Assembly: GCA_903882645.1 (NCBI GenBank)
Contig: CAIRXZ010000064.1
Span: forward strand, 1 to 50,490
Source of the DNA: an uncultured Acidobacteriia bacterium
GTDB lineage: Bacteria; Acidobacteriota; Terriglobia; Bryobacterales; Bryobacteraceae
DNA: 50,490 nt
Reading direction: 5' to 3'
A model generated the notes under the pieces. It was not told the DNA's origin, did no database searches, and was given only the letters and a program-made list of their open reading frames with translations. How positions within the stretch are numbered: the stretch's first letter is position 1; each line of letters starts with the position of its first letter. The position numbers were made by a program, and so were the translations under genes. Of this stretch, positions 1 to 50,490 are shown one piece after another.

Positions 1-68
1 CCGCGGATCGCCTCTAGCGCCACCTTCGCCTTGAACTTCGGCGTGTACTGCTTTCGCGTCGTCGTCAT
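1..68 (-). CDS. IS3-family transposase OrfA, N-terminal fragment (runs off the window)
   Basis: Reading minus from an ATG at 68-66, the first residues are MTTTRKQYTPKFKAKVALEA, the standard beginning of IS3-family OrfA proteins (helix-turn-helix DNA-binding subunit that is fused to the OrfB DDE catalytic part by programmed frameshifting). A GAGGAAG ribosome site precedes the ATG by about six bases. Only about 22 residues are in the window. Confidence 0.7.
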   Translation of the reverse strand, partial: MTTTRKQYTPKFKAKVALEAIR

Positions 69-137
69 CGCCGTCTTCCTCGCGACCGCCGACTCCGAAA
101 TTAACTTAATGCGTGGTCTGAATTCTGGGGTCCACTA
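1..137 (-). mobile_element. IS3-family insertion sequence, one end only
   Basis: The window opens inside an insertion sequence read on the minus strand. The edge is placed near 134-138, where the interrupted restriction-modification frame stops matching its family and the minus strand reads TAGTGGACCCCAGAATTC. About 70 bases further in, an OrfA-like reading frame begins, which is the usual layout of IS3-family elements. The rest of the element lies outside the window, so the other terminal repeat and any target duplication cannot be seen. The IS3 assignment rests on the 22 visible OrfA residues and is an inference. Confidence 0.6.
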
Positions 138-1251
138 TAAAGCACAGGCGCGCGAGTTTCTGGTGGAAACGCTTCAGTTCGGCTCTGCTGCTCTTGGCGC
201 GCTCAAATTCCCTGCGCAGGTCATCGAGGAAGAGCGAGCGAATGACCTTGAGGATGTCCCGCTCGCTGGTGTAATGCCCGCCAATCTGTCGCCGTTCCTT
301 CGGTTCCATGACGGCCTGAAAGAGCGAACCGAAAATGGCGGGTGAGATTCGCGACCAATCGAAGCGCGCGCAGGCAACGAGAGCGTTGCGCATGTCGCGG
401 TTGAAATCGGCGAAACCGAGATTCTCGGCAAAGAGCTCGCCGTCGACGTAGGCGAATGCGGCAAGGGATTCGTCGAGGTTCTTCTGGCGTTTTTCGGGCG
501 GCGTATTCAGAACGTCGAAGAGATGCGCGAGGTGCAAGCCGAGATCGGAGCCGTCCTCAGCGGTGCGGTTCAGCAGGTAGAGCTTGAACGATTCACGCTC
601 GAAGATGCCCGTGTCTTCTCCGAAGAGGCAAAAGAGGACGCGAACGAGGAAGCGTTCGAGTCGATGCCCCGAGTAGCCGCCGGCCTCAAGCGCGTCGTGG
701 AGGCGGCCCATGATTTCGACCGCTTCAATGTTGATCGGGTCTTGCTCCTCGAACTTGTGCTGCTTGTAGCCGGGGATAAATGCGAAGGCATGGATGCATT
801 TGTGGAAGTCGGCCAGCGGAAACTCGATGGTAGCCACGCGTTGGCTCTCGAAAAGCGGCAAGCCCCGCTGGTCTTCGGGCTCAAGATCGTGCAGAGCGAT
901 GCGGGCGAAGTCGGAGACGATGACGTAGCGGGGAATTTCATTTATGCGTCCTTCGCGCGCGAGGTCTTGGAGGTAACGGAACGCCTGCGACTCCGCCTTG
1001 CCGAGGTCTTTGCCGAAACTCTTGTGCTCGACGAGCACGACGCCGGGCCAGAATAAATCGATGTATCCGTAGTCGCCGGAGATCTTCTTCACCGGCTCTT
1101 CGAAGCTCGCTACGACGCGACGGCGGATACCGAAGACATTGAAGAATTCATTCCAGAAAGTTTGCTTTTCCGCTCGTTCACTCGTGACACCCGTCCACTC
1201 ATTTGAAAAGGCGATCGCGCGGTGGCGGATCTCGTTCCAGGAGAGGGGCAC
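106..1251 (-). pseudogene. MmeI-like type IIL restriction-modification enzyme, truncated by an IS
   Basis: The 381 residues match the N-terminal third of MmeI-family enzymes, single polypeptides of roughly 900-1000 residues that join a nuclease, a helical spacer, an adenine methyltransferase and a target-recognition domain. The nuclease signature is visible as D65 and E75-x-K77 in 'IDLFWPGVVLVEHK'. The helical spacer follows (ERFLVRVLFCLFGEDTGIFE). The frame breaks after 'LARLCF', exactly where the methyltransferase motif I (DPACGxGxFL) should begin; the last ten codons come from the IS terminus. No methyltransferase remains in the window, so the fragment cannot be a working restriction-modification enzyme unless the rest lies beyond the IS. 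The start is a GTG at 1251 with a TATAAT six bases upstream and no Shine-Dalgarno. Confidence 0.8.
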
Positions 1252-1257
1252 CGGTAG

Positions 1258-1263
1258 ATTATA
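1258..1263 (-). promoter_or_regulatory. -10 box six bases before a start codon (probable leaderless promoter)
   Basis: On the minus strand a perfect TATAAT ends six bases before the GTG of the MmeI-like gene. No ribosome-binding sequence fits between them, so transcription would begin at or within a base or two of the start codon. No convincing -35 box at 16-18 bases. Confidence 0.5.
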
Positions 1264-1425
1264 GCAAGGCGGTACCGCGTATCGAGCGCAAGATTCCAGA
1301 GCCCCCAGGTCGGCGCAAACCTGGCGACGGATTCAAACTGACCCACTACCGGACTTTCCTTCTAAGCTCGCCGCGAGCGGAAGCATGGCTGAACGCCGCG
1401 GCGAGGGCGGGGAGGCCCGCCCCGC

Positions 1426-3594
1426 TCAAGCGCGGGCCAATGCCGCTTTGATGCGCGCCGGCGTCATGGGAAGCTGCGTCATCCGCGCGCCGGAGGCGTC
1501 GTAGATGGCGTTGGCGATCAGCCCGCCCATCGGCGTAATGGACAGTTCACCGGCTCCGATGATGTTCTTCTCGGAGCTTTCCACAAGGACCACGTCTATC
1601 TTGGGGACCCAGGAGAAACGCGGAAGCTCGTAGTCGCTTAAGTTGCGGGTCAGGATTTCCCCGCCCCGGAATTGGATCGCCTCGCTCAGGCAGAAGCCGA
1701 GGCCCATGGTGACGCAGCCCTCGCACTGCTGGCGCAGGCCCTCGGGATTGAGCTGCAGGCCGACGTCGACAGCCGTCACGACGCGCTTCACGCGCACCTC
1801 GCCGGTGGTTTTGTCCACCGCCACTTCGGCCATGTTGGCGGCGTAACCATTCGAATAAATGCCGCAGGCCACGCCGAACCCGCGTCCGCTGGGCGCCTTC
1901 CCGGACTTCCAGCCGAACTGCCGGGCGGCGGCCTCGAGCACGCGCCGCATGCGGGGGTTGGTCATGTTATTGAGGCGGAATTCGACCGGGTCGATGCCGG
2001 CCTTGGCGGCCATGACGTCGATCTGGGATTCGCGGGCGAACGCGTTGCTGTGGACCGCCGGACCGCGCCACGCGCCAACGGCCATGGGGTGGACCTGCGG
2101 ACCGCCGCCGCCGCGGCCGCCCATCCAGCCGCCGGCCGAGGCCAGTTTCAGGTTCGGCACGTCGTAGAAGAAGCTCTGCTCTCCGCCGGGGCCGATGATG
2201 TAAGCGTCCCAAAACGCGATCTTGCCGGCGCTGGTCACCCCGGAGCGGATCTTCATGACCGCCGCGGGTTTGTAGGTGTCGAAGAAGAACTCCTCCTCGC
2301 GGCTGCACATGACCTGGACGGGCGTGCCGGTGAGGGTGGCCAGGCGCGCGGCCTCGAGGGCATATCCGGCGCCGGAATCGGCCTTGCCGCCGAAGCCGCC
2401 GCCCACGTAGGTCGAGATCACGCGCACCTTCTCGGCCGGCAATTGCAGGCCGCCCGAGATGGTGGTCCGAACGGAGAACGGCGCCTGGGTGCTGGCCCAA
2501 ACGGTGACTTTTCCGTCCTCCACCTGAGCGGTGGCGGTGTGGGTTTCGATGGGGGCGTGGGCCACGTAGCTTTCGAGCCAGGTCTGGTCGAAGACGGAGG
2601 CCGAGAGTCTTTCGCCGGCGGCGATGTCGCCGGGTCCGGACTTGTTGGGCGCCCCCGCGGCCTTGATCATGTAGTCGGCGAGGGAGGCATTGTCGGGACC
2701 GGCCGCGGGCTTGTCGAATTCGGCCTTCACCTTGGCCAGCGCCTCGGCCGCCACGTCGGGACGTTCATGCAGCACGGCGACGATATCGCCGTCCTTGACA
2801 ACCCGCACGCCCGGAACCTTCTCGGCCGCCGAGGTATCCACGCTCTTCAGCGCCGCCCCTTTGGCCGGGGGCCGGAGCAGCTTGGCGTGCAGCATGCCGG
2901 GAAGGATGAAGTCGCCCGCGTATTTGGCCTTGCCGGCGATCTTGACGTTGGCGTCCTTGCGCGGCGGCGTTTTGCCGATCACCTGGAAGTCCTTGGGGTC
3001 CTTGACCGGGGTGTTGGGCATGGTGCGCTCGATTTTCCTGCCCTCCACCAGCCTGGCGTAGGCGATGGTCTTGGCTGCGTCGGCGGAATCGGTCACCACG
3101 CCGGCTTTGACGCGCAGACGCGCGACCGGCGAGTTGAGCCGCTCCGACGCCATTTGGAGCAGCACCGCGCGCGCTTCGGCGGCCGCGCGGCGCACCGACG
3201 GCGCCAGTTGCGACGAGCCCATGGAGCCGAACGTGCCCATGTCGAACGGGCACAAATCGGTATCGCCGGTGACCATGTCGACGGAATCGTAAGCTACATC
3301 CAGCTCGTCGGCGATGACGGCCGCGAGTTGGGTGATGAGACCCTGGCCGAGCTCGACCTTACCGGCGAAGCCGGTCACCCGGCCGTCGGCGCCGATCCTC
3401 AGGAAGGCGTTGAAATCAGTAGGAGCGCCCATGCCCCCGAAGCCGCCGGCTCCGCGTCCTGAACCGCCGCGGCCGCCAGGAGGCTGTCCGCCCGGCGCCG
3501 GACCCTGCGCCAGCGCGCGGGTGTTGAAGAACACGGTGAGGCCCGCTCCCGCGAGGCCGATGAAGTCGCGGCGCTTCAAATCCCGTTTTGCCAT
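1426..3594 (-). CDS. Xanthine dehydrogenase-family molybdopterin-binding subunit (IorB-like)
   Basis: Large molybdenum-cofactor subunit of an aldehyde/isoquinoline-type hydroxylase; it should oxidise an aldehyde or N-heterocycle using water-derived oxygen and pass electrons to the [2Fe-2S] partner encoded just upstream. The N-terminus has a twin-arginine signal (KRRDFIGLAG), so the folded enzyme is probably exported. A Gly/Pro-rich linker follows (about residues 30-50). The family signature GGGFGGK and a late GAGE stretch, site of the base-catalyst glutamate in this family, are both present. Length 722 fits IorB-type subunits. The upstream gene stops at TAA directly abutting this ATG, so the two are co-translated. 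The substrate cannot be read from sequence; the symbol is left blank because isoquinoline activity is unproven. Confidence 0.9.
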   Translation of the reverse strand: MAKRDLKRRDFIGLAGAGLTVFFNTRALAQGPAPGGQPPGGRGGSGRGAGGFGGMGAPTDFNAFLRIGADGRVTGFAGKVELGQGLITQLAAVIADELDVAYDSVDMVTGDTDLCPFDMGTFGSMGSSQLAPSVRRAAAEARAVLLQMASERLNSPVARLRVKAGVVTDSADAAKTIAYARLVEGRKIERTMPNTPVKDPKDFQVIGKTPPRKDANVKIAGKAKYAGDFILPGMLHAKLLRPPAKGAALKSVDTSAAEKVPGVRVVKDGDIVAVLHERPDVAAEALAKVKAEFDKPAAGPDNASLADYMIKAAGAPNKSGPGDIAAGERLSASVFDQTWLESYVAHAPIETHTATAQVEDGKVTVWASTQAPFSVRTTISGGLQLPAEKVRVISTYVGGGFGGKADSGAGYALEAARLATLTGTPVQVMCSREEEFFFDTYKPAAVMKIRSGVTSAGKIAFWDAYIIGPGGEQSFFYDVPNLKLASAGGWMGGRGGGGPQVHPMAVGAWRGPAVHSNAFARESQIDVMAAKAGIDPVEFRLNNMTNPRMRRVLEAAARQFGWKSGKAPSGRGFGVACGIYSNGYAANMAEVAVDKTTGEVRVKRVVTAVDVGLQLNPEGLRQQCEGCVTMGLGFCLSEAIQFRGGEILTRNLSDYELPRFSWVPKIDVVLVESSEKNIIGAGELSITPMGGLIANAIYDASGARMTQLPMTPARIKAALARA

Positions 3595-4068
3595 TTAAGC
3601 TCCTGCCTTTCCCGCCCCGGCGGCTTCCTCGATGGCCGCCAGAATACGCACGTGCGCGCCGCAGCGGCACAGGTTGCCGTCCATGGCCTGGACGATCTGC
3701 GCGCGCGTGGGGCGCGGCGTTTTCTTCAACAGCGCGTACGCGTTCATGATCATTCCGGGCGTGCAAAAGCCGCACTGGAACGCGTCGTGGTCCAAGAACG
3801 CCTGCTGCACGGCGTGGAGCCTGGTTTGGCCCAGGCCTTCGATGGTCAGCACTTCCTTGCCGGCCACGTCCTTCAGAGGCGTCGAGCACGACCGCACGGC
3901 CTGGTTGCCCACCACCACGGTGCAGGCGCCGCACACACTTTCGCCGCACCCGAACTTCGTGCCGGTTAGCCCGAGGTCCGAGCGCAGCACCCACAGCAGC
4001 ATGCGCCCGTCGTCGGTCTTCACACTGGCCGGTTTGCCATTGAGTCTGAACGATATGGTCCGTTCCAC
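3595..4068 (-). CDS. (2Fe-2S)-binding subunit of molybdenum hydroxylase (IorA-like)
   Basis: Small electron-transfer subunit partnering the molybdopterin protein downstream. From a GTG at 4068 the protein is 157 residues. Plant-type [2Fe-2S] ligands are C41, C46, C49 and C61 (GCGESVCGACT), and the second cluster's ligands are C99, C102, C134 and C136 (QCGFCTPGM and CRCGAH). This start is preferred over an in-frame GTG 15 bases upstream because AAGGAG sits five bases before it. It has no signal peptide, in keeping with export in complex with the Tat-bearing partner. The two genes form a tight pair (TAAATG junction); no third FAD subunit is present, as is usual for Ior-type enzymes. Confidence 0.92.
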   Translation of the reverse strand: MERTISFRLNGKPASVKTDDGRMLLWVLRSDLGLTGTKFGCGESVCGACTVVVGNQAVRSCSTPLKDVAGKEVLTIEGLGQTRLHAVQQAFLDHDAFQCGFCTPGMIMNAYALLKKTPRPTRAQIVQAMDGNLCRCGAHVRILAAIEEAAGAGKAGA

Positions 4069-4117
4069 GGGATCTCCTTCCACCCAGGAGTTGTCACCCC
4101 TATTATGCGCCCGTTAC

Positions 4118-4126
4118 TGCTAGAAT
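4118..4126 (+). promoter_or_regulatory. Possible extended -10 promoter for the DUF2911 gene
   Basis: TGCTAGAAT at 4118-4126 has the TGn extension plus a five-of-six -10 box, about 70 bases before the ATG at 4195. No good -35 box is seen, which is common for extended -10 promoters. It lies in the divergent gap with the IorA-like gene. Confidence 0.35.
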
Positions 4127-4194
4127 GGCGGGCGGCGCCCTGCCGCGCAAATCGCAAGCCGAGTTCAAAGGGCGCGCCGTAAGGAGGAACGCAC

Positions 4195-4725
4195 ATGAAG
4201 TCTCTTTTGATATGCGCCGGAGCGCTCATCGCCGCCGCGGGTCTGGTTTTCGCGCAGAGTCCAGCCGCCACGGAGACCAAGGCTTTCGCCGGCAAGACGA
4301 TCACCATCAAGTACTCTTCCCCCGGTGTAAAGGGCCGGGTGGGCAAGCTGTTCACCAAGGACGGACAGATCGGCAAGGACGCGACCTATCCGGTTTGGCG
4401 CGCGGGCGCCAACGCCGCCACGGCCTTCCACACGGATGCCGATCTCGACGTGGCTGGTCTGGCCGTGCCGAAGGGCGACTGCACGCTATACGTGGACATC
4501 ACCGACCAGGACAACTGGCAGTTGATCGTCAACAAGCAGACGGGCCAGTGGGGGCTGACGTACAACAAGGCGCAGGACCTCGGCCGCGTCAAGATGACCA
4601 TGAGCAAGCCGCCGGCGCCCATCGAGAACCTGAAATACACGATCACCGATCTGGGCGGCGGTAAGGGCAAACTCGAGCTGGCGTGGGAGAACCACATCGG
4701 TTCCGTGCAGTTCACGGTGAAGTAG
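4195..4725 (+). CDS. DUF2911 domain-containing secreted protein
   Basis: A 176-residue protein with a clear signal peptide (MKSLLICAGALIAAAGLVFA, cleaved near AQS). The rest matches DUF2911, a beta-rich exported domain common in Acidobacteria and Bacteroidetes with no established function. Recognisable pieces are the early 'ITIKYSSPGVKGR' strand, the central 'YPVWRAGANAATAFHTDADL' region and the terminal 'LELAWENHIGSVQFTVK'. A strong AAGGAGG at 4181-4187 fixes the start. It stands alone, divergent from the hydroxylase pair and 108 bases before the proton ATPase. Confidence 0.88.
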   Translation: MKSLLICAGALIAAAGLVFAQSPAATETKAFAGKTITIKYSSPGVKGRVGKLFTKDGQIGKDATYPVWRAGANAATAFHTDADLDVAGLAVPKGDCTLYVDITDQDNWQLIVNKQTGQWGLTYNKAQDLGRVKMTMSKPPAPIENLKYTITDLGGGKGKLELAWENHIGSVQFTVK

Positions 4726-4833
4726 CGCGGCGGCGAGCGGCGGCACGGCTAATACGCCAGCGGGATTGCCGCGCTGGAGTTCAACCCCCTGGATGCACTG
4801 GCCCTGAAGGGGATTTCTGCGCCAGATTAGCCA

Positions 4834-7173
4834 ATGACTCCACAATCTCCCGTCAAGGATGTCCCGCCGCCAGCCGGCCTCACGAGCGATGAAGCCCGCC
4901 GCCGGCTCGAGAAGTTCGGTCCAAACACAATTCCCGATACGGCCCTGCATCCCCTGCGCAGGGCTCTGACCAAATTCTGGGCGCCGGTTCCGTGGATGCT
5001 CGAAGCCGCAGTCCTGCTCGAGTTGGCGCTCGGCAAGCACGTTGAGGCGTCGATCGTCGCGGGTCTTCTGGCGTTCAACGCCGTGCTCGGATTCCTCCAG
5101 GAAGGGCGCGCCCAGGCGACGCTTGCCGCGCTGAAGTCGCGGCTCGCGCTGAACGCCTCGGTCCGCCGGGACAATGCCTGGAAAACCATACCCGCCGCCG
5201 AACTCGCGCCGGGCGACATTGTGAAACTCTCGCTTGGCGCCGTGGTTGCCGCCGACGTGCGTCTGATCGAAGGCGAGGCGCTGCTCGACCAGTCCATGAT
5301 CACCGGCGAATCCATACCCATCGAGGCGGCGCCGGGCCTGGAAACCTACGCAGGGGCGCTGGTACGGCGCGGCGAAGCAGTTGCGGAGGTCACGGCGACG
5401 GGCGGGCGCACAAAGTTTGGACGCGCCGCGGAACTGGTCCGCGGCGCGCGCGTCGTCAGTTCCCAGCAGAAGGCCGTTCTGCGCGTGGTGCGCAATCTGG
5501 CCACGTTCAACAGCGCGATCATCGTGCTTCTGGTGGCGTATGCCTGCGCTCTCAAAATGCCGGTTAACGAGATTGTTCCCCTGGTGCTCACGGCGGTTCT
5601 GGCGTCGATCCCGGTAGCGCTGCCCGCCAGCTTCACGCTTGCGGCGGCCATCGGCGCGCGGGCGCTCGCGCACAGGGGCGTCCTTCCCACCCGGCTTTCG
5701 GCGGTGGATGAAGCGGCAAGCATCGATGTGCTGTGCTCGGACAAGACGGGCACGTTGACGCGAAACGAACTGAAGGTGACCGCCATCCGTCCCATGCCGG
5801 GCTTTGACGAACCGCACGTGCTGGGAATGGCCGCTCTCGCAAGCTCGGACGGCGGGCAGGATCCCGTGGACGCGGCCATTCGCTCGGCCGCCTCGCAAAC
5901 CGCAGCCTCCGATCTGCCGAAGCCGATCAAATTCGTGCCGTTCGACCCCGGCGCAAAGATGTCCGAGGCCACGGCTGTCGATTCGAGCGGAACCACGGTG
6001 CGCATCGTAAAGGGGGCCTTTGCCGCGGTCGCGAGCCTCACGCCATCCATGCCGGACGCCCTCGCGGCGGCGAATGAACTCGAGGCCCAGGGCTTCCGGG
6101 TTCTGGCCATCGCGCTGGGTCCGCCGGAGGCGATGAAGCTCGCGGGGATCATCGCTCTCAGCGACCCGCCAAGAACGGATTCGGCGGCGCTCATTACGGA
6201 GTTGCGCGCCTTGGGCGTCCGTACCGTGATGGTGACGGGCGATGCTCCGGCGACGGCGGAGATCGTGGCTCGCGGAGTGGGTCTCGATGGAGCGGTCTAT
6301 CCACCCGGCCCCATTCCCGACAGCGTACGCGCGGAGGATTTCGCGGTTTTCGCCGGCGTTCTTCCGGAGGGCAAGTACGGCCTCGTCAAGGCGTTCCAGA
6401 AGAGCGGCCACACCGTCGGTATGTGCGGCGACGGCGCCAACGACGCGCCGGCGCTGCGCCAGGCGCAGATGGGAATCGCGGTGTCCACAGCGACCGACGT
6501 GGCTAAGTCGGCCGCCGGCATCGTACTGACCGAACCTGGACTCGGCGGCATTGTCGCTTCGGTAAGAGAAGGCCGCGTGACGTTCCAGCGTATCCTGACC
6601 TATACGCTCAACTCCCTGATCAAGAAGACCGCACAGGCGCTCTTCCTGGCGGCCGGCCTGATCATGACAGGGCAGGCGATCCTGACCCCCATGCTGATGG
6701 TCATACTGATGGTCACCGGCGACTTCCTGGCGATGTCCTTGACGACGGACAACGTGCGCCCGTCCCCGGCTCCCAATGCCTGGCGAATCGGCCAATTGAC
6801 GATCGCGGGCGTCGTTATGGGAATCGGCGACCTGATCTTTTGCACCGCTGTCCTGGCCGCCGGCAAATTCCGGATGGACCTCGGAATCGAGGCGCTGAGA
6901 ACCCTGGCGTTGGTCGCACTCGTGTTCGGCAATGAGGCGACACTCTACGCCGTTCGCGAACGGCGGCGCCTGTGGAGCTCCCGCCCAAGCCTGTGGGTGA
7001 TTGTGTCGTCGGTCTGCGATGTATTGATCATTGTGGCGCTGGCCACGCGCGGAATCGCAATGACGCCGTTGCCGCTTCCGGCGATAGCCTGCACGCTTGC
7101 GGCGGCGGCCGCCTTCGCATTTGTCATGGACCTGGTAAAGACGCCGGTATTCAGCCGCCTCAAGATTTCGTAG
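4834..7173 (+). CDS. P-type (P-IIIA-like) proton-efflux ATPase
   Basis: Cation-pumping P-type ATPase of 779 residues, most like plasma-membrane H+-ATPases. It has the N-terminal cation-ATPase segment (residues 10-60), the actuator motif TGES near residue 155, the phosphorylation site DKTGTLT with D303, the nucleotide-domain signature MVTGDAP, and the hinge motif GDGANDAPAL followed by TDVAKSAAGIVL. Hydrophobic helices near residues 50-85, 225-275 and 600-760 form the membrane domain. There are no N-terminal metal-binding cysteines and no CPC motif, which argues against a heavy-metal pump; the short length and P-IIIA features argue against a Ca2+ pump. Expected role is extrusion of protons across the inner membrane. 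The stop codon overlaps the first base of a palindromic element. Confidence 0.88.
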   Translation: MTPQSPVKDVPPPAGLTSDEARRRLEKFGPNTIPDTALHPLRRALTKFWAPVPWMLEAAVLLELALGKHVEASIVAGLLAFNAVLGFLQEGRAQATLAALKSRLALNASVRRDNAWKTIPAAELAPGDIVKLSLGAVVAADVRLIEGEALLDQSMITGESIPIEAAPGLETYAGALVRRGEAVAEVTATGGRTKFGRAAELVRGARVVSSQQKAVLRVVRNLATFNSAIIVLLVAYACALKMPVNEIVPLVLTAVLASIPVALPASFTLAAAIGARALAHRGVLPTRLSAVDEAASIDVLCSDKTGTLTRNELKVTAIRPMPGFDEPHVLGMAALASSDGGQDPVDAAIRSAASQTAASDLPKPIKFVPFDPGAKMSEATAVDSSGTTVRIVKGAFAAVASLTPSMPDALAAANELEAQGFRVLAIALGPPEAMKLAGIIALSDPPRTDSAALITELRALGVRTVMVTGDAPATAEIVARGVGLDGAVYPPGPIPDSVRAEDFAVFAGVLPEGKYGLVKAFQKSGHTVGMCGDGANDAPALRQAQMGIAVSTATDVAKSAAGIVLTEPGLGGIVASVREGRVTFQRILTYTLNSLIKKTAQALFLAAGLIMTGQAILTPMLMVILMVTGDFLAMSLTTDNVRPSPAPNAWRIGQLTIAGVVMGIGDLIFCTAVLAAGKFRMDLGIEALRTLALVALVFGNEATLYAVRERRRLWSSRPSLWVIVSSVCDVLIIVALATRGIAMTPLPLPAIACTLAAAAAFAFVMDLVKTPVFSRLKIS

Positions 7174-7277
7174 TGGGGCGGACCATCGTCGTTCGTGGTC
7201 TGCCCGGCGGGCGCAAACTCGCCTCCGGCGCCGCTTCGCGGCGCCGGCAGACGACAGAAACCGATCGTCCGCCCCAC
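7173..7277. repeat. Multi-hairpin repeat element with 16-bp terminal inverted repeat
   Basis: The ends GTGGGGCGGACCATCG (7173-7188) and CGATCGTCCGCCCCAC (7262-7277) are inverted copies with one mismatch. Inside are a perfect 10-bp stem with a TTC loop (7225-7247) and a second stem GTCTGCC/GGCAGAC (7198-7204 with 7246-7252). It fills the gap between two convergent genes and could also act as a bidirectional terminator. A shortened copy of its right half lies at 10290-10321. Confidence 0.75.
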
Positions 7278-7289
7278 GGCCCAAAGGGC

Positions 7290-8192
7290 CTACTTAGGGA
7301 ACAGTTTTTGCAGCTCTTCGAGGCTGGCCCGGCGGCCGTACTCGCACAACTCGAAGGATTCGGCGCGCTGGATCCTGGCGGCCGCCGCGGGGCCGTAACG
7401 TTTCTCGAGCGCGGCCCGGAGGGCCGGAGAGATGCGGCCGCCGCGCGTCTGGGCGAGCCATTTCCTGCGGGCCTCGGGGTCCGTGGGAACCTTGTCGAGG
7501 TTCCCGTCCACCCACGGCAGCCACTCGTACATCTGCGAGACCTGCGCGTCCAGGGCGTTGACCTTGACGTCCCATACGTCGTCGATCGCGACAGCCACGT
7601 CGGGCCGGAAAGGCGCGGGTTTCTGGAAGCCGTCTTCGTAGTAAAGGAAGATGGGATTCTTGCGTAAAGCCGGGGCCTCCGGAACGATGTTCGGGACCAC
7701 CACCATGTAAGCCGCGTCCTGCACGAGCACGCCGGTGTAACGATGGTCCGGGTGGTAATCGTTGGGCCGCGGAGAAAGAACGAGGTCGGCGTTCCACTGG
7801 CGGATGGCCCGGATGACCTGCCGGCGCACTTCGAGCGTGGGCATCAATTCGCCGTCGTGGTTGTTCATGACCTCGTATTCGGCGATGCCGAGGCGGCGGG
7901 CGGACTCCTGCGTCTCGGCGTACCTGCGCCGGGCCAGCGCGGCGCCGCCCATCTCCTGGTGGCCGGCGTCGCCGTTGGTGAGCGAGACGAATTTCACGGC
8001 CGCTCCGGCCTTTGCGAACTTGGCCGCGGTTCCGCCGAACTTCCCGTCGCAATCGTCCGGGTGAGCGCCGAAAGCGATCACGCGAAGCTTAGCCTCTTGC
8101 GCCTGCGCCATGGCAGTGTCCGATAGCGTCAAACCGAACAGTACCACCACAGGCAAGAAACCGCCAGCCAACACGAGCTTCGATCTCCACAT
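7290..8192 (-). CDS. PIG-L / LmbE-family deacetylase, secreted
   Basis: Zinc-dependent N-deacetylase of the GlcNAc-PI de-N-acetylase family. From the ATG at 8192 it is 300 residues: a signal peptide (MWRSKLVLAGGFLPVVVLFG, cleaved near AMAQAQ), then the metal-binding AHPDD at residues 43-47 and the second metal ligand HPDH at 147-150. The frame is open further upstream, but AAGGAGG five bases before 8192 and the signal peptide decide the start. Family members deacetylate N-acetylglucosamine-type sugars or related conjugates; solibacters have many exported paralogues, and the substrate here is unknown. It converges on the proton ATPase across the hairpin element. Confidence 0.88.
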   Translation of the reverse strand: MWRSKLVLAGGFLPVVVLFGLTLSDTAMAQAQEAKLRVIAFGAHPDDCDGKFGGTAAKFAKAGAAVKFVSLTNGDAGHQEMGGAALARRRYAETQESARRLGIAEYEVMNNHDGELMPTLEVRRQVIRAIRQWNADLVLSPRPNDYHPDHRYTGVLVQDAAYMVVVPNIVPEAPALRKNPIFLYYEDGFQKPAPFRPDVAVAIDDVWDVKVNALDAQVSQMYEWLPWVDGNLDKVPTDPEARRKWLAQTRGGRISPALRAALEKRYGPAAAARIQRAESFELCEYGRRASLEELQKLFPK

Positions 8193-8283
8193 AGAGCCTC
8201 CTTCGGATTCCGATGCGTATAACCAGACCGACGATAGCACGCCGGCGGGCCGCGATCCAGCGCGAGCTACATAGGAGTGGGGC

Positions 8284-8377
8284 CAGGCCTTCGGGCCTGC
8301 CGCCGGGCTTCGGTCCGGCGTGCCGCGACAACACGAAAAACGCCGGCTCAAAAGCCGGCGGCGGCCCGGAGGGGCCG
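8284..8377. repeat. Array of four consecutive hairpins with four-base loops
   Basis: Four hairpins follow each other: CAGGCC-TTCG-GGCCTG (8284-8299); an 8-bp stem with one G.T pair around TTCG (8301-8320); a perfect 8-bp stem around CAAA (8341-8360); and CGGCCC-GGAG-GGGCCG (8362-8377). The first two would be C(UUCG)G tetraloops in RNA read from the plus strand. The array sits upstream of the divergent PIG-L gene. No gene is convincing in 8193-8437. Confidence 0.7.
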
Positions 8378-8437
8378 GTTCCGCACGAGCGCCCGTTCTC
8401 GCGTTCATATGCGCGCGGATTCAAGGCTTTTTGCCAA

Positions 8438-8599
8438 ATGGCGGACGTGGTGAAGCTCCGAGAGATGAGGGCCAAGGGAATAACGGTACCAGCGATTGCC
8501 GCCAGCGCGGGGGTTTCAGTCGCAACGGTGAAGCGAAGGCTCAGCGGGACGGCCTACGAAGCCCCGAGTACACAGAACCACGCGGCCCAATCCCGGTAA
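8438..8599 (+). CDS. Possible small helix-turn-helix protein
   Basis: A 53-residue frame beginning MADVVKLREMRAKGITVPAI and continuing 'AASAGVSVATVKRRLSG' looks like the helix-turn-helix found at the ends of resolvases and transposases. The reading frame is open well upstream and there is no clear ribosome site. Its 3' end overlaps the end of the convergent RelE toxin gene by 59 bases, which is unusual for two real genes. It may be a relic of a mobile-element protein. Confidence 0.3.
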   Translation: MADVVKLREMRAKGITVPAIAASAGVSVATVKRRLSGTAYEAPSTQNHAAQSR

Positions 8600-8837
8600 C
8601 GAAAACTCGGCGGCTCTGCTCGAACACCTTGTAGACGATTCGGTACCGATCCCCGTAGAACCGCAGCTTGTAGAGATTGGCGTAGCCCTCCATGGGTTCA
8701 ACTCCAAACGGGAAGGCGTCTTCGGTGAGTTCTCCGAAAAGCTCAGCGGCCTCAAGCTGAACGCCGAGATCGAGCCTTCGGAACTGCCGTAGCGCGACTG
8801 GAAGCAGGCGTACGCTCCAGCGAGATTCCGCTTTCAC
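8541..8837 (-). CDS. RelE/ParE-family toxin
   Basis: A 98-residue toxin of the RelE superfamily, compact mRNA-cleaving or gyrase-inhibiting proteins. The core is recognisable: 'SVRLLPVALRQFRRLD' as the first helix, then 'LYKLRFYGDRYRIVYKV', the strand pair with the conserved basic and Tyr residues of RelE folds. The start is a GTG at 8837, with the upstream antitoxin frame still open across it. The gene follows its antitoxin on the minus strand, the usual RelBE order. Whether it is active cannot be judged from sequence. Confidence 0.78.
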   Translation of the reverse strand: MKAESRWSVRLLPVALRQFRRLDLGVQLEAAELFGELTEDAFPFGVEPMEGYANLYKLRFYGDRYRIVYKVFEQSRRVFVTGIGPRGSVYSGLRRPSR

Positions 8838-9018
8838 TCAACACCTCTGCGAGGCTGTAGCTCTTGCCCTTGGCTTGCTTGAAAGCACGCATGCTCGTGA
8901 TCGCGTCTGCATCGTCCTCGGTGAGCCAGTTCGGGTCCGGCAGTAAGGCCCGCTCTCTGGCCGTGAGGTTGGTACCCTCCACGGGAATGCGCTTTTCGAG
9001 ATTTTGACGCTGCAGCAC
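8752..9018 (-). CDS. Antitoxin partner of the RelE-like toxin
   Basis: An 88-residue frame with a GTG start at 9018, preceded by AGGAGG nine bases upstream. The stretch 'EDDADAITSMRAFKQAKGKS' followed by 'YSLAEVLSESGISLE' resembles short antitoxins that carry a DNA-binding start and an amphipathic toxin-binding tail. The frame overlaps the first 86 bases of the toxin gene, more than the few bases usual in such operons, and its last 20 residues (Arg/Ser/Ala-rich) may simply be read-through. Family assignment is tentative and rests on position as much as on sequence. Confidence 0.6.
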   Translation of the reverse strand: MLQRQNLEKRIPVEGTNLTARERALLPDPNWLTEDDADAITSMRAFKQAKGKSYSLAEVLSESGISLERTPASSRATAVPKARSRRSA

Positions 9019-9154
9019 GGCCCGATGCCTCCTGTTTCATTCTAGCCCTTTCGCGCCGCGTTGGCGGCCCGTTGCGAATAGAAGCGGCGCGGGCGAACCC
9101 ACATCACCGCCGGCCGCCGACGAAAGCGGCACACCCGGAAAGACCCCGAGCCAC

Positions 9155-9160
9155 TATAAT
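9155..9160 (+). promoter_or_regulatory. -10 box eight bases before a start codon (probable leaderless promoter)
   Basis: A perfect TATAAT lies eight bases before the ATG at 9169, with CGTTTTGG between and no Shine-Dalgarno. Transcription would start within two bases of the ATG. No clear -35 box. Confidence 0.5.
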
Positions 9161-9168
9161 CGTTTTGG

Positions 9169-11250
9169 ATGCTCGAAATCCGCCTCTCCGTGTGCGCGCT
9201 CGATTGCCCGGACTGTTGCTCCCTGCTGGTTTCGGTGGAGAGCGGCCGCGGCGTGAAGCTGCGCGGCGATCCATCGCACCCGGTGACGCGGGGATTCCTG
9301 TGCGGCAAGGTGGCGCAATACCTGGAGCGCGAGTATTCGCCCGAAAGGCTGCTGTATCCCCTCCGGCGCGCGGGCGCGAAAGGGGCGGGGCGGTTCGTGC
9401 GCATCTCCTGGGACGAGGCGCTCGACGCCATCGCGGCCCGCTGGAAGGCCATCGCCGCCGAGTTCGGGTCCGAGGCCATCCTGCCTTACAGCTACGGCGG
9501 AACCATGGGGCTGCTCAACGGCAGCGGCATGGACCGGCGGTTCTTCCATCGCCTGGGCGCTTCACGGCTCGACCGCACGATTTGTTCCACGGCCGGCATG
9601 GCGGGCATGACCGAGGCGCTGGGCGTGGGCTACGGCACGGAGCCGGAACAGTTTCGCCACGCGCGGCTGATCCTCGCCTGGGGCGCGAACATTCTGGGGA
9701 CGAACGTACACCTGTGGCCCTTCATCGTGGAGGCGCGCCGGAAGGGGGCCAAGCTCTACGTTATCGACCCGCGGCGCAACCGAACCACCGCGACGGCCGA
9801 CAAGCATTTCGCCATCCATCCGGGCAGCGACGCCGCGCTGGCCCTGGCCATGATGCACGTCATCGTGGGAGAGAAGCTCCACGACGCGGAGTACGTCGCG
9901 CGCCATACGGAGGGTTTCGAGGCCCTGCGGGAGCGCGTGCGCGAATGGACCCCCCAGCGCGCGGCCGGACTCACGGGGATCGAAGCCGGGGAGATCGCCG
10001 CTCTGGCGCGCGAGTACGCGGGCACGCGTCCGGCGGTCATTCGCCTGAATTACGGAATCCAGCGCAGCGAACGCGGCGCCATGGCGGTGCGCGCGGCGGC
10101 CCTGCTTCCGGCGCTCACGGGGTCCTGGAAGGATGTTGGCGGCGGCCTCCAGCTTTCCACTTCCCAGGCCTTCCACTTGAACCGCGACGGCCTGGAAAGA
10201 GCGGACCTGCAAGGGAGAGCGCTGGGCCGCGAGGCGCGCATCGTGAACATGACGGAGCTAGGCGCGGCGCTGACCCCACTTAGGGCAGCGGCAGACGACA
10301 GAAAACGATCGTCTGCCCCACTGGATCCGCCGGTGATGTCGCTGGCGGTGTACAACTCGAACCCCGCGGCCATCGCCCCCAACCAGAACGCGGTTCTGCG
10401 CGGATTGCGCCGCGAGGACCTGTTCACGGTGGTCCTGGAACAGTTCCGGACCGACACCGCCGACTACGCCGATATCGTACTGCCGGTCACCACCTTCCTG
10501 GAGCACACGGACCTGTATCTCGCTTACGGCCACTACTATTTGCAGCTTGCGCGGCCGGCGCTGCCGGCGCCGGGCGAGACGAAATCGAACGTGGAGATCT
10601 TCCGTCTCCTGGCCGCGCGCATGGGCTTCGACGACCCGTGCTTCGGCGAGACGGAAGACGACATGATCCGGACGCTGCTCGATTCCCCGCATCCCTTCGT
10701 GGCCGGCATCTCCATCGAGCGGCTGGATCGGGAGCGGAGCGTGCGGCTGCGCCTGCCCGAGCCGTTCCTGCCGTTCGCGGCCGGGGGCTTCGGCGCGCCC
10801 GATGGCAAATGCCATTTTCACGCGGAAACCCTGGACTATGCGCCGCCGGTGGAATCGCGGCGCGGCGACCCGGACCTGCGCTCGAAGTATCCGCTCGAGT
10901 TGATTTCGCCGAAGAACGACGACGGCATGAACTCCACCTTCGGTCATCGCGACGCGGTGGACCGCCGGACCGCCGTTTTGCAGATCAACGCGGGCGACGC
11001 CGGCGCGCGCGGCATCCGGACGTCCAACCGGGTGCGGGCCTACAATGCGCGCGGGTCCTGCGCGCTGGCGGCGCGCGTGGACGATGCCGCGCAGCCGGGG
11101 GTGGTTTGCGCGACGTCGGTGCGCTGGGCCAGGCGCTCGCCCGGCGGGCGCAATATCAACGCCCTGACCTCCGAGCGGCTCACGGACGCCGGCGGCGGCG
11201 CCACATTCTACAGTTGCCTGGTTCAAGTGGAGAGGATTGAAGATCGATGA
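9169..11250 (+). CDS. Molybdopterin oxidoreductase, DMSO-reductase family (formate dehydrogenase-like)
   Basis: A 693-residue bis-MGD enzyme. The N-terminal [4Fe-4S] ligands are C9, C13, C17 (CALDCPDCC) and the Cys of GFLCGK. The central part carries the cofactor-binding domains ('ILAWGANILGTNVHLWP', 'LYVIDPRRNRT'), and the end carries the MopB C-terminal beta-barrel ('DAVDRRTAVLQINAGDAGARG'). There is no Tat signal, so it is probably cytoplasmic. The electron donor or acceptor cannot be told from sequence; it groups loosely with 'anaerobic dehydrogenase' proteins annotated as formate dehydrogenase or thiosulfate reductase A. Oddity: a stretch encoding PLRAAADDRKRSSAPL corresponds to a short palindromic repeat (10290-10321) inserted in frame. 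The stop overlaps the next ATG (ATGA), so the neighbour is translationally coupled. Confidence 0.85.
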   Translation: MLEIRLSVCALDCPDCCSLLVSVESGRGVKLRGDPSHPVTRGFLCGKVAQYLEREYSPERLLYPLRRAGAKGAGRFVRISWDEALDAIAARWKAIAAEFGSEAILPYSYGGTMGLLNGSGMDRRFFHRLGASRLDRTICSTAGMAGMTEALGVGYGTEPEQFRHARLILAWGANILGTNVHLWPFIVEARRKGAKLYVIDPRRNRTTATADKHFAIHPGSDAALALAMMHVIVGEKLHDAEYVARHTEGFEALRERVREWTPQRAAGLTGIEAGEIAALAREYAGTRPAVIRLNYGIQRSERGAMAVRAAALLPALTGSWKDVGGGLQLSTSQAFHLNRDGLERADLQGRALGREARIVNMTELGAALTPLRAAADDRKRSSAPLDPPVMSLAVYNSNPAAIAPNQNAVLRGLRREDLFTVVLEQFRTDTADYADIVLPVTTFLEHTDLYLAYGHYYLQLARPALPAPGETKSNVEIFRLLAARMGFDDPCFGETEDDMIRTLLDSPHPFVAGISIERLDRERSVRLRLPEPFLPFAAGGFGAPDGKCHFHAETLDYAPPVESRRGDPDLRSKYPLELISPKNDDGMNSTFGHRDAVDRRTAVLQINAGDAGARGIRTSNRVRAYNARGSCALAARVDDAAQPGVVCATSVRWARRSPGGRNINALTSERLTDAGGGATFYSCLVQVERIEDR
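10290..10321. repeat. Short palindromic repeat inside the oxidoreductase gene
   Basis: GGCAGACGA and TCGTCTGCC form a perfect 9-bp stem around a ten-base loop. The 32-base sequence matches 7246-7277 (the right half of the element at 7173-7277) with very few differences. It is translated in frame as part of a probable surface loop. Confidence 0.7.
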
Positions 11251-11777
11251 AACACGGATTTCTATTGGAGCGGCGGACTGCCCTACGCCTGTGGCCGGCC
11301 GTTCTGGCGTTTTCCCTTGCCTTTGCGCCGCCGGGCTGCAAGAGGAGCAAGACCGCGGCGGCGTCGGTTATAAGCATGGGCGACCCGCAAGCGGCAGCGC
11401 AGTTGGCGAGCGGCTTCTACGGCGTCGAGCAGGGCGCGTGGCGCTGGACCAAGGGCGATTTCAGCGTGCTGCTGGGCGCGCCCGCGGACGCCGCGCGAAA
11501 GGGCGCCGTGCTTCGCGTGCGGCTCACCGCGCCGCCACAGCTCATCGCCAAGCTCGCCAACATTACGCTCTCGGCGAGCGTCAACGGCCAGCGGCTTCCG
11601 CCTGAAACCTACAGCGTTGCGGGGACATATACCTTCATCCGCGACGTGCCCGGGAGTCTGCTCGAAGACAACCCCGTCAAGGTGGATTTCCAGTTGGACA
11701 AAGTCATGCCGCCGGCCGGGGAGGACATCCGGGAACTCGGCATCGTCGTGCTGAGCATCGGACTGGAGCCGAAATGA
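11247..11777 (+). CDS. Exported hypothetical protein, coupled to the oxidoreductase
   Basis: A 176-residue protein whose N-terminus (RRTALRLWPAVLAFSLAFAP then GC) looks like a signal peptide with a weak lipobox, so a lipoprotein is possible. The mature part has a pattern I recall from uncharacterised acidobacterial proteins: 'ASGFYGVEQGAWRWTKGDFS' followed by beta strands and 'REL' near the end; such domains often follow sugar- or membrane-related genes. No catalytic motif is visible. The ATG lies inside the upstream stop (ATGA), so it is made with the oxidoreductase, but a shared function is inference only. Confidence 0.7.
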   Translation: MKHGFLLERRTALRLWPAVLAFSLAFAPPGCKRSKTAAASVISMGDPQAAAQLASGFYGVEQGAWRWTKGDFSVLLGAPADAARKGAVLRVRLTAPPQLIAKLANITLSASVNGQRLPPETYSVAGTYTFIRDVPGSLLEDNPVKVDFQLDKVMPPAGEDIRELGIVVLSIGLEPK

Positions 11778-11850
11778 TCGGGAGGCTTTTGGGTTTCCGC
11801 CCCCAGGTCCAAACCCGCCGCCCTCCGGCCAGCCGGTTTCCCGCTCTCGT

Positions 11851-11954
11851 GGAGTGGGCCTCTGGCCTGCCATGCCCGCTTTCCTGCGGGCATCCGCCAG
11901 CCGTCGAAAGGATGCCGCCACGAATGGCGGCATGGCAAGCCGGAGGCTCGCTCC
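11851..11954. repeat. Hairpin repeat element with 26-bp imperfect terminal inverted repeat
   Basis: The ends 11851-11876 and 11929-11954 are inverted copies with four mismatches in 26. Inside are GCCCGC/GCGGGC around six bases (about 11873-11890) and a 9-bp stem ATGCCGCCA/TGGCGGCAT with a CGAA loop (11912-11933). It separates two exported-protein genes. The frame from an ATG at 11774 stays open through it into the next gene. Confidence 0.7.
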
Positions 11955-12004
11955 ACAGCGCAAACGCGCGCCCGGGGGCCTTCCAGCGCGGCGCGGCAGG
12001 AAAC

Positions 12005-12619
12005 ATGGGGAGGCCTGCGTTTGCCGCGTGCGTCGCGCTTTTCCTGTTTACGGCGGGATGCTCGGAGACGGAAAGCGGGCCGCGGAAGAGCGCGGAGAAG
12101 CCCGCCGCGCCGGTTACTGGGCAAAGCGCGCTCTGGCGGATGTACCAGGTGGCCCGGGCCTGGGCTCCGGACGCCCAAGTGCTGAGGGTGAGCAGCATCG
12201 CGGTCCCCGAAGTCGCGCCGGTCCGCGGCAAGTCCGGCGCGTGGGAGGCGACGTTCACATCGGAGGGCAAGGGGCGGAGAAGGGCCTACACATACTCGGT
12301 GGTGGAATCGCAGGACGGCCCGCATCAAGGCGTCTTCGCCGGACAGGAAGAGGACTGGTCCGGCCCGGGCGGACAGGACGCGCCATTTCCCATAGGGGCG
12401 GTCGCGATCGACACCGATGCGGCTTACAAGACGGCGGCTGGGCAAGCCCGGGAATACGAGAAGAAGCACCCCGGCAAGCCGATCACTTTGCTGCTGGAGG
12501 ATGTGAGAAGGTATCCGAACCCCGCGTGGCGGGTAATCTGGGGCGCGTCCGCGGGGACTTCGGATTACTCGGTCTACGTGGACGCAACCACGGGGAAGTG
12601 GCTGGAGACGGTTCACTGA
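12005..12619 (+). CDS. Putative lipoprotein of unknown function
   Basis: From an ATG at 12005 this is 204 residues with a good lipoprotein signal: MGRPAFAACVALFLFTAGC, the Cys being the lipidation site. The mature protein has 'SALWRMYQVARAWAPDAQVL' and ends with 'NPAWRVIWGASAGTSDYSVY' plus 'VDATTGKW', an arrangement reminiscent of PepSY-type domains (helix, then a strand ending in D-x-x-T-G). That likeness is weak. The in-frame ATG at 11774 would add 77 residues encoded largely by the repeat element, so the internal start with its signal peptide is preferred. It may be co-transcribed with the two genes upstream. Confidence 0.65.
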   Translation: MGRPAFAACVALFLFTAGCSETESGPRKSAEKPAAPVTGQSALWRMYQVARAWAPDAQVLRVSSIAVPEVAPVRGKSGAWEATFTSEGKGRRRAYTYSVVESQDGPHQGVFAGQEEDWSGPGGQDAPFPIGAVAIDTDAAYKTAAGQAREYEKKHPGKPITLLLEDVRRYPNPAWRVIWGASAGTSDYSVYVDATTGKWLETVH

Positions 12620-12946
12620 AACGGGGCGGTCGATTGGCCGCGGGTGCGGCCGGCGGGGCGCGGTGAGGTGCTCGGCTGTTTGGCAAGGGCGTGATGGGGT
12701 CCGATAGTTCGGGGGCGGGGACTTCACGAGAGTGATCTCCCAGAACGCCGTCTCCGGGGAGCATCGACCGGAGGGCATATCAGCGGTTCGGCGACTACGC
12801 AGCCAACTGGATTGCGTCAGATTCGCCGAGACGCCCGCGCAGCGCTGTCACCCCGGCCCAATTCAGGCGATCGAAGCTCTTAAGCTATGGATAGCCGTTA
12901 CGTATATTTCATATATTACTATTGACAATGGCTTGCACAAGGTGAT
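12620..12946 (+). other. Intergenic stretch with an AT-rich promoter-like end
   Basis: No gene is convincing here. The last ~60 bases are strikingly AT-rich for this genome. TTGACA at 12922-12927 is a consensus -35 box, but the best -10 candidate (GATATG at 12944, spacer 16) is poor. It probably holds the promoter of the next gene. Confidence 0.35.
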
Positions 12947-13423
12947 ATGCTTGACATGAAGGTGTTGAAGATGTCCAGAATCACTTACGTGCAATACGAG
13001 GGATCTGATGAGCAGATCCGCGATCTCGTGTCCAAACTAATACCGACTCCGGGCGCAGCCCCAGCGACAATCGCCAGGCCGACAATAGGCCATAACGGCT
13101 CCGGCACATGGGACCTCATTGCGGAGAAATTCGAGCGCTCTCTCTCTGCCGCAGCCGCCAACGGCAAGCCGGGGCAGAAGCGCGCCGTGGAGGCATGGCT
13201 GCGTGCCGGCGGCAGTATCGAACTCACCAAGTTGTGGAAGGCAGCCGGCGTGAAGAACCAGCATGACTACGCCGGCGTCGGCGGTTCCCTTACTAAGAAC
13301 ATGCGGAAGGCAGGCGGCCCTAAAGAATGGTACCTGTGGCAAAAGCAGAATTCCGGAGACTGGATCTACAGCATCCTTCCGGAGCTTGTCGACCCGCTGA
13401 AACGTGCGTTGGGAATCGCCTAG
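12947..13423 (+). CDS. Orphan hypothetical protein
   Basis: A 158-residue frame that I do not recognise. Possible starts are 12947, 12956 and 12971 (MSRITYVQYEGSDEQIRDLV); none has a strong ribosome site. The middle holds 'TWDLIAEKFERSLSAAAANG' followed by Lys/Arg-rich helix, then 'ELTKLWKAAGVKNQHDYAGV' and a Trp/Tyr-rich end ('EWYLWQKQ', 'DWIYSILPELVDPLKRAL'). It is soluble, has no signal peptide, and the central part could be a winged-helix or helical nucleic-acid-binding fold. It stands alone after an AT-rich leader, in a stretch that also contains a transposase relic, so recent acquisition is plausible. Confidence 0.6.
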   Translation: MLDMKVLKMSRITYVQYEGSDEQIRDLVSKLIPTPGAAPATIARPTIGHNGSGTWDLIAEKFERSLSAAAANGKPGQKRAVEAWLRAGGSIELTKLWKAAGVKNQHDYAGVGGSLTKNMRKAGGPKEWYLWQKQNSGDWIYSILPELVDPLKRALGIA

Positions 13424-13666
13424 CTGACGAATCTTTCCCGAGGTGGCCCGCTTGGAGGTCGGGCAGGCGCTAAGCACCTTGACGTATCACGCCCGACCCG
13501 CTGAAGTGAATCCCGCCTGTTTGTCCCCAAGCCCGCGTCTGGGAAGCTTGGGCCTGCGAGCTATCCGGAGCTGGATGGGTCCTGGTAAACGCCCGTCACG
13601 GAAACTGGCGGCGGGAAGCCGGCTTGCGGCTGTTAATCGCATTACACGCCTCGTGCTTGGCCGCGG

Positions 13667-13783
13667 TTAGGTTGACGCGAGTAGGTAGATGGCCAACTCG
13701 GGCGGCAGGTCGGGCGCGCGGTCCTTGCTGGAGAACACCGCGTGCACGAGCAGAAAGGCGAAGGCGTGCAGCAGGCTCTTACG
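13667..13783 (-). pseudogene. RAYT / IS200-like (REP-associated tyrosine) transposase relic
   Basis: On the minus strand the residues 'SLLHAFAFLLVHAVFSSKDR' then 'APDLPPEL' match the N-terminus of IS200-like Y1 transposases (TnpA-REP, RAYT), whose first strand reads L-V-H-x-V-F-S-T-K. The frame ends at a stop after 'YLLAST', so the HUH motif and the catalytic tyrosine are absent. A REP hairpin sits just beyond its 5' side at 13815-13864, the association expected of RAYTs. The remainder of 13424-13666 shows nothing I can identify. Confidence 0.6.
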
Positions 13784-13814
13784 CCCCTGTACGGAACTAC
13801 TCAGACGCGGGTCC

Positions 13815-13864
13815 GGTTCCCGACGGCTTGCGCCGTGGGCTGTTGTCTCACGCCCTACGGGCTT
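13815..13864 (+). repeat. REP-like palindrome
   Basis: ACGGC-TTGC-GCCGT (13823-13836), extended by CCC/GGG across a one-base bulge, forms the main hairpin and is followed by GCCCTACGGGC. The same pattern (GGTTCCC, hairpin, GGGCT, then a GCCCC.GGGGC palindrome) recurs at 49874-49926 on the minus strand and at 50044-50080. Confidence 0.65.
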
Positions 13865-13895
13865 ACACCGCACGACGGCAGGCTCGCCACAGGGG

Positions 13896-15407
13896 TCACT
13901 TCGCGGAACGGAGCTTGATGTAGCGGCTGGCGAAGGTGAGGAAGGTGGGCCAGTTGGGGGCGTCGGTGTGTCCGCCGCTGTGCTGGCGGAAGGCCACCTC
14001 TCCGTCAGTTAGAGGGGTCTCGATGGGGGGGAACACGGTGGTCCCCATGTCCTTTTTCCCCAGCAGCTTGTACACCGGCCCGGCGGCGGCGGCGGCCATG
14101 AAACTGCCCTTGGCATCCACCCATCCGTCCCCATCGGTCGCGCCGCCGCTGATGAATACGGGACGCGGGGCGCACATGGCCACCAGCTCGTGGGAATCCA
14201 CGGGCAAATCGCCCCAGTTCAGCGGACCGGCGTACTTGAGGAAGTTGCCGGCCATCCAGTGGTATTCGCCGGTTCCGGCGACGTTCTCGACGATCTCGCC
14301 CCAATCGCGGCGGTGGAGCTTGGCCCCGCCCTCGCCGGAGGAGCTGACATAGCCGATCGCGAAGCGGCGGTCGTAGGCTTCGGCGACGAGGGTGGCCTTG
14401 CCCCAGCGCGAGTGGCCCTCCAGGCCGACCTGTTTGGCGTCCACGGCCTTGTCGGTCGCGAAGTAGTCCAGAGCGCGGCTGGCGCCCCAGGCCCAGGCGC
14501 GCAATACGCCCCAATCGTCCAACTTGCGGGGCTGGCCCTTGTTGACCAGACCGATGATGCCTTGCGTCAGGCCCGCGCCGGTGTCGGCCTGCACGCTGGC
14601 GGTGTTCAGAACGGCGTAGCCCCAGCCCTTCGCCAGAACCTGTTGCTGCCAACTGGGGCCGAATGCGCCCGGCCCGCCGCGGCCCGTTGGCGGCATCGCC
14701 ACTCCGCGCCCTGCCGGCGGAGCAGCCGCTCCGGCTGCCGCGGGCGGCGCCGCCGCGCCTCGGCCCGCGGTTGGAGCAACCGGTCCGCGGGCGGCCCCGC
14801 GCGCGCCGAAGCCGCCGAAACCACCAATGAACTGCATCATCACGGGCACTGGACCAGTGGCGTTGGCGGGGGTGGTCAGCGTGACCTGGATATCCACCGT
14901 AATCTGCGGATAGGAGGAGTTATCGACGTGGCCCACGAGCTGTTTCGTTACGATTGGCACGCCGCCAACCGTGTCCCTGGTCAGGCTGATTGGCCGCCAT
15001 TGGACCTTGGGCATGTTCTTCGGGACCCGGCCGTAGACCTCGCGGTCGAAGTCCTCGACAATCTCCGGGCGGCGCGCGGTCCACCACATGGTGGGCGTGG
15101 TTACCTTCTTCCCGTTCTTCAACACCAGCGGGTCCGGCAGGTTGGGATACGGGTTGGCCTTGGCCTCATCGTAGTTGGCGTAATATGGCGACGCCTTGTT
15201 GCTGCCGTCCCTGCCACGGCGGATGGCGGTCATATGCAGGAGGTCCATCAGCCTCTGATGATCCTGCTCGCTTGTGAGCTGCCCCGGCGCGGGCGGCGCG
15301 CCCGCGGCAGGCTGCGCGGCCTGATAGGCCCAGCTTGCCAGAGGGGCGGCGGCCAGCGCCAACAGGGCCACGCAGAATATCCAACGAACCGATCGCGACG
15401 TGAGCAC
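13896..15407 (-). CDS. CE15-family glucuronoyl esterase / acetylxylan esterase-like hydrolase, secreted
   Basis: Exported alpha/beta-hydrolase of 503 residues resembling carbohydrate esterase family 15, which cleaves the ester between glucuronoxylan and lignin alcohols. It has an N-terminal signal segment (residues 8-28, ending SWAYQ), the nucleophile motif GHSRWGKA with S333, the family stretch 'SSSGEGGAKLHRRDWGE' around 356-371, 'LPVDSHELVAMCAPRPV' near 401-417 and the catalytic histidine in QHSGGH (476-480). Oddity: residues about 199-250 are a Gly/Ala/Pro/Arg low-complexity insertion with repeated AGRG/TGRG units, absent from typical family members as I know them. The next gene upstream ends 17 bases away, so the two may be transcribed together. 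Confidence 0.85.
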   Translation of the reverse strand: MLTSRSVRWIFCVALLALAAAPLASWAYQAAQPAAGAPPAPGQLTSEQDHQRLMDLLHMTAIRRGRDGSNKASPYYANYDEAKANPYPNLPDPLVLKNGKKVTTPTMWWTARRPEIVEDFDREVYGRVPKNMPKVQWRPISLTRDTVGGVPIVTKQLVGHVDNSSYPQITVDIQVTLTTPANATGPVPVMMQFIGGFGGFGARGAARGPVAPTAGRGAAAPPAAAGAAAPPAGRGVAMPPTGRGGPGAFGPSWQQQVLAKGWGYAVLNTASVQADTGAGLTQGIIGLVNKGQPRKLDDWGVLRAWAWGASRALDYFATDKAVDAKQVGLEGHSRWGKATLVAEAYDRRFAIGYVSSSGEGGAKLHRRDWGEIVENVAGTGEYHWMAGNFLKYAGPLNWGDLPVDSHELVAMCAPRPVFISGGATDGDGWVDAKGSFMAAAAAGPVYKLLGKKDMGTTVFPPIETPLTDGEVAFRQHSGGHTDAPNWPTFLTFASRYIKLRSAK

Positions 15408-15424
15408 GGATTCCTCCTAAGCTG

Positions 15425-15946
15425 TCACTTGACCTCGCCAATCTCGAATATCTTCCCGTCGATCTCCTCGATCGAAATCACGAAGCGTTTGCGCTCCTGA
15501 AGCTTCGCATCCGGAACGGTGAAGGTCGCCCCGTTCATGCGGTCCAATGTGGCGCGTCCGGGGATCTTGTCCCGCACGATCAGCGAGTGGTTGTACTTCT
15601 GTCCCAGCAGCGGAACCCCGTCGAATACGCGCTGGGCGTCCGGATCGGCGATAACCTGGCCTTCCAGGCGATTGCCGTTCTTGTCTTCGGCGTAAACCCT
15701 CACGGTTCGCACCACGGCGGGGTAGTCGGAAGTATTGGAAACCCGGAAATCGATCATCGCCACCGAATTGTCGTCGTCGAGCGCGGCGGTGCGGACCTTG
15801 AGCACCTGGCCGGGCAGATCCAGATGCGCCCCGCGCGTAATGAACAGGATGATCCCGATCAGAACGAGAACGCATGCAACGCCGATGCCGCAAGCCTTCA
15901 GAAAGTCGCTATTCTTCGATAAGAACTCACGCAGTTTCTCTTTCAT
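15425..15946 (-). CDS. Membrane-anchored hypothetical protein
   Basis: From the ATG at 15946 (GGAAAGG before it) the protein is 173 residues. A basic N-terminal stretch (KEKLREFLSK) is followed by one strong membrane segment, 'GIGVACVLVLIGIILFI'. The remaining ~135 residues are beta-rich, including 'MIDFRVSNTSDYPAVVRTVR' and 'VYAEDKNGNRLEG', a fibronectin/DUF-like sandwich pattern ('no-tension' domain seen in acidobacterial membrane proteins). Likely a single-pass inner-membrane protein with a periplasmic domain. No catalytic residues stand out. It lies just upstream of the CE15 gene on the same strand. Confidence 0.7.
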   Translation of the reverse strand: MKEKLREFLSKNSDFLKACGIGVACVLVLIGIILFITRGAHLDLPGQVLKVRTAALDDDNSVAMIDFRVSNTSDYPAVVRTVRVYAEDKNGNRLEGQVIADPDAQRVFDGVPLLGQKYNHSLIVRDKIPGRATLDRMNGATFTVPDAKLQERKRFVISIEEIDGKIFEIGEVK

Positions 15947-16194
15947 GACGACCTTTCCCACCTTGCGCAGGCCGGCGCTTGCGCGGCGGCGTTTCGGACG
16001 CCGCCAGGATGTGGCGCGCCGGGCGGTCTCCGCCGGTGGGGCCATGGCGCCCGGCTACAGAACCGATTGTAATAGATAGCATGGAGTGGACCAACAACGC
16101 CGGCCGGAACGCCGGCCGGAAACGGGCGTCGAGCGGGCAATCTTCGTCCTGTTCGGAAGAGCGGCGTACGACGCGTATGCCGCCGCGCTAAGCG

Positions 16195-16200
16195 TATATT
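16195..16200 (+). promoter_or_regulatory. -10 box six bases before a start codon (probable leaderless promoter)
   Basis: TATATT ends six bases before the ATG at 16207, with GAACTC between and no Shine-Dalgarno. No clear -35 box is visible at normal spacing. Confidence 0.45.
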
Positions 16201-16206
16201 GAACTC

Positions 16207-18228
16207 ATGGCGCGCCTTCTCGCGGTCTTGCTGCTGGCTTTCTGCGCTTCCGCGCAAACGCCTCCGTTCTCCATCGATCGGGTCCTCGGTTTCGCGTTCC
16301 CGACGGAATTGACGGCCGCTCCGGACGGCGGCAAGGCAGCCTGGGTATCCAACTTGCGCGGCGTGCGCAACATCATGGTGGCGGAGCCGCCGCTCTACCG
16401 CGCGCGCAAGATCACCGGTTACACCGAAGACGACGGCCAGGAATTGCGCCAGTTGCGCTGGACCCCCGGCTCGGCCGCCATCGTCTACGTGCGCGGAGGA
16501 TCGGCCAACCCGGCGTTGAACACCAGCGGCGTGTCGGAAGACGTGTGGCTCGTGGCTCCGGACGGCTCGGCGCCCCGCAAAATCGGCGCAGGCTCGTCCC
16601 CGGCCGTCTCACCGCGCGGCGACCGCATCGCCTTCGTGCTGGGCGGGCGGATCTGGCTGGCTTCGACGGATGGCAAGACGCCCCCGGCCCAGGCGTTCCA
16701 ATCGCGCGGGGAATGCGCGCGGCCGGTCTGGTCGCCGGATGGCGCGCGCATCGCGTTCACCAGCGGGCGCGGCGATCATACCCTGATCGGCGTGTGGGAC
16801 GCCGCGCCGGGCGCGCTGCGCTATCTCGATCCCAGCACGGATAACGACCGGGAGCCCGCATGGTCGCCCGACAGCCGCAGCGTGGCATTCCTCCGCATTC
16901 CCAGCAGCGGGCTGCGGCCGGTGCGCGAAGCGCAGCGCGCGGGCCGGCCGTGGTCCATCCGCATCGCTTCCGCCGAGACCGGCGCGGGCCGCGAGATCTG
17001 GCGCGCGCGCGAAGGCCCGGGCAGCGTGTTCCGCGAAGTCAACGCGGAGAACCAGGTGCTGTGGGCAGCCGGCGGACGGCTGGTCTTCCCCTGGGAGGCG
17101 GACGGCTGGACGCACCTCTATTCCGTCCCCGTTGATGGCGGGCAGGCCATGCTGCTGACGCCGGGCGCGTTTGAAGTGGAGGACGTGGCGCCGGCCCACG
17201 GCGCCCAGGAAGTCTTTTATTCCTCGAACCAAAACGATGCCGCGCGCCGCCATCTCTGGATGGTCGCCGCGGCAGGGGGCGCGCCTGTCGCGGTGACCAC
17301 GGGCCAGGGGATCGAATGCTCACCGGCGCCGTTGAGCGGGGGCGATGCCGTCGCCCTGATGCGCTCGGAAGCGCAACGCCCGCTGCGCGTCGCGGTCCGC
17401 GCGGGGACCGAGGTTCGGGACGTGGACCCCGCGGCGATTCCGGCGAGTTTTCCGGCCGCCAGCATGGTAACTCCCCAGGAAGTGACATTCGCCGCCGCCG
17501 ACGGCATGTCGATCCACGGCCAGTTGTTTATGCCGCCTCATCCCGCTGCCAGGCGCGCGCCCGCGGTGGTGTTCTTTCACGGCGGACCGCGCCGCCAGAT
17601 GCTGCCCGGCTGGCACTACATGGACTATTACTCGAACGCCTACGCCTTCAACCAGTACCTGGCGAACGCGGGCTACGTGGTGCTCTCGGTGAATTTCCGC
17701 GGCGGCATCGGCTACGGCATGGAGTTCCGCGAGGCGCTGCGCTACGGCGCCTCGGGCGGCTCCGAATACGCCGACGCGCAGGGCGCGGGCGCGTACCTGC
17801 GGTCGCGCCCCGACGTGGACCCCGCGCGCATCGGAGCCTGGGGCGGCTCCTACGGCGGCTATCTGACCGCCATGGCGCTGGCCCGCGCATCGGATGTGTT
17901 TCGCGCCGGAGTGGACTTCGCCGGCGTACACAACTGGGCCACGGAGCTCCGCATTCCGCCCACCGAACCCGATTACAAGCCGGCCTTCGATTCCTCGCCC
18001 ATGGCGTTCGTCGAGGATTGGCGCTCGCCCGTACTGCTCATCGCCGGCGACGACGATCCCGACGTGCAGTTCAACCAGACCGTCATGCTCGCAGGAGCGC
18101 TCCGCAAGCAGAACGTGGAAGTCGAGGAGTTGATTTTCCCGGACGAAGCGCATGGTTTCCTGCTGTACAGGAGTTGGGTGGCCGCTTATGAAGCGGCGGC
18201 GAGGTTTCTGGAGCGGCGGCTGAAGTAG
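16207..18228 (+). CDS. S9-family prolyl oligopeptidase / dipeptidyl aminopeptidase, secreted
   Basis: A 673-residue serine peptidase. After a short signal peptide (MARLLAVLLLAFCASAQ) comes a seven-bladed WD40/TolB-like beta-propeller (about residues 30-400, with repeated 'PVWSPDGARIAF' and 'PAWSPDSRSVAF' blades). It is followed by the catalytic alpha/beta-hydrolase domain with the nucleophile S548 in GGSYGGY, the acid in the DDDPDVQ stretch and the histidine in DEAHGF. These enzymes trim oligopeptides after proline or small residues, here outside the cytoplasm. The gene stands alone. The probable promoter places the transcript start at the ATG. Confidence 0.93.
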   Translation: MARLLAVLLLAFCASAQTPPFSIDRVLGFAFPTELTAAPDGGKAAWVSNLRGVRNIMVAEPPLYRARKITGYTEDDGQELRQLRWTPGSAAIVYVRGGSANPALNTSGVSEDVWLVAPDGSAPRKIGAGSSPAVSPRGDRIAFVLGGRIWLASTDGKTPPAQAFQSRGECARPVWSPDGARIAFTSGRGDHTLIGVWDAAPGALRYLDPSTDNDREPAWSPDSRSVAFLRIPSSGLRPVREAQRAGRPWSIRIASAETGAGREIWRAREGPGSVFREVNAENQVLWAAGGRLVFPWEADGWTHLYSVPVDGGQAMLLTPGAFEVEDVAPAHGAQEVFYSSNQNDAARRHLWMVAAAGGAPVAVTTGQGIECSPAPLSGGDAVALMRSEAQRPLRVAVRAGTEVRDVDPAAIPASFPAASMVTPQEVTFAAADGMSIHGQLFMPPHPAARRAPAVVFFHGGPRRQMLPGWHYMDYYSNAYAFNQYLANAGYVVLSVNFRGGIGYGMEFREALRYGASGGSEYADAQGAGAYLRSRPDVDPARIGAWGGSYGGYLTAMALARASDVFRAGVDFAGVHNWATELRIPPTEPDYKPAFDSSPMAFVEDWRSPVLLIAGDDDPDVQFNQTVMLAGALRKQNVEVEELIFPDEAHGFLLYRSWVAAYEAAARFLERRLK

Positions 18229-18490
18229 CGGGCAAGACGGGGAGATTTCATGCGGGAAGAGGGGTGTGGCCCGTTATTCTCGCAGAACGCCGTTTGCGGA
18301 ACAGGCTGGCTGGTGATAAGGGCCGTCGACAGGAATCGGCCGTCAGCTTGGTTTCCGGGGGTCGTTTCCCACATGGGGACTGGGGGGCGCTTGCCGGTGC
18401 AGATCCGCGGCCAGGTGGCGTCGGCGGAGCAATGGAGCCGGCAAGTTGAGCCGCGGTTGACGAGCGGTAGCTTTTACGCTACTGTTGGAC

Positions 18491-18821
18491 GTGGACCCGA
18501 TTGAGATTCTCCTCTATGCCAGGGGCCGCTCGACTCCGTTTTCAGATTGGCTTGCCTCGTTAAAGGACTCCCGGTCAGTTGGCATCGTGCGAGCGCGTTT
18601 GAATCGAATCCGGCTGGGCAACTTCGGCGACTGCAAGTCCATCGGCGGCGGCGTTGAGGAACTTCGGATCGATTTCGGTCCGGGCTATCGAGTCTACTAC
18701 GGACGAGAGGAGTCGCTGGTAGTGATCCTACTCTGCGGCGGCGATAAGAGAACGCAAGCCGGACATTCTGAGGGCCCGGCAATATTGGAAGGAGTATTTG
18801 GATGCCAAAACCAGCGGTTAA
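18491..18821 (+). pseudogene. RelE/HigB-type (Gp49-like) toxin with a frameshift
   Basis: From a GTG at 18491 the protein begins MDPIEILLYARGRSTPFSDW and runs through the family core 'SIGGGVEELRIDFGPGYRVY' and 'VILLCGGDKRTQ'. In homologues the next words are a D-I-x-x-A-x-x-Y/W-W-K helix. Here that helix is found in another frame: 'KPDILRARQYWKEYLDAKTS' followed by TAA at 18819-18821. The frames join at 18755-18757, where there is one base too many (or two too few). As written, translation would continue 60-odd unrelated residues to 18994. It may be a genuine inactivating mutation or a sequencing error. Confidence 0.7.
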
Positions 18822-19134
18822 GACCAAACCGTATCGGGAGAGCCTGCTCGATTCGCTCAAGGATCCGGACGAGGCGGCCCAGTACCTCAACGCTTGCCTG
18901 GAGGACGAGGACGAGCGTGTTTTTCTTCTGGCCCTTAGGGATGTTGCCGACGCCCACGGTGGCATTAGGGTCTTGTCGCGCAATGCCCACTTGAACAGAG
19001 AGAGCCTCTATCGAATGCTTTCCAAGTCCGGCAATCCTTCCCTCGACAGCCTGGCCGCGGTGTTAAATGCTTGCGGGCTGCGCCTGGCGGTCCAGTCCAC
19101 CCAACCCCGGCGACAGAAGCGCAGAATCGCATGA
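18802..19134 (+). CDS. HigA-like antitoxin (addiction-module antidote, Xre-type HTH)
   Basis: A 110-residue antitoxin. The first third (MPKPAVKTKPYRESLLDSLK then DPDEAAQYLNACLED) matches the N-terminal toxin-binding region of this family; the rest is a helix-turn-helix: 'HGGIRVLSRNAHLNRESLYR' and 'NPSLDSLAAVLNACGLRLAV'. The gene overlaps the restored toxin reading frame by 20 bases, the normal toxin-first order of HigBA-like pairs. It would bind the toxin and repress the operon. It is intact although the toxin is not. Confidence 0.85.
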   Translation: MPKPAVKTKPYRESLLDSLKDPDEAAQYLNACLEDEDERVFLLALRDVADAHGGIRVLSRNAHLNRESLYRMLSKSGNPSLDSLAAVLNACGLRLAVQSTQPRRQKRRIA

Positions 19135-19269
19135 TGCGGCAGGGACCTCCCAGAAGGGACTTCCGGCTCGGAACCCAAGCCGGATATCCCAATGTGCGGG
19201 GAGTGCGCGTCGTTAGAACGACTCGCATCGACCAGGATGAACAATATGATGGTTCTTGTTGCCTGGTCC

Positions 19270-19473
19270 CTACCCCCTCGCCATTGCACGTGCCCGACTC
19301 TTGGCAACAATCAGTAGAGCCTCGGCAGCCGTAGGAGATGTTTCAGGGAACTCCAGCCATCGGCTCCAAACCTCGCGATCTTGAACATGAGGGGCTGGTT
19401 CCGCTTGGTGCCATTCGACGGGAATGTCCTCCTCATCGAAGAAGGCTCCATCTGACCACCCTCTCCAAGGCCG
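19270..19473 (-). pseudogene. Possible gene remnant cut by a repeat element
   Basis: On the minus strand an uninterrupted frame reads 'DGAFFDEEDIPVEWHQAEPA' and 'DREVWSRWLEFPETSPTAAE', ending in an Ala/Arg-rich tail at a TAG (19272-19270). Composition is protein-like, but there is no start codon: the 5' end runs into the hairpin element at 19474. I do not recognise the family. The rest of 19135-19709 holds only that element. Confidence 0.2.
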
Positions 19474-19660
19474 GGAATGCCGCGGGATTGGTGGGGCAGA
19501 CCCCCTGGTCTGCGCGGGTCCCCCCGGACCCGCTCTCCGCTCGAAGAATCAAGGCCCTGTACAACCGCGGCAGGCCGGCGGGGGCGTCGGCCGCGGACCA
19601 GGGGGTCCGCCCTACCACTTATGCAGGTGTGCCGTTTACGGGAGAAGTTTGCGGCATTCC
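19474..19660. repeat. Composite multi-hairpin element
   Basis: An outer inverted repeat GGAATGCCGC/GCGGCATTCC (19474-19483 with 19651-19660) encloses a 128-base element (19491-19618) with its own inverted ends, GTGGGGCAGACCCCCTGGTC against GTGGTAGGGCGGACC..., differing by a three-base gap. Inside, GCAGACC-CCCT-GGTCTGC (19496-19513) and GCGGGTCC-CCCC-GGACCCGC (19514-19533) are perfect adjacent hairpins with four-base loops. It lies next to the 3' end of the secreted-protein gene. Confidence 0.7.
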
Positions 19661-19709
19661 GCGAGGGCGCCCGCCCCACCGGGGCAAACCAGTGCGGCCG
19701 GGGGGCTTA

Positions 19710-21227
19710 CTATTTAGGCTCGCCGAAGGTGATGGTGGATTTCCCTTCGTACTTGTGATAGTTGCGGAAATCGATGGTGTTGCGCGAGCAATTGCTCGTG
19801 CCGCGCTGGCAGCTCAGGGTCTCCGCATGGACGGGAAGCAGGTACTGCTCGGTCCCGCCCAGACGGATGTACTGGTAATCGGTCGCCGATTCCACGTGGT
19901 CGGTCTCGAAGGTGTCCGGGAAGCTGCGCGCCTCCATCTCGATCCGCAGCACGCGCGAGGTGGCCGGATCGATCCACGCGGCGCCGCTATAGCCGGGGCG
20001 GTAGCTCTGCGAACCGAAGCGGACGTTCCATACGGAGTTCTCGCGGGCGACCGTGAAGCTATATTGCTTGGCCCCGACCCCGGCAACCCGCGAATCCTTC
20101 TGGTAGTGGAATTCGGCGGCGGTAACGGGGGAAAAGAGACTGATCAGAATGGTCCCGAATTCACCCGTGGACCACGCCCCGCCCAGTTCCTCGATGGGCT
20201 TCTTCACCGGCTTGCCATCGATGGCGAGGTTCCGGTAGTCTTCCTTGCCATTTTCGTACACTACCTCGGAGGTGACCACGTCAAGGGCCTGCCAGTTTGC
20301 CGGCGTCGTCTGGCTCTCGAAGCGCGCAATGACCTCCTGGCAGACGTAGTTCGGCAAGGTCGCCGTGAAGTCCAGCGCGGCGTCGGCGGCCTTGCGTATG
20401 AGCGGGTCTTGCTGGCGAACGCCAAACGGCAGATCGTCGTCCGTGCGCATGACGGATGGTTGCGGCGGCGGGGCGGACGCGCGCACAGGGGGCCCCGCGG
20501 GGGGAGGAATCGCGGCGGCCGCGGAAACGGCAGGCTGTTCCTGGGGAACCTCGGCCGCGTGCTCGCGGCTTGGGTCGGCGGGCCTGCGCCGCTGTAACTG
20601 CGGGGGGCCGGGATCGTCCGCGTCAGGCTTGGCGGGCGGCGGCTTCATCTCGGTGCTGGACTGGGGCGGGGCGGCATCGCCCGCCCAGGTATCCGGGACG
20701 CCGCCGTTCCCGGCGCCCGCCGCGGCGGTGGAAGCGGCCTTCTCCCAATACACGTTCACGGCCGTGAGGTAGCCCGCCATGTCTTCCGGCCCTTCGACCG
20801 AGATCTGGTCGCCAGGCTTGAAGTCCGCCGGCTTCACCTCGTCGCCGTTCTTGAAGAACTTGGTCTTGTCGGTACGCTTGAAATCCAGCTCGCGGTCGTC
20901 GTCCAGACTAATGGTGATGGACTTGGCGTCCATCTGCTTGAGCTTGCCGCGAAAGTTGGGCATCGGTTGAGCGGAGTTCCTGCTCGCGCTGCCGCCCGAC
21001 GGGAGCGGATTTCCGGGCGTGGAGCGGCCTGATCCGGGATAGGGGCGCTGGCCCGGGTAGGCGGGCGGATAAATCTGCGCCCAAGCCGAGCCGGCAAGGA
21101 GAAAAAACAGGAGTCCGGCGGCGGTCCACGCGCCCCGGCCGCGGACACAACTGGACGGCGGCCGGCCCGCGCCGGAAATGCGCTCCGGATGACTCATCAG
21201 TGGGTGAGATGCCTGGGAAGAGCGCAA
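19710..21227 (-). CDS. Secreted hypothetical protein with Pro-rich middle
   Basis: A 505-residue protein with a signal peptide (residues 33-50, 'AAGLLFFLLAGSAWAQ'). The annotated ATG gives a long leader, and an internal start is likely; no ribosome site decides it. Residues about 90-165 are a small beta domain ('FRGKLKQMDAKSITISLDDD', 'FKPGDQISVEG') like DUF5666/OB-type barrels. A low-complexity Pro/Ala linker spans about 180-275. The C-terminal half (from 'RKAADAALDFTATLPNYVCQ') is a beta-rich domain repeated in many solibacter secreted proteins, probably outer-membrane or periplasmic, of unknown role. It has two Cys near the end (LSCQRGTSNC). Confidence 0.72.
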   Translation of the reverse strand: MRSSQASHPLMSHPERISGAGRPPSSCVRGRGAWTAAGLLFFLLAGSAWAQIYPPAYPGQRPYPGSGRSTPGNPLPSGGSASRNSAQPMPNFRGKLKQMDAKSITISLDDDRELDFKRTDKTKFFKNGDEVKPADFKPGDQISVEGPEDMAGYLTAVNVYWEKAASTAAAGAGNGGVPDTWAGDAAPPQSSTEMKPPPAKPDADDPGPPQLQRRRPADPSREHAAEVPQEQPAVSAAAAIPPPAGPPVRASAPPPQPSVMRTDDDLPFGVRQQDPLIRKAADAALDFTATLPNYVCQEVIARFESQTTPANWQALDVVTSEVVYENGKEDYRNLAIDGKPVKKPIEELGGAWSTGEFGTILISLFSPVTAAEFHYQKDSRVAGVGAKQYSFTVARENSVWNVRFGSQSYRPGYSGAAWIDPATSRVLRIEMEARSFPDTFETDHVESATDYQYIRLGGTEQYLLPVHAETLSCQRGTSNCSRNTIDFRNYHKYEGKSTITFGEPK

Positions 21228-21257
21228 GGTTACGCGGGGCTGAGGGTAGCGCCGCTT

Positions 21258-21287
21258 TTGCCATCGCAGCCCGGCGGCGGTTAGAAT
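21258..21287 (+). promoter_or_regulatory. Sigma-70-type promoter with leaderless start
   Basis: TTGCCA (21258-21263, five of six) and TAGAAT (21282-21287, five of six) are 18 bases apart. The ATG follows the -10 box by six bases, so the transcript should begin at the start codon. Confidence 0.55.
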
Positions 21288-21293
21288 GGAGCT

Positions 21294-21545
21294 ATGGCCA
21301 GAGGTTGGGAACGAGAGCCGGCCGCGGCAGCGGCCGGGATGGCCAAGGTTCGCCGCAAGGCCGTTTCGGATAATGCGCCCGATCCCGCGAAGCTTCAGTT
21401 GATCCGCAAGAAGGAGTCGATTCTTCTCTCCCGCGTCCGGGTGATCAGGGAATTGAACGCCTCCCAGAATCCGCGCTACAAGGCCCTGCTAGCCAAGGCC
21501 CTGGCGGATCTGGACGCTAAACTGTCGGCTTTCGCGGCCGATTAG
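21294..21545 (+). CDS. Small conserved-type hypothetical protein
   Basis: An 83-residue basic protein. The first 30 residues are Ala/Arg/Lys-rich; the remainder is helical with heptad-like spacing ('KLQLIRKKESILLSRVRVIR', 'YKALLAKALADLDAKLSAFA'), suggesting a two-helix coiled coil. I know no function. It has a good promoter directly before the ATG and no Shine-Dalgarno, and stands 30 bases before the histidine kinase, with which it might be transcribed. Confidence 0.6.
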   Translation: MARGWEREPAAAAAGMAKVRRKAVSDNAPDPAKLQLIRKKESILLSRVRVIRELNASQNPRYKALLAKALADLDAKLSAFAAD

Positions 21546-21574
21546 GCGATCGATCGCCGGGCGTCCGGCTTGGG

Positions 21575-23629
21575 ATGCCCGCAAGGCGCGGGTCGCGTTG
21601 CCCGATGGGAACGCCAGCGCCGCAGCCGCCGCGCAAGATTTGGAAGCGGGCTGCCGATAAGCATAATGTGACGCTATCGGTTTCGGCTGGCGAGGAGCTG
21701 AAGCAGCGCTTTGCCAAAGAACTCGCTCACCAGGTTCGCTACGCCTGGGTGATGTATGTCGTGTTCTTCGTGCTCTTTACGAGCCAGTCGCAGTACGGCA
21801 TTCTCCATCCGGCCGCGGGTTGGACGTCCGCGGGCGCAATGTTGCTCGCGGGAGTGTACCGGACGTGGTGCGCGCAGCGCCTGCTGCATTCGAGTTCGGG
21901 CAAGGCGGAAGCGGAGCGTCTCAGATTCCTGCGCTCCGTCGCCTTCCACTCCGTCCTGTGGTCGGCGTCCATCTCATGCGCTCTGTGGGCCGTTCGCGGA
22001 CGCGGCCCGCTGGAAACCGCAGTCATCATCGCGATCGCCGGCTTCTCCTCGGCCGGAGCCGGCGCACTGGCTCCGAACCCAGCTTTCGCCTGGATTCATG
22101 TGATTGGCCCGGGCGGCGCGGCGCTGGTCTGGGCTATTTGGGCGCAAGATCGGTTCGGCGTGCTCATGGTCACTCTGGTGGCCGCGTTCCTGGGTTTTGT
22201 CGCCGCGAGCATCGCGGTTCAGCACCGGCACGTGGCCGGCATGGTCCGCAGCCGCTTGGAGTTGGAGCTCCACGGCGCCGAACTGCGGCGCGCCAAGGAA
22301 CTTGCGGAGGAAGCCTCCTCGGCGCGCGCCACGTTCCTTGCGAACATGAGCCATGAGATCCGTACTCCCCTAAATGGGGTGCTCGGCCTCACGCAAGTGC
22401 TGGATCTGACTTCGCTCACCCCGGAGCAGCGTTCCTTGCTGGACGCGCTCCGCCGCTCGGGCGACCATCTGCTGGCGATCGTCAACGATATTCTGGATTT
22501 CTCCAAAATCAACGCGGGGAAGCTGGAAATCGAGAACGTTTCCTTCGATCTGCGGACCCTCATCCAGGATGTCGCCGCGCCGCTCCAAGTGGCTGCGGAA
22601 GCCAAGGGACTCCAGTGGACCCTGGTCTTTCCCCCGGAGCTGTTCGCGGTCTACCAGGGAGATCCGGTCCGCATACGGCAGGTGTTGTGCAACCTGCTGC
22701 ACAACGCCGTGAAGTTCACCGAGAGCGGGGAAGTGCGGCTGGTGGTCGAACGCGGGCAGCCGGGATGGATGCGTTTCACGGCCGCCGATACCGGTATCGG
22801 CATCTCGGCGGAACAGTGCAAGGGCCTCTTTCGGGACTTTGCCCAGGCCGACGCTTCCACTACGCGCAGGTTCGGCGGCTCCGGCCTGGGACTCGCCATC
22901 TCCAAACGCCTGGCGGACATGATGGGAGGCCGGCTTACCGTCGAAAGCGAACGCGGCAAGGGTTCGCGGTTTGTATTCGAGATACCGCTCCTCAGGTCCG
23001 AAAACGAAAAGAACATATCGGCTCTCAGCGCCGCTCTGCGCCAGCCGGTATTTCAACTCCCCGCCACGTGGCGGATTCTGGTGGCCGAGGACAATCCGAT
23101 CAACCGGACCATCGCCGAACGATTTCTGGCCGGAAGCGGGGTGGCGGTCGATACCGCGGAGAACGGAAGGGCCGCCGTGGCTTTGCATGCCGCGCGGCCG
23201 TACGACCTCATCCTGATGGACTGCCACATGCCGGAGATGGATGGCTTCGAGGCCACGGCTGCGATTCGCTCTCAAGGCGCCGGAGCGGACGTCCCCATTA
23301 TTGCGGTCACTGCCAGCGCCCTGCCGGAGGATCGCCAGCGCTGCCTGGCGGCGGGCATGAATGGCCACGTGTCGAAGCCTTTGTACCGATCCGAGTTGCT
23401 CGAAGCCATTGCGCACGCGATGCGGGAGCGCGCTTCCGGCTCCGCTCTTGGCCCGAAGCGTCCGTTGGCAGGCGAAAGCGCCTGCCCCGCCTCGGACGAT
23501 CGCTTTGCGCGGCAAGTTGGGGCGGGCGCTTTCGCCTGCCAACACCCTGCGCCGCGGCATCCCCTAGCGAGGTCTTCGACCTCAAACCGACAGGACGGTT
23601 CACCGCCGAGACGCGGAGACGCGGAGTGA
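21575..23629 (+). CDS. Hybrid histidine kinase with C-terminal receiver
   Basis: A 684-residue sensor kinase. Residues about 45-215 form a membrane domain of roughly six helices with little loop, so sensing is probably within or near the membrane. Then come the HisKA domain with phospho-acceptor H260 (MSHEIRTPLNG), the HATPase domain with N box (LCNLLHNAVKFT), G1 (DTGIG) and G2 (GGSGLGLAI) boxes, and a receiver domain (ILVAEDNPIN; D549 in LMDCHMPEMDG). No response-regulator gene is adjacent, so the output partner is elsewhere. Oddity: the last ~65 residues are encoded by two palindromic repeats (23464-23543 and 23602 on), and the stop codon is supplied by the second. A start at 21605 is also possible. 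Confidence 0.9.
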   Translation: MPARRGSRCPMGTPAPQPPRKIWKRAADKHNVTLSVSAGEELKQRFAKELAHQVRYAWVMYVVFFVLFTSQSQYGILHPAAGWTSAGAMLLAGVYRTWCAQRLLHSSSGKAEAERLRFLRSVAFHSVLWSASISCALWAVRGRGPLETAVIIAIAGFSSAGAGALAPNPAFAWIHVIGPGGAALVWAIWAQDRFGVLMVTLVAAFLGFVAASIAVQHRHVAGMVRSRLELELHGAELRRAKELAEEASSARATFLANMSHEIRTPLNGVLGLTQVLDLTSLTPEQRSLLDALRRSGDHLLAIVNDILDFSKINAGKLEIENVSFDLRTLIQDVAAPLQVAAEAKGLQWTLVFPPELFAVYQGDPVRIRQVLCNLLHNAVKFTESGEVRLVVERGQPGWMRFTAADTGIGISAEQCKGLFRDFAQADASTTRRFGGSGLGLAISKRLADMMGGRLTVESERGKGSRFVFEIPLLRSENEKNISALSAALRQPVFQLPATWRILVAEDNPINRTIAERFLAGSGVAVDTAENGRAAVALHAARPYDLILMDCHMPEMDGFEATAAIRSQGAGADVPIIAVTASALPEDRQRCLAAGMNGHVSKPLYRSELLEAIAHAMRERASGSALGPKRPLAGESACPASDDRFARQVGAGAFACQHPAPRHPLARSSTSNRQDGSPPRRGDAE
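23464..23543. repeat. Nested palindromic element inside the kinase 3' end
   Basis: Arms 23464-23488 and 23519-23543 are 25-base inverted copies with one mismatch. The left arm is itself a hairpin (GGCAGGCG-AAAG-CGCCTGCC) and the right arm nearly so. A single hairpin of the same sequence is found at 29182-29201. It is translated in frame as part of the kinase tail. Confidence 0.75.
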
Positions 23630-23801
23630 AACCAGACTTGGAACTCCGCGCCCTCGGCTCCCTCCGCGCTCGGCCCGGGTTTCCGGAACAGCCCGCCTCG
23701 AACACATCCCGTTTCCCTTCTTCCCCGGTTCGAGCGCTGAGCAAGCCGAGGACGCAGAGACGGATTCCCTTCCAAACTCGGCGCCTCTGCGTCTCGGCGG
23801 T
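23602..23801. repeat. ~200-base element with 21-base terminal inverted repeat
   Basis: Ends ACCGCCGAGACGCGGAGACGC (23602-23622) and 23781-23801 are inverted copies with two mismatches. The interior repeats related 'gaggacgcagagac' words. It starts within the kinase tail and fills most of the gap 23630-23935, in which I see no gene. Confidence 0.6.
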
Positions 23802-23935
23802 ATGTCCAAGAACGTGTCACCTTTGTTCAGATGCTGGTCCGATCAAACGTCTGGAACGTTAGACGCCCAAGGGCGTCGCGCTAACGCGCCGCCTGCTTCG
23901 GAAGCGTCCGGCCCGGAGGTACCATAGCCGGACGA

Positions 23936-24226
23936 ATGGCGGACGCGGCATTGGAGTGGCTGCTCGAGGGCGACGCCTCGATTCGCTGGCAGGCGATGCG
24001 CGATCTGGCGGATGCGCCGGAACGAGCCGTCCGCCGCGAACAGCGGCGCGTGGCCCAAGCCGGTTGGGGCGCGCGCCTGCTGGCCTTGCAGGATTCCGAT
24101 GGACGCTGGGGCGGCGGACTCTACACGCCGAAGTGGACTTCGACTACCTACACCATGGTCCTGCTGCGCGGCCTGGGGCTTCCGGCGGGTAATCCGAACG
24201 CATTGCGCGCCTGCCGCACTTCTTGA
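23936..24226 (+). pseudogene. N-terminal fragment of a squalene-cyclase/prenyltransferase-like protein
   Basis: The 96 residues begin MADAALEWLLEGDASIRWQA and continue 'LLALQDSDGRWGGGLYTPKW', the Q-W/DGRWGGG repeat style of alpha-alpha toroid proteins (terpene-cyclase/prenyltransferase-like). Such uncharacterised proteins are normally about 300 residues or more. This one ends abruptly after one repeat, and the BlaI promoter begins ten bases later, so most of the gene appears to have been lost. A short intact small protein is less likely. TACCAT ten bases before the ATG may be an old -10 box. Confidence 0.55.
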
Positions 24227-24235
24227 GAAAGCCTC

Positions 24236-24290
24236 TTGACAGCATCGACATTAAGCGCTACATTAAGTAGCGCTACAATGTTTAGCGCTA
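24236..24290 (+). promoter_or_regulatory. blaI promoter with three phased operator sites
   Basis: TTGACA (24236-24241) and TACATT (24259-24264) are spaced by exactly 17 bases. AGCGCTA occurs three times, at 24254-24260, 24269-24275 and 24284-24290, exactly 15 bases apart; the last two are full TAGCGCTA palindromes. The first overlaps the -10 box and the third lies inside the first codons of blaI. This fits autorepression by the BlaI protein. Confidence 0.75.
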
Positions 24291-24679
24291 GAAAACCCCG
24301 CAAACCCCTGAGCGAGCTGGAACACCTCGTCATGGGAGTCCTTTGGGACCGCCGCTCCGCCACCACCGAAGACGTGCGCGCGGCGCTCGCCCAACGCCAC
24401 CCGATGAAGGAATCGACCGTGCGCACCATCCTCAAGCGCCTGGAACAGAAAGGCTACGCGCGGCACGCGGTCGAAGGCCGCACGAACGTCTACGCCGGCG
24501 TGGACGCGCCGCACAGCGTGGCCGCCGGAGCCGTGCGGCAGATCATCGACCGTTTTTGCGGCGGCTCCGTCGAGCAGCTTCTGGTCGGAATGGTCAACAA
24601 CGACGTTGTGGATGAGCGCGAACTCCAGCGTCTGGCGCAGCGCATCGCGCGGCGGAAGAAGGGCGGCAAGGAGGCATGA
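24278..24679 (+). CDS. BlaI/MecI/CopY-family transcriptional repressor
   Basis: A 133-residue winged-helix repressor starting MFSARKPRKPLSELEHLVMG, with the family core 'DVRAALAQRHPMKESTVRTI' and 'LKRLEQKGYARHAVEGRTNV' (recognition helix plus wing) and a C-terminal dimerisation/protease-sensitive part. BlaI proteins repress their own operon until the BlaR1-type metallopeptidase next door triggers their cleavage. This ATG is chosen over an in-frame one 42 bases upstream because the latter lies within the -35 box. The predicted transcript start is only about seven bases before the ATG, so there is no room for a ribosome site. It is one base from the M56 gene. Confidence 0.9.
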   Translation: MFSARKPRKPLSELEHLVMGVLWDRRSATTEDVRAALAQRHPMKESTVRTILKRLEQKGYARHAVEGRTNVYAGVDAPHSVAAGAVRQIIDRFCGGSVEQLLVGMVNNDVVDERELQRLAQRIARRKKGGKEA

Positions 24680-24680
24680 A

Positions 24681-26948
24681 ATGGAAACGCTGGCGTACCT
24701 TGCGAACGTAACCGCGCGGTCGTTCTGCCTGGCGGCGGCCGCACTGACCGCCGTCTGGCTGTTTCGGGTGAAGACGGCGGCGGCGCGCCACGCCGTCATG
24801 ACCGCCGTTGCCGCGGGCATGTTGTCGCTGGCCGCCCTCACGCCCGCACTTCCGCCCCTCCCCGTGCGCGTGCTTCGCGCCGGGCGCGCGGCCGCGGCCT
24901 TCCCTGCCCCGGTCTACACGATGGAGCAGCCCGCGCCGCTGGAACCGTTGGCCGCCGATCGGACGCCGGCCTTAAGCCCGTCCCGATGGCGGCCGCACGT
25001 CGAATGGCCGACGGCCGCCGCGATTCTCTATTACGCCGTTTCGGCGGCTTTTCTCCTGCGCCTGATCTACGGCTATCTCTTCGCGCGCCGGTTGGTGGCC
25101 GCCAGCCGCCGCGAAGGGGACATCCGCGCGTCGGCGTGGATCACGGTTCCCGTGACGGTGGGCTGGTTGCGACCGAAGATCCTATTGCCGGCCGATTGGA
25201 AGGCGTGGGCGCCGGACAAGCTTGAAGCCGTGCTGGCGCATGAGCGGACGCACATCCAGCGGGCGGATTGGGCCATCGGAACGCTGGCGGCGGTGAACCG
25301 CTGCGTGTTCTGGTTCAACCCGCTGGCTTGGTGGCTGGAACGAAGGATGGCGCTTCTGGCGGAGCAGGCCTGCGACGACGCGGCCGTGCTGGCCACCGGC
25401 GCCCGCGAGACGTACGCGGAAGTCTTGTTGGATATGGCGGCGGCTGTGAGGACCGGGCGTGGCCGGATCGCATGGGAGGCGATGGCCATGGCGAGAACGG
25501 CGGAAGTACGAAAACGAGTAGAGCGGGTTTTGGACGAAGCCAGGCAAATTCCGCGCGGGCTGACCCGCGCGCGATGGGCGGCGCTGCTGGCGTGCAGCCT
25601 GCCAGTCGTCTATCTGGCCACGGTAGTTCAACCGGCGCCGGCGCGGAGCGCCGCGCCCGCGACGCAGGCGGATCTCGCGCAGCCAGCGCGGGCCCCGATG
25701 CCTCCGGCGCCGGAGATCGCACAGGCGCAGCCCGCGGCTGCAACGCCGGACCAGCAGCCGGCGAAGCCGTCCCAGCCGGATCGCCGCTACCTGGCCCTGT
25801 TCTTCGAAATGGGAATGCTCACCCCATCCGACGTCCCCAAGAACTTCGCCGCCTTTCAAGAGATGAACGCCGGCAAGACAAAAATCGAGTTCAGCAGCAG
25901 CGGAAATAACCCCCTCCAATCGTTGCTGAAGCCGGGGGATTTCGTGGCCGTTATGTCGATGGACGCCGGCGGGTCGTTGCGGGTAAACCAGGATTTCACG
26001 GACGACCAGAACCTCGTGTCCAAAGCCGTTCAGGAACTGGCTCTCTCGCAGACCATCCCAAAATATCCCGACGCCGACAAACGCGTGGCGGCTTTGGCGG
26101 ATGCGATTAGCATTCTGTCGCCCCTGGCGGGAAGCAAGGCGCTGGTACAGTTCACCGCCGGCCCGTCGCTGTCGCAACTGGCTAGCTCTGAGCAGTGGCG
26201 CTACCTCGCCGACCTGACGCGCTCGTCGAACACCGCGTTTTCTGCCTTGATGATCTCTAACGGGCGAGCCTTCGGGGCGTTTGTAACTGCCTTGGGCCGC
26301 CCTCCCTACACCTATGTGCTTCCGCGCAGCACCGCGTTCGTTCATAGTATCGACGCCGTATATCCCCTTCCACGCGACCCGCTCGTGCCCGGCGTCAAAG
26401 GAGACGTGGAATTTCGAGTGACCCTGGGCCCCGGCGGGCGCGTCAAAGAGGCGCATTTCCTCAGCGGCAATCCGTCGCTCGAGTCCCAGGCCAGGGAGAT
26501 GCTCGACCGGGAGGCGTATGAGCCGCCCGGCGTGAGCCACGAAAACGTCGCGGGGTTTGAGACCAAAGCGTACGTTCAGTTCGCGCTGGACCACGGCTCG
26601 CCCACGCGCGCGCCCGAGATAGTGGACTTGGCGGGGGCCACCCAAGCCAATCAGGAGCCCGATACCCCGCCCACTGTGCTGAGGAAAGCGTATCCGGACT
26701 ATCCATTGGAAGTGCGGGCGAGCGGATTGCAGGGGATTGTATCGCTCTCCGCCACCATCGGGACCGATGGCATCCCCAAGGACATTCAGGTACTGAGCGC
26801 GCCGCCGGGCGGCGGATCGGATGAGGCGGCTCTGAGAGCCGCTGCCTTGAGAGCCGCCGGCCTGTGGCGGTTCGCGCCGGCTCGCGATCACAGCGGGCGG
26901 CCGGTGGAATCGCCTGTCACTCTTCAGATGACTTTTCGGCTGATGTAA
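24681..26948 (+). CDS. BlaR1-like M56 metallopeptidase with TonB-type C-terminal domains
   Basis: A 755-residue membrane sensor-protease. The N-terminal part has four membrane segments (about 15-30, 38-58, 110-132, 320-335) around the zinc motif HERTH at 187-191, typical of BlaR1/MecR1 peptidases that act on BlaI. Unlike true BlaR1 there is no penicillin-binding sensor. Instead there is an Ala/Pro linker, a domain of about 160 residues resembling those paired with VWFA-like modules in solibacter proteins ('LLKPGDFVAVMSMD'), and two TonB-like C-terminal domains ('VKGDVEFRVTLGPGGRVKEA' and 'LQGIVSLSATIGTDGIPKDI'). The periplasmic signal is therefore probably not a beta-lactam. AAGGAGG at 24669 supports the start. 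Confidence 0.88.
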   Translation: METLAYLANVTARSFCLAAAALTAVWLFRVKTAAARHAVMTAVAAGMLSLAALTPALPPLPVRVLRAGRAAAAFPAPVYTMEQPAPLEPLAADRTPALSPSRWRPHVEWPTAAAILYYAVSAAFLLRLIYGYLFARRLVAASRREGDIRASAWITVPVTVGWLRPKILLPADWKAWAPDKLEAVLAHERTHIQRADWAIGTLAAVNRCVFWFNPLAWWLERRMALLAEQACDDAAVLATGARETYAEVLLDMAAAVRTGRGRIAWEAMAMARTAEVRKRVERVLDEARQIPRGLTRARWAALLACSLPVVYLATVVQPAPARSAAPATQADLAQPARAPMPPAPEIAQAQPAAATPDQQPAKPSQPDRRYLALFFEMGMLTPSDVPKNFAAFQEMNAGKTKIEFSSSGNNPLQSLLKPGDFVAVMSMDAGGSLRVNQDFTDDQNLVSKAVQELALSQTIPKYPDADKRVAALADAISILSPLAGSKALVQFTAGPSLSQLASSEQWRYLADLTRSSNTAFSALMISNGRAFGAFVTALGRPPYTYVLPRSTAFVHSIDAVYPLPRDPLVPGVKGDVEFRVTLGPGGRVKEAHFLSGNPSLESQAREMLDREAYEPPGVSHENVAGFETKAYVQFALDHGSPTRAPEIVDLAGATQANQEPDTPPTVLRKAYPDYPLEVRASGLQGIVSLSATIGTDGIPKDIQVLSAPPGGGSDEAALRAAALRAAGLWRFAPARDHSGRPVESPVTLQMTFRLM

Positions 26949-27013
26949 CCTCGCGGCCGCTTGGGCGCCGGCGATGCGGGGATTGTCGGAAAGTGCCCGC
27001 CGCACCCGAGAGC

Positions 27014-29368
27014 CTACAAATACTTCTGCACGCGCTCGCGGAAGCGGGTGTAGATCCACGAGACGCCGACCAGGATCAATCCCAGCGCGATGAACGAGAG
27101 AATGCGCGGCAGGGTGTCCAGGAAGCTCAGGTCGTAGACGAACAGCTTCAGAATGCAGAACAGCAGCAGCGCGAGGCCGGAGAGCCGCATCACGCGATCG
27201 CGCAGCGGAAAACCGGCGCCCAGAAGACCGAGGCCCTCAAGGCCCCACGCCACGGTCAGCACGCTGCCCGAGATTCTGTAATAGAGCAGGCCGGTCAGGA
27301 GCGCGGTCGCGAGCACCGAATAGTAGAGGCGCTCTTTCCGGCCGCGCGTGCTCAGCAGTTGCGCGGTATAGAAACAGGCGATTGCGAGGGCCGCGGCCAG
27401 CATGGTCTGGTGCGACCAGAAGTTGACCGCCCAGCAGCAGGCGAAGGCCGCCGCCGCGAGCGCGTAGGCCTGCCAGCGCAACGCTTGCCGCTCGATCCGC
27501 GGGGCCATGGCGGCGAGCAGCAAGGCTTCCGCCGCCCATGCCGGACCGGCCCAGGCGTGCGGCAGTACGGCGCGCAGCAGGATTGCCGCAAGCGCAGCGC
27601 CGGCCGTCGAGGCGATATCGAACAGCGTGGAGCGTTCCGATTCGAGGAACCGGTCCTCGGCCGACCAGAGCGCGCACAGCGCCGCGGCACAGCTCACCGC
27701 GGCGCCAATGGCGATCGAAAGGGGCGGGTGCGGCATGGTAAACAACGTACCCGCCGCCGCCAGACTCGCGAGCAGATACCCCTGGCGCCGGAAATCCGCC
27801 AACCGCCGCCACCACCCCACGAAGAATGGCCCGGCCGCCAGGAGGAACCACACCCGGCCGCACTCTCGCGCGGGCGCTTGGTGGCCCGCGATCAGAGCCG
27901 CCACCGCCGCCGCGGCGTACCCATAGAACGTATCGGCGGCGCGCATCGCACGGTTGGCATAGAAAACCAGCGCGGTGAGCGCGGCTGCGGGCGTCCACGC
28001 GGACACGGGAAGATCCGTCACTTCGACCGCGGTCAAGTGGACGAGTTCCAGCGCGAACAGCGGCACGGCCAACAGGCGCAGATATTTCGCGCGGAAGCGC
28101 AGGCCGCACAGGTGGAACAACTCGGCCTCGGCGAGAAGCGCAACCAGCAGCCACTGGTGGTCCAGGCGCCGGAAGATGGCCGCGGCAGCCAGCGCCGCGG
28201 TCAGAGTGGCTGGCGCGTGCCACGCTCCCGAGAGAAGCTCGGCGTCCGGATGCAGGCGCGCGCGCAATGCTCCGCTTATGGCATAGGCGATCGCGGCCAC
28301 GGCAAGAAACGCCCACAGGCGGCCGGGATCGGCGGCGTTCCATTTCAACAACGAGAACGAGAGGAAGCCCGCCGCGTTCAGAGGCATCAGCCACGGTATA
28401 GGGTCCAGAATCTCGAAGCCCTCAAACAGCAGCCAATAGACGGCGAAGACCGCCTGGGACGACCACAGCGGCGCGCTGGGATCGCCGCGCAACCCGCAAA
28501 CGGCATAAGTGGCGACGACCCCGAACAGGGGCAGCGTCCGCCAGCGAAAGCGGCGCGCGATATACAACAACGAAGCGGCCAGCGGGACCAGCGCCACCAC
28601 GGAGAGCGGCGTGACCTGGGTGATTGCCAACGCGGCAAAAGCGCTGAAGTAAGCCACCCCCGCGACGGCCTCGGAGCGGTATCGCAAGGCGTGCGCGATC
28701 ATCCCCACGGCCACCGCGATCAACAAAACGGCGCCCGCGACCGGACTGTGGATCACCTTGGCCGCGTCGAGCGCCTGCATGGCATAGACCGTGAAGTAGA
28801 GAGCCGCCCATCCGCCGCCGATCAAGCCGCGCGCGAAGGTCTGGTAGCGCGGGCGGCGTTCGTAGAAGATGCCGGCACCCAGCATCGCCGTTCCGGCAAC
28901 CAAGCCAATGGCGTCACGCCCCGCCGGACCCATGTGGCTGAACGAGTAACCGAGCGCCAAGGCGATGCCCACCACCAGGACGAACGCGCCAATCTTGTTC
29001 AGCCAGTTGCCGCCGAGCAAGGTCTCCCATTCGGCGCTCGACCGGCGCCCGGAAACCGGGACCGCGGTGAACGCCGGAGCGGGCGGCCAGTGAGGCGGGA
29101 CTTCCAGCCCGGCTTGTTCGGGTTCGGCGGACGGCGTGGAGGGAGCCTCAATCGGCGCCGGAAGCTGCGAAGCAACAGACTGGCAGGCGAAAGCGCCTGC
29201 CCCACCCTGTGAGGGCGGCGGCGCCGCGGGCGGGATGGCAACTTCGGCTGCGGGACGTCCGCGCTGGGCCGCAGCCGCGTCTTCGAGGGTCCAGATTCGC
29301 TTCGTGATCTCGGCGATCCGCCGGTCGATTGCGTCGAAGCGGGCGAGAATATCGGATTCGGTCATCAT
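27014..29368 (-). CDS. DUF2339 multi-pass membrane protein
   Basis: A 784-residue protein with a soluble start and more than twenty predicted membrane segments, matching DUF2339. The first ~45 residues form an amphipathic coiled coil (DSILARFDAIDRRIAEITKR). A Pro/Ala linker follows to about residue 120, then hydrophobic helices fill the rest (e.g. 'IGAFVLVVGIALALGYSF'). Function is unknown; the family is often described as envelope-associated. Oddity: the linker contains 'GGAGAFACQ', which is the translation of a copy of the palindrome at 29182-29201. It is the last gene of a minus-strand pair with the acyltransferase, 13 bases away. Confidence 0.85.
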   Translation of the reverse strand: MMTESDILARFDAIDRRIAEITKRIWTLEDAAAAQRGRPAAEVAIPPAAPPPSQGGAGAFACQSVASQLPAPIEAPSTPSAEPEQAGLEVPPHWPPAPAFTAVPVSGRRSSAEWETLLGGNWLNKIGAFVLVVGIALALGYSFSHMGPAGRDAIGLVAGTAMLGAGIFYERRPRYQTFARGLIGGGWAALYFTVYAMQALDAAKVIHSPVAGAVLLIAVAVGMIAHALRYRSEAVAGVAYFSAFAALAITQVTPLSVVALVPLAASLLYIARRFRWRTLPLFGVVATYAVCGLRGDPSAPLWSSQAVFAVYWLLFEGFEILDPIPWLMPLNAAGFLSFSLLKWNAADPGRLWAFLAVAAIAYAISGALRARLHPDAELLSGAWHAPATLTAALAAAAIFRRLDHQWLLVALLAEAELFHLCGLRFRAKYLRLLAVPLFALELVHLTAVEVTDLPVSAWTPAAALTALVFYANRAMRAADTFYGYAAAAVAALIAGHQAPARECGRVWFLLAAGPFFVGWWRRLADFRRQGYLLASLAAAGTLFTMPHPPLSIAIGAAVSCAAALCALWSAEDRFLESERSTLFDIASTAGAALAAILLRAVLPHAWAGPAWAAEALLLAAMAPRIERQALRWQAYALAAAAFACCWAVNFWSHQTMLAAALAIACFYTAQLLSTRGRKERLYYSVLATALLTGLLYYRISGSVLTVAWGLEGLGLLGAGFPLRDRVMRLSGLALLLFCILKLFVYDLSFLDTLPRILSFIALGLILVGVSWIYTRFRERVQKYL
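29182..29201. repeat. Palindromic repeat inside the DUF2339 gene
   Basis: GGCAGGCGAAAGCGCCTGCC is a perfect 8-bp hairpin with an AAAG loop, identical to the left arm of the nested element at 23464-23543. It lies in the low-complexity linker of the protein. Confidence 0.7.
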
Positions 29369-29381
29369 GTGCTCCCGGGCG

Positions 29382-32300
29382 CTACACGAGTGCCCCTGCT
29401 AACTCCCGCGCGCGTTCCTTCAGCACGCGCAGATCCAGTTTGCCCGTGCCCAGCATGGGAAGCTCCGCCACCTGGTAGAGGTTCTCGCGCTTGGGCAGCC
29501 AGAGGCGCGGCAGATCCGTTTCGGAAAGCCGCCTCCACAATTCCGCGGGGCCGATGGCGGGGCAGGCGTATAGCGCCGCCAACCGCTCGCCCCGGTGGTC
29601 GTCGGCGATGGCCGTCACGGCGCAGGGGAACTCGCCGAGAATGCCGCTGATGGCCTCCTCGATACGAATGTGGGGAACCATTTCTCCGCCGATCTTGCTG
29701 AAGCGTGAAAGCCGGCCGCCGATGCGGATGAAGCCTTCTTCGTCGATCAGCGCGATGTCGCCGGTAATGTACCACCCGTCATGGAAAACTGCGGCCGTGC
29801 GCTGGGGGTCGTTCAGGTAACGGGTCATGCGGTTGGGCCCCTTCACCAGCAGCAGTCCTTCCTGGTTGGGCGGAAGCGGCTCGAAGGTCGCCGGCTCCAC
29901 GATTCTCGCCGCGACGCCCGGCAGAGGATGGCCCACGGTCCCGGGCTTGTGGCCGGTCTGAGCCTCCTGGCCGTCCTTGAAATCGGGCGCGTTCACGGCC
30001 ACCACCGGCGACATTTCGGTGCAGCCGTAGCCTTCCAGCAGCTCGATCCCGAACTTCTCTCGAAAGGCGGCGCGGACCGGCTCGCGCAGCCTCTCCGCGC
30101 CGACCAGCGCAAACCGCAGGCTGGAGAACTCCTCTCTGGAGCACTTGCGCGCATACGTGGAGCAGAACGTCGGGGTTGCGAGAAGCAGCGTCGCGCGGTA
30201 CTTCGAGATCAGCCGGCCGATCGCTTCGGCGTCCGTGGGGTTTGGGTGATAGACCGCGCCGCAGCCAGCGGCCAGCGGGAACCAAAGCGTCACCGTGAAG
30301 CCGAACGCATGGAAGAACGGCAGCGCGCCGACGATGCGGTCCCGCCCGCCGATCCAGAAGAGCTGGGCTATCGCCTCGATGTTCGAAAGCACGTTGTAGT
30401 GCGAAAGCACGATGCCTTTGGGAACCCCCGTGCTGCCGCTCGAGAAGATGACGGCGGCCGCCGAATCGGGCGTGCGGCCGCCGCGCGTGAGGAATCGAGC
30501 AGGCGCCAACCGGGCAGATAATAGCGCCCGCAGACGGGCCCACTTTCCGGCGTGGCCAAGCACGTCCTCAACGAATACCATGCCCGGCATCTCTGGGATA
30601 TTCGCCTTGGCGCGGAAGACCTTCGAGGTAACGATGACGCGGATGCGGCACTGCTCCACGGCGGACGTCATGGCTGCGCGGCCGGCGGTGAAGTTGAGGT
30701 TTACCGGCACGCGGCCAGCCAGCGTAATCCCGATATTGACGAGCGCGCCCGCCACGGAAGACGGCAACAGAACCCCGACCATCTCATCGCCGCCGGTTCT
30801 GGCGCGGATCCAATCGGCCACCATCAGGCCGCCCGCAAGCAACCTCCCGTACGTGAGTTCCCGGCCTGTGGAATCGGCCATCGCGAAGCGGCCCCAATTG
30901 CGGCGCGCGTTGCGGATCAAGCGGCGGTCCAGCAGGTCGCTCGCGGTCTTGCGCCGCTCCCAGGCGTCGCTCGCGAGTTCCTGGATGGCCAGCCGCACCT
31001 GGTTGGCGGTCGAGGAAGGCGGCATCGGCGCGCCGAAGGACACCGTCACCGGATACGGAATGCGCTTGGGCCATTTCCAAAAGAACTTGCCACGCTCGAA
31101 GCTGAAAATGCTCCCCCACAACCGGTCGAGGTGGACCGGAATCACAGGAACGTCCAGGCCTTCGACGATCTTCTCCATGCCGCGCTTGAAGGGCAGCATG
31201 TTGCCTGTCCGGCTTACCGCGCCTTCGGCGAAAATGCAGACCGCGTCGCCGCCAGCGAGCGCCCGCCGCGCCGCGTGAATGGACTCCAACATCTCGCGGC
31301 GGCTGCGGTTGCTCACCGGGATGGCTTTGGCCAGCCGGAAGAAGCCCTTCAGCGCTCGCGCCTCGCAGTAAGGTTGCCACATCATGAAGCGGATGAAGCG
31401 CTGCACCGAGGCGCCGATGAGAACGCCGTCCACGTGCGACATGTGGTTGGCCACCAAGAGCGCCGGGCCGCGGAACGGCACATTTTCCCGTCCCTCGACG
31501 CGGATGCGGAAAACGCTGTGCGTTACCAGCCACATTACGAACCGGACGAAGTATTCCGGCACAATCGTCAGGATGTATTGCGTGACGAGCAGCGTCGCGA
31601 CGCCGAACCCCAACAGGATCGCGGCGGCGCCGACGTGCAGCTTGCCGTGCAGCAACAGAATCGTGGCCGACGCGATCAACATCCCGATGGTCTGATAGAA
31701 GTTGTTGGCGGCCACCACGCGGCCTTTTTCCTGGCCGCCGCTGCGCTGCTGGATGAACGCGAACAGCGGCACGACGAACAGGCCGCTCGCCACGGCCAGC
31801 AGCGTCACCACGACGGCCGAAAACGTGAACGACCCGCGCGCCGCGTACAGCGCCACGCCGAAAACGCCCATCAATCCGGAGCCGAGCGGGACCAGCCCAA
31901 GCTCCACCTTGTCGCCCGACCAGCGGCCCGCCAGCATGTTGCCCGCTCCGATGCCGATCGCCAGGCACATCCATAGGACCCCGATGCCATTCGTGCCCGC
32001 CTTCAGCGACTCCGCGCCGAAGTACTCCAGGCCGTTCCGCAGCAGCACGGCCACGAACCAGAAGTATGAGACGCCCAAAACCGCCAGCCACAGAGGCCGA
32101 TCCTGGATCAGGCGCTTCGTGCTGGTTCCGATCTCCGCGAAGGGATTTAGCCGGAACCGCCGCGGGGCGCGCGCCGCCGGCACCCGCGTGATTCCGCGGC
32201 TGACCAGGAAGCCGGCTACGGCGATCGCCAGCGTCGCCAGCCCCATTCTCCACGCCGCGTGCGCCCAGGCCGCGTACAGGAAAGTGCCGGTCAGGATGCC

Positions 32301-32762
32301 GAGGACGATCGCCAGGAACGTGCTCATTTCCAGCAGGGCGTTGCCGCGCGAAAGGTCTTCGTCGCGCAGGATCTCGGGAACAATGCCGTACTTGGCCGGG
32401 CTGAAGATCGTCGAATGCAGGCCCATGAGGAAGACCACCAGCAACATTCCCTCGAAGCGGCCCGCGACAAGCGCGCCCAGCCCCACGGCCATTGCGAAGA
32501 TTTCGAATACCTTCACGCCGATCAGCACGCTGCGCTTGCTGACGCGGTCGGAGAGATGGCCCGAATAGCCGGAACAAAAGAAGAACGGAAGGTTGAAGAC
32601 CGCCGGGACCAGAGGCACGTACGCCCCGCCATGAACGTACAACGCATAGATGGCTACGATGGTCTGGTAGACCTGGTCGTTGAACGCTCCCAGGAACTGC
32701 GTCCAGAGGAACGCCCGGAAGCCCCGATTCTTCAGAAGGTCGCTGAATCTGCCGTCTGCCAT
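29382..32762 (-). CDS. MFS / PlsC acyltransferase / acyl-ACP synthetase fusion (Aas-like)
   Basis: A 1126-residue trifunctional protein. Residues 1-410 are a twelve-helix MFS transporter like LplT ('WTQFLGAFNDQVYQTIVAIY'). Residues about 420-620 are a PlsC-type acyltransferase with the HX4D motif NHMSHVD and the later FAEGAVSRTG block. Residues about 650-1110 are an AMP-binding acyl-ACP synthetase ('SSGSTGVPKGIVLSHYN', 'GYGCTEMSP', 'YITGDIALIDEEG'). In E. coli, LplT and Aas do these jobs separately: lysophospholipid is flipped inward, then re-acylated at the 2-position using acyl-ACP. Fusion forms are known in other bacteria. It is divergent from the sigma-54 activator; an upstream Pro/AT-rich gap holds both promoters. 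Confidence 0.9.
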   Translation of the reverse strand: MADGRFSDLLKNRGFRAFLWTQFLGAFNDQVYQTIVAIYALYVHGGAYVPLVPAVFNLPFFFCSGYSGHLSDRVSKRSVLIGVKVFEIFAMAVGLGALVAGRFEGMLLVVFLMGLHSTIFSPAKYGIVPEILRDEDLSRGNALLEMSTFLAIVLGILTGTFLYAAWAHAAWRMGLATLAIAVAGFLVSRGITRVPAARAPRRFRLNPFAEIGTSTKRLIQDRPLWLAVLGVSYFWFVAVLLRNGLEYFGAESLKAGTNGIGVLWMCLAIGIGAGNMLAGRWSGDKVELGLVPLGSGLMGVFGVALYAARGSFTFSAVVVTLLAVASGLFVVPLFAFIQQRSGGQEKGRVVAANNFYQTIGMLIASATILLLHGKLHVGAAAILLGFGVATLLVTQYILTIVPEYFVRFVMWLVTHSVFRIRVEGRENVPFRGPALLVANHMSHVDGVLIGASVQRFIRFMMWQPYCEARALKGFFRLAKAIPVSNRSRREMLESIHAARRALAGGDAVCIFAEGAVSRTGNMLPFKRGMEKIVEGLDVPVIPVHLDRLWGSIFSFERGKFFWKWPKRIPYPVTVSFGAPMPPSSTANQVRLAIQELASDAWERRKTASDLLDRRLIRNARRNWGRFAMADSTGRELTYGRLLAGGLMVADWIRARTGGDEMVGVLLPSSVAGALVNIGITLAGRVPVNLNFTAGRAAMTSAVEQCRIRVIVTSKVFRAKANIPEMPGMVFVEDVLGHAGKWARLRALLSARLAPARFLTRGGRTPDSAAAVIFSSGSTGVPKGIVLSHYNVLSNIEAIAQLFWIGGRDRIVGALPFFHAFGFTVTLWFPLAAGCGAVYHPNPTDAEAIGRLISKYRATLLLATPTFCSTYARKCSREEFSSLRFALVGAERLREPVRAAFREKFGIELLEGYGCTEMSPVVAVNAPDFKDGQEAQTGHKPGTVGHPLPGVAARIVEPATFEPLPPNQEGLLLVKGPNRMTRYLNDPQRTAAVFHDGWYITGDIALIDEEGFIRIGGRLSRFSKIGGEMVPHIRIEEAISGILGEFPCAVTAIADDHRGERLAALYACPAIGPAELWRRLSETDLPRLWLPKRENLYQVAELPMLGTGKLDLRVLKERARELAGALV

Positions 32763-32839
32763 GGCCTTGTTTAAACACGCCTGTCGCCGGGAAGAAACTG
32801 TTTAGAATCAATGCCGCCACCAGTCATTGGAAACGAGTA

Positions 32840-32869
32840 TGTACATTCTAGGTCATTGTAATGTACAAT
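32840..32869 (+). promoter_or_regulatory. Promoter/operator of the sigma-54 activator gene
   Basis: TGTACATT (32840-32847) and AATGTACA (32860-32867) are perfect 8-bp inverted arms 12 bases apart. The -35-like TGTACA (32840-32845) and -10-like TACAAT (32864-32869), 18 apart, lie within the two arms, so a dimer bound there would block the polymerase. The ATG follows eight bases after the -10 box, with no Shine-Dalgarno. Confidence 0.6.
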
Positions 32870-32877
32870 CTATGCAC

Positions 32878-34416
32878 ATGGCTTGGATTCCAGATTCGGA
32901 GCGTGGGTTTCTTGAAAGCGTGTCCCGGCTGGGCTACTGCAATCCCTTTCTGCCGGAACGGGTCAGTTTCGAGCGCGCGGCCCTGGGCGGCGATTTCGTG
33001 GAAGGCGAGCCGGTCTGGAGCCAGCAGGTGGCCGAACCCGAACGGCCGCGCGCCAATGCGTGGCGCATCACGGAGAAGCTGGAGCGGGTCGCGGAGGGGT
33101 TGCGGGCGCGGCTGGCGGCGGGCGCCGGGGCAGGCGAGCGGGACCTCGCGCTGTACGAGGACGCCGTGCTGCTGCTGCTGTATCAGCGTTTCTACCCCGA
33201 CTTCTTCGAGGCCTCGTTCGGGCCATCCGCCGCCAAGCCCGACCCCGCGCGCTGGCGGTTCTATAGCAACTTCCTGGCCGGCTGGCGGCATTTCTTCCAC
33301 ATCGAGGGGGTGCGCTTCCCGACCGGCCACGACCCGCGTCATACCTTCGCGTGCTTCCGGCAAATCCAGCGGGCCTTCGAGCAGGTCTTTCGCGAGATCA
33401 TCGGCGGTTCCATGCCCGCGGCGCGGCTGCGCGCGGCGATCTGGCAATCCATCTTCACGCACGACATGCGGCGCTACCGGCGGACGCTCTACGCGCGCAT
33501 GGGCGAGTTCGCCACCCTGATCACCGGTCCATCGGGCAGCGGAAAGGAACTGGTGGCGCGGGCCATCGCCCAGTCGCGCTACGCTCCGTTCGACGACCGG
33601 CGGCTGGCCTTCGCCGACGAGGGCGCAGCCTCGTTCTTCCCGATCAACATCTCCGCGCTCTCGCCGACGCTGGTGGAATCGGAGTTATTTGGCCACCGCC
33701 GCGGCGCATTCACCGGAGCGGTGGCGGACCGCAAAGGGTACCTGGAAACCTGTCCGGAGCTGGGATCGGTATTTCTCGACGAATTGGGCGACCTCGACCC
33801 GGCCATCCAGGTGAAACTGCTGCGCGTGATCGAGACGCGCACCTTCCATCCGGTGGGTGACACGGCCGGGCGGCAGTTCCGCGGGAAGCTAATCACCGCC
33901 ACGAACCACGACTTGCCCGCCGCCATGCGAAGTGGCCGGTTCCGCGAGGACCTCTACTATCGCCTGTGCTCGGACCAGATCGCCACGCCTTCCCTCGCCG
34001 AGCAGTTGGCCGATTCGCCCGGCGTGCTGCGCGATCTGGCGTGGTACATGGCGCGCCGCGTAGCGGGACCGGAAGGGGAAGAACTGGCCGCCGAGGTGAT
34101 GCGGTGGATGGAGGCCAACCTCGCCCCGGACTATGCCTGGCCGGGCAACTATCGCGAGCTGGAGCAGTGCGTGAAGAATGTGCTGATCCGCAGAGATTAC
34201 CGCCCGGCGCGCACGGCCGCCGAAGACCCGGCGGGAGAGTTCTGGCAGGACGCGCGCGCGGGCAAGCTCACCGCCGACGAACTGCTCCGCCGCTACGTCA
34301 CCCTCGTCTACAGCCGGACACGCAGCTATGAGGAGACCGCCCGCAGGCTGGCGCTGGACCGGAGGACGGTGAAGAGCAAGGTGGACGCGGGGCTTCTGGA
34401 GAAACTGCGAGCGTAG
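32878..34416 (+). CDS. Sigma-54-dependent transcriptional activator with an uncharacterised N-terminal domain
   Basis: From the ATG at 32878 the protein is 512 residues. It has a central AAA+ domain: Walker A GPSGSGKE (about 215-222), the sigma-54 contact loop GAFTGA at 276-281, Walker B VFLDELGD, and the sensor/arginine-finger region 'FREDLYYRLCSDQI'. The end is a Fis-like helix-turn-helix (YEETARRLALDRRTVKSKVD). There is no receiver, PAS or GAF domain; residues 1-205 are a helical region rich in aromatic residues ('FYSNFLAGWRHFFHIEGVRF') that I do not recognise and that presumably senses the signal. An in-frame ATG at 32827 lies upstream of the promoter and is rejected. Target operons are unknown; the GH31 gene downstream is one candidate. 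Confidence 0.87.
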   Translation: MAWIPDSERGFLESVSRLGYCNPFLPERVSFERAALGGDFVEGEPVWSQQVAEPERPRANAWRITEKLERVAEGLRARLAAGAGAGERDLALYEDAVLLLLYQRFYPDFFEASFGPSAAKPDPARWRFYSNFLAGWRHFFHIEGVRFPTGHDPRHTFACFRQIQRAFEQVFREIIGGSMPAARLRAAIWQSIFTHDMRRYRRTLYARMGEFATLITGPSGSGKELVARAIAQSRYAPFDDRRLAFADEGAASFFPINISALSPTLVESELFGHRRGAFTGAVADRKGYLETCPELGSVFLDELGDLDPAIQVKLLRVIETRTFHPVGDTAGRQFRGKLITATNHDLPAAMRSGRFREDLYYRLCSDQIATPSLAEQLADSPGVLRDLAWYMARRVAGPEGEELAAEVMRWMEANLAPDYAWPGNYRELEQCVKNVLIRRDYRPARTAAEDPAGEFWQDARAGKLTADELLRRYVTLVYSRTRSYEETARRLALDRRTVKSKVDAGLLEKLRA

Positions 34417-34499
34417 AGTCGGCCGGGGAATAACCAGTTCAATCGCCGCCGGCGGGTCCAATGCCTAGTATCGCGACCGTGAGGAAAGGTGCGATTTCT

Positions 34500-34587
34500 G
34501 TGGGGCAGGATGGTATCCTGCGCGGCGATTGGCAATCGCCGCGCGTGCCGGTTGCCAACCGGCACGCAGCTTGCCAAGCTGCCCCAC
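34500..34587. repeat. Array of four consecutive perfect hairpins with three-base loops, bounded by inverted ends
   Basis: GTGGGGCAG (34500-34508) and CTGCCCCAC (34579-34587) are exact inverted ends. Between and overlapping them are four perfect hairpins: GCAGGAT-GGT-ATCCTGC (34505-34521); a 10-bp stem around GGC (34521-34543); GCGTGCCGGTT-GCC-AACCGGCACGC (34543-34567); and GCAGCTT-GCC-AAGCTGC (34566-34582). The element lies between the activator and the GH31 gene; apart from it 34417-34697 shows nothing. Confidence 0.85.
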
Positions 34588-34697
34588 AAACGAACCCTTT
34601 CAAGCGGTCAGAGACCTGGTCCACCCCGAGCCGGCCGAAAAGCGCAACTGGACTCCGGTTCGGATACGGACTACTATGCTGTCAAAGGACTCTTACT

Positions 34698-37103
34698 GTG
34701 AGCAACCGCCGTCTTTCTCTTTTTCTATGCGCCGGACTGGCGCTCATGTGGCGCTCTAGCCTGGATGCTCAAGTGGACAGGCCGCCCGGCCTGGTGAGCG
34801 ACCTGGTGGATGTGAGCGGCGATTTCCACGAATACAGGAACACCTACTTCCTGGCCGACAAACTCGCGGGCTTCGACCCGGCGAGCGGAGTCGGCGCGAT
34901 TACCTGGGCGCGCAATCAGCTTTACCCCCGGATCGCGTTCAACAACATGGAGAACGTGCTGCGGCCGTTCGAAGGCGTCACTTTCCCGGAGGGAGAATAC
35001 GCCGTCAATCAAACGCTGCCCTTCTCTATCCAATTCGTCTCGCCACGGGCGGTTCGAATCCGCATCCGGACCGGGCCGCGCGCGCGAGCCGAGGAACCCT
35101 CGCCAATGCTGGTCCGCGAGCCGCCTCGGGATGCTTCGTGGAAAATGGCGCGCATCGCCGGCGGCTACCGCTACGCGAGCGAGGCGGGTTCCGTCACGAT
35201 CCTGGAGAACCCCTGGCACATCGAGTTTCGCGACGCCCAGGGCCGCCTGCTCACCCAGACCGATCACAGTTCCGACAATGCGGCGCAGCTCGAACCGGTC
35301 CTGCCGTTCTCGTTTATCCGGCGCGCCTCCGACTATTCCCGGAGCGTCGCCGCCGTGTTCTCGCTCGCGCCGGGGGAGAAGCTGTTCGGCTGCGGGGAGA
35401 GCTTCACGCGGCTCGATAAGCGCGGCCAGAAGGTGGTCTTATGGGCGAACGACGCCAACGGCGTGGAGACCGGCCGCATGTACAAGCCGATTCCGTTCTT
35501 CATGAGCAACCGCGGCTATGGCATGTTCGTCCACACCTCGGCGCCGGCGACCTTCGATTTCGGCGCGACGTTCGGCAATACCAACGCCTTGCTGCTGGGC
35601 GACGACGAACTCGACCTGTTCGTGTTCCTGGGCGCGCCCAAGGACATCCTGAACGAATACACGACTCTGACCGGAAGGCCGCCCATGCCGCCGCTCTGGT
35701 CGTTCGGCCTGTGGATGAGCCGGATCACGTACTACTCCGAGGACGAGACGCGCGCGGTGGCCGCGAAACTGCGCGAGAACCGCGTCCCAAGCGACGTAAT
35801 CCACCTCGATACAGGCTGGTTCGAGACCGACTGGCGGTGCGATTACCAATTCTCCAAGACGCGCTTCAAAGACCCGGCGAAGATGATCGCCGACCTCAAA
35901 CGCGACGGATTCCACATCTCGCTTTGGCAGCTTCCCTACTTTGTCCCCAAGAATTCGCTGTTCCCGGAAATCGTGGCCAAGGGTCTGGCGGTCAAGGACG
36001 GCAAGGGCGGCCTGCCGTATGAGGACGCCGTGCTGGACTTCACCAACCCGGCGGCGGTCGCATGGTACCAGGAGAAGATCGCGAGTCTGCTCAAGATGGG
36101 CGTGGGCGCCATCAAAGTCGATTTCGGAGAGGCCGCGCCGCTCAACGGAATCTATGCCAACGGCCGCAGCGGATTCTACGAGCACAACCTCTATCCGCTT
36201 CGCTACAACAAGACCGTGGCGGATATCACGCGGCAGGTCACCGGCGAGAACATCATGTGGGCGCGGAGCGCATGGGCCGGCAGCCAGCGCTATCCGCTGC
36301 ACTGGGGCGGCGACTCGGGCGCGCAGGATTCCGGCATGGCTGAGACGTTGCGCGGAGGGCTTTCCCTGGGGTTGAGCGGCTTCACCTTCTGGAGTCACGA
36401 CATCGGCGGCTTCGCGGCCAAGACGCCGGAGGAGCTTTACCGGCGATGGATGCCTTTCGGAATGCTCACCTCGCACAGCCGCTGCCATGGCACGCCGCCC
36501 AAGGAGCCGTGGGAGTACAGCGCCGCATTCCTGGACGACTTCCGCCGCGCGGACGAGATGAAGTACCGGCTTATGCCCTACGTCTACGCTCAGGCCAAGG
36601 ATGCCAGCGAGCGCGGGCTCCCCATGGTGCGCGCGCTATTCATCGAGTATCCCGGCGATCCCGGCTCCTGGCAGGTGGAAGACGAGTACCTGTTCGGTTC
36701 GGATATCCTGGTGGCGCCGTTGATGGAGACGGGCATCCCGGCGCGCGACGTCTACCTGCCGCCCGGCCAATGGATCGATTACCAGAGCGGCAAGGCTTAT
36801 GCCGGCGGCTGGCACAACATCCCGGCGGGCCAGATTCCGGTGGTGATGCTGGTGCGCGAAGGCGCCGTGATTCCGCATATCAAGCTGGCACAGTCCACCG
36901 CGCAGATGGATTGGTCGAACATCGAGATGGTGGTTTTCGCCGCCAACGCGCAGAACGCGCAGGGTCTGGTCTGCCTGCCCTCGGACAATGTACTGCGCCG
37001 GGTCGAAGCCGTACGGCGCAACGGCGTTTTCGCGCTGGCGGGCGATCCGCTGGCCGGGAAGGCCGCCTCGACCGTGCGCATGTATTCGGCGGCCGCGCGG
37101 TAA
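34698..37103 (+). CDS. Glycoside hydrolase family 31 (alpha-xylosidase/alpha-glucosidase), secreted
   Basis: From a GTG at 34698 this is an 801-residue exported enzyme with a signal peptide (MSNRRLSLFLCAGLALMWRS, cleaved near SLDAQ). The frame is open further upstream, through the hairpin array, but the signal peptide and an AAAGGA nearby decide the start. It has the N-terminal GH31 beta-sandwich, then the (beta/alpha)8 barrel beginning 'PPLWSFGLWMSRITYYSEDE'. The catalytic nucleophile is D475 in KVDFGE and the acid/base is D539 in HWGGDSG. The motif set resembles YicI-type alpha-xylosidases more than maltases, so xyloglucan side chains are a plausible substrate. It pairs functionally with the CE15 enzyme as plant-polymer degradation. 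Confidence 0.93.
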   Translation: MSNRRLSLFLCAGLALMWRSSLDAQVDRPPGLVSDLVDVSGDFHEYRNTYFLADKLAGFDPASGVGAITWARNQLYPRIAFNNMENVLRPFEGVTFPEGEYAVNQTLPFSIQFVSPRAVRIRIRTGPRARAEEPSPMLVREPPRDASWKMARIAGGYRYASEAGSVTILENPWHIEFRDAQGRLLTQTDHSSDNAAQLEPVLPFSFIRRASDYSRSVAAVFSLAPGEKLFGCGESFTRLDKRGQKVVLWANDANGVETGRMYKPIPFFMSNRGYGMFVHTSAPATFDFGATFGNTNALLLGDDELDLFVFLGAPKDILNEYTTLTGRPPMPPLWSFGLWMSRITYYSEDETRAVAAKLRENRVPSDVIHLDTGWFETDWRCDYQFSKTRFKDPAKMIADLKRDGFHISLWQLPYFVPKNSLFPEIVAKGLAVKDGKGGLPYEDAVLDFTNPAAVAWYQEKIASLLKMGVGAIKVDFGEAAPLNGIYANGRSGFYEHNLYPLRYNKTVADITRQVTGENIMWARSAWAGSQRYPLHWGGDSGAQDSGMAETLRGGLSLGLSGFTFWSHDIGGFAAKTPEELYRRWMPFGMLTSHSRCHGTPPKEPWEYSAAFLDDFRRADEMKYRLMPYVYAQAKDASERGLPMVRALFIEYPGDPGSWQVEDEYLFGSDILVAPLMETGIPARDVYLPPGQWIDYQSGKAYAGGWHNIPAGQIPVVMLVREGAVIPHIKLAQSTAQMDWSNIEMVVFAANAQNAQGLVCLPSDNVLRRVEAVRRNGVFALAGDPLAGKAASTVRMYSAAAR

Positions 37104-37123
37104 GAGACTGGCCGCTTCAGACC

Positions 37124-37564
37124 CTACTTGTACCGGTACACATTCACGCGCTGGATGGCGCGCTCGGCGAACGAAAGGTGCGGTTGGGCAAAAAGCCGCA
37201 CGCCGAAGCCCGACTGGTTCGTGATTACGGCCAGGGTCGCGTGCAAGGTTCGCAAGCCCTGCCGGTCGCCGTATCGGATGATAAGACGCTCTGCCGCCGG
37301 ATAGTGGAATTCGCCAACCGCGACGAGCGCGATTGCGCCGCTTGCGACGTCATCGGGAAATCGAATACGCAGGGCGGCGGATCTTTCGCTGTCCGGATGA
37401 CCGGTGCGCGTTTTCAGCGCCAGTGCGGAGTGCAACTCAACGCCGGCAAGGCGGGAGATGACGATTCGCCGGTCCGGACCGCCAAACATGGCTGCGACTT
37501 GCTGGGAGCCTGGTTCTGGGTGATAAAGCTTAATCAGCGCGCTGGAGTCGAAGAAGTAGTTCAC
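37124..37564 (-). CDS. VapC-like PIN-domain toxin, probably inactive
   Basis: A 146-residue PIN-domain protein starting MNYFFDSSALIKLYHPEPGS. PIN ribonucleases use three or four acidic residues to bind Mg2+. The first two are present (D6 and E43), but where relatives have LDA this reads 'LRTLHATLAV' (H108), and where relatives have an ADR/ADK this reads 'LFAQPHL'. So the C-terminal metal ligands appear lost and nuclease activity is doubtful. It follows its DUF104-type antitoxin by five bases. A second, deleted copy of the same pair lies upstream (37986-38447). Confidence 0.75.
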   Translation of the reverse strand: MNYFFDSSALIKLYHPEPGSQQVAAMFGGPDRRIVISRLAGVELHSALALKTRTGHPDSERSAALRIRFPDDVASGAIALVAVGEFHYPAAERLIIRYGDRQGLRTLHATLAVITNQSGFGVRLFAQPHLSFAERAIQRVNVYRYK

Positions 37565-37569
37565 CGCTT

Positions 37570-37845
37570 TCAGAACCGCTCCTCGCGCTCCGCGATGATC
37601 GCCTCAGACCAGGAACTGGCGTCTCTTGCCGTCATTCCGCGGACCTCCTCGTGAGTGGGGATGTAGCCCGCAGCCGCGACTTCCGTGCGCGCCTGTTCCA
37701 AGAAACTCCGATCGACCAGGGACGCCAAGGAATCGCCTGAACTGCTGGAGACGGCGACCCTAACGCGCTGGTGCTCTTCCAGCGGCAGAGGTTCCAATGG
37801 CCGTAGGACGCCGTTCTCATAAACCGCGTCCACATGGTTGGTCAT
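37570..37845 (-). CDS. DUF104 / AF2212-type antitoxin
   Basis: A 91-residue protein with the family's opening, 'VDAVYENGVLRPLEPLPLEE', which folds as a small beta-barrel. The C-terminal helical tail ('FLEQARTEVAAAGYIPTHEE') probably wraps the PIN toxin encoded immediately downstream. Such pairs form VapBC-like modules in which the antitoxin both neutralises the toxin and represses the operon. It is similar in layout to the second DUF104 protein at 38175-38447. Confidence 0.82.
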   Translation of the reverse strand: MTNHVDAVYENGVLRPLEPLPLEEHQRVRVAVSSSSGDSLASLVDRSFLEQARTEVAAAGYIPTHEEVRGMTARDASSWSEAIIAEREERF

Positions 37846-37985
37846 AACGCCTCTATTTTACGCTGGTTTCGCGCCCGGGCGCCCGCTGCAACAGCACAGG
37901 GTTCGGTGGGCTCGAAGCAGTTAATGGGCGTCCTTCTCGCGCCAGCGCAGCCTCCAATTCCACCGCTCGCCCCGATCACATCCGC

Positions 37986-38172
37986 TCACCGATCGTTGCA
38001 GTGCTCCGGGTTGAGAACGGTGAAGCTTTCGAGAGCCGCAACCTCACAGAGAACCTTGTCGGCGGCCACGAATTGGTCAACCAGGCCCTGGCTTCTCAGC
38101 CGGAGCGCAACCGCAATCTGAAGGGTGATAGAGCTTCGCAAGCGCGCTGGAATCGAAGAAGTACGCCGCCAC
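37986..38172 (-). pseudogene. VapC-like PIN toxin with a large internal deletion
   Basis: On the minus strand, from a GTG at 38172 the protein begins VAAYFFDSSALAKLYHP, the exact start of a PIN toxin. From about 38124 a different frame reads 'LQIAVALRLRSQGLVDQFVA' and 'ADKVLCEVAALESFTVLNPE', the C-terminal third of the same family. About 80 residues in the middle are missing, and the join near 38120-38124 is out of frame. It follows the DUF104 antitoxin by two bases, so a complete antitoxin-toxin pair once existed here. The 37846-37985 gap shows nothing. Confidence 0.75.
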
Positions 38173-38174
38173 GT

Positions 38175-38447
38175 TCAGCGGTCCTCACGCTCAGCGATGA
38201 AGTCCGCCGTCATCGAGCCCGGAATCTTGGATAGCCTCCGACGCACCTCTTCCAGGCCGGGAGCCGCCTCAGCGCCAGCGAGTCTCCGCCGAAGACCTTG
38301 GACGAAATCCGCGTCGATCTGGCCAAGTGCGGAGCGGTCCGCCTCCTGGGTGATACTCACGACGACACGCTCATTCTCGGCCAAATCCAGAGACTGCAAG
38401 GGCTTGAGCATGCCATTCTGATACACGGCATCGACTTGCATGGGCAT
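38175..38447 (-). CDS. DUF104 / AF2212-type antitoxin with a deleted toxin
   Basis: A 90-residue protein starting MPMQVDAVYQNGMLKPLQSL, clearly a paralogue of the antitoxin at 37570-37845. The tail 'IDADFVQGLRRRLAGAEAAP' should be toxin-binding. The toxin gene next to it has an internal deletion, so this is an orphan antitoxin that might still bind the neighbouring PIN protein or DNA. The region 38448-38664 upstream shows no gene. Confidence 0.8.
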   Translation of the reverse strand: MPMQVDAVYQNGMLKPLQSLDLAENERVVVSITQEADRSALGQIDADFVQGLRRRLAGAEAAPGLEEVRRRLSKIPGSMTADFIAEREDR

Positions 38448-38664
38448 ATTCCTATTGTATGCCTTTCGCTGGCAGTCGCTCCGCGCGCTTCATCGCCTGG
38501 CTGCGGGACACCGCGCACCTGCCGTGACGGCAGAGGGTCGGGGAGCATCCAAGCCCCAATTTGCAAGGGCCGCGCGGCGTTTTCGCCGATGATTGTAGTC
38601 GGAATTGTAGACGCGCCAGCGTCGCAACAGCGTCCTTCCGATGGCCACCAATGAGTGTAAGTAA

Positions 38665-38721
38665 TTGATTTGATTGGTCGGGGCGGGGCGATTTGAACGC
38701 CCGACCCCCTGCGCCCAAGGC
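38665..38721. repeat. Copy of the tRNA-Pro 3' half (attachment-site repeat)
   Basis: Bases 38675-38721 are identical to 41721-41767, the 3' 47 bases of tRNA-Pro from the anticodon loop to CCA. Ten more bases on the left match with one difference. The similarity stops at 38722. This is the footprint left when a mobile element integrates by recombination into a tRNA 3' end. It is not a tRNA gene: the 5' half is missing. Confidence 0.88.
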
Positions 38722-38786
38722 GGTTGCCGGCATTTTGCGGAAAGGCCTTGTTTTCAGGCATTTACGTTTCAACGAGATACGGACAG

Positions 38787-38816
38787 CCTGTTGAAGCTTG
38801 TTGAGGCCTGTTGAAG
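38787..38816. repeat. Three phased 10-base direct repeats
   Basis: The unit CCTGTTGAAG occurs at 38788, and again at 38808, with CTTGTTGAGG between, giving exact 10-base phasing. Repeats of this length close to a recombination core resemble arm-type integrase sites; that reading is inference. Confidence 0.5.
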
Positions 38817-38832
38817 CCGGGGGTTTTGAGAA

Positions 38833-38852
38833 GCTACAAAATCGTCTACAGC
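38833..38852. repeat. 20-base direct repeat, left copy
   Basis: GCTACAAAATCGTCTACAGC here recurs with one change (A for G) at 41655-41674. The two copies lie just inside the two ends of the tRNA-anchored island. Confidence 0.55.
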
Positions 38853-39189
38853 GCCAGGGAACCTCCGGCTACGGGAATTGCTCGGAACCAGGCGGGAGTC
38901 GGACTTACCGAGGTTGCATCGGTCGCGAAGAAGCTGAAGGTCTTCAAAGACCGTCTCGCGTAGAGGCCGCTATAAGGGATGATGCGTGCGGACGGCGGCG
39001 GTCAACTGAAGCGAGCCGTCCGTTTGGGGTTGTCCTGTTCGCGGATTTCCGGGTACCCCTTTTCAGCGACCAGATCGTCCGCCAGCAGTTCGATGGTGTA
39101 GCGTTCGGAGATCAGGAATTCTGGCCGTGCCTCCTGTCGCCAGCAAAGTGGTATGGTGTGAGATCAGACCAAGGACAGGATCGAGCACC

Positions 39190-40125
39190 ATGTACGTTTG
39201 TCCCCTACCAAAACCGCACCATAGCAAGCTGACGGCGCTAGCCACAAACCGAAAGCTGCCCGATGTGGACAAGCCTAAAGTTCAGGAGGCGCTGGGCCGA
39301 TATGCTCATTGGGTCAAAACGATGGATGAGTTAGACCTTGAAGGGCCTGCGTTGCTGCAGCGCTTGGTTGAGTTGTTAAACGGGTACAAACGATACATTG
39401 AGGTCGATCTGATTTATGACTCAGCCGCGGATTTCTTATACCGCCAAAAGGGGCAGCATAAGGTGGACAATTCCGTGCTGGAAGAGTTCCTTCCGCGGCT
39501 TGCTGACACCCGGCTTGTCCCCGGCCTCATTCACGCCAAGAGTTGCACCGCTGGGCCGCAGAGCGCGTTTGCGGCATTCACGTTCTCTGGTACTGTGCAT
39601 ACCCTCCTTGCTGACGGTGGCATATTCATTAAGGTCAAAGACCAAGACTATGCCCTTTCTAAGCGGGTCTTTTTGAAGGCTTCAACGAACGCCGATTTCG
39701 ACGAAACGGACACGATCTCGACAGAACTGAATGTCGCGTATTTGGCCGCTGAGTGCAAGACAAACCTCGACAAAACGATGTTCAATGAGGGGCTGGAGAC
39801 GGCGCGCGCCTTGAAGCAAGCTGTCGCTGGTTCGCGTTACCTGCTCTTGTGCGAATGGCTCGATATGGGTCCGATCAACACAGCCTCAACTGATATAGAG
39901 GAGGCCATCATCCTGCGAAAGGCGAAGCGGCTGGGTTCAAACTTTCGTGAGGGGCTCGCCACAGTGGCTGGGAGAAAGACTGCCCGCGAAGCATTTGCGG
40001 CCCACTATGATTCGCACCCGTTTCGGGTCGAATGCTTCGCTCGAATCCTACAACACATGAGCAATGTATACCCCGTTCAGATTCTACTGGACGAACAAAC
40101 CGTGCTGGAGCGAGGATATTTTTAG
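39190..40125 (+). CDS. Bpu10I-family type II restriction endonuclease
   Basis: A 311-residue protein resembling Bpu10I-type endonucleases. Recognisable features are 'YKRYIEVDLIYDSAADFLYR' with 'QKGQHKVDNSVLEEFLPRL' near residues 67-104 and a later 'KVKDQDYALS' strand (148-157). The probable PD-(D/E)xK active site is in 'AYLAAECKTNLDKTM', E188-x-K190. Bpu10I itself needs two different subunits for an asymmetric site; only one subunit gene is present here, so it may work as a homodimer or on a different site. The methyltransferase starts five bases after its stop, so the pair forms an operon. The ATG at 39190 is chosen because the longer frame upstream lacks family residues. Lower GC marks it as acquired. 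Confidence 0.8.
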   Translation: MYVCPLPKPHHSKLTALATNRKLPDVDKPKVQEALGRYAHWVKTMDELDLEGPALLQRLVELLNGYKRYIEVDLIYDSAADFLYRQKGQHKVDNSVLEEFLPRLADTRLVPGLIHAKSCTAGPQSAFAAFTFSGTVHTLLADGGIFIKVKDQDYALSKRVFLKASTNADFDETDTISTELNVAYLAAECKTNLDKTMFNEGLETARALKQAVAGSRYLLLCEWLDMGPINTASTDIEEAIILRKAKRLGSNFREGLATVAGRKTAREAFAAHYDSHPFRVECFARILQHMSNVYPVQILLDEQTVLERGYF

Positions 40126-40130
40126 GGCCC

Positions 40131-41423
40131 ATGCTGAGAAGATCACCCTTTGCGGAGGTCCCGATCGACGCGGGCGAGATTCCGCAGCAGGCGTTGGACC
40201 TCGCCAATCGTACTCGGACGAACCCTTTTCCGTGGAGAGGCCAGTTCTCACCGGGACTGGTTGAGCTCCTGCTGAAGACGTATGCGAAACGCGAATTTCG
40301 GGTCCTTGATCCCTTTGCGGGCATCGGCACGACTCTGGTGGAGGCCGCTAGGAACGACCTGGCCAGCATCGGAACCGAGATTAACCCTGCGGCTGTAACC
40401 ATGGCCGGGTCCGTCATGTTCCTTCCCTTCCGTCTTGACGAACGGAAAGCAACGATTGAGCGAGTCCGTGGCCTGCTGAGGGAGAACTGCAGCGTGAACC
40501 AGCCGCTCTGGTCGGGGCCCGAGGAACAGCCCGGCTCACCCGCTGCGAGGTTGGTATCGCTGTTGGAATCCGACCAAATATCAGCACGTGAGCGCAGCTT
40601 GCTTCAGAACACCCTGATCCGTCTGCTCGAGGTCGAAAGCGAGCATATATGGGAAGACGTGTTCCGCTGCTACCGCCAGCACTGCGAAATCGTTCTTTCG
40701 CTTCCGCACTCTACCGAGGAGTGCAGAATCGAAAATGCTGACGCTCGCGCCCTGCCCGTCGGGGACTCCTCAGTGGATCTGATACTGACGTCACCGCCCT
40801 ACGTTAACGTGTTTAACTACCATCAAAACAACCGGCGGGCTATGGAACTCCTTGGCTGGGACCTTCTGGAGGTGGCCAGATCAGAATTCGGTTCCAACAG
40901 GAAAAACAGAGGGAACCGGTTCTTGACGGTGGTTCAATATTGCATTGATATGTTCACCGCGCTGCTTGAGATGAAGCGAGCGCTGAAGCCAGATGGACGC
41001 GCCATAATCGTGGTCGGTCGGGAGTCCGCAGTGCGGGGCATAGCCTTCAAGAACGGTTTGCTGGTTGGCATGCTCGCGACAGCAGCTGGTTTCCGAATTC
41101 GTACGCGCCAAGAGAGGAAGTTCAAGAACAAGTTTGGCTATATTATTTTTGAAGACATTCTTCACATCCAACCGTCCACTGACCGAGTGTCGGTGGGTAC
41201 TGGTGCTGCAACCGAAATCGCCAGCGAGGCTCTTGAAGTCGCACTCGGGGATGCCACGCAATCGGACGTCAGAGAAGACGTCAGAAACGCGATTGAGGGG
41301 GCCGATCAGGTCTTGCCCTCACCAATCTACAAAGCGCCAAGGGTCGGCGGACAGCGCGAGTGCGATTCGGCCAGTCTTGTACCCCAAAACACGGTAGGGC
41401 AGGTATGTTCCGGAATCCTCTGA
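40131..41423 (+). CDS. Site-specific DNA methyltransferase of the Bpu10I-like system
   Basis: A 430-residue amino-methyltransferase. The S-adenosylmethionine motif I is DPFAGIGTT at residues 60-68 and the catalytic motif IV is TSPPY at 220-224, followed by the frequent 'VNVFNYHQNNRRAMELLGWD'. SPPY favours N4-cytosine methylation, though N6-adenine cannot be excluded. The ~150 residues between the two motifs probably hold the target-recognition region. It should protect host DNA from the endonuclease encoded immediately upstream. The last ~60 residues (after 'EDILHIQPS') look unstructured. No controller (C) protein gene is present, which is notable for a type II system moving between hosts. 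Confidence 0.85.
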   Translation: MLRRSPFAEVPIDAGEIPQQALDLANRTRTNPFPWRGQFSPGLVELLLKTYAKREFRVLDPFAGIGTTLVEAARNDLASIGTEINPAAVTMAGSVMFLPFRLDERKATIERVRGLLRENCSVNQPLWSGPEEQPGSPAARLVSLLESDQISARERSLLQNTLIRLLEVESEHIWEDVFRCYRQHCEIVLSLPHSTEECRIENADARALPVGDSSVDLILTSPPYVNVFNYHQNNRRAMELLGWDLLEVARSEFGSNRKNRGNRFLTVVQYCIDMFTALLEMKRALKPDGRAIIVVGRESAVRGIAFKNGLLVGMLATAAGFRIRTRQERKFKNKFGYIIFEDILHIQPSTDRVSVGTGAATEIASEALEVALGDATQSDVREDVRNAIEGADQVLPSPIYKAPRVGGQRECDSASLVPQNTVGQVCSGIL

Positions 41424-41720
41424 CGTGATGAAGTTAAGGAGGGCTCGCGTAGTTCGCGAATTTGGTCTGCGGCAGAGCAGCATTTTGTTAGAGCCTTGTC
41501 GACCCGTGACGAGTGCGTGGCTACGGAATCGCCACCTCTCGACGGGAGGTCACGCACCTGCCTTTTGTGCAGGTGACCTGCTCGTGACCCACTGAAAACA
41601 CTCGTTCGGACGTCCGCGCGACGTGCCAAGCACCGCCCTTAACGAATCGCCGCGGCTACAAAATCATCTACAGCAGCTTTATTGACGCAGCCGGAAGTGG
41701 CCGTATCTGCTTGATTTTAT
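41424..41720 (+). other. Right end of the island, non-coding
   Basis: No gene is evident. CACCTGC and GCAGGTG (41561-41581) form a hairpin extended by GGT/ACC across a bulge, without a T-tract; it may be a weak terminator for the methyltransferase. The right copy of the 20-base direct repeat lies at 41655-41674. Confidence 0.4.
41655..41674. repeat. 20-base direct repeat, right copy
   Basis: GCTACAAAATCATCTACAGC, one base different from 38833-38852, 47 bases from the tRNA 3' end. Confidence 0.55.
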
Positions 41721-41797
41721 TGGTCGGGGCGGGGCGATTTGAACGCCCGACCCCCTGCGCCCAAGGCAGGTGCGCTACCAGGCTGCGCTACGCCCCG
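41721..41797 (-). tRNA. tRNA-Pro(TGG)
   Basis: A complete 77-base tRNA on the minus strand: acceptor stem CGGGGCG/CGCCCCG, D stem GCGC/GCGC, anticodon stem CCTGC/GCAGG around loop CTTGGGC (anticodon TGG), T arm GGGCG-TTCAAAT-CGCCC, discriminator A and an encoded CCA. It decodes CCA and, by wobble, CCG/CCU codons. Its 3' half is duplicated at 38675-38721, so it was the integration target of the neighbouring island, which left the tRNA sequence intact. Confidence 0.95.
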
Positions 41798-41940
41798 ACT
41801 GGATTCATTCTACACCACTTCCCAAACGGGCTGCTCTGCGCGCCGGGCCCGCCGCATCAAGGCCGCCCCGATTCATTGGGCGGACCGCGCCGAAGCCCGC
41901 GGCATGCCTTTGGCTCTCGTCCGCAACCCCCGACAGAGCC

Positions 41941-41969
41941 TTGAACGCCTTAGTCCGAAGCGGTATAAT
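41941..41969 (+). promoter_or_regulatory. Sigma-70 promoter of the TPR/CRTAC1 operon
   Basis: TTGAAC (41941-41946) and a perfect TATAAT (41964-41969) are 17 bases apart. The start of transcription would be near 41976, about 50 bases before the ATG at 42026, which has GGAGG at 42011-42015. Confidence 0.75.
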
Positions 41970-42025
41970 CCTACCGTTGCGGAGTGGGGCCGGCAGGACC
42001 GACCCGATTCGGAGGCCGGAACGCC

Positions 42026-43258
42026 ATGACCCTTGCATTTTTCACCTGTTGTCTTTTTTTCCAGGGTATTACGCCGGAAGTCATCGAGCATGCGCAGGCC
42101 GGGACGGCCGCGCAGCAGCAGGGCCGGCTGGATGTGGCGATCCAGGAATTCCGCAAAGTAACTGAGTTGCAGCCTAATTCCGCAGGCAGTCACGCCAACC
42201 TCGGCGAAGCTTACTTCCAAAACGGCGAATATGACGCGGCCATCCCGGAACTGGAGCTGGCGCTGCGGCTCAATCCCAACCTGATAGGCGCCCATCAAAC
42301 CTTGGGAGTCGCGTTGTTAGTTCAAGGAAACGCCGAGGGGGCGCTGCCTCATCTCGAGAAGACGCGCACCCCTGAGTTGCTGGGGATCGCCTATCTGGAG
42401 ACGGGAAGACTCGGCAGCGCGATTATGGCGCTGCAGGCTGCTTTGGACAGGCAGCCGAACGATCCCGACTTGCTCTACTATTTCGGCCGCGCGACGGCTT
42501 TGGCTTCGAAACGGACTTCCGATCAGCTTGCGAAAGTCAACCCCGGCCTGGCGCGCAAAAGCGGCGCCGCCGCGGATAAGGAAAGCCGGACGCCTCAAGA
42601 CGTTGTGAACCTGCAAAAGGCGCTCGCGGAGAAGCCAAACGATCCGGACTTGCTCTTCGCCTTCAGCCGGGCGGCGGCGCTGGCTTCAAGGCAGGCATTC
42701 GATCAAGTCCTGCAATCGAATGCAGACTCGGCGCGGGCGCACCAGGTCTTGGCCGAACGATTCGTCGAGAGCGGCCGCCTTCCGGAAGCGGGACGGGAAT
42801 ACGCCGAATCGCTGCGGCTGAAGCCCTACACGTCCAGTGTGCACTTCGCGCTTGGAGATGTGTTTGCCGCCGAGGGCAACTGGCCCGCGGCAGTTGCGCA
42901 ATATCGCATGGAAACGAAGCTTCGGCCGGCCGGCGCCGACGCGTTTTATAGCCTCGGCTCCGTGCTTTTGCAACAGGGACAGGCGGGCGGCGCGGTAGAG
43001 GAGTTGGCCCACGCCGACCGCCTCAGGCCGGATACGCCGCAGATTCTCCTGGCGCTGGGCAAGGCCGCGCTCGCCGCCAACGATGCCGCGCGCGCGGAAG
43101 CGTCATGGAACAAGCTGCTCGGCATCGATAAGAAAAGCGATCTTGCCGCCTCGGCCCACCTGGAATTGGCGGCGCTGTACCGGAGCGCCGGGAGATCCCA
43201 AGAAGCGGATCGGGAGATGGCTGCTTACCAACAACTGAGAAACCAGGGAGGACGCTAA
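42026..43258 (+). CDS. Tetratricopeptide-repeat protein, exported
   Basis: A 410-residue protein with a short N-terminal hydrophobic segment (MTLAFFTCCLFFQG), likely a signal peptide or anchor. It is followed by about nine TPR units ('GRLDVAIQEFRKVTELQPNS', 'GEYDAAIPELELALRLNPNL' and so on), ending near 'YRSAGRSQEADREMAAYQQL'. TPR arrays mediate protein binding. It opens the operon with the CRTAC1 gene one base after its stop codon and the second TPR gene beyond. The whole set resembles 'CRTAC1 + TPR' loci repeated in acidobacteria, where the joint function is not established. GGAGG at 42011 sets the start. Confidence 0.87.
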   Translation: MTLAFFTCCLFFQGITPEVIEHAQAGTAAQQQGRLDVAIQEFRKVTELQPNSAGSHANLGEAYFQNGEYDAAIPELELALRLNPNLIGAHQTLGVALLVQGNAEGALPHLEKTRTPELLGIAYLETGRLGSAIMALQAALDRQPNDPDLLYYFGRATALASKRTSDQLAKVNPGLARKSGAAADKESRTPQDVVNLQKALAEKPNDPDLLFAFSRAAALASRQAFDQVLQSNADSARAHQVLAERFVESGRLPEAGREYAESLRLKPYTSSVHFALGDVFAAEGNWPAAVAQYRMETKLRPAGADAFYSLGSVLLQQGQAGGAVEELAHADRLRPDTPQILLALGKAALAANDAARAEASWNKLLGIDKKSDLAASAHLELAALYRSAGRSQEADREMAAYQQLRNQGGR

Positions 43259-43259
43259 G

Positions 43260-45182
43260 ATGCTCGCTAAGAGGACTCGCTACATCGCAACCGGAGCGAT
43301 CGCCGCCGCCGTTTTCGTCGCCGTATTTGCCCGCGGCGCGGCCGCGCCTGCCCCGCCGGAGGTTCGTTATCCTCCCGAGGACGTCTCGGCGCTGTTAGCC
43401 GCGCGAAAGCAACTGCAGTTGAAAACCGCCGATCAGTTCAAGGTGTTCTATCAGTTTCAATTCGAGGACAAGATCGAGCAGAGCGGAATCACCTACGTGA
43501 ACCAGATCGTCGATGACGCGAAGAGAGACTATCAACCGGCTCACTACGACCACGGAACCGGGATCGCCGTCGCGGATGTGGACGGCGATGGGCTGTACGA
43601 CGTCTACTTCGTAAGCCAGGTCGGCGGGAACGAGCTTTGGAAGAACCTGGGTGGAGGCAAGTTCAAGAACATCACCGCGGAAGCGGGCGTAGCCGTGCCC
43701 GGCCGCATCAGCATCTCCGCCGCTTTCGGGGACATCGATAACGACGGAGATCCCGATTTGTTCGTCACCACCGTGCGCGGCGGCAACGTGCTTTTCGAGA
43801 ACGACGGCCATGGACACTTCCGCGACATCACGCGCGAAGCCGGCATCGACGGAGCCGCCCATTCCTCCGGGGCCTTTTTCTTCGACTACGACCGGGATGG
43901 GCTGCTCGATCTGCTGGTATGCAACATCGGTAAGTACACGTCGGACCGGAAAGGAGACCAGGGACAATATAGGGCCCTCTCGGATGCGTTTTTCGGGCAT
44001 ATGTTCCCCGAGCGTTTCGAATTCCCGGTCCTGTATAAGAACCTCGGACACAACCGCTTTAAGGACGTGAGCGCCGAAGCCGGCTTCAAGCCGGTCGGGT
44101 GGTCGGGCGACGCGACCTTCACCGATCTCAATGGGGATGGCTGGCCGCAAGTTTACGTCCTCAACATGCAGGGCGCGGACCACTTCTATGAGAACCACGG
44201 GGGCAAGTTCTCCGAGCAGACCAACCGGTATTTCCCGAAAACGCCGTGGGGCGCCATGGGGATCAAGTTCTTCGACTACGACAACGACGGCCGCATGGAC
44301 CTGTACGTCACGGATATGCACTCGGACATGTGGACGGATGCGGTCCCGGAGGACGAGAAGAAGAAAGCGCCAATGATTCCCGGCGAGGACCTCCTGATGG
44401 GCCCGAAGAGCAGTTTTATCTTCGGCAATGCCCTCTATCACAATCTCGGTTCCCCTAAATTCGAGGAAGTCTCGGACCGCATGGGCGTCGAGACCTATTG
44501 GCCCTGGGGACCGAGCGTCGGCGATTTCAACGCCGATGGCTGGGAGGACATCTTCATCCCCTCGGGCATGAGCTTCCCGTACCGCTACGGCATCAATTCC
44601 CTGCTGTTGAACAATGCGGGACAGAAGTTTCTCGACTCGGAGTTCCTTCTGGGCGTCGAGCCGCGCCGCGGGGGGCGGACGCACAAATACTGGTTTGAGA
44701 TGGACTGCGCGAAGCTTCCGGCCGACGCGGAGAAGCACTTTCGGGACGCATGCAAGGGTCAAACCGGCGCGATCACGGTCTTGGCGCCGTACGCCAGCCG
44801 GTCGGCCGCGGTTTTCGACATCGACAACGACGGCGATCTGGATATCGTGACCAACGAATTCAACTCGGCGCCGCAGATTCTGGTCAGCAATCTCTCCGAG
44901 CGCCGGCGGATTCACTGGCTCAAAGTGAAACTCATCGGCACAGCCTCGAACCGCGACGGATTGGGCGCAACCGTTCGCGTCACGTCCGGCGGCCGGACTT
45001 TGATGAAATACAACGATGGCAAGTCCGGATACCTGTCGCAGAGTTCGCTTCCTTTGTACTTTGGCCTGGGAGACGCGCAGAGAATCGATCGCGTCGAGGT
45101 CGATTGGCCTTCGGGAGGCAAGCAGGTAATTACCCAGGATCTCCGCGTGAATGACGTTCTCCAGATCAAGGAAACAAAATGA
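43260..45182 (+). CDS. CRTAC1-family FG-GAP/ASPIC-UnbV protein
   Basis: A 640-residue exported protein with a signal/anchor (TGAIAAAVFVAVFARG). It has a chain of FG-GAP/VCBS calcium-binding beta-propeller blades, each marked by D-x-D-x-D-G-x-x-D ('VADVDGDGLYDVYFV', 'FGDIDNDGDPDLFV', 'FFDYDRDGLLDLLV', 'FFDYDNDGRMDLYV', 'FDIDNDGDLDIVT'). The end is an ASPIC/UnbV domain ('GLGATVRVTSGGRTLMKYND' and 'GLGDAQRIDRVEVDWPSGG'). The blades probably form a beta-propeller outside the cytoplasm; related eukaryotic CRTAC1 is a cartilage matrix protein. Ligand unknown. Its ATG follows the TPR stop by one base and its stop overlaps the next TPR gene (ATGA). Confidence 0.9.
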   Translation: MLAKRTRYIATGAIAAAVFVAVFARGAAAPAPPEVRYPPEDVSALLAARKQLQLKTADQFKVFYQFQFEDKIEQSGITYVNQIVDDAKRDYQPAHYDHGTGIAVADVDGDGLYDVYFVSQVGGNELWKNLGGGKFKNITAEAGVAVPGRISISAAFGDIDNDGDPDLFVTTVRGGNVLFENDGHGHFRDITREAGIDGAAHSSGAFFFDYDRDGLLDLLVCNIGKYTSDRKGDQGQYRALSDAFFGHMFPERFEFPVLYKNLGHNRFKDVSAEAGFKPVGWSGDATFTDLNGDGWPQVYVLNMQGADHFYENHGGKFSEQTNRYFPKTPWGAMGIKFFDYDNDGRMDLYVTDMHSDMWTDAVPEDEKKKAPMIPGEDLLMGPKSSFIFGNALYHNLGSPKFEEVSDRMGVETYWPWGPSVGDFNADGWEDIFIPSGMSFPYRYGINSLLLNNAGQKFLDSEFLLGVEPRRGGRTHKYWFEMDCAKLPADAEKHFRDACKGQTGAITVLAPYASRSAAVFDIDNDGDLDIVTNEFNSAPQILVSNLSERRRIHWLKVKLIGTASNRDGLGATVRVTSGGRTLMKYNDGKSGYLSQSSLPLYFGLGDAQRIDRVEVDWPSGGKQVITQDLRVNDVLQIKETK

Positions 45183-46174
45183 ATGGCAAGACTGTTGGTT
45201 TCGCGGCCGCGGCGGCGGTGATTTGCTCCGTCTGCTGCCACGCTCAAACAGCCGGCGCGCCCGGGCTTGCCGTAGCTCCCCAGAAACAGATCGATATCGG
45301 CGCGGCCGAGGCCCCTCTCAGCGACGCTGAGCGTACGGATCTTGACAAGGCCGTCCGGAAGCATGACTATCCCGCGGAGAAAGCCGTCATCGAAAGGGCT
45401 AGGGCGGAGCATCCGGATTCCTTCGATCTTCTGGTCACGTGGGGACGTCTGGCGTATCTCGAGAAGCAGCCGAAAGACGCGGTGGACGCGCTCGAGCGTG
45501 CGGACAAGATCAAGGCTTTGTCCGAACCGGACCGCATGACGCTCGCCATCGCCTATCAGTTTTCGGGAAAGCCGGCCCAATCCCGAGCTGAATTACTGAA
45601 ACTAGTGAAGCTGGCGCCCACTAACGCCCAGTACTTATATCTGTTAGGACGGATGGACCGGGAGAACCAACGCGTCGAAGAGGCCGCGGACGACTTCACG
45701 AAGGCAATCCGGATCGAGCCGAATTTCGTCCGGGCTTATGAGGAACTCGGCCAGGCCCAGGAGGCCCTGGGCCGCCTGGACGATGCGCGGAAGACCTACG
45801 AAACAGCCGCCGCCATCAATCGGCGGCTAAGCGTCCACTGGGAGTGGTCGCCATTGGACCTCGGGGTTGTGTTGCTGCAAGCCAACGAGCTGGCGGAAGC
45901 GGAAAAGCTGTTCCGGGAAGCTCTGCAATACAATCCCCGGTTCGCGTGGGGCCATTACTATATGGGTCAGCTCTTCCACAAGCAGGGCCGGGACGGCGAG
46001 GCCATAGGCGAATACAAGGCGGCTCTTGTCGACGATCCCCGGCTCCGGCAGGCGTGGCTCGCGCTTGGACGGGACCTCAAGCGCCAGGGTGATGACGTCG
46101 AGGGCGATCGGGCCCTTGCCATTTTCAAGAAACTCGAAGATCAGCAGAATGCCGCCAAGGGTCTGAAGAACTGA
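45179..46174 (+). CDS. Tetratricopeptide-repeat protein, exported
   Basis: A 331-residue protein starting MNGKTVGFAAAAAVICSVCC, a signal peptide whose Cys pair may form a lipobox. After a linker come about six TPR units ('EEAADDFTKAIRIEPNFVRA', 'NELAEAEKLFREALQYNPRF', 'GRDGEAIGEYKAALVDDPRL'). The ATGA overlap with the CRTAC1 gene indicates coupled translation, so TPR and propeller proteins are probably made in fixed ratio and may form a complex. Function beyond scaffolding is unknown. The operon appears to end here. Confidence 0.87.
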   Translation: MNGKTVGFAAAAAVICSVCCHAQTAGAPGLAVAPQKQIDIGAAEAPLSDAERTDLDKAVRKHDYPAEKAVIERARAEHPDSFDLLVTWGRLAYLEKQPKDAVDALERADKIKALSEPDRMTLAIAYQFSGKPAQSRAELLKLVKLAPTNAQYLYLLGRMDRENQRVEEAADDFTKAIRIEPNFVRAYEELGQAQEALGRLDDARKTYETAAAINRRLSVHWEWSPLDLGVVLLQANELAEAEKLFREALQYNPRFAWGHYYMGQLFHKQGRDGEAIGEYKAALVDDPRLRQAWLALGRDLKRQGDDVEGDRALAIFKKLEDQQNAAKGLKN

Positions 46175-46286
46175 TCGCCCCAGGGCGATTGCCGCTGGGA
46201 CTTCACGGCCCCCGAGCCTTCGCGAAGTCGCGTTGAACCGGCACCCCTACGCCGCCTGACGCAAGTCACCCGGCGCGTATGATACG

Positions 46287-47978
46287 TTGGAGTCGGAGGG
46301 CTGTCTGAAGCGCGCCACCGGAATCGCCATAGCGGGGATCTGCGTGTTCTTGTTCCTGGCTCTTTCACCCGGAAAACCCGCCGCGCCGGCCAGGCGCCCA
46401 GGTTTTGTGGACGTAGCTTCGCGGTCGCGGATCGCATACAAATCCACCAGCAATTTCACGGGCCGGAAGTACTTTCCGCAGTTGATGTGCGGCGGGGTGG
46501 CCATCTTCGATTACGATAACGACGGCAGGATGGACATCTTCTTCACCAACGGCGCGCAACTGCCCGAGTTGAAGAAGACCGATCCTTCATACTACAACTG
46601 CCTGCTGCACCAGAAGCGTGACGGAACTTTTGAGGACGTCACGGCCAAGGCCGGGCTGGCCGGAGAGCGCCTCGATTTCAACTTCGGAGTCGCGGTGGGA
46701 GACTACGACAACGACGGCTACGAAGATCTCTTCATCTGCAGCGCCGGAAGGAACGCCCTCTACCATAACAACGGAGACGGAACGTTTACCGATGTCACAG
46801 CGGCTTCGGGTATCGGCGGCAAACCGGCCAATACGCTCAGCGTGGCCGCGGCCTGGTTCGACTACGACAACGACGGGTTGCTCGATCTGGTCGTATCGAA
46901 CTATGCCGTCTGGACCCCGCAGATGGAAGTCCGTTGCGCCATGGGCGGCCGCGACTACTACTGCGATCCGCGCCGTTACGCCAGCGTTCCGCACCGGCTT
47001 TACCACAACCTGGGGCACGGCAAGTTCGCCGATGTGACCGAGAAGTCGCGGTTTGCGGCCTCGCCCGGCAAAGGCATGGGCATCTCGATCGCGGACTTCA
47101 ACGACGATGGCCGGCCGGACGTATTCATCGCCAACGATAACGATCCCAACTCCCTGTTCATTAACCGCGGAGACGGCTCCTTCGAGGAGAAGGGGTTGGA
47201 GTGGGAGGTCGCTTACAACGACGACGGGCACGTAGTCTCTTCCATGGGAAGCGATGCCAAGGACTTCGATAACGACGGCAAGGTGGACATCTTCTACAAC
47301 AATCTGAAGGGCCAGGTCTGGGCGCTTCTGCGAAATCGCGGGAACCTTTTCGAGTCCTATTCGTTCGCCTCAAACGTGCAGAGGCTGAGCAGGCCCTATT
47401 CCGGCTGGAGCAACGGGTTCATCGACTACAACAACGACGGGTGGAAGGATATCTATTCCTCGAACGGCGACCTCGATCCGCTGGACGAAAAGTCCGCGCA
47501 ACATGACACCATGTTCGAGAACGTGGATGGAAAGTCGTTCGTGGACGTCTCCGAAGAGATGGGGAAGGACTTTCTGCACAAGGGGTACCAGCGCGGTTCG
47601 GCTTTCGGCGACTTGAATAACGATGGCTCGCTCGACATCGTAGTGACTTCGCTAAACGAATCGCCGCGCATCTTGATGAACACCGCCGGCAACGGCAACC
47701 ACTGGCTGGTTTTGAGCCTGGTGGGGCGCAAGAGCGCGCGCGATGCCATCGGCGCAAAGGTGAAGGTGACGACGGCGTCCGGCCGGGTCCTGTATAACCA
47801 TGTCGCCATCAGCGTGGGGTTCATGTCTTCCAGCGACAAGCGCGTCCACTTCGGACTGGGCCCGGAGCGCGGGATCGCTTCCCTGGAAATCCGCTGGCCC
47901 AGTGGAATCGTACAGACCCTCAAGAACATTTCCGCCGACCAGTTCCTGAAGATCGAAGAGCCTCAAGACAAGGAGTAG
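46287..47978 (+). CDS. CRTAC1-family FG-GAP/ASPIC-UnbV protein
   Basis: A 563-residue paralogue of the protein at 43260-45182. It has a signal anchor ('GIAIAGICVFLFLALSPG'), FG-GAP blades ('AIFDYDNDGRMDIFF', 'VGDYDNDGYEDLFI', 'DFNDDGRPDVFIANDNDPN', 'DFDNDGKVDIFYNNL', 'DLNNDGSLDIVVTSL') and the ASPIC/UnbV end ('AIGAKVKVTTASGRVLYNHV' then 'ASLEIRWPSGIVQTL'). The start is uncertain. A TTG at 46287 lies three bases after a TATGAT box and may not be fully transcribed; a CTG at 46305 preceded by GGAGG would give the more typical signal start LKRATG. It is 112 bases beyond the TPR operon and on the same strand. Confidence 0.88.
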   Translation: MESEGCLKRATGIAIAGICVFLFLALSPGKPAAPARRPGFVDVASRSRIAYKSTSNFTGRKYFPQLMCGGVAIFDYDNDGRMDIFFTNGAQLPELKKTDPSYYNCLLHQKRDGTFEDVTAKAGLAGERLDFNFGVAVGDYDNDGYEDLFICSAGRNALYHNNGDGTFTDVTAASGIGGKPANTLSVAAAWFDYDNDGLLDLVVSNYAVWTPQMEVRCAMGGRDYYCDPRRYASVPHRLYHNLGHGKFADVTEKSRFAASPGKGMGISIADFNDDGRPDVFIANDNDPNSLFINRGDGSFEEKGLEWEVAYNDDGHVVSSMGSDAKDFDNDGKVDIFYNNLKGQVWALLRNRGNLFESYSFASNVQRLSRPYSGWSNGFIDYNNDGWKDIYSSNGDLDPLDEKSAQHDTMFENVDGKSFVDVSEEMGKDFLHKGYQRGSAFGDLNNDGSLDIVVTSLNESPRILMNTAGNGNHWLVLSLVGRKSARDAIGAKVKVTTASGRVLYNHVAISVGFMSSSDKRVHFGLGPERGIASLEIRWPSGIVQTLKNISADQFLKIEEPQDKE

Positions 47979-47997
47979 CGTCGGCGGAGCGGCTGGA

Positions 47998-49719
47998 TTA
48001 CTTCCCCGCCCCGCGCGTATCGCCCTTGGATGGCTCGACCAGAGTCAGCCACTGGCCGGCTTTCAGGTTTTCCACCCTTTGCACAGCGCCGCCCGGCCAG
48101 CGGACCTCGATGAGTTTAACCGTTTCGTCCGCGCCCAAACCCGCGAGTACCCGGCGGTCGCTCGCCGACAGATAACTTCCCGCGGTGTTGACGGTGTAGT
48201 ATTGCGTGAAGCCCGAGGCCCCGACGATCTTGATCCTGGACCCGATTCCATCGCGGTTGGAGTCCGTTCCTTGCGTCTTGATTCCAATCCAATGATTGCG
48301 CTTGCCCGCGTTGTTGTGGAGCACGTAGGCGCTTTGGCCGATATTCACAGCCACGATATCGATCACGCCGTCGTTGTCGAGATCCCCGAATGCCGCTCCC
48401 CGGCCTACCCACGCAGCCGTGAGAGTGCGGCCCGGGTCGCCAGGCCAGGCCGTCAGGCGGCCCTTGTCGTTTTTGAGCAGCATCGGCTTTTGCCGATAGG
48501 TCAGAATGCGCGACGATCCGAACATCCCATCGTCGATGTGCCCCTGCGCGACATAAAGATCCTTCCATCCGTCGTTGTCGATGTCGATCCATTTGACGCC
48601 CCAACCTGTCGAAACCTGGCTCGCGCGGCCCAGGCCCGATTCGTCGGTGGCGCTCGCGAAGATGCCTTTTCCCAGGTTGCGGAACAACATATACTTGTCG
48701 TTGACGAAATCCGTCACCACCAGGTCGGGAAGACCGTCGTTGTCGTAGTCCGCGAAATCCGTTCCCATGCCGGCAAAGTCTCTGCCGTCCTCGGTATAGG
48801 CGACCCCCGCGGCGATTCCGCTCTCCGTAAAGGTCCCGTCGCCATTATTATGGTAAAGAAACGACTGCGTGGAATCGTTCGCGACATAGATATCGGTCCA
48901 GCCATCGTTATCGTAGTCGGCGAACGCCAGTCCGAGGGCGCGCCCGGGATGCTTCGCGATCCCCGCCTTCCCCGAAACGTCGGTGAAAGTCCCATCGCCG
49001 TTATTGTGGTAAAGCACGCTGGTGAGGCCCTTGTAGCCAAGGGGGTGGCAGTACTGCGGTCCCGTCGCCGGCGAACCGCACGGCCGATTGGTGGCGAAGC
49101 TCCAGTCCACGTAGCGATCGACGAACAGATCGAGCTTGCCGTCGTTGTCGTAATCGAAGAAGCCCGCGCTGGCCGACCAGCCGCTGGTGGCGGTCCCGGA
49201 CTTCGCGGTTACGTCGGTAAAGGTGCCATCGCCGTTGTTGTGGTAGAGGGTCGTGCGGTCGAGCCCGGTGACGAATAGGTCTTCGAATCCGTCGTTATCG
49301 TAGTCGCCCACCGCCACACCCATGCTGTAACCGGAGCCCGCGACACCCGCCTTTTCCGTGACGTCGGTGAACGTTCCGTCGGCGTTCTGATGGAAGAGGC
49401 GGTTGTAGTAGCGGGTGCTGGTCTTCTCAGCCTTCTTCCCAGCCGGCATCGGATCGTCGATTTGCGCGCCGTTTGCGAAGAAGATGTCGAGGCGTCCGTC
49501 GTTGTCGTAGTCGAAAACGGCTACTCCACCGTCCATGGTTTCGGGAAGGTATTTCTGGGTTGTTGGCGAATTCTCAAGGTGAAAGTTAATGCCCAGCGGC
49601 CGGGCGACATCGGTAAGCGCCTCTTCGGCGGCCGCCGGGTAAAGCACCACGGGCGCGATGGCGGCCAAAGCCAAAGCCGTCAAACCAAGCCAGCGGAGTA
49701 TGCCCTCAGACGCCATCAT
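47998..49719 (-). CDS. CRTAC1-family FG-GAP/ASPIC-UnbV protein
   Basis: A 573-residue third paralogue, convergent with the second one (19-base gap). It has a signal peptide (residues 10-31, 'WLGLTALALAAIAPVVLYPA'), FG-GAP blades ('AVFDYDNDGRLDIFFANG', 'VGDYDNDGFEDLFVTG', 'FFDYDNDGKLDLFV', 'FADYDNDGWTDIYV', 'WIDIDNDGWKDLYVAQG') and a C-terminal ASPIC/UnbV module ending 'VIEVRWPGGAVQRVENLKAG'-like (here LIEVRWPGG). The unit 'LYHNNGDGTFTDV' is repeated at least five times in the protein, the blade linker. Function unknown; probably an extracellular or periplasmic calcium-binding propeller. Confidence 0.9.
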   Translation of the reverse strand: MMASEGILRWLGLTALALAAIAPVVLYPAAAEEALTDVARPLGINFHLENSPTTQKYLPETMDGGVAVFDYDNDGRLDIFFANGAQIDDPMPAGKKAEKTSTRYYNRLFHQNADGTFTDVTEKAGVAGSGYSMGVAVGDYDNDGFEDLFVTGLDRTTLYHNNGDGTFTDVTAKSGTATSGWSASAGFFDYDNDGKLDLFVDRYVDWSFATNRPCGSPATGPQYCHPLGYKGLTSVLYHNNGDGTFTDVSGKAGIAKHPGRALGLAFADYDNDGWTDIYVANDSTQSFLYHNNGDGTFTESGIAAGVAYTEDGRDFAGMGTDFADYDNDGLPDLVVTDFVNDKYMLFRNLGKGIFASATDESGLGRASQVSTGWGVKWIDIDNDGWKDLYVAQGHIDDGMFGSSRILTYRQKPMLLKNDKGRLTAWPGDPGRTLTAAWVGRGAAFGDLDNDGVIDIVAVNIGQSAYVLHNNAGKRNHWIGIKTQGTDSNRDGIGSRIKIVGASGFTQYYTVNTAGSYLSASDRRVLAGLGADETVKLIEVRWPGGAVQRVENLKAGQWLTLVEPSKGDTRGAGK

Positions 49720-49776
49720 ATCCCGATCTGACGCTCCCAGGGCTTCGACCGTGCGATGGCGTACAGATGGCGGAAT

Positions 49777-49835
49777 CCGCTCCCCTACGGGCGCGGCTCC
49801 GATGCGCGTTCAGAGCCGCGACCGTAAGGGAGCGG
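49777..49835. repeat. Long inverted repeat (23 bases, two mismatches)
   Basis: Arms 49777-49799 and 49813-49835 (CCGCTCCC...GCGGCTC and its inverse) are separated by 13 bases. As RNA it would be a strong hairpin between the CRTAC1 gene's 5' end and the next repeats. No T-tract follows on either strand. Confidence 0.75.
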
Positions 49836-49873
49836 TTGCCGGCGATTGAGCTGGCTATTTCCTGCACGATCCC

Positions 49874-50080
49874 AAGCCCCGTCAGGGGCGCTAGAAAATA
49901 GCCCATGGCGCAAGCCGTGGGGAACCTGTCCGAAAGGACGCCAGCCCCGCAGGGGCGTAAGAAAGCGTTTCGTTCCCAGCGATCGATCATTCGACGTGAA
50001 GCGGTTCTTTCGCCCCTGACGGGGATCCTTGCTCTACGGGCTTGTTCCCATGGCTGGCGCCATGGGCTACTGTCTGGCGC
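49874..50080. repeat. REP cluster
   Basis: Several short palindromes are packed here: GCCCC..GGGGC (49876-49889), CCCATGGC..GCCGTGGG (49902-49920), GCCCCGCAGGGGC (near 49948-49960), CCCCTGACGGGG (near 50012-50025) and CCCATGGC-TGGC-GCCATGGG (50047-50066). Two blocks match the REP at 13815-13864. No gene is seen in 49720-50247. Confidence 0.65.
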
Positions 50081-50247
50081 CGATGAAAGGCCTGAACTTA
50101 ACTTTGAGAGTCCAATGTGCCCGGCCCGAAGCGCCGAGGGGAAGATCAAACACTCTTGGCGCCATTGGCGCCGTGTCACAGACGGCACTACTGTGGGGGC
50201 CAGGCCCGCTGGGGCCTGGCGCGAAACGACCGATTCCGAGTTCTCTC

Positions 50248-50490
50248 TTACTGCTTTGTGAATACGATGTCGAGGATTTGACCTTGACTCGAGGTGAGCC
50301 TTCCACTCAGTTGCGCGCCACTTTGGGTCAGCGTCCCGGTGCCGCCCTTGCCCACGGCAAACGTAATCGTGCTGCCCGATACGGCGCCGGACGCGATTTT
50401 CATGATCGATCCGTTCCCTATTTTCAGTGTCCCGGTAACCGACGAACCCGCCTGCAGCAACGTCATCTGCGCCGTTTGAGGGACCGACCC
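50248..50490 (-). CDS. C-terminal end of an unidentified protein (runs off the window)
   Basis: The last 80 residues of a frame entering from the right edge on the minus strand; the frame is open to base 50490, so the internal ATG at 50466 need not be the start. The sequence is Ser/Thr/Gly-rich beta repeat ('GSSVTGTLKIGNGSIMKIAS', 'GAVSGSTITFAVGKGGTGTL', 'GAQLSGRLTSSQGQILDIVF'), the pattern of secreted beta-solenoid or 'IPT/Ig-like' domain proteins. No function can be given. Confidence 0.6.
   Translation of the reverse strand, partial: GSVPQTAQMTLLQAGSSVTGTLKIGNGSIMKIASGAVSGSTITFAVGKGGTGTLTQSGAQLSGRLTSSQGQILDIVFTKQ

Follow-up and report, generated by a model that had tools for sequence, protein, structure and literature searches.

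A probable REPIN-like four-hairpin element of the RAYT type in a draft Bryobacteraceae genome, apparently respread in part within a TA-duplicating repeat

The window analyzed here, the whole stretch of 50,490 nucleotides from contig CAIRXZ010000064.1 of an uncultured Acidobacteriia bacterium (Bryobacteraceae; assembly GCA_903882645.1), contains an 88-bp four-hairpin core (34500..34587, no strand assigned) that consists of two inverted two-hairpin REPs placed head to head. We consider it very probable that this core is a REPIN-like miniature element of the RAYT type, which now looks orphaned in its genome and seems to have partly respread as the cargo of a TA-duplicating element of 149 bp. The copy number, the inverted pairing of the REPs, the compensating changes in the stems, the association of the REP with RAYT genes in relatives, the conserved flanks and the TA dinucleotides were all observed directly.

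Read directly from the sequence, the core runs GTGGG, H1, H2, GC, H3, H4, CCCAC. All four hairpins are perfect: H1 (34505-34521) has a 7-bp stem and the loop GGT, H2 (34522-34542) a 9-bp stem and GGC, H3 (34545-34565) a 9-bp stem and GCC, and H4 (34566-34582) a 7-bp stem and GCC. The left REP (34500..34542, + strand) is made up of the guide GTGG(G) followed by H1 and H2, and the right REP (34545..34587, − strand) of GTGG(G), H4 and H3; this layout is also found beside RAYT genes. GTGG, one further G and the 7-bp hairpin correspond to the 5′ GT[AG]G guide at the hairpin foot that is seen in REPs. Adjoining hairpins can share GC bases, and the stem lengths of 7, 10, 11 and 7 bp given in a previous sequence-only reading hold if the shared bases are counted (at least 10 bp for H2 and 11 bp for H3); otherwise the stems are 7/9/9/7. 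That reading also had the whole structure closed by the arms GTGGGGCAG/CTGCCCCAC. These are present, but they overlap H1 and H4, so that just 5–6 bp can pair in a closing stem compatible with all four hairpins formed together.

The central observation of the sequence-only reading, four perfect triloop hairpins within GTGGG/CCCAC, lies far beyond chance. The window holds a chain of four adjacent perfect hairpins (stem at least 7 bp, loop 3), and when the window was simulated 40 times with a first-order Markov model, the longest such chain was 1. When 111 nt were folded as DNA, the z-score was −5.71; it was −7.74 for folding as RNA and −6.57 for the minus strand folded as DNA, and in each case none of 200 shuffles was equally stable. 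A terminator-like site is absent, in agreement with the earlier view that the core is not a terminator.

The element is preceded by a gene for a sigma-54 interaction domain protein (32827..34416, +), which lies outside it, and followed by one for a glycoside hydrolase of family 31 (34698..37103, +), whose start was chosen by hand (the mechanical ORF begins at 34461); both serve as context only. REPs of other kinds also occur in the window. Another two-hairpin REP, GTGGGGCAGACCCCCTGGTCTGCGCGGGTCCCCCCGGACCCGC, at 19491 (+) closely resembles the one next to a RAYT of G101 (L152), and a third type, GTGGGGCAGGCGCTTTCGCCTGCC, at 29205 (−) resembles the REPs beside RAYTs L072 and L092. ARAGORN and Rfam agree on a tRNA-Pro (tgg) at 41721-41797 (−), and a match to Acido-Lenti-1 RNA at 49875-49921 (−) has 37 bits, a value equal to the gathering score of Rfam.

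The window's own genome (G000) is a draft of 5.27 Mb in 366 contigs, from which genes may be missing. BLAST detected many copies related to the core in this genome, and a covariance model made from 24 cores gave 81 matches on the two strands at E ≤ 0.001, corresponding to 42 distinct places. These places are scattered, and their flanks are unrelated. A count of copies across the genome had been called for earlier, with a single copy as the sign of a one-off structure; the 42 places speak for a dispersed family. With at most one mismatch allowed, G000 contains 72 instances of the REP half GTGGGGCAGNWTNNNAWNCTGC and 0 of a reversed control pattern. Most of these halves (56/72) form 28 inward-pointing pairs; the pair spans exactly 88 bp in 27 cases and 91 bp in one. 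The other 16 are single, and two of them (C8, C330) are located at contig ends; C8 and C158 are apparently one and the same copy, judged from their identical flanks. In relatives, 6 to 22 extra bases may part the two halves, giving forms of 94, 108 and 110 bp.

Two inverted REPs could be kept either as four separate hairpins, referred to as the clover, or as one long hairpin. The fold was assessed by covariation in an alignment of the 24 cores, 20 from G000 and four from relatives, in which 98.1% of the pair cells were paired. Changes on both sides of a pair numbered 56, compared to 19.0 ± 2.9 in shuffles, about three times as many, and none of 500 shuffles reached this value; the shuffle controls keep the relatedness of the cores, and the independent events are therefore fewer than these cell counts. 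The covariation was 0.181 in the cores and at most 0.037 in slid controls. The stems change in compensating pairs, and the loops drift. Pairs 10-18, 11-17 and 71-79 covary within single hairpins, and the same positions mismatch across the long fold, in which pair 10-79 is unpaired in 22/24 cores and 18-71 in 17/24. The outer arms of H1 and H4 are exactly complementary in only one of the 24 cores, L039, leaving the long hairpin broken in the other 23. Since the covarying positions match within hairpins and not across the long fold, the aligned sequences support the clover as the fold that is kept, and one long hairpin as the kept structure was rejected on the covariation. Energy folding of the plus strand runs counter to the clover, favoring pairing between the two outer arms. 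Because the inverted pair departs from the long hairpin by which REPINs are classically recognized, the core is a REPIN-like variant and not a plain REPIN member. Bertels and Rainey proposed the clover as the fold recognized by RAYTs, with the long hairpin as the quiet form (legend of Fig. S11 in PMC3116915). With covariation supporting the clover and the long hairpin broken in 23/24 copies, a REPIN-like family in which evolution has fixed the fold as four hairpins makes this proposal testable on a natural substrate.

The decisive link to an enzyme came from relatives. A RAYT from G023 was used as the query against 150 genomes of the family, and 71 of them had some RAYT at E ≤ 1e-10. The six genomes with the best matches (G023, G004, G138, G155, G018 and G140; 62–100% identity to the query), which carry a RAYT of the same clade, were all core-positive, compared to 27/150 overall. 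A total of 72 RAYT loci, all 30 from one search and 42 of the 80 from another, were scanned for REPs. The relatives that bear a name are metagenome genomes of Bryobacteraceae, Bryobacterales and other Acidobacteriota, so that on this evidence, too, the source of the window is most likely a Bryobacteraceae-like acidobacterium. Every entry with at least 62% identity to the query (11/11, representing nine distinct loci) had the same two-hairpin REP beside the gene, of the GCAGG(T/C)T + GCCG(A/G)TT type. The pattern itself picked out nine of the 11; the other two, L184 and L221, were recognized on reading the sequence, and have GCAGGCT, in which a T to C change is compensated. Below 62% identity, one of 61 entries matched the pattern (L206, with the first hairpin identical and the second different) and 30/61 had some two-hairpin GTGG REP; in the remainder, a REP was not found by the strict scan. 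In G004, inverted copies of the exact half-element, GTGGGGCAGGTT..AACCTGC + GCCGATT..AATCGGC, enclose the RAYT (L066, also L133). By the strict scan, an inverted REP pair occupies both sides of the gene at three of the nine clade loci (L133, L135 and L221); the other loci have the REP on a single side, or hold tandem or additional copies (L134, L184).

A tree built from 48 RAYTs parts the nine clade RAYTs from the four of G000 by a branch with support 96/88, with the caveat that L138, for which a REP was not found, and L206 group among the nine and that the branch of L221 is very long. Four clade RAYTs scored 80.2, 78.8, 80.0 and 67.0 bits against the REP_Tyr_transpos model, so that two were at or above the NCBIfam cut-off of 80 and two were under it. 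When one clade RAYT was compared with solved structures, it matched TnpArep (4er8) with E 2.6e-7. The presence of this two-hairpin half-element beside a single RAYT clade in relatives strongly supports the earlier suggestion of a non-autonomous transposon that a RAYT-like enzyme maintains. The RAYTs at G155:C47, G138:C369 and G023:C155 belong to this clade. With the matching RAYT clade identified, enzyme and DNA can be combined in vitro.

G000 itself has seven matches to Y1 transposases, one of which (C296) is below the Pfam cut-off, and four of the seven are RAYTs. A RAYT of the matching clade was not found in this draft; the nearest has 60% identity and a different REP. Three of the RAYTs (L046, L049 and L050) are flanked by GTGGGG hairpins that are inverted to each other and differ in sequence from those of the core; for the fourth (L048), similar GTGGGGCGG repeats are present on either side. 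The RAYTs of G000 were rejected as movers of the core because their REPs differ, and action by them in trans is possible. The four-hairpin family looks orphaned in G000, where enzyme loss and a gap in the draft would appear alike. Orphan REPs are expected after enzyme loss, and we therefore did not count a cognate RAYT in G000 as essential to the assignment.

The element can be explained as follows. The core presents two REP end signals head to head, with the GTGG guides outside and two hairpins in tandem in each REP. The folded REPs would most likely be recognized in single-stranded DNA by a RAYT (TnpA-REP, an HUH single-strand nuclease), which would cut near the guide and then move or copy the whole 88-base unit. 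The TnpA-REP proteins of E. coli, Stenotrophomonas and Marinomonas, as described in PMC8266576, bind single-stranded REP hairpins and use the 5′ tetranucleotide, cleaving at CT and, in Marinomonas, also at CA; it is by analogy with these proteins that we infer the cutting and moving of the units by a cognate RAYT acting on the folded core. The copies in G000 would be orphans of past RAYT activity. About a dozen of them, including that in the window, probably spread afterwards as cargo of the 149-bp TA-duplicating element with inverted ends, in the style of Tc1/mariner-IS630. Both this order of events and the nature of the outer layer, a MITE mobilized by a DDE transposase, are inferred. A more specific claim, that an enzyme-less HUH/RAYT element was taken over by a DDE-type MITE and that one repeat was moved successively by two unrelated transposition chemistries, is tentative, and we would give it a little less than an even chance.

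The outer element (34468..34616, no strand assigned) carries the core and has imperfect inverted ends of about 22 bp, GTATCGCGACCGTGAGGAAAGG and, from the right, GGTCTCTGACCGCTTGAAAGGG. Nine complete copies (L004-L012), including the window copy, have both flanks in common, with the consensus GTATCGCGACCGTnAGGAAAGGTGCGATTTC on the left and AAACGRACCYTTTCNAGCGGTCAARGNNC on the right, from which single copies deviate. Partial copies are present at L013, L014, L015, L016 and L020, along with a half copy in C247. In the window, the putative target duplication is seen as a TA at 34466..34467, within the CTAG at 34465-34468, and as a decayed TG at 34617..34618. TA lies outside both ends in 7/9 complete copies; the exceptions are the window copy and L012, which has TA on the left and TT on the right. 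The composites are mostly located in CTAG. A 4-bp duplication of CTAG was considered and rejected: L007 has TTAG on the left and CTAA on the right, which fits TA only. A search for DDE_3 transposases gave no match in G000, G001 and G002, and an IS630 parent in the genus was rejected, since the two DDE_3 matches in G003 are not near ends of the outer element. The outer element looks like a MITE of the Tc1/mariner (IS630) type; we have not filed it as one because an autonomous partner with the same ends was not found. Most simply, a single core was incorporated into a TA-duplicating MITE and recently spread with it, and the outer repeat was probably the last mover of the window copy. The sequence-only reading is thus supported in part: its suggestion of a RAYT element holds up well, but it missed the lack of a RAYT of the matching clade in this genome and the location of the window copy inside another, longer repeat that has TA duplications.

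Two further arrangements were seen around cores. L013 and L014 (G000:C1 and C81) combine the right composite flank with a different, shared left flank within a mosaic of other REPs, which looks like recombination between repeats. L018 and L019 (around 1485-1610) are free cores that share short flanks, CCGAT before and AATCGGARCAGNTGTC after, and these flanks perhaps belong to another carrier element. In addition, locus L002 has at 1501-1606 a cluster of further GTGGGGCAGGC palindromes from another REP family.

The outer repeat could instead be a family of palindromic targets that was hit repeatedly by the REPIN-like element and is itself immobile. There is precedent for this in PMC3733652, where REP dimers, namely some GTAG and CGTC dimers, regularly lie inside similar palindromes that are called targets. 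Core-free outer repeats were not found in G000, where all 19 matches to the joined flanks fall at composites or fragments, and the same search of 24 relatives gave a best match of E 0.12. Core-free palindromes were likewise not found in two of the three published cases, so that their absence here is not decisive. The cores within composites are also far more alike than the free ones, differing by 3.3% on average (six rows) compared to 10.5% (14 rows) for free cores in G000, and this, together with the TA on both sides of 7/9 copies, makes the target reading unlikely.

Two other readings of the core were weighed. The very stable folds on both strands would suit a structured RNA, and ARAGORN calls a tRNA-Ala at 34496-34590 (−) of the window and a tRNA at 18/30 core loci tested. 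However, the supposed anticodon is the triloop of a hairpin and drifts among Ala, Pro, Gly, Thr and Asp, and Rfam has no tRNA match at the core even at E up to 5. The tRNA identity was rejected on account of this drift and of the lack of a match to the tRNA covariance model; tRNA finders can thus falsely annotate these repeats as tRNAs. The copies moreover lie in unrelated surroundings, and no promoter-like or terminator-like site was found at the core, leaving a structured RNA or tRNA-like gene hardly credible. Maintenance by the host as an immobile protein docking or transcription-punctuation site is also quite improbable. The window copy does lie between two co-directional genes, and roles of this type have been assigned to REPs elsewhere (PMC3733652); against this stand the patchy presence in 27/150 family genomes, the 42 scattered places with unrelated flanks and the specific association with RAYT genes. 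Computation found no support for the docking or small-RNA role suggested earlier; a secondary use of the core by the host is possible.

A mobile REPIN-like element has close counterparts among known systems. As in the REPINs of Pseudomonas fluorescens SBW25 described in PMC3116915, two inverted REPs form one dispersed unit, pairs outnumber singles, changes are compensating and every RAYT goes with a REP family of its own. The core differs in that each of its REPs has two hairpins and in its 88-bp form without a spacer, and the published REPINs are described as one long hairpin, with the clover as a less stable alternative, whereas covariation points to four hairpins here. With the REPtrons that have GT[AG]G REPs (PMC6006769), the clade shares a RAYT gene flanked by hairpins and a RAYT-specific 5′ GTGG guide. 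By our own reading of an alignment, the clade RAYT keeps the W, the Q and the R in the region that contacts the guide, and D and R occupy the places of E100 and H101, as the paper describes for subclasses 2.5 and 2.7. The available text of that paper describes single-hairpin and double-foot types, a two-hairpin REP not being among them, and reports about 600 copies of other structures, with a CnGA foot and of class 3, in Solibacter usitatus. The CGTC-3 dimers of Agrobacterium tumefaciens in PMC3733652 likewise have four hairpins in total, since their spacer ends hold two stem-loops; they differ in the CGTC tag and in the 20–23 bp between the spacer stem-loops. For the outer element, the TA duplication upon insertion into TA is shared with IS630/Tc1-mariner (PMC2170065), and IS630 prefers TA within CTAG according to work cited there; unlike these elements, it has no transposase, and an autonomous parent was not found. 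No description of the two-hairpin GTGG REP, its Bryobacteraceae RAYT clade or the TA-duplicating carrier was found in the open-access texts consulted. REPINs, REPtrons and RAYT-specific REPs are already known from PMC3116915 and PMC6006769, and PMC3733652 describes other families in which REP dimers lie within palindromes. The element is thus a variant of the known REP/REPIN type and not a new type.

Follow-up and report, generated by a model that had tools for sequence, protein, structure and literature searches.

A restriction-modification island at a tRNA-Pro gene of an uncultured Acidobacteriia bacterium and its relatives: integrase-free cassettes with conserved ends, probably mobilised in trans

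A small island at tRNA-Pro

The window (the whole stretch of 50,490 nucleotides analysed here, from an uncultured Acidobacteriia bacterium) carries an intact tRNA-Pro(TGG) gene whose 3' half, the 47-nt sequence TGGTCGGGGCGGGGCGATTTGAACGCCCGACCCCCTGCGCCCAAGGC, occurs exactly twice, at 38675-38721 and 41721-41767, on either side of an island of 3.05 kb. The locus has the following features.

37104-38674, no strand assigned: probable decayed neighbouring cassette (PF01850/PF01954), ending in the right-end-like TAAGTAATTGATTTGAT
37124-37564, minus strand: PIN gene (Pfam PF01850/PF01954 search)
37570-37845 and 38175-38447, minus strand: two AF2212-like genes (same Pfam search)
38675-38721, plus strand: distal 47-nt att copy, the tRNA-Pro 3' half in antisense orientation, exact repeat of 41721-41767
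38713-38719, plus strand: GCCCAAG in the distal copy, complement of the 7-nt anticodon loop CTTGGGC
38728-38857, plus strand: left inner end of about 130 bp, conserved among relatives (95 bits with model R1, E=5.8e-29; alignment A1)
38834-38850, plus strand: putative bipartite arm-type site of the left end, CTACAAAATCGTCTACA, 112 nt after the att copy
39190-40125, plus strand: Bpu10I-family restriction endonuclease, 311 aa (Pfam RE_Bpu10I PF09549, E=1.7e-71)
40131-41423, plus strand: N4/N6 DNA methyltransferase, 430 aa (N6_N4_Mtase PF01555, E=1.2e-15; PADLOC type II MTase models)
41551-41720, plus strand: right arm of about 170 bp, conserved and directly adjoining the tRNA 3' end (128 bits with model R2, E=5.9e-39; alignment A2)
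41555-41575, plus strand: palindrome CACCTGC-CTTTTGT-GCAGGTG of the right arm, an inverted match to the tRNA, conserved in A2
41656-41672, plus strand: putative bipartite arm-type site of the right arm, CTACAAAATCATCTACA, at -65 from the tRNA 3' end
41721-41797, minus strand: intact tRNA-Pro(TGG) (ARAGORN), with a 3' half (41721-41767) that was presumably brought in by the cassette

An earlier note on this DNA had described an exact 47-base repeat of tRNA-Pro around an endonuclease and a methyltransferase gene of lower GC, and ARAGORN, Pfam and base composition confirm it: GC is 0.559 inside the island and 0.646 in the rest of the window, where none of the 3-kb stretches sampled fell below 0.600. 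The repeat lies within a wider similarity of 63 nt at 95% identity (38665-38727 against 41711-41773), and its exact 47-nt match cannot be due to chance. In terms of the tRNA, the identity spans the 3' end and the acceptor, T and variable regions and stops just past the anticodon loop. GCCCAAG, found at 41759-41765 in the tRNA-proximal copy, is the presumed crossover or overlap region, because the identity ends just beyond it and because array copies in relatives that lack the rest of the tRNA half keep it. The distal copy is presumably the 3' end of the original host tRNA. When the same genome was searched for the repeat, a further partial copy of the tRNA, the third, came up on a different contig (C42:917-964); the roughly 170 bp in front of it are similar to window positions 41553-41720. 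This copy, the inner ends with their CTACA-N7-CTACA motif and the neighbouring toxin-antitoxin locus had gone unremarked in the earlier note.

The endonuclease and methyltransferase genes are the only convincing ones between the two copies, and no integrase gene was found in the island by Pfam. The endonuclease matches PF09549 over the whole profile (1-218 of 218; 240.7 bits, above the curated cut-off) and has a PDB match to subunits of BbvCI; the methyltransferase carries the motifs DPFAGIGTT and TSPPYV. The enzymes Bpu10I and BbvCI each consist of two different subunits. The island resembles them in its full-length PF09549 endonuclease and the likeness of that protein to BbvCI subunits, and differs in having one endonuclease gene with one N4/N6-type methyltransferase. 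The genome holds a single PF09549 gene, unlike a Bpu10I-type system with two different endonuclease subunits. PF09549 was absent from the other genomes among the 237 of the same family searched, which fits a recent acquisition. We infer that the pair serves in defence.

The segment at 37104-38674 shows 94% DNA identity to cargo lying just inside a left end in L289 and 88-96% to an array locus in G023, and homologues of its PIN gene occur in several further cassettes. No left end could be recognised for this segment. Its resemblance to cassette cargo elsewhere and its right-end-like terminus make it probable that the window contains two cassettes, of which one has decayed.

Conserved inner ends and a fixed arm motif

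Inside the repeats lie two ends that are conserved among relatives and were modelled from alignments A1 (left, R1) and A2 (right, R2). Models rebuilt without sequence from this genome still recover the ends in the window (leave-one-out; left E=2e-30, right E=1.3e-42). The left end contains TTTTCA..TTACGTTTCAA, followed by three spaced GTTGA(A/G) repeats and a pair of CTACA motifs. CTACA-N7-CTACA, taken here as a putative arm-type binding site, is present at both ends and at fixed offsets: all 20 exact right-end cases have the motif at -64/-65 from the tRNA end, and 24 of the 27 left-end motifs counted lie at +112 to +114. In whole genomes the motif precedes a tRNA-Pro 3' end 25 times, while the reversed-pattern control gave 0. 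The right-arm palindrome with its CTTTTGT loop imitates the anticodon stem-loop of tRNA-Pro.

A family of cassettes with shared ends and unrelated cargo

The island is one of a large family of small cassettes in soil Acidobacteria. In total, 29 complete cassettes of 0.9-5.6 kb were delimited, with shared ends and unrelated cargo. Each begins with an att copy and the left end, followed by the cargo, the right end and a second att copy or the tRNA, although the end models missed one of the two ends in a few units. Cassettes stand in tandem in G150, G028, G024, G088 and G023, and a CRAIB_MAG101 contig carries units of about 1.5 kb repeated at tRNA-Pro(CGG). In some arrays the anticodon-loop core alone is left between units. 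According to Pfam and PADLOC, the cargo consists mostly of restriction-modification systems, retron-like or abortive systems and toxin-antitoxins. Matches include Bpu10I and XhoI endonucleases, N6_N4 and D12 methylases, HicAB, PIN/AF2212, HepT with a nucleotidyltransferase, and Gp49. Also found were a GmrSD-type protein, DndB, a TOTE primase-helicase, 4TM effector domains and a UG19-type reverse transcriptase (PADLOC DRT) with a CAP12/Pycsar TIR protein, while other cargo is metabolic or concerned with transport (alpha-amylase, ABC permease, TonB).

The proposal of a minimal island with att repeats of its own and no integrase is therefore supported, as dozens of genomes have different cargo between these ends. 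The idea of a carrier for type II systems stands as regards the carrier and falls as regards type II specificity, since the restriction-modification pair is one cargo among many. Unrelated DNA between the same repeats, which the earlier note had set as a refutation, was indeed seen, yet it points to a family of cassettes and does not argue against mobility.

An insertion can be seen by comparing two genomes of one genus elsewhere in the family. G110 has an empty site, with a host gene lying directly against tRNA-Pro. The corresponding flank in G132 meets the distal 47-nt copy instead, and 1,539 bp of inserted DNA, carrying HicAB genes, precede the tRNA. The flanks of the two agree at 822/1,032 aligned positions (79.7%), and another 6.1 kb match at 84.6%. 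In G132 the distal copy and the restored tRNA have different T-stems, which fits a cassette that supplies a tRNA half of its own. In another genus, G021 and G138 have the same site and ends with unrelated cargo, and their right flanks are 90% identical over 2.7 kb. Other cargo between the same repeats, which the earlier note had proposed to look for, was found in this pair and across the 29 cassettes. An empty site was found in G110 as against G132, but at the locus of the window itself no syntenic empty genome was found among the relatives. G003, from the genus of the window, was rejected as an empty site, its flanks beyond the tRNA not being syntenic.

These comparisons also bear on whether the tRNA fragment arose by duplication that was not site-specific or by faulty assembly. 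Metagenome bins and short contigs are common in the family and would lend themselves to such errors, but independent genomes have the ends, their positions and the array order in common, and both the empty and filled pair and the empty reversed-pattern control speak against an artefact, the chance of which we regard as negligible.

Distribution of the ends

A first search with the right-arm stretch alone found relatives in 25/237 genomes of the same family, representing 18/76 genera. The end models gave matches in 65/237 of these genomes for R1 (42 at E<=1e-10) and in 38/237 for R2. In a sample of the phylum, the left end was found in 11/396 genomes at E<=1e-6. Most named records in which the motif occurs are bins of Bryobacterales and other Acidobacteria, and a few bins are labelled Delta- or Betaproteobacteria. 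Among the plasmids searched, the right arm had no match, and the phages searched gave a weak match only, to the tRNA part of the left end. IMG/VR yielded 45 motif matches, one of which fitted an end model, solely through the motif itself. The data are mostly metagenome bins with short contigs, and a right end is missing within 8 kb of many left ends, through contig breaks or decay; part of the population may accordingly be immobile relics.

The same ends are also found at tRNA-Arg(TCT), tRNA-Pro(GGG) and tRNA-Lys, with a matching loop sequence or tRNA fragment. This usage is relevant to a host-resident, integron-like arrangement in which a chromosomally fixed recombinase would use tRNA-Pro as the platform of an array. 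Integrase-free, tRNA-anchored arrays of cassettes with one to a few genes would be in keeping with it, as would the ability of internal copies to retain only the anticodon-loop core. Against it, the arrays in nine cassette-rich genomes have no recombinase gene next to them, PF00589 being found there on other contigs, and the use of several different tRNAs suits free attPs better than one platform. We therefore consider a host-resident system highly improbable.

Integrases and the source of mobility

No intact PF00589 (tyrosine recombinase) gene was found in the 29 complete cassettes, and the sole PF00589 match assigned within cassettes is a fragment. The cassette contigs of the 9 cassette-rich genomes likewise lack PF00589, except for one contig on which it lies about 20 kb away. 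The integrase gene in L226 was rejected as marking an autonomous member, being truncated (Pfam covers positions 2-70 of 172 only), and the P4-type integrase in L223 belongs to a neighbouring element and not to the cassette.

These bacteria commonly have integrases at tRNA 3' ends. Among 33 tRNA elements that bear an integrase, 31 have a 5-mer repeated at a 12-bp period before the tRNA, mostly at about -60 to -82; shuffled sequences average 3.9 (maximum 10), and other periods give 3-9. This is presumably an arm-type repeat, and its 5-mer varies with the integrase clade (TCACA, CCACA, CTACA and others). As the cassettes share the repeat position and the 12-bp period with these elements, they are likely substrates of the same tRNA-targeting integrase superfamily. 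By motif, the closest candidate helpers are CTACA-using integrases at tRNA-Arg (L341) and tRNA-Asn (L361/L364). Integrases adjacent to tRNA-Pro in G026, G090 and G007 were not accepted as helpers, since their repeats are of the TCACA type, nor was the one next to tRNA-Pro on G109:C248, which lacks a repeat of the expected kind. In the genome of the window, where the earlier note had proposed to search for a tyrosine recombinase with a matching core, CTACA-N7-CTACA occurred at none of the integrase loci examined, and no cognate helper was identified.

The segment 38675-41720 is, we consider, likely to be an integrative cassette that is non-autonomous, has a complete attP and relies on a tRNA-targeting integrase acting in trans; as the cassettes contain no integrase, the enzyme of some other element would have to move them. 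The attP would be split over the two ends and comprise the right arm, the 47-nt tRNA half with the crossover region in the anticodon loop, and the left arm. A tyrosine integrase of the tRNA-targeting kind, from a resident or incoming element, would act in trans by binding the CTACA-N7-CTACA arm repeats, and the circular cassette would be recombined into the anticodon loop of tRNA-Pro. The cassette's own 3' half would restore the tRNA, and the old half would be displaced to the far end. Since this displaced half could in turn be used as an integration site, cassettes would accumulate in tandem. We infer the circular intermediate, the trans-acting helper and movement, including current activity.

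Alternatively, the units could be remnants similar to CIMEs, that is, an ICE, phage or IME that integrated by its own integrase and lost everything but a few cargo genes and the att ends, and that would not move today except by chance accretion with a new element. The use of the same tRNA-Pro site by integrases in tandem with cassettes (G199, G075), the truncated gene in L226 and the absence of some ends accord with such decay, and integrase loss with attL and attR kept is a documented CIME scenario (PMC5704250). On the other hand, neither a full-length ancestor nor any element with an integrase and matching ends turned up among the family loci examined or in the GTDB scan for the CTACA motif, as against 29 compact copies; free decay would not keep both ends at fixed positions across many genera; and these ends are found at tRNAs for Pro, Arg and Lys alike. 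Decay of this kind is thus an unlikely account, and mobilisation in trans is preferred.

Relation to known elements

Integrated units without an integrase are as an idea already known from CIMEs, ssrA islands and dif modules. CIMEs (PMC5704250) similarly keep attL and attR, lack integrase and transfer genes and accrete in tandem at a tRNA 3' end; the island has both att sites without integration or transfer genes, as a CIME does. CIMEs are, however, defined as decayed ICEs or IMEs at a given locus, whereas the cassettes are widespread as a family of units of 0.9-5.6 kb whose cargo is interchangeable and whose conserved arm sites keep fixed positions. No full-length ICE or IME parent with these ends was found among the loci examined and in the GTDB motif scan, and a parent may exist outside these collections.

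The integrase-less ssrA islands of Dehalococcoides (PMC3146451) are also tandem islands between repeats of an RNA-gene 3' end, some without an integration module and proposed to be mobilised with their neighbours. They differ in their serine recombinase DsiB, tmRNA target, 20-bp repeat and reductive dehalogenase cargo, in contrast to the tRNA anticodon loops, tyrosine-type arm sites and defence or toxin-antitoxin cargo of the cassettes. The dif modules of Acinetobacter plasmids (PMC13141974, PMC6449649) are likewise compact, integrase-less, arranged in series and flanked by recombinase sites, often with toxin-antitoxin or accessory genes, but they use pdif sites and host XerC/D, are mostly plasmid-borne and have no tRNA target, whereas the cassettes are flanked by tRNA halves and arms.

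Tycheposons, as described in PMC10872708, carry cargo and border tRNA genes as well, but measure 4-200 kb and use an xerD-type recombinase; the cassettes are smaller and recombinase-free, and at 3.05 kb without a recombinase the island is no tycheposon. In tRNA islands of the Islander type, integration is catalysed by tyrosine integrases, usually the island's own. Like the Islander tRNA islands (PMC4383910), the cassettes have ends marked by a regenerated tRNA and a displaced fragment, consistent with tyrosine integrase chemistry, but there is no integrase inside the cassette unit. Among the hallmarks of a tyrosine-integrase element, the restored tRNA with end repeats is present, putative arm-type sites lie at both ends, an empty site is found in the family, and an integrase of its own is absent.

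In the open-access literature searched, we found no account of a widespread cassette family that combines attP arms conserved at fixed positions, targeting of tRNA loops and a cargo rich in defence genes; one may exist elsewhere.

Significance

It is conceivable, and we propose it tentatively, that the cassettes of Acidobacteriota form a system parallel in function to integrons, in which a large integrase-free pool with attPs tuned to tRNA anticodon loops is captured in tandem at tRNA genes by shared trans-acting integrases and serves as a reservoir of defence and toxin-antitoxin genes. The helper becomes testable, because the arm motif and its position predict which integrase clade should act. 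The ends are specific enough to allow automatic cassette finding, so that the cargo between them can guide the way to new defence systems. The cassettes would also be a concrete vehicle for small restriction-modification and toxin-antitoxin pairs, whose movement without a transposase or integrase has long been a puzzle.

Other features of the window

34496-34590, 95 nt: tRNA-Ala(ggc), called by ARAGORN

The called tRNA-Ala overlaps the start of an 880-aa ORF (34461-37103), and the call is probably false or unusual. Elsewhere in the window, AT skew is strong (about 0.35) across the 2 kb at 27001-29000, and GC skew is absent over the same stretch.

Further cassette ends and a tandem integrase element

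G000 (the window's own genome), contig C320, 23761-23851 (locus L237): second left end of this genome, at the contig end
G000, contig C42, 888-1388, minus strand (locus L035): VapC-like PIN ORF running across the partial tRNA att

The L237 left end may represent the opposite side of the C42 right end. Because the L035 ORF crosses the partial tRNA att, its final codons are antisense tRNA sequence. In another family genome (G023, contig C68, L197/L198), left ends are arrayed with an alternative right end (..CCGGAGATCCACTGA), which retains the anticodon-loop core only. Also, a full-length P4-type integrase element lies in tandem with a cassette in G199 (contig C821, L223), both at the same tRNA-Pro att.

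Possible repeat signature of integrase-bearing tRNA elements

A direct repeat with a 12-bp period was detected in 31 of the 33 integrase-bearing tRNA elements of the family genomes (loci L338-L387 and L404), mostly at about -60 to -82 relative to the tRNA 3' end. This repeat is possibly a general arm-site signature of the integrase group in such elements.
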